DNA of 15,718 bases from Nitrospinota bacterium (lineage in GTDB: Bacteria; Nitrospinota; Nitrospinia; JACRGO01), in the NCBI GenBank assembly GCA_016212295.1, contig JACRGO010000132.1, positions 1-15,718 on the forward strand, read 5' to 3'. Positions 1 through 15,718 of the stretch are shown piece after piece. A model generated the notes under the pieces. It was not told where the DNA came from. It did no database searches and saw only the letters and a program-made list of their open reading frames with translations. The position numbers and the translations under genes are program-made. Within the stretch, counting starts at the first letter, position 1. Every line of letters begins with the position of its first letter.

Positions 1-194
1 GCACAGGAGCGGGCTTTTAGGCCCTTCATAAGCCGGTTGAGATTTTCTTCGAGATTTTTCTCGAAGAGTTCGACCGGGACTTTATCCAGACCCGCCGCGC
101 CCCTGTTTTTCTTAACGGCTTTGAAAGCCGCCCGCATCAACTCAGGGGTGGTTCTTCCCGTAAGAGAATGGACTTTGAACTTCTCTGGCGACAT
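1..194 (-). CDS. ltrA: Group II intron reverse transcriptase/maturase, N-terminal part
   Basis: This is the first 64 codons of an intron-encoded reverse transcriptase/maturase; the gene runs off the left edge. The minus strand read from ATG at 194-192 gives MSPEKFKVHSLTGRTTPEL, followed by the RT-0 region with AVKKNRGAAGLDKVPVELFE and NLEENLNRLMKGL. The KxNRGAAGxDxxxxxxFExNLxxNLxxLM pattern is typical of bacterial LtrA-like proteins, which help the intron splice and copy it into DNA by target-primed reverse transcription. The catalytic YADD box and the maturase domain would lie outside the window, so activity cannot be judged. The frame stays open a little upstream of this ATG (TTG six codons earlier), but homology starts near this Met. 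Long structured non-coding sequence upstream (195-836) fits intron domains I-IV. The ltrA symbol is by family, not by orthology. Confidence 0.88.
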   Translation of the reverse strand, partial: MSPEKFKVHSLTGRTTPELMRAAFKAVKKNRGAAGLDKVPVELFEKNLEENLNRLMKGLKARSC

Positions 195-836
195 GGAGGA
201 TGTTTTTAGCAAACAAAGGCTTTTCCCGGAAAAGGAGGGGAAGACCTTTATAGCCGGTCTTCGGCCTTCTCGCTAACTATCCCCTTGCGGCCCGAGTGGT
301 TTTCCTCGCTCTGCCAAGTGTGTTCTTTTGTCCCTTTTTTGGGACTCCTCCGAACACGCTGTGGGCCCTTAAGGAGCAAGAACCGGAGATCGGCCCCGTG
401 CTCAGACGCGGCATAACAGGGACATTTCGGCGCAGCCTTATAATCCTTGCTTATCCCTTGAAAGGGAACCACGCGGGTCCTCGTCGGTCAATACACCGCG
501 CCATTTTCTCCAGGCGATGCCACCAATCACCTTGATGATCCTTGCGCGGTAACCGCTTTTCCGTGAAAGGAGGGCTGGTTAGGCCTCAACGCTTCACCCG
601 ATAGTGGAGGTTGGCGCATCATCGCAGGCCGAAGCGTGACACCTCCCGGAGTATCGTTGCCTGGCCCCTTCGAGAGAGCCGGTTACCCGACTAGCCTGGC
701 TGCGTAACCCTTGGATGCCAAGGTTCGAGCAACGACTTCTGCACGAGAAACGGACTCGCGCCGGTAGGATTTGGTTCCCTTAAGGAGCCTCACCGTTTGT
801 AATGGACTGGACGCAGTGTACCTGCGACTCACGCAC
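1..836 (-). mobile_element. Group II intron, 5' part (ribozyme domains plus start of its ORF)
   Basis: A retroelement read right to left. The proposed 5' splice site is at 836: the minus strand begins GTGCGTGAGTCGCAGG, matching the GTGYG 5' consensus of group II introns. About 640 nt of GC-rich, hairpin-rich non-coding DNA follows, then the reverse transcriptase ORF, as expected for an ORF inside domain IV. The 3' half of the ORF and domains V and VI are beyond the left edge. The exon just upstream of the cut ends in ACGCTGAACA, which is one arm of the inverted repeat at 835-1000, so the intron seems to sit at the edge of a small repeat element. The intron class is not assigned. The boundary is inferred from the consensus only. 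Confidence 0.72.
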
Positions 837-1000
837 TGTTCAGCGTGCGCTAGGAATGTTTAGATTCACAGGTTAGTAGTTCCGCCTTTAGGCGGCCCAA
901 TTGAAGAAAAAAAGAAAAATTCCGCCTAAAGGCGGAACTACGAGCCTAAAGAAACGCGTAAATAGCAATTTCGATTACTTTTCGAATTACGCTGAACAGT
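835..1000. repeat. MITE-like element: 12-bp terminal inverted repeats around two REP-like hairpins
   Basis: ACTGTTCAGCGT at 835-846 is matched exactly by its reverse complement at 989-1000, enclosing about 140 bp. Inside is a second inverted pair, 877-895 and 922-940, whose arms carry CCGCCTTTAGGCGG and CCGCCTAAAGGCGG. Each arm is itself a near-perfect short palindrome, so the DNA can form either one long stem or two small hairpins. No ORF is present. Size and layout suit a non-autonomous miniature element or a REP-type palindromic unit. The left terminal repeat overlaps the first two bases of the group II intron by chance or by insertion. No target-site duplication was found, and the transposase family is unknown. 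Confidence 0.6.
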
Positions 1001-1019
1001 TACTAAATTTTAAAAAATT

Positions 1020-1117
1020 AACATCGAACCCTGCACACTGAACATCGAAAAAGGAAGAAAGGATTTAACACACTTCGATGCTGGACGTTCGATGTTCAGT
1101 GTGCAGTGTTCGATGTT
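1020..1117. repeat. 30-bp inverted repeat of ATCGAAC/TGTTCGAT type
   Basis: The arm at 1020-1049 and the arm at 1088-1117 are reverse complements over 30 positions with one mismatch, separated by 38 bp. Each arm has internal near-repeats (AACATCGAA at both ends, with GCACACTG between). This predicts a very stable hairpin or cruciform lying between the MITE-like element and the 3' end of the cytochrome frame. There is no U-tract next to it, so it is unlikely to be an intrinsic terminator. It looks like a dispersed intergenic repeat. Confidence 0.75.
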
Positions 1118-1152
1118 CAAGTTTTTCCCTCTTCGATATTTAGTATCTCATT

Positions 1153-1172
1153 AAAAAAACCTTCTTGGTTCC
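1153..1172 (-). terminator. Possible weak terminator downstream of the cytochrome frame
   Basis: On the minus strand, about 25 nt past the cytochrome stop codon, AACC-AAGAA-GGTT is followed by a run of T. The stem is only four base pairs plus possible G-T pairs, so strength would be low. It is reported because it lies in the right place and orientation. Confidence 0.3.
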
Positions 1173-1194
1173 GGCTTGTCCAGGTTAGGTATTA

Positions 1195-2421
1195 TCACCC
1201 CGGTTGTTTTACATGGCACTTCCCGCAACTCTCCGTGATGGAGGCGGCCTCTTTTCCATTGTGGCAGCGGCCGCAATATTTTCCGTTCTTCATGTTGCTC
1301 ATGGTGAGGAGTCCCAAGGCGTCAGCGCTTCCACGCTCCATGGCGAAGAGCCTTTCGTGGCACTCCCTGCATTCGGGAAACAGCGACTGGTGAAATTCGT
1401 GGTCGAATCGCACCGGGGCCAGCCCTTCCGTGTCCTTGAACCAAAAGACCTCCTTGCCTTCAACGCCGGCGCCCTTCTCTTCCATGGGTTTCTCGCCCAG
1501 TATGGAATCCAGTCCCTTCTCCGCTGCGTCCAGAAGGCTTTTGGAATAACCCACGTTGTGGACTCCCGGACTCTGCTCCACGAAGAAATAGTTATACCTG
1601 GCCTCCTGGAAGAGTTTGTTGATTGCCGGATCTTCCGCCTTTGGGCCCAGCGTCTTTTCCGCTTTTTCCATCTTGCTCCCGACGGCCAGGAGACGGCTTC
1701 TGATGTAATCCTTCCACTGGTCCAGAATTTCTCCATACCGTTCATCGTTGTGGCATTCCACGCAGCGCTCTTTCACGGTGGCCAGGGTCCGCCCCTTGAA
1801 GTCAGGTTCCGTGAGGGGAGAAAGCTCGTTATGGCAGCCTGTGCAGTCCACCCCGGCCTGGAACATGGGGCTCGGCCTTTCCGGCACGCCCATTCCTCCA
1901 CGGCCGCTATAAAGCATCTTCACCCCTGAATGCTTCGAGAGGTGGCAGGACCTGCAATCCGACCCCGCAAGCTTGGCCTTGTGGTCTATCCGGTGTTTAA
2001 TGTCCTCATGGCACAGAAAACATTCCACATGCGCCGACACGTGGATTTCATGAAGTTTTTCCTTTTCTCCACGGATTTCCACCCGTTCCGGGAAATCATG
2101 GCACTTGAAACAGGTGGTCTCCTCCACTTGTCCTTGTCCCTTGAAAACGTGGCCGTGGCATTCCAGGCAACTGATTTTCCCATCAATATATTTTTCGTGC
2201 TCGATATTTTGGGGTCCAAGGGGGATAACCTTCGGGAGGTCCCGGTGGCATCGCAGGCATTCCTCATCAGACTTTTTCCCGCCTTTGGCGTCCCAATTCT
2301 TTTTCTTGAGATGGCAAAGGTAGCAGTGGGTTTCGTTTACCGAGATATGTTGTCCTCCTTTCAGTGGTGAATGGCAGGAGGTATAATTGTTATGGAAATT
2401 AAATAAAAGTATCCACGAATT
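1195..2421 (-). pseudogene. Multiheme c-type cytochrome (11 CXXCH), 5'-truncated or start-less
   Basis: The frame encodes about 408 residues with eleven CXXCH heme sites: CYLCH, CLRCH, CLECH, CFKCH, CFLCH, CRSCH, CTGCH, CVECH, CRECH, CGRCH and CGKCH. Such proteins carry electrons in the periplasm or at the cell surface and need a Sec signal for heme attachment. Here none is visible. The frame is open back to the TGA (2424-2422) of the upstream gene, with no ATG, GTG or TTG until GTG at 2127-2125, which would discard three heme sites. Upstream of that GTG the protein is clearly conserved (CHSPLKGGQHISV, then HCYLCH). A first heme site is decayed: YTSCH, where TAT at 2385-2383 replaces an expected TGT. 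A GTG at 2425-2423 overlaps the upstream stop and has a GAGGG ribosome site, but its frame stops after eight codons. A deletion or frameshift that removed the start and signal peptide is the simplest reading; an assembly error is possible. Confidence 0.78.
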
Positions 2422-4071
2422 TCACTTCTTTCCCTCTTGCTCCAAAAGAAACTCCGATATTCCTTCCCTTATAGGCGCAAGGGCCGGGTCTCTCAGGGTT
2501 TCCCTTGCCATTCTTGGATGCATCATTGGATATATTTCCTTATAAAATTCCAGGGCCTTAGACGTTTGCCCGGACCGGGCGTACAAGCTTATCACCCCCA
2601 GATAAGGCACGATGTTTTTTTCGTCCGCCTTCCTCGCCATCTCGAACACCTTCAGCGCCTCGGCGATTTTTCCACCGTCCTCCAGCGCATAACCAAGGTT
2701 GCAATACAGCATGCTCGTGTTGGGCTTATATAGCTGTTTTTCCCATGAGTAGACTTGAAGTGAAATGATTGACAGGCCAAGCAGACAATAAAAAAGCCCC
2801 TTGCGGAAAAAATTCCTGTCCAGGAGTGAAAGGGCGTGGGAGCCGAAGAGTATGAGAAAGGGGACCAGGGGCAGCCTGTACCTGGTGGTCACGAAAAAGG
2901 CCATGAGCGTCGCCGCCTGAATGCCTATGGCACCAAGAAGAAGATAGTTTTTTTTCCAGTCCCTCATGGAAATCCACAGACCCGCCAGGGCCAGGGGAAA
3001 AATCAAGGCGTAGTTCATGAAGAACCATTTCAGCCCCGGAGTAAACTCGTTCCTTTCAAAATTCATGTAATAAATTATTGAGGTATCAGTTCCGGAAACC
3101 AGCCAATGCAGTTTTTGAAGTTCCAGAATCAGGTACCGCCTTGGGTCCTCGATGATAAAACTCAAGGCCTTCCTGAACCAAAAGCGGGAAACCTCCGAGG
3201 CGCCAAGCGGTCTGCCTGTCTCCCTTTCAGCGGCCTTCCTGGCGTCCTCGTTTTGAAATTGAAGGGACGCTGTGATTTCCGGGGGAGGGGCGTATGTGCC
3301 CGCGGCATTTATATTGTTTCCATGATAGAAGGTTTCTCCTCCGTTAGCGGCCACTAATATGAGGTCCCTTTCCAGGATGTAGTTTCCAAGGGCGCACGGA
3401 AATATGGCAAGGCAGAATCCCAGGGAAAAGGCCAGGGCCTTTTTTGCCTTAGCCGGGGCCTTTTCCTGGAGGCACAGGAAGAAATGCCCAACGCCCAACG
3501 GAAGCAATAGCAAAAGGTTGGAACTGGCCAGGGCAGGCAACCCGCCCAGGATTCCGCAAAAGATCCACGGCAATGGGCCTTGCTTGTCCTCAAATCTTTT
3601 GAAAACCAGGACAAAGGACGTCAACAGGAAAACCACCAGGGTTGCTGGAAGCAGTTTAAGCCCATAAAAGGCGAAGACGTCTGTAAAGGAAAAAATCAGC
3701 GAGGCGATGATTCCGGTTTTTTTGTTTAAAAAATCCCTGCCTATTAAATAAAGAAGAACGGCCGTGGCGGAGCTTAAAACCATTTGAAAAAGAAAAAGAA
3801 AAAAATAATTTTCTCCGAAGATCTTGAAAAAAGCCGCCACGGAATATGGATACAAGGGGGCATGATAAAAGGCCCCCTTGCCTATCCAATCGCCGCCAAT
3901 GATCTCCCTGGCCCAGTTGGCGTATTTCTCGGAATCCAGCAGAAAGGCGTTGAAATAAGGATTGCCTGCCCTGTACTCATAAAGGAGGGCGAGCCTGGGC
4001 GCCAGGGCCGCAATGAACAGGACCAAAACGGTTGGAAAGGATTTTGTTTTTTGGGGTTCTTCTTGGTTCAT
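2422..4071 (-). CDS. PMT/ArnT-like GT-C glycosyltransferase with C-terminal TPR
   Basis: A 549-residue polytopic membrane protein. A short cytosolic N-terminus leads into a first membrane segment (about residues 13-31), then a periplasmic loop with LLDSEKYANWA (Asp46, Glu48) and FYHAPLYPY. This is the pattern of the dolichyl-phosphate-mannose mannosyltransferase/PMT_2 clan, whose members move a sugar from a polyprenyl-phosphate donor to a protein or lipid outside the inner membrane; the loop acid is usually catalytic. About ten further hydrophobic segments follow to about residue 430. The last 110 residues form one to three TPR-like helix pairs (NTSMLYCNLGYALEDGGKIA and following). The start ATG has only a poor ribosome site (GTAAAAGA). 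It is divergent from the TMTC-like gene 32 bp away, with the cytochrome frame directly downstream. Donor and target are unknown. Confidence 0.82.
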   Translation of the reverse strand: MNQEEPQKTKSFPTVLVLFIAALAPRLALLYEYRAGNPYFNAFLLDSEKYANWAREIIGGDWIGKGAFYHAPLYPYSVAAFFKIFGENYFFLFLFQMVLSSATAVLLYLIGRDFLNKKTGIIASLIFSFTDVFAFYGLKLLPATLVVFLLTSFVLVFKRFEDKQGPLPWIFCGILGGLPALASSNLLLLLPLGVGHFFLCLQEKAPAKAKKALAFSLGFCLAIFPCALGNYILERDLILVAANGGETFYHGNNINAAGTYAPPPEITASLQFQNEDARKAAERETGRPLGASEVSRFWFRKALSFIIEDPRRYLILELQKLHWLVSGTDTSIIYYMNFERNEFTPGLKWFFMNYALIFPLALAGLWISMRDWKKNYLLLGAIGIQAATLMAFFVTTRYRLPLVPFLILFGSHALSLLDRNFFRKGLFYCLLGLSIISLQVYSWEKQLYKPNTSMLYCNLGYALEDGGKIAEALKVFEMARKADEKNIVPYLGVISLYARSGQTSKALEFYKEIYPMMHPRMARETLRDPALAPIREGISEFLLEQEGKK

Positions 4072-4074
4072 TCT

Positions 4075-4102
4075 TTTACGATTCGTTCTGGTTAGGTATA
4101 AT
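4075..4102 (+). promoter_or_regulatory. Candidate sigma70-type promoter in the divergent spacer
   Basis: TTTACG at 4075-4080, a 16-bp spacer and a perfect TATAAT at 4097-4102 fall in the 32-bp gap between two divergent genes. Transcription would begin near 4108-4110, at or just after the first ATG codons of the plus-strand gene, which would make its mRNA nearly leaderless or move the start to ATG 4110. On the minus strand TTGTGG-17 bp-TATACC is a weaker counterpart for the other gene. Both are motif matches only. Confidence 0.3.
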
Positions 4103-4103
4103 C

Positions 4104-5975
4104 ATGATAATGATAACCCACAACGAAAGCCGTACAAAACAAAGCGCCGTCCTTTTCATTCTTCTTGCCTGCCTGATGTCCCTTATCTATTTAGGGACCC
4201 TCAACGGCGAATTTCTTTTTGATGATTTTCCTAGGATATTGGAAAATCCAGGATTGACCGAGCCGCTCAGCCTCAAAAAAATAGTTACGGTAGGGATGCC
4301 CTCCCGTCCCTTCCTCATGCTGACCCTGGCCATGAACAAATATATAGGAGGGGACAAGACCTTCGGATACCACCTGTTCAACACTGTAGTTCATGTCTTA
4401 AATTCCATCCTTCTTTCCGTGGTCCTCACGAAATTTTTTGCCTTGGCAAGATTCGGCGAATGGAAGGAAATAAATTCGCTTAAAAACCTCCCTTTTATTG
4501 CCGCGCTTATCTTCGCGGTCCATCCCCTGCAGACCGAATCAGTCTCCTACGCCATTTGCAGGTCAGAGGAATTGTCCACTTTTTTCTACCTGCTGGCGGT
4601 TTTCTTTTATGTAAAGGCACATAGGCACAAAGGCACAAAGAACCAGTCAAACCAACTCGTGCTCAATGCCTGCGCGTTTTTCTCCGCCTTCCTCGGCGTT
4701 CTGTCAAAGGAGATAGCTGTCACCCTGCCTGCGGTCCTTGTCCCTGTGGACTATTTTTTTATAGCTGAATACGACTTAAGGCGATGTGCTAAAAGATTTT
4801 TCACGGCCCTTCCTTTTTATATAGCGATTATCTTAACTGCCGTTAACTTGGTCAAGTTGGACGCAGGAGTGGGGGTTTATGATAGGGGCGTGTATGAAAA
4901 CATGCTGACCCAGTCAAACGTGGTGGCGTTCTATATCAAGCTGTTGTTCTTCCCGATTACCCAGGCGTTTGATTATAATTTTCCCGGATTTAGAAGCCTT
5001 TGGACATTTCCAACCCCCTTCTCGATATGCCTGATCCTGGGACTATTGGGCCTGGCTGTCCTGCTGCGAAAAAAAAATAGACTAGTTTCCTTTTCCCTTC
5101 TCTGGTTTTTTATCACCTTGTCCCCAACGTCAAGCTTTGTGCCCGTGGATGATATAATTTTTGAGCACAGGCTTTATCTCCCCTTCGTGGGCGTCTCCAT
5201 TTTATCAGGAATCCTTCTCTTGCGCGCCTCCAACGGATTGGCGGGAACGCTTCATGTCTCCGGAAGAAAAGCGCTGTTTTTAATTTCGTTTTTTGTGTTT
5301 TTCCTGCTTTCCATAAACGCTCTTCACAGGAATGGGATTTACAAGGATTCCATGTCTTTCTGGGAGGACGCTGTAAGGAAGGCCCCCTGGAAGGACAGGC
5401 CCAACAACAACCTGGCCGCGCTTTATGGGAAAGCCGGGAGGTACAAGGAAGTGGAAGGACTTCTGACGCGCGCGCTTGAGGTATCTCCCTGGCATCCAGA
5501 GGCGCGGGCCAATTTAGGGGAGGCTTATTTTCATCTTGGACGGCCGGCGGAAGCGGAAGCGGAGTTTAATAAGGTCCTGAAAGAGCATCCTGACATGCCG
5601 CAGGCCAATTATTTCATGGGGAGGATGGCGGAGGATGGCGAGGACTTGAAGGCCGCCAGGGAGTATTACGAAAAGACCCTTGGCAGGAAGCCGGAACTGA
5701 CGGCGGCAAGGAACAAGCTGGCAGGGGTTTTTCTCAAGGAAGGCGGCATGGACCAAGCCCTGTTTCATTTCAAGAAGACCCTGGAGAAAAAACCGGACGA
5801 TGTGGAGGCCAATGCCAATATAGGCATAGTTTACGGTAGCATGGGCTTTTATGATATGGCCGTCAGGCATTTGCAGGCCGCGCTTAAGGCCGAGCCCGGG
5901 AACCCGGCAGTGCTTAAAAACCTTGCCTATGCCCAGGAACGATTAAAGGAGGAAAAGGGTGGCAGGGGAAAATAA
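4104..5975 (+). CDS. TMTC-like GT-C glycosyltransferase with TPR tail
   Basis: A membrane protein of about 623 residues. After a first membrane segment comes LNGEFLFDDFPRI (Asp40-Asp41), then YHLFNTVVHVLNSILL, FAVHPLQTESVSYAICRSEE, LSKEIAVTLPAVLVPVDYFF and EHRLYLPFVG. These are the marks of the TMTC/DUF1736 group, which in animals contains protein O-mannosyltransferases; bacterial members are mostly uncharacterised. From about residue 433 to the end are five to six TPR units (for example ARANLGEAYFHLGRPAEAEA), probably periplasmic and likely to dock a partner or substrate. The frame is open from 4032, but 4104 (or 4110) is chosen because the longer version would overlap the divergent gene and add an unlikely leader. 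No strong ribosome site is visible. A 24-bp stretch of three 8-bp repeats lies inside the gene at 4615-4638. Confidence 0.82.
   Translation: MIMITHNESRTKQSAVLFILLACLMSLIYLGTLNGEFLFDDFPRILENPGLTEPLSLKKIVTVGMPSRPFLMLTLAMNKYIGGDKTFGYHLFNTVVHVLNSILLSVVLTKFFALARFGEWKEINSLKNLPFIAALIFAVHPLQTESVSYAICRSEELSTFFYLLAVFFYVKAHRHKGTKNQSNQLVLNACAFFSAFLGVLSKEIAVTLPAVLVPVDYFFIAEYDLRRCAKRFFTALPFYIAIILTAVNLVKLDAGVGVYDRGVYENMLTQSNVVAFYIKLLFFPITQAFDYNFPGFRSLWTFPTPFSICLILGLLGLAVLLRKKNRLVSFSLLWFFITLSPTSSFVPVDDIIFEHRLYLPFVGVSILSGILLLRASNGLAGTLHVSGRKALFLISFFVFFLLSINALHRNGIYKDSMSFWEDAVRKAPWKDRPNNNLAALYGKAGRYKEVEGLLTRALEVSPWHPEARANLGEAYFHLGRPAEAEAEFNKVLKEHPDMPQANYFMGRMAEDGEDLKAAREYYEKTLGRKPELTAARNKLAGVFLKEGGMDQALFHFKKTLEKKPDDVEANANIGIVYGSMGFYDMAVRHLQAALKAEPGNPAVLKNLAYAQERLKEEKGGRGK
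4615..4638 (+). repeat. Three 8-bp tandem repeats inside the TMTC-like gene
   Basis: AGGCACAT, AGGCACAA and AGGCACAA lie head to tail and total 24 bp, so the reading frame is kept. They encode part of a hydrophilic loop (AHRHKGTKNQ) after a membrane segment. The unit resembles simple intergenic repeats rather than membrane-protein coding sequence, so it may be a repeat expansion or insertion tolerated in a loop. Confidence 0.7.
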
Positions 5976-6033
5976 CATGGCTTTGAGAATTGATTTAAAG
6001 GGACGCCCGCGCTCCCAGGCTCCCCAATCGCCT

Positions 6034-6063
6034 CTCGTTCCCAGGGTCCTCCCTGGGAATGAG
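6034..6063. repeat. GC-rich hairpin repeat, copy 1 (CCCAGGG-TCCT-CCCTGGG)
   Basis: Between the TMTC-like gene and the degenerate cluster, CTCGTTCCCAGGG pairs with CCCTGGGAATGAG (one G-T pair) around a TCCT loop. The same core occurs at 11576-11601 with a perfect stem, and a partial copy (GCTCCCAGGCTCC) lies just upstream at 6011-6023. No T-tract follows it on the plus strand, so it is a dispersed palindrome rather than a clear terminator. Nothing else was seen between 5976 and 6105. Confidence 0.75.
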
Positions 6064-6105
6064 AAAATTTCAAACATTGTCAGGTTCACTAATAAAGGGG
6101 GCAAT

Positions 6106-6330
6106 ATGCCTTGCTGGGTACAGATAGCTCAGGGACTACTCACCCCAATGATTGCCATCATTACAACCTACATTGCATGGCAGCAATGGAATGCAACGAA
6201 GCTGAAGATGAGAATGGAACGGTATGAACGAAGGCTAAAGATCTACCAAGAAACCCATAAATTCATTTCAGAGGTAATCCGAGATGTAAAGCCCGAACTC
6301 CCCCAAATGTACGGGTTCTACAGTAAGTGA
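6106..6330 (+). pseudogene. Small membrane protein, C-terminally truncated
   Basis: The ATG at 6106 follows a good ribosome site (AAAGGGGG, four bases before). The product of 74 residues starts MPCWVQIAQGLLTPMIAIIT, forms one membrane helix (about residues 8-25) and continues YIAWQQWNATKLKMRMERYE into a basic amphipathic stretch. From memory this is the N-terminal half of a widespread uncharacterised family of roughly 150-170 residues, with one membrane helix and a coiled cytosolic tail, often near accessory genes. Here it ends at TGA soon after ISEVIRDVKPE, so about half the expected length is gone. The frame is open back to 5959, but that extension covers the hairpin repeat and is not credible as protein. 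Function unknown; truncation is inferred from family length. Confidence 0.6.
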
Positions 6331-6412
6331 TTTCCTTCGGTCATGCGCGAAAAAGAGCGGTTCACTACGAGGAAACCGACCGGCAACCAATATAACAAAA
6401 TAAGGAAAGAAA

Positions 6413-6516
6413 ATGCCTACTGTTTTGAGGGTAGGGCCATATCGGTTTTTCGAGCTATAATTGAGGAAAATCACGAAGACTTGCTGGAGGCGTGGAATGA
6501 GTATTTTAGCCGTTGA
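6413..6516 (+). pseudogene. DUF4160 protein remnant with internal deletion
   Basis: From ATG 6413 (ribosome site AAGGAAA) the frame reads MPTVLRVGPYRFF, the canonical N-terminus of DUF4160 proteins, then meets a stop at 6458-6460. In another frame, 6457-6516 reads IIEENHEDLLEAWNEYFSR and a stop, the canonical C-terminus of the same family. The middle, including the usual EPPHVHVE segment, is missing: two conserved ends are fused out of frame. DUF4160 genes usually pair with DUF2442 and are suspected toxin-antitoxin-type modules. The same pairing is seen here, with the C-terminal piece overlapping the DUF2442 start. An accidental 57-codon frame from 6343 runs through the junction. Confidence 0.72.
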
Positions 6517-6697
6517 AATCGACGTCCCATGTGCGGTGGGTGTTCATGTTATCCGCGCAAATTTTTCAACCGCGCCATGGAGCGCGCATGGCCGCAAACA
6601 AAATGGATTTTATCATGGAACAGGAATCAGACGGGCGTTGGCTGGCAGGCCAAGCCTAGCACAACCCTTAAGAGCATTCACCCCACTTCCTTTCTAA
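6497..6697 (+). pseudogene. DUF2442 protein remnant
   Basis: ATG 6497 has a strong ribosome site (GGAGG, seven bases before) and reads MSILAVEIDVPCAVGVHV, matching the N-terminal strand of DUF2442 proteins, the usual partner of DUF4160. The conserved middle (the DGR.ISVPLAW region) is absent and the sequence becomes low-complexity. Near the end LAGRPSLAQPLRAF resembles the C-terminal LAGRPSGES..SF motif of the family, again pointing to an internal deletion that kept both ends. The residual frame overlaps the 3' end of the opposite-strand DHH gene and includes a HicB-like start in another frame. Not expected to be functional. Confidence 0.55.
6588..6659 (+). pseudogene. HicB-like antitoxin N-terminal remnant
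   Basis: ATG 6588 opens MAANKMDFIMEQESDGRWLA, then TAG at 6657. The FI.EQE.DGRWLA stretch is the first strand of HicB-family antitoxins, normally followed by a partly degraded RNase-H-like fold and a DNA-binding domain. Only about 24 codons remain and no HicA gene was found next to it. It lies inside the out-of-frame DUF2442 remnant, so at least two decayed modules are interleaved here. The call rests on a short motif and could be chance. Confidence 0.42.
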
Positions 6698-8054
6698 ATG
6701 ATTCCATTACTATATGGGAAACCGTCCTAAGGGAGGCCGCCCCATGTATCTCCTTGAATTTTTTTAAGGGAACCACCGCCTTGGCCATGGAACTGTGGCC
6801 GCCTGCCTGGCCGGTTTGGCCGAAGAGTTTTTGAACGAGTAACCCGGCGCTCCTTGGGATTCCGATGTTTCTCACTGAAATAACGATGTTCCCCTCGTAA
6901 ATACCGCAAACCATTGACCAGTCTATTTCCCCGATCTGCAAACAAAAATCCGCCAGCCTGGGGATGATGTCCTCTTTTTCCGTTTCCCCTAAAAAAGTGT
7001 ACAAGGCCCGCCCGAAAATTTTTCTGTTTTTCAGCGCCTTTGTGAATAGGGCTATCTCGCCTGGGTCCAACTCCGGGCTTTCCATTTTTTTCAGAAGGGC
7101 GTGGTTGGCCAAGGGCCAGGCGGTTTTGAACGCCTCGAAGTCGTTCACGGAGACCTCCCGGCCCAGAAAAAGAGTGTCTGTTTTTATTCCATGCAGGAGG
7201 GCGGTGGCAAGCCTTTGGTTCAGCTTTATGTTGGAGGCCAGCAGATATTCCGTGAGGATTGTGGCCGTGGAGCCGTAGGAAGTTTTTATGTCGATATAAG
7301 GGACCGGCGTTGTGGTGACGTCAGGGTGGTGGTCGATTACCGCGTCGAATCTGTCGCACAGACCCTTGAAATAACGCGGCTGCGCGTCCACCACCGCTAT
7401 CTTTTCAAATTGCCCCAAGGATTGCGGACTTACCTGAACGACGTCTATGTCCAGGAGCTGCGCCATTGTGAGGTTTTCCCTCCATGTGATCTTCCCGAAG
7501 GTCCCGATCGGGGCTGTGGTCTTGTTCCGGTTCAACAGGACGCGAAGCGCCAAGGCGCTCGCGATGGCGTCCGGGTCCGGATCATGCTGCATAAGGATCA
7601 GGACGTTCCTGGCTGACTCAAAAAGTGATTGCAGCGCTTTCACCTTTCTGTTTGTCTCGATGAAGTCCCACTTGAAATGCAGGCCGCTGTCCAAAAGTTC
7701 AGATAGGGGAAAAACGGATATCCTGGGGTCCGTGACGGGCGGCGCAAGGTCGTCTTTTTTGTTCAAGACCACCAGTCCCTGAAAATCGGTTTTTTTAACC
7801 AGGATATTCTGAAGGACCTGGTAAAGGGCGTCCCTGCCGTTGAAGTGGAAGAAAAGCCGGTCGTTGGGTTTCAGGTGAAATAGATCGAGCAGACGAGGGG
7901 ATGAATCCCGCGGTTTCTTCCTCCACCCGCGGCTTTCCTCAATCCGGAAGTACTTGCCGGAGTGGTGGATTACAAGGTAGGCGTCGGATTTATCCGGGAA
8001 CCTCTTGAAATTTTCCCAAAGGCATGGATTGTCAGTGATGGCGATGTATCTCAT
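6678..8054 (-). CDS. DHH/DHHA1 family phosphoesterase (NrnA-like)
   Basis: A 458-residue soluble protein. Residues 1-130 form an extra N-terminal domain that I do not recognise. The DHH domain follows: HDPDPDAIASA (His157, Asp158, Asp162), VVDAQP (Asp223), DHHPD (241-245), SYGSTATILTEYL and GIKTDTLF (Asp293). These are the metal ligands that bind two Mn2+ ions. The DHHA1 substrate-binding domain ends with GGHSSMAKAVVP (Gly418-His420). NrnA-type enzymes degrade short RNA oligonucleotides and/or pAp; related forms cleave cyclic dinucleotides. All core motifs are present, so it should be active. NrnA itself is usually about 310-330 residues, so the N-terminal domain adds something, perhaps regulatory. 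The gene stands alone, convergent with the degenerate cluster, with a weak ribosome site. Confidence 0.85.
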   Translation of the reverse strand: MRYIAITDNPCLWENFKRFPDKSDAYLVIHHSGKYFRIEESRGWRKKPRDSSPRLLDLFHLKPNDRLFFHFNGRDALYQVLQNILVKKTDFQGLVVLNKKDDLAPPVTDPRISVFPLSELLDSGLHFKWDFIETNRKVKALQSLFESARNVLILMQHDPDPDAIASALALRVLLNRNKTTAPIGTFGKITWRENLTMAQLLDIDVVQVSPQSLGQFEKIAVVDAQPRYFKGLCDRFDAVIDHHPDVTTTPVPYIDIKTSYGSTATILTEYLLASNIKLNQRLATALLHGIKTDTLFLGREVSVNDFEAFKTAWPLANHALLKKMESPELDPGEIALFTKALKNRKIFGRALYTFLGETEKEDIIPRLADFCLQIGEIDWSMVCGIYEGNIVISVRNIGIPRSAGLLVQKLFGQTGQAGGHSSMAKAVVPLKKFKEIHGAASLRTVSHIVMESFRKEVG

Positions 8055-8106
8055 GTTTTTTCAGCCGCCAGAGCGCCCGGTTTGTAAATAGCCGTTGAAA
8101 TACTTA

Positions 8107-8293
8107 ACACACCCCGGCCTTCGGCCATCCCTCTCAAGAGGGGAATTTATAGATGGTGGCGCCCTTCCAATCCGTGATAATTGACACGGCTCACAGGCAA
8201 GCCGCGGTATATCACACAGTCGGCGACGGCCGGAAAATTTTTCTTTTTAAAAATTTCCCCTCTTGTGTGGGGTGGCCGAAGGCCGGGGTGTGT
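8107..8293. repeat. Inverted-repeat element with about 42-bp imperfect arms
   Basis: The arm at 8107-8148 begins ACACACCCCGGCCTTCGGCC; the arm at 8251-8293 is its reverse complement with a few mismatches and one indel. The interior of about 100 bp has no coding signal. Each arm also contains GGCCTTCGGCC, itself a palindrome. A 68-codon open frame across it (8153-8359) has no support. Layout fits a non-autonomous palindromic element upstream of the DHH gene. Confidence 0.72.
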
Positions 8294-8410
8294 CGGGAGC
8301 TTCTTATTCGAATATTATATTTTCGTATGGCAGGATATGGTAACATAATCTTTCTTTAGTGAAAATAAGGGGCGGATAAGATAAAATTAAATCCTGTGTA
8401 AAAAAATATA

Positions 8411-8505
8411 GAACGCGGATGACGCGGATGAGACGGATCAACGCGGATTTTAAAAAAATAATTTTTTATCCGCGCAAATCCGTCTCATCCGCGTCATCCG
8501 CGTTC
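8411..8505. repeat. Long palindrome built from GCGGATGA repeats
   Basis: The arm 8411-8438 and the arm 8478-8505 are perfect reverse complements over 28 bp. Inside them CGCGGAT (8442-8448) pairs with ATCCGCG (8468-8474), separated from the outer stem by a small symmetric CAA/CAA internal loop, and the tip is an AT-rich stretch. Each arm is internally repetitive (ACGCGGATGACGCGGATGA). The right arm's last 15 bases recur at 11658-11672. It lies about 80 bp upstream of the TolC-like gene. Confidence 0.8.
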
Positions 8506-8583
8506 CATTAAAATTTAAAATATTTTTTGTTAGCGCTAAGCAAAAACAAGAAATAACCACAAAAAAATTCCGGAGCTTGAATT

Positions 8584-9381
8584 ATGTTGAAGAGAATTAT
8601 TTTTTTCCTTGTTTTTTCCACGATCTCTCTTGGGCTATGCCACGCCTCGGAGACAAAAAAAATAATCCTGAGCGCCAAAATATGCGCCGGGATGGCGCTG
8701 AAGAACCCAAGGAAGACAGGGAACCCGGCCAAGCCGTCTGAATTGGCGCTTCTGGCAAAGGACCGCTACTACCGTTATCTGATGGACGAGGACCTGAGCG
8801 TCAACGCAAAAGAGGTCAGGGACAATTTTGAGACCGCCGTGGAAAAGGCGGAGAAAAAATTCGAGAAGGAAGAGCCGGGCGTCACCCAATCGGATATCCT
8901 GAAATTGAAATTGGGACTTATGGGCGTGCAAAAGGACCTGAATGAAACCGAAAAGGACCTGGAACGTTCCAAGGTGGAACTGCTGGAATATCTTGGACTG
9001 GATCGCGATACTCCCCTGGAATTTTCAGAGGACGGCCTGAAGAAAATCAATCTGGAGGTCCCTTCCCTGGAGTCATGCCGCGAATCGGCGCGAAAGAACC
9101 ATTCTTCCTCTTCGCCGGTGGAACTGGAAACAGCTTATATCAACCTCATGGAAAGCAAGGAGAATATCGGTTTTTTAAAGGAGGGCAGGAAGTATTCGCG
9201 CGGTTTATTGGTTGTGGCCCTTGCCAATTTCGACATGGGGATAGGGGAGGGCAAGGACCTTTTCGAGGCCCTGTATATTTACAACAGGGCCGTCAGGGAC
9301 TACGTGAAGGGCGTCTACAGTTTCAACATGGCCGTGGAGAGGCTTGGCGGCGCCATTGGGGAGGAACTGGTTAAAAAATGA
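8584..9381 (+). CDS. Short TolC-like periplasmic/outer-membrane factor protein
   Basis: A 265-residue exported protein. MLKRIIFFLVFSTISLGLC followed by HASETKK is a Sec signal peptide; a lipoprotein site is unlikely because Leu, not Gly, Ala or Ser, precedes the Cys. Residues about 75-140 are strongly helical and charged (coiled coil), ending in ELLEYLGLDRDTPLEF. The C-terminal part reads LANFDMGIGEGKDLFEALYI and then SFNMAVERLGGAIG, which resembles the final helices of TolC-family proteins. At about half the usual length it may lack a full barrel, so a purely periplasmic helical role is as likely as a channel. The ribosome site is GGAG, eight bases before ATG. Its TGA overlaps the ATG of the LolC/E permease (ATGA), so the two are translationally coupled and probably act together in the envelope. 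Confidence 0.66.
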   Translation: MLKRIIFFLVFSTISLGLCHASETKKIILSAKICAGMALKNPRKTGNPAKPSELALLAKDRYYRYLMDEDLSVNAKEVRDNFETAVEKAEKKFEKEEPGVTQSDILKLKLGLMGVQKDLNETEKDLERSKVELLEYLGLDRDTPLEFSEDGLKKINLEVPSLESCRESARKNHSSSSPVELETAYINLMESKENIGFLKEGRKYSRGLLVVALANFDMGIGEGKDLFEALYIYNRAVRDYVKGVYSFNMAVERLGGAIGEELVKK

Positions 9382-10688
9382 AATATGAGACATTAATAGC
9401 GCTGCGGTATTTAAAGGCCAAGAGGAAGCAGGCGTTCATCTCAATGATCACCTGGATATCCGTCCTTGGCATAGCGGTCGGCGTCACCGCCCTCCTGGTG
9501 GTGATAGCCGTCATGGCCGGGTTCGGCGAGGACCTGAAGAAAAAAATCGTGGGGGCATACTCCCACATTGTGGTGACAGAATTCGGAAGCTCCACAATCA
9601 GCGATTACGACTGGATGATGGAGAAGATAGGGAAGGTTGACGGCGTGGTGGCCGTGGCCCCCTTCGTGCTGAAACAGGTCATGATTACAAGCCCTGGTAA
9701 GAGCTCAGGCGTCGTCCTAAGAGGAGTCGACCCGAAGCTTGAGGAGAAGGTCACCGACCTCAAGAAAAACCTCGTCTCCGGCGAACTACGTTTCCTTACC
9801 GTGAAGTCCGACGAGCCTGAAGCCGCAAAGGGAGAGGCCGCGCCCGATGGAGAGGCGGGAGATGCAAGGGTCGGCTACAACATAATCCTTGGAAAGGAGC
9901 TTGCCGAGTCCCTGGACGTCGCCTTTGGCCAGGAGGTGACGGTGATTTCTCCAATTGGAAAGATGACCCCGATGGGTATGGTCCCACGGATGCGGAAGTT
10001 CAAGGTCTGCGGCGTATTCAATTCCGGGATGTACGAATACGATTCGAGCCTGGCCTATACCTCGCTGGAGGCGGCGCAGGACTTTTTCCGTCTCGGCAAG
10101 GGCGTGACCGGCCTGGAAGTCAATGTCTCCGATATCTACAAGACCAGGCTGATATTGGGAAAGATCGAAAAGGAACTCGGATATCCCTACCACGTGCGCG
10201 ACTGGATCGACATGAACAAGAACCTCTTCTCCGCGCTCAAGATGGAAAAGATCGCCATGTTCATAATCCTCGCCCTCATAGTCCTCGTGGCCTCGTTCAA
10301 CATCGCCAGCACCCTCATCATGGTGGTCATGGAAAAAGGGCGCGATATCGCAATCCTTAAATCCATGGGCGCGACAAACGGCCAGATCATGAGGATATTC
10401 AGCTTGAACGGCCTCCTTATAGGCTCCCTGGGCACACTGCTTGGCTTCATCGGAGGGATCGCCATAGTTTCCAACCTGGACCCCATAATAGGATTTATAG
10501 AAGGACTCTTCCACATCCGGATTTTCCCAGGGGACGTGTATCAACTGGACAAATTGCCGGCGCGCATGGAGGCCCTGGACACCACCGTGATCCTTCTGGG
10601 CTCAATGGCGATCAGCTTCATCGCCACCATCTACCCCGCCTGGCGCGCCTCCCGCCAGGACCCCATAGAGGCCATCAGATATGAGTGA
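9378..10688 (+). CDS. lolC: Lipoprotein-releasing ABC transporter permease (LolC/LolE type)
   Basis: A 436-residue inner-membrane permease of the FtsX/MacB superfamily. The N-terminus MKYETLIALRYLKAKRKQAF and SMITWISVLGIAVGVTALLV match LolC/LolE. One membrane helix (about 20-46) is followed by a large periplasmic domain (about 50-285), then three helices near 292-315, 340-362 and 402-422, ending in [18 protein letters not shown]. The coupling stretch MEKGRDIAILKSMGATNGQI contacts the ATPase. With LolD it pulls lipoproteins out of the inner membrane and hands them to LolA. Only one permease gene is present, so a homodimer (as in LolF-type systems) is possible. An Ala/Glu/Gly-rich insert sits near residues 145-155. 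It overlaps the gene before it by 4 nt and lolD by 8 nt. Confidence 0.88.
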   Translation: MKYETLIALRYLKAKRKQAFISMITWISVLGIAVGVTALLVVIAVMAGFGEDLKKKIVGAYSHIVVTEFGSSTISDYDWMMEKIGKVDGVVAVAPFVLKQVMITSPGKSSGVVLRGVDPKLEEKVTDLKKNLVSGELRFLTVKSDEPEAAKGEAAPDGEAGDARVGYNIILGKELAESLDVAFGQEVTVISPIGKMTPMGMVPRMRKFKVCGVFNSGMYEYDSSLAYTSLEAAQDFFRLGKGVTGLEVNVSDIYKTRLILGKIEKELGYPYHVRDWIDMNKNLFSALKMEKIAMFIILALIVLVASFNIASTLIMVVMEKGRDIAILKSMGATNGQIMRIFSLNGLLIGSLGTLLGFIGGIAIVSNLDPIIGFIEGLFHIRIFPGDVYQLDKLPARMEALDTTVILLGSMAISFIATIYPAWRASRQDPIEAIRYE

Positions 10689-11367
10689 CATAGTAATTGC
10701 GGACCTGTGCAAGGAATACCGCGTGGGACGGGAATGTCTGAAGATACTCAAGGGGGTCTCCCTGAACGTGAGCAAAGGGGAGACCTTGGGGATAGTCGGC
10801 GTCTCTGGCGCCGGGAAGAGCACCCTTCTTCACATCATGGGCGGATTGGACAAGCCCACTTCCGGCAGGGTGCTCTTCGCTGATAAGGACATCTTCGCCC
10901 AAAACGACGTCAAGCTGGCCAACTTCCGGAACGCAAGGATCGGCTTTGTGTTCCAGTTCCATAATCTCCTCCCTGAATTCACAGCCCTGGAAAACGTGGC
11001 CATGCCGCGCTTGATCGCGCGGGAGGAAAGGGGCAAGGCGGAGAAAAGGGCCACTGAACTTCTCGAAAAGGTGGGACTTGGAGAAAGGCTCCGACATAAA
11101 CCAGGGGAACTCTCCGGCGGAGAGCAGCAGCGCGTGGCCATCGCCCGCGCCATGTCCAACTCCCCTGAAGTGATCCTGGCCGACGAACCCACCGGCAACC
11201 TGGACACCCACACGGGCGAGATGGTCTTTCAAAAACTCCTGGACCTGCGCCGCCAGACCGGCTGCACCCTCATCATCATCACACATAACGAGGGGATCGC
11301 CGCCAGGATGCAGCGCACCATCAGACTGGAAGACGGCAGGGTTGTGGAGGAAACAAGGCATTGCTGA
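10681..11367 (+). CDS. lolD: Lipoprotein-releasing ABC transporter ATPase LolD
   Basis: A 228-residue ABC ATPase. Walker [10 protein letters not shown] (40-48), Q-loop Gln92 ([12 protein letters not shown]), signature LSGGEQQR (144-151), Walker B VILADEP with Glu169, D-loop GNLD and H-loop His202 (IITHN) are all intact. The short form with [19 protein letters not shown] is typical of LolD and close relatives (MacB-type, FtsE). The ATG lies inside the last codons of the permease gene, so the two subunits are co-translated. It powers lipoprotein extraction from the inner membrane. MacB-type efflux is the main alternative because a TolC-like gene opens the operon, but the permease has LolC/E rather than MacB layout and no membrane-fusion protein is present. 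Confidence 0.9.
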
Positions 11368-11420
11368 AAGCAGATCAAGTTTTAAGTTTTAAGTGACTAA
11401 AATGAACTAAACTAAAAAGG

Positions 11421-11570
11421 ATTACAAAATTTCAAATCTCAATTGTCAAATAACAAATAAATCTCAATAACCAAAATTACAAATGACAAACGAAGGAAAG
11501 GAAATGGAATTGTTTTGGATATTCGGTAATTGTAATTTGTGATTTATTTGTTATTTGTACTTTGTGATTT
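11421..11570. repeat. AT-rich imperfect inverted repeat
   Basis: The core CAAATAACAAATAAATC at 11447-11463 is the exact reverse complement of 11541-11557. Flanking AT-rich stretches (ACAAA/TTTGT units) continue the match imperfectly to make arms of about 50-60 bp. It fills most of the gap after lolD. No T-tract terminator is obvious and no coding signal is present in 11368-11705. Confidence 0.7.
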
Positions 11571-11575
11571 TCTCT

Positions 11576-11601
11576 CGCTCCCAGGGTCCTCCCTGGGAGC
11601 G
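11576..11601. repeat. GC-rich hairpin repeat, copy 2 (CCCAGGG-TCCT-CCCTGGG)
   Basis: CGCTCCCAGGG pairs perfectly with CCCTGGGAGCG around a TCCT loop. It is the second copy of the hairpin at 6034-6063. A further small palindrome, GGAGGCTCCGCCTCC (11610-11624), follows at once. Confidence 0.8.
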
Positions 11602-11649
11602 TTGATTCTGGAGGCTCCGCCTCCGATTGTACTAGGCAGAGCCTCGTGG

Positions 11650-11672
11650 ATCCGTGCCATCCGCGTTCCATT
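11650..11672. repeat. Half-copy of the GCGGATGA palindrome
   Basis: CATCCGCGTTCCATT at 11658-11672 is identical to 8495-8509, and the preceding ATCCGTGC resembles the rest of that arm. Only one arm is present here, so it looks like a decayed copy. It ends 33 bp before the start of the helicase fusion. Confidence 0.6.
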
Positions 11673-11705
11673 TATTTTCGCTCATAATTCTCACCACCAC
11701 CCAAT

Positions 11706-14700
11706 TTGAAAATAATCGCCGACTTCCATATCCACTCCCACTTCTCCGTCGCCACAAGCAAGGACCTGATACCGGAACAACTCGAATATTGGGCGCGGCT
11801 TAAAGGAATCAATGTAGTGGGGACAGGCGACTGCGCCCACCCCGGCTGGCTGAGGGAACTCAAGGAAAAGCTGGAACCAGCCGGGAACGGTTTCCTCCGG
11901 CTGAAGGAAGATTACCGGCGGAAGGACGTCATGCCCCCGCAAGACCCCCACGGCGGCCCCTTCTTCATCCTCACAGGCGAAATCAGCGGCATCTACAAGA
12001 AGAACGGAAAGGTGAGAAAGGTCCACAACCTTTGCGTTTTCCCTGGCTTCCCATCCGCGGAAAAATTTCAAACCCGCCTTGGCAAGATGGGAAACATAGA
12101 GTCGGACGGCAGGCCCATCCTGGGGATCGACTCCAAGCATCTCCTGGAAATTGTGCTGGAATCCTCTGACTCCTCCTTCCTTATCCCGGCCCATATCTGG
12201 ACCCCCTGGTTTTCGGTCCTCGGCTCGAAGTCCGGGTTCGACCGCATAGAGGAATGCTTCGACGAACTCACGCCGCACATATTCGCGGTTGAGACCGGAC
12301 TCTCCAGCGATCCGCCCATGAACTGGACCTGTCCTTTTCTCGACCGCTTCAGCCTCGTTTCAAATTCCGACGCCCATTCCCCTGAGAAGCTTGGCCGTGA
12401 GGCCAATATCTTCGATACGGATTTGTCATACACGGCCATTCACAGCGCGCTGAAAGGCGGCGAGGGCTTTCTAGGCACCATAGAGTTCTTCCCTCAACTT
12501 GGAAAATACCACTTTGACGGACACCGCAAATGCGGCGTTTGCTGGAACCCGATGGAAACCATCAAGCATAAGGGGATATGCCCTGAGTGCGAAAAACCGG
12601 TCACCAAAGGGGTCATGTACCGCGTGGCGGAACTCGCGGAGCGGTCGGACCTCGACTCAGCCCCGAACAGGCGCGGCTTCTATTCCATCACTCCCTTGCC
12701 GGACCTGATCGCCGAGATTCAGGGCAAGAAGAGCAGTTCCTCAAAGTCGGTCAAGGAGGAATACCACAGGCTCATCGGCAAGTTGGGACCGGAGTTTCAT
12801 GCGCTCCTATTCTCCCCCTTGGACGAAGTCCGAAGGGCGGGCGGGGAACTTTTCGCCAGGGGAATAGAGAAGATCCGGAACGGGGAGATCATAATTGAAG
12901 ATGGATTCGACGGCGAGTTCGGGCAGGCCAGGGTCTTTGACGCCAAGGAGCTTAAGTCCCTTTCCGGCGCGTCCCTCTTTGCCGCCGAGCCACAGGCCAT
13001 GATTTCCAGGGACAGAAAGGCCAAGGGGTCAGTGGAATTCGACATCGACGGATTCCAGAAGCTGCGCGAAAAATATTCAGTCGGCCCTAAAATAGCGGAC
13101 CCCTCGCCAGGCGTTTCCGTGGAAACGGAAGAGCAGAGGGAAGGGATCGAATTCTTTGCCGGTCCATGCATGGTATTGGCCGGTCCAGGCTCAGGCAAGA
13201 CAAGGGTCTTGACTGAGCGCATCATTCATCTCATAACAGAAAAAGGGATCAACCCCGCAAGCATCCTGGCCCTCACCTTCTCCAACAAGGCGGCTGAGGA
13301 GATGTCTGAGAGGGTCCTGAAAAAAAGGCCGGACGCGGAGGCGCGCGTATCCACCTTCCACGCCTTTGGGCTTTCGATATTGCAAGAACATTTGGAAAAG
13401 TTCAACCGCCGCCCTCCCATCCATATAATAGATGAAGAGGAGAAGAGGGAGATGGTGGAGAGGATCTCAGGCTGGAAGGCGCGGGAAATACAGGCCGGGA
13501 TCAGGGAGATCGCGGCCTTCAAGCAGGACGGGTATCAACCGGAAATTCCGCCGCTTGTTGAGCGGTACGGACGGGAGCTTGAAAAATCCGGCGTCTTTGA
13601 TCTCGATGACCTCATATATCTGCCGCTGAAACTCTTCCGCGAGGACGCGCGGGCGTTGGAGCAATACAGGCTGCGGTATCCCTGGATTCTAATAGACGAG
13701 TTCCAGGACATCAACGCGGTCCAGTATGAATTGGTCAGGGCGTTGGCGGGAGAGGGGAGTCCCAACCTTTTTGTGATAGGGGACCCGGACCAGGCCATAT
13801 ACGGATTCCGAGGGTCAGACGTCCGGCTCATGGCTCGATTTCAAAAGGACTACCCGGACCACAGGCTCATTTCGCTGGGCAGGAGTTATAGGTGTCCAGC
13901 GGTGTTCCTTAAGGCCGCGGGCCAGGCATTGGGCAAGGAAGAGGCCCTTGATGGCAGGCCGGAAAGTCGGAAGGTGCATGTGCAACTGTGCGAAACTGAG
14001 TCGAGCGAGGCGGACTGGATCGCGGGCCGGATCGAAAAGATGATGGGGGGAGTGAGAAGTTTTTCCATGGATAGCGGGATCAGCGACGGGGACACGTCCG
14101 AGGGCGCGGAGAGTTTTTCCGATTTCGCGGTGTTGTGCCGGACCTCCGCCATGTTCGCTCCGCTTGAGAAGGCGTTCGCGGCCCACGGGATCGCCTGCCA
14201 GGTGGTGGGGACCCGGCCTTTTTACGAAAGGGAACCCTGGAAGCCAATGATCAACAGGTTGAGGCGTATTTTTTTCACGGGAAAAGAAGAAGGAGGGGAG
14301 GGGACCCATGATCCCCTTGATGCGGAACTAAGGCGGAGGATAGCTGATAAAGTGGATGTCAGGGAAATTCTGTGTTTTCTGGCTGAGGGAAAGGACGCGC
14401 CGGAGCGGGACATGGACCGCATGAAGGCCTTTGCCGGGGAATTCGGCAATGACTGTGAACGGTTCTTCCTATCCGTTGCAACACGCCTTGGGATGGACGA
14501 TTACGACAAGAGGGCCGAGGCTGTTTCTCTCATGACCCTTCACGCCTCCAAGGGACTGGAATTCAACGTGGTCTTCATCCCCGGCTGCGAGGACGGGATC
14601 ATCCCCTTTGAGGTCTTCGGCAAGAAGGAGGAGGCTGAACTGGAGGAGGAAGCCAGGCTTTTCTATGTTGGGATAACCAGGTCGAAAAAATATCTCTTCC

Positions 14701-14855
14701 TGTCCCACGCCGCGAAGAGATTTTTTCGAGGCAGGGTGTTGCAGCAGAAAAAGAGTCCGCTTCTGGACCGCATGGAAAAGGATTTATTGTTTCGCGATAA
14801 ACGCGAGGCACGCAAACTCCCCGGCCCCGACGCCCAGTTGCCGCTGTTCAGGTAA
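11706..14855 (+). CDS. EndoQ-like PHP nuclease fused to UvrD-type SF1A helicase
   Basis: A 1049-residue fusion. Residues 1 to about 250 are a PHP metal-nuclease domain: ADFHIHSHFS (Asp6, His8, His10), GTGDCAHPGW (Asp42, His45), LTGEISG, IPAHIWTPW and SNSDAHSP. A CxxC...CxxC zinc finger (CGVC and CPEC) lies near 276-295, then YRVAELAERSDLD. This order matches endonuclease Q (TIGR00375/COG1379), which nicks DNA 5' of deaminated bases. From about 475 an SF1A helicase follows: AGPGSGKT (492-499), LTFSNKAAEEM, STFHAFG, DEFQD (664-668), GDPDQAIYGFRGSD, LGRSYRC, TLHASKGLEFN and FYVGITRS (Arg992). All ATPase motifs are intact; the 2B region is short. Nicking and unwinding in one chain suggest deaminated-base repair. 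Upstream stop TAA at 11685 leaves TTG 11706 as the only reasonable start, and no ribosome site is visible. Similar fusions may exist in databases as plain UvrD helicases. Confidence 0.85.
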   Translation: MKIIADFHIHSHFSVATSKDLIPEQLEYWARLKGINVVGTGDCAHPGWLRELKEKLEPAGNGFLRLKEDYRRKDVMPPQDPHGGPFFILTGEISGIYKKNGKVRKVHNLCVFPGFPSAEKFQTRLGKMGNIESDGRPILGIDSKHLLEIVLESSDSSFLIPAHIWTPWFSVLGSKSGFDRIEECFDELTPHIFAVETGLSSDPPMNWTCPFLDRFSLVSNSDAHSPEKLGREANIFDTDLSYTAIHSALKGGEGFLGTIEFFPQLGKYHFDGHRKCGVCWNPMETIKHKGICPECEKPVTKGVMYRVAELAERSDLDSAPNRRGFYSITPLPDLIAEIQGKKSSSSKSVKEEYHRLIGKLGPEFHALLFSPLDEVRRAGGELFARGIEKIRNGEIIIEDGFDGEFGQARVFDAKELKSLSGASLFAAEPQAMISRDRKAKGSVEFDIDGFQKLREKYSVGPKIADPSPGVSVETEEQREGIEFFAGPCMVLAGPGSGKTRVLTERIIHLITEKGINPASILALTFSNKAAEEMSERVLKKRPDAEARVSTFHAFGLSILQEHLEKFNRRPPIHIIDEEEKREMVERISGWKAREIQAGIREIAAFKQDGYQPEIPPLVERYGRELEKSGVFDLDDLIYLPLKLFREDARALEQYRLRYPWILIDEFQDINAVQYELVRALAGEGSPNLFVIGDPDQAIYGFRGSDVRLMARFQKDYPDHRLISLGRSYRCPAVFLKAAGQALGKEEALDGRPESRKVHVQLCETESSEADWIAGRIEKMMGGVRSFSMDSGISDGDTSEGAESFSDFAVLCRTSAMFAPLEKAFAAHGIACQVVGTRPFYEREPWKPMINRLRRIFFTGKEEGGEGTHDPLDAELRRRIADKVDVREILCFLAEGKDAPERDMDRMKAFAGEFGNDCERFFLSVATRLGMDDYDKRAEAVSLMTLHASKGLEFNVVFIPGCEDGIIPFEVFGKKEEAELEEEARLFYVGITRSKKYLFLSHAAKRFFRGRVLQQKKSPLLDRMEKDLLFRDKREARKLPGPDAQLPLFR

Positions 14856-14880
14856 TAATGGCATTGCCTTGCCTTGTCTG

Positions 14881-15090
14881 GCCCCCCTCCGGGGTGCGAT
14901 CGTTGTCGTGTTTTTTCCGGTGGTGTCGCCCGTTGGCACGGGCTCAACCACCGGCTAACAGCTTCGAACCCTCCGGGTTCGGCGGGTGAAATATTCCAGC
15001 GGAATGCCAGCTATTAGCCTGGAGTTTAGGCGTAACCCGATACCCCCGGTATAAGGAAATCAATTAATCCGGCCCCGGAGGGGTCGCAGA
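14881..15090. repeat. Multi-hairpin intergenic element with CCTCCGG cores
   Basis: Six hairpins follow one another: CCCC-TCC-GGGG (14884-14894); a nested pair with outer stem CCGGTGGT (14917-14924) to ACCACCGG (14947-14954) and inner GCCCGT-TGGC-ACGGGC (14928-14943); CGAACCC-TCC-GGGTTCG (14965-14981); GCCT...AGGC (15017-15031); ATACC-CCC-GGTAT (15040-15052); and GGCCCC-GGA-GGGGTC (15071-15085). The first and last are inverted relatives of each other and could mark the ends of one unit of about 200 bp. Elements of this general look recur between genes in several phyla, but I cannot name this one. No ORF is supported. Strand is unknown: it may be a DNA palindrome unit or a structured RNA. Confidence 0.6.
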
Positions 15091-15105
15091 CGGTTGCACC
15101 ACTTC

Positions 15106-15167
15106 GTTTCAGTTATGGGAGATAACGGCTGCCTTAACCAATTAAGGCATAACAAGCGGAATGAAAC
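15106..15167. other. Possible three-way-junction structure
   Basis: GTTTCA (15106-15111) can pair with TGAAAC (15162-15167), enclosing two hairpins: GTTAT-GGGAG-ATAAC (15112-15126) and the perfect TGCCTTAA-CCAA-TTAAGGCA (15130-15149). The two stems and closing stem form a compact three-way junction right after the CCTCCGG element. It is not a tRNA. Whether it belongs to the preceding element is unclear. Confidence 0.45.
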
Positions 15168-15200
15168 TAAACAGCGCTATAAGACTTCTTTTTAAAGACT

Positions 15201-15467
15201 TTATTGGCTTTTTATATGTTTTCGTATAATGAGCGGATAATCTCGTGTGCCAAAGATGGTGAAAAGACGAATTGTAATACTCTCTTTGTATTCATTTAAT
15301 TCATCAGGATGACCTTGCAAGGCGAAAGATAGATTTGCATATGATTGTGGAAACAACGTGGGTAGTTCAGGCAGGGTATGCAATATAGTACCATCAGGTA
15401 GCACCGTTGAGCTTGCAAATCGTAATGCCGTCGAACAGCTATCAAATTTTTGGTAGCGTTGTCAATA
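15201..15467 (-). pseudogene. C-terminal fragment of an unknown protein
   Basis: After a TGA near 15470 the minus strand is open to a TAA at 15203-15201, reading QRYQKFDSCSTALRFASSTV, then LPDGTILHTLPELPTL and a charged tail containing LNEYKESITIRLFTIFGTRD. The composition is protein-like, but no start codon precedes the likely conserved part; the first GTG is at 15404. I do not recognise the family. It lies directly downstream of the truncated transposase and may be the 3' end of a gene cut by that insertion. It could also be a chance open frame. Confidence 0.35.
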
Positions 15468-15718
15468 AGAGACCTGTAAAAAAGCCCTCCACTGGTCTGC
15501 ACATTGCCTGCTTGCCAGTCATGCGCATCTGAGTTTTCAGCATTTTTTGTTTTGAAGCCACCATCGCCTTTATCGTCCCCTCGCAATCCACCAGGGAACG
15601 GATCGCGCATATCTCAAGGACTTCCGCCAACATATACAGCCAATCCTTTGTCTTGCGCGCTGCCTTGTCCTTCCATAACACATATTTCAACTGGTGGGGA
15701 ATATGCCACAAACAACGC
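15442..15718 (-). pseudogene. Transposase fragment, truncated at both visible ends
   Basis: The frame enters from the right edge and reads RCLWHIPHQLKYVLWKDKAA, then KDWLYMLAEVLEICAIRSL, VDCEGTIKAMVASKQKMLKT. The CLWHIPHQ.KY.LWKD...RK...W pattern is familiar from DDE transposases of an ISLre2/UPF0236-like type, in the part after the second catalytic Asp. After about position 15540 the sequence no longer resembles that family and stops at 15442, so the C-terminal third is missing. The rest of the element lies beyond the window. The family name is from memory and not secure. Confidence 0.55.

Follow-up and report, generated by a model that had tools for sequence, protein, structure and literature searches.

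The window analysed here, a stretch of 15,718 nucleotides from a Nitrospinota genome, carries at positions 11706-14855 a gene for a single protein of 1049 residues in which an endonuclease Q (EndoQ) part is followed by a UvrD/PcrA-type SF1A helicase. This composition, proposed in the initial annotation of the locus, is borne out by an uninterrupted ORF, by sequence matches to both domains, by their predicted fold and by conservation across phyla. The start point is shared with relatives, which open with M-x-F-I-A-D, and the features of the gene are arranged as follows.

11706..14855, + strand: EndoQ-UvrD fusion gene, 1049 aa, TTG start, no internal stop
11706..12938, + strand: EndoQ part (residues 1-411), with PHP catalytic, zinc-binding and C-terminal domains
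12522..12590, + strand: zinc-site region (residues 273-295), four positions invariant in 49 aligned rows
12966..12980, + strand: degenerate internal clamp-motif site GASLF (residues 421-425); the model is disordered at 422-441
13044..13076, + strand: predicted short linker helix (residues 447-457) with an FD(I/L)xxF/Y motif
13113..14804, + strand: UvrD/PcrA-type SF1A helicase (residues 470-1033), all motifs
13179..13202, + strand: Walker A motif AGPGSGKT (residues 492-499), conserved
14046-14075: signature GGxxxFSxD (residues 781-790), just N-terminal of motif IV
14268..14510, + strand: shortened 2B region (residues about 855-935), from the motif IV-V distance
14835..14849, + strand: QLPLF (residues 1044-1048), predicted beta sliding clamp (DnaN) binding motif

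An AlphaFold2 model built from 49 fusion sequences reached a mean pLDDT of 84.6 and a pTM of 0.65, with low confidence in the linkers at 422-441 and 459-471 and in the tail from residue 1033. The FD(I/L)xxF/Y helix, flanked by two disordered stretches, is common to many fusions with a short 2B region and is a possible docking element.

The fusion gene stands alone, 338 bases downstream of a LolC/LolD-like ABC transporter pair. The sequence between the transporter genes and the fusion gene contains a perfect 11-bp GC-rich hairpin (CGCTCCCAGGG/CCCTGGGAGCG) at 11576-11601, without a clear T run, and an intergenic, imperfect 34-nt AT-rich inverted repeat (82%) of the form AAATCTCAATTGTCAAATAACAAATAAATC at 11434-11570, which may be a dispersed repeat. 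Elsewhere in the window lie a gene for a DHH-family phosphoesterase-like protein (6678-8054, minus strand; 458 aa, Pfam DHH), in which an N-terminal extension of roughly 150 residues precedes the DHH domain, and two divergent membrane-protein genes at 2422-5975, one PMT_2 glycosyltransferase-like and the other with a TPR tail, adjoined by a multihaem cytochrome c7-like gene (1195-2127, minus strand).

The EndoQ half

Residues 3-410 match PfuEndoQ (5zb8/7k30) over the whole domain (phmmer E 1.5e-49). In structural comparisons, the predicted EndoQ half aligned with PfuEndoQ 5zb8 over 385 of 398 residues (Z 41.9, rmsd 2.8) and the predicted structure with the dU-DNA complex 7k30 at Z 40.1. Structure prediction, which had been suggested as a check, thus returned the PfuEndoQ fold. 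In the phmmer alignment the metal ligands D6, H8, H10, D42, E92, H107, H163, D222 and H224 correspond one to one to Pfu D6, H8, H10, D42, E76, H84, H139, D193 and H195, and base-pocket residues G198 and S200 to Pfu G169 and S171. All of these are kept in 49 of 49 aligned fusions, so that the PHP metal ligands are indeed intact, as had been claimed. In PfuEndoQ, E76, H84 and H139 are essential, and T and A are excluded by H139, G169 and S171 (PMC8307549), residues that the window protein retains as H163, G198 and S200.

The zinc site called for a partial revision. It had been described as a CxxC...CxxC finger, and the second CxxC (C292/C295) stands, whereas the first does not: C279 is Cys in 21 of 49 fusions and Arg in 17, while H273, C276, C292 and C295 are invariant in all 49 and align with Pfu C249, C252, C268 and C271. 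Because C279 is poorly conserved and H273 is both invariant and aligned with Pfu C249, the site is read as HxxC...CxxC, with H273, C276, C292 and C295 most likely the ligands of a plausible zinc set. The CPxC of the EndoQ zinc cluster is present, and the first Cys of the cluster is an invariant His (HCCC versus CCCC).

The score against TIGR00375, a curated NCBIfam model that covers less than the whole family of EndoQ enzymes, is 146 bits, below the curated cut-off of 326.6; standalone EndoQs from the phylum of the window also miss this cut-off, which therefore limits the name and not the homology. EndoQ homologues nick 5' of deaminated bases and AP sites (PMC4357722, PMC6202378), and by analogy with archaeal EndoQ the fusion would share this lesion specificity and cleavage side. 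The identity to PfuEndoQ, about 31% across the EndoQ domain, and the His in place of one zinc-site Cys would both accommodate an EndoQ part that has drifted away from base recognition and now acts as a general nickase, either at AP sites or structure-specific. The metal ligands and T/A-excluding pocket residues are invariant in 49 fusions, however, and dU/dI activity is retained by the B. pumilus and M. acetivorans homologues (PMC6202378), so that drift of this kind appears highly improbable.

The helicase half and the spread of the fusion

Residues 475-1033 match PcrA/UvrD (E about 1e-66) and the Pfam families UvrD-helicase (2.9e-69) and UvrD_C (4.5e-34), and D. radiodurans UvrD (4c2t) aligned with the predicted helicase half at Z 36.5. 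K498, T499, D664, E665, R702, R729 and K949 are invariant in 49 of 49 fusions, and R992 is Arg in all 47 rows with a residue at that position. The full SF1A motif set reported for the protein is consistent with both results, the fold being UvrD-type and the tested motif residues conserved in the aligned fusions. Complete motifs and a UvrD-type fold (Z about 36) are shared with UvrD, PcrA and Rep; unlike them, the fused helicases form a branch separate from PcrA/UvrD/Rep (100% SH-aLRT), the 2B region is shortened in the main fused clade, and a clamp peptide replaces the usual PcrA/UvrD tail. The PcrA model scores 339 bits, below its cut-off of 911.

The shortening of 2B is real, the distance between motifs IV and V being 138 residues in the window protein versus 195-212 in the 11 measurable PcrA-type controls, but it is not, as first described, a peculiarity of this protein. 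Most fusions measure 133-153 residues and a minority 186-208. In the tree, 33 fusions, the window protein among them, form a clade with 100% support that by inspection corresponds to most of the short-2B set; the trait belongs to a large fused clade. In UvrD-type helicases a change in 2B alone does not imply altered polarity, and a 3'-to-5' direction would be expected by analogy with UvrD/PcrA. The signature GGxxxFSxD, present ahead of motif IV in 43 of the 46 fusions, is missing from all 27 PcrA-type control helicases, whose source genomes are fusion genomes plus a few relatives.

A scan for the EndoQ domain across one genome per species returned at least 546 relatives, of which the best 80, selected as nearest to the window, were examined. 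Together with sequences from the phylum of the window these make 84 EndoQs, of which 59 are fused and 20 stand alone, the other 5 being truncated at a contig end, a fused share that is not an estimate of prevalence because the sample consists of the sequences closest to the window. Fusions occur in at least 12 phyla (names from record titles, NCBI ranks): Spirochaetota, Elusimicrobiota, Cloacimonadota, Calditrichota, Thermodesulfobacteriota, Deltaproteobacteria placed in Myxococcota, Bacteroidota, Planctomycetota, Acidobacteriota, Omnitrophota, Chloroflexota, Nitrospirota and others. A co-occurrence of PHP and UvrD domains, which the initial annotation had recommended looking for, is recurrent in these genomes. 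An assembly artefact, named there as a refuting outcome, is ruled out, since 46 fusion ORFs are complete in genomes independent of one another. The EndoQ tree requires 10 changes between the fused and standalone states, at least 7 of them forced by well-supported branches; the fusion state has therefore switched repeatedly.

Both halves are of known kinds. No paper on an EndoQ-UvrD fusion, and none on this architecture with a clamp motif at the helicase end, was found in the literature searched, subscription papers lying outside its scope, in line with the earlier statement that no functional description was known; databases may well already contain the architecture, labelled there simply as a helicase. 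Endonuclease Q itself (PfuEndoQ, TIGR00375/COG1379) shares the fold, metal ligands and base pocket, and its C-terminal clamp motif is found in both domains of life. Characterised EndoQs, however, are about 400 aa long, lack a helicase and have a CCCC zinc site, whereas the fusion has an appended helicase, an HCCC site and a strong clamp motif at the helicase end. AddA, RecB and AdnA/B are likewise single chains with an SF1A helicase and a nuclease. In these proteins the nuclease lies at the C-terminus, is of RecB type and degrades DNA from ends, in contrast to the N-terminal PHP nickase of the fusion, which is predicted to be lesion-specific.

A defence enzyme, nicking and unwinding incoming DNA that contains uracil or other modified bases for degradation, was also considered, an anti-foreign-DNA activity having been raised in the initial annotation. 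The helicase matches profiles of the UvrD-type helicase GajB (Gabija) in PADLOC, and Bacillus EndoQ has been mentioned in a review as possibly antiviral (PMC8307549). The GajB matches, however, reflect generic UvrD similarity. No GajA-like neighbour was present among the window genes scanned; the partner nuclease of GajB is the OLD/TOPRIM protein GajA, not a PHP enzyme. Furthermore, EndoQ relatives were absent from 50,697 phage records, 72,556 plasmids and 2.9 million viral contigs, and no neighbour family recurs convincingly beside the fusions within 5-kb flanks. Large ORF clusters in these flanks were discarded as neighbours, since they look like shadows of the fusion gene, read antisense or in another frame. 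With neither mobile relatives nor conserved neighbours the anti-foreign-DNA proposal finds no support, and a defence role is improbable, the more so as a replication-clamp motif suits housekeeping repair better.

The clamp motif and the repair genes of the hosts

The C-terminal clamp motif, overlooked in the initial annotation, is the most informative functional clue. The strict form Q[LM]x[LMF][FL] falls within the final 12 residues in 39 of the 46 complete fusions and the looser form Qxx[LMF][FLW] in 44, whereas neither form ends any of the 27 PcrA/UvrD/Rep-type control helicases; the chance rate of a C-terminal clamp motif is about 0.001. Q1044 is Gln in all 46 alignment rows that reach this position. 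QLxLF is the consensus for clients of the beta clamp and often lies at the extreme C-terminus (PMC4549789), and QLPLF is accordingly predicted to bind the DnaN sliding clamp, which the window genome encodes.

Clamp binding has precedents in this family. Archaeal EndoQ uses a C-terminal PIP box to bind PCNA, which stimulates it, and clamp motifs in bacterial EndoQ have previously been noted (PMC4858679). The standalone EndoQs collected here often terminate in GQxxLF or QLTLF, and the corresponding position persists in many fusion linkers, position 422 being Gln in 31 of 49 and position 425 Phe in 47 of 49; in the window protein this site has decayed to GASLF, with loss of the Gln. This would be most simply explained if an older motif at the end of EndoQ had been joined by a second one at the helicase end.

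The motif also resembles that of the host MutS, which carries QLSLF near its C-terminus. This likeness would suit a helicase-led role in unwinding at forks or in mismatch repair, with EndoQ giving strand entry at misincorporated dU or dI and so marking the new strand instead of repairing deamination itself; polymerases do incorporate dUMP and dIMP (PMC4858679), and the coexistence of UDG in most hosts fits as well. Such a role is nevertheless unlikely, for MutS is itself present in the host and no recurring neighbour family, of mismatch repair or otherwise, accompanies the fusions.

Base-repair genes likewise form no conserved operon with the fusion within 5-kb flanks. UDG is encoded in 31 of 37 fusion genomes and in 74 of 77 genomes from the phylum of the window. 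A search of the window genome found neither UDG nor EndoV, but these absences are unreliable because the assembly also lacks a full DnaE, itself likely an assembly gap; Pol I and MutS are encoded. EndoV occurs in 11 of 37 fusion genomes, with no clear pattern. The fusion as a replacement for UDG was rejected on these counts: since most fusion genomes still encode UDG, the enzyme is not needed merely for want of uracil repair.

Proposed repair mechanism and related gene arrangements

A reading in which the protein nicks and then unwinds DNA in the repair of deaminated bases, as initially envisaged, is the best supported. In its fuller form, the fusion is probably a single-chain, housekeeping nucleotide-incision repair enzyme, held by the clamp, that nicks 5' of the lesion and strips the damaged strand. 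Docking of the C-terminal QLPLF on DnaN would position the protein behind the replication fork, a tethering suggested by the peptide motif itself through its likeness to QLxLF clients. The EndoQ domain would then flip out a U, hypoxanthine, xanthine or AP residue and cut the phosphodiester bond 5' of it, an incision that yields a 3'-OH and leaves the damaged nucleotide with a 5'-phosphate. Post-nick steps of EndoQ have only been modelled (PMC4858679). In the order of events hypothesized here, the fused 3'-to-5' helicase would load at the nick, travel along the intact strand and displace the damaged strand, 5' end first, whereupon Pol I or the replicase could extend the 3'-OH, a putative 5' exonuclease or flap nuclease could trim the displaced strand, and ligase could seal the product. 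The pairing of EndoQ and helicase would be mechanically sensible, because a 3'-to-5' helicase that enters at a nick 5' of the lesion and tracks along the intact strand would displace exactly the strand that bears the lesion. More tentatively, and against somewhat unfavourable odds, one clamp-tethered protein may constitute a glycosylase-free, long-patch form of nucleotide-incision repair behind the fork that is widespread in bacteria.

EndoQ has so far been described as mainly archaeal, with few bacterial homologues. The fusions extend this picture, in that a candidate for the step after nicking, strand displacement, is supplied by the same polypeptide or by a gene close downstream in at least 12 bacterial phyla, and their clamp-binding-type tail is lacking in PcrA-type helicases, whether from the same genomes or from related ones. 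A single purified protein would thereby suffice to test glycosylase-free repair in bacteria directly, along with the part of the sliding clamp in it.

The downstream arrangement, which lends support to the proposed mechanism, was seen at five loci (L080, L089, L092, L096 and L100), where a UvrD-like gene lies at most 2.5 kb downstream of a standalone EndoQ; at several other standalone EndoQs the downstream sequence is too short to judge adjacency. In the helicase tree, the proteins of L080, L089 and L092 nest within the fused-helicase clade, while those of L096 and L100 branch outside both this clade and the PcrA/UvrD/Rep group. The GGxxxFSxD signature was not found in the separate helicases adjoining standalone EndoQ. 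Three of these helicases end in a related peptide followed by at most a few residues, namely QLDFF in L080, QMEFF in L089 and QIGLF in L096. In the last of these loci (L096:5001-9445, from a Nitrospirae genome), EndoQ, a gene that we read as encoding a Pif1-like helicase, and the UvrD-like helicase lie close together in this order on one strand.
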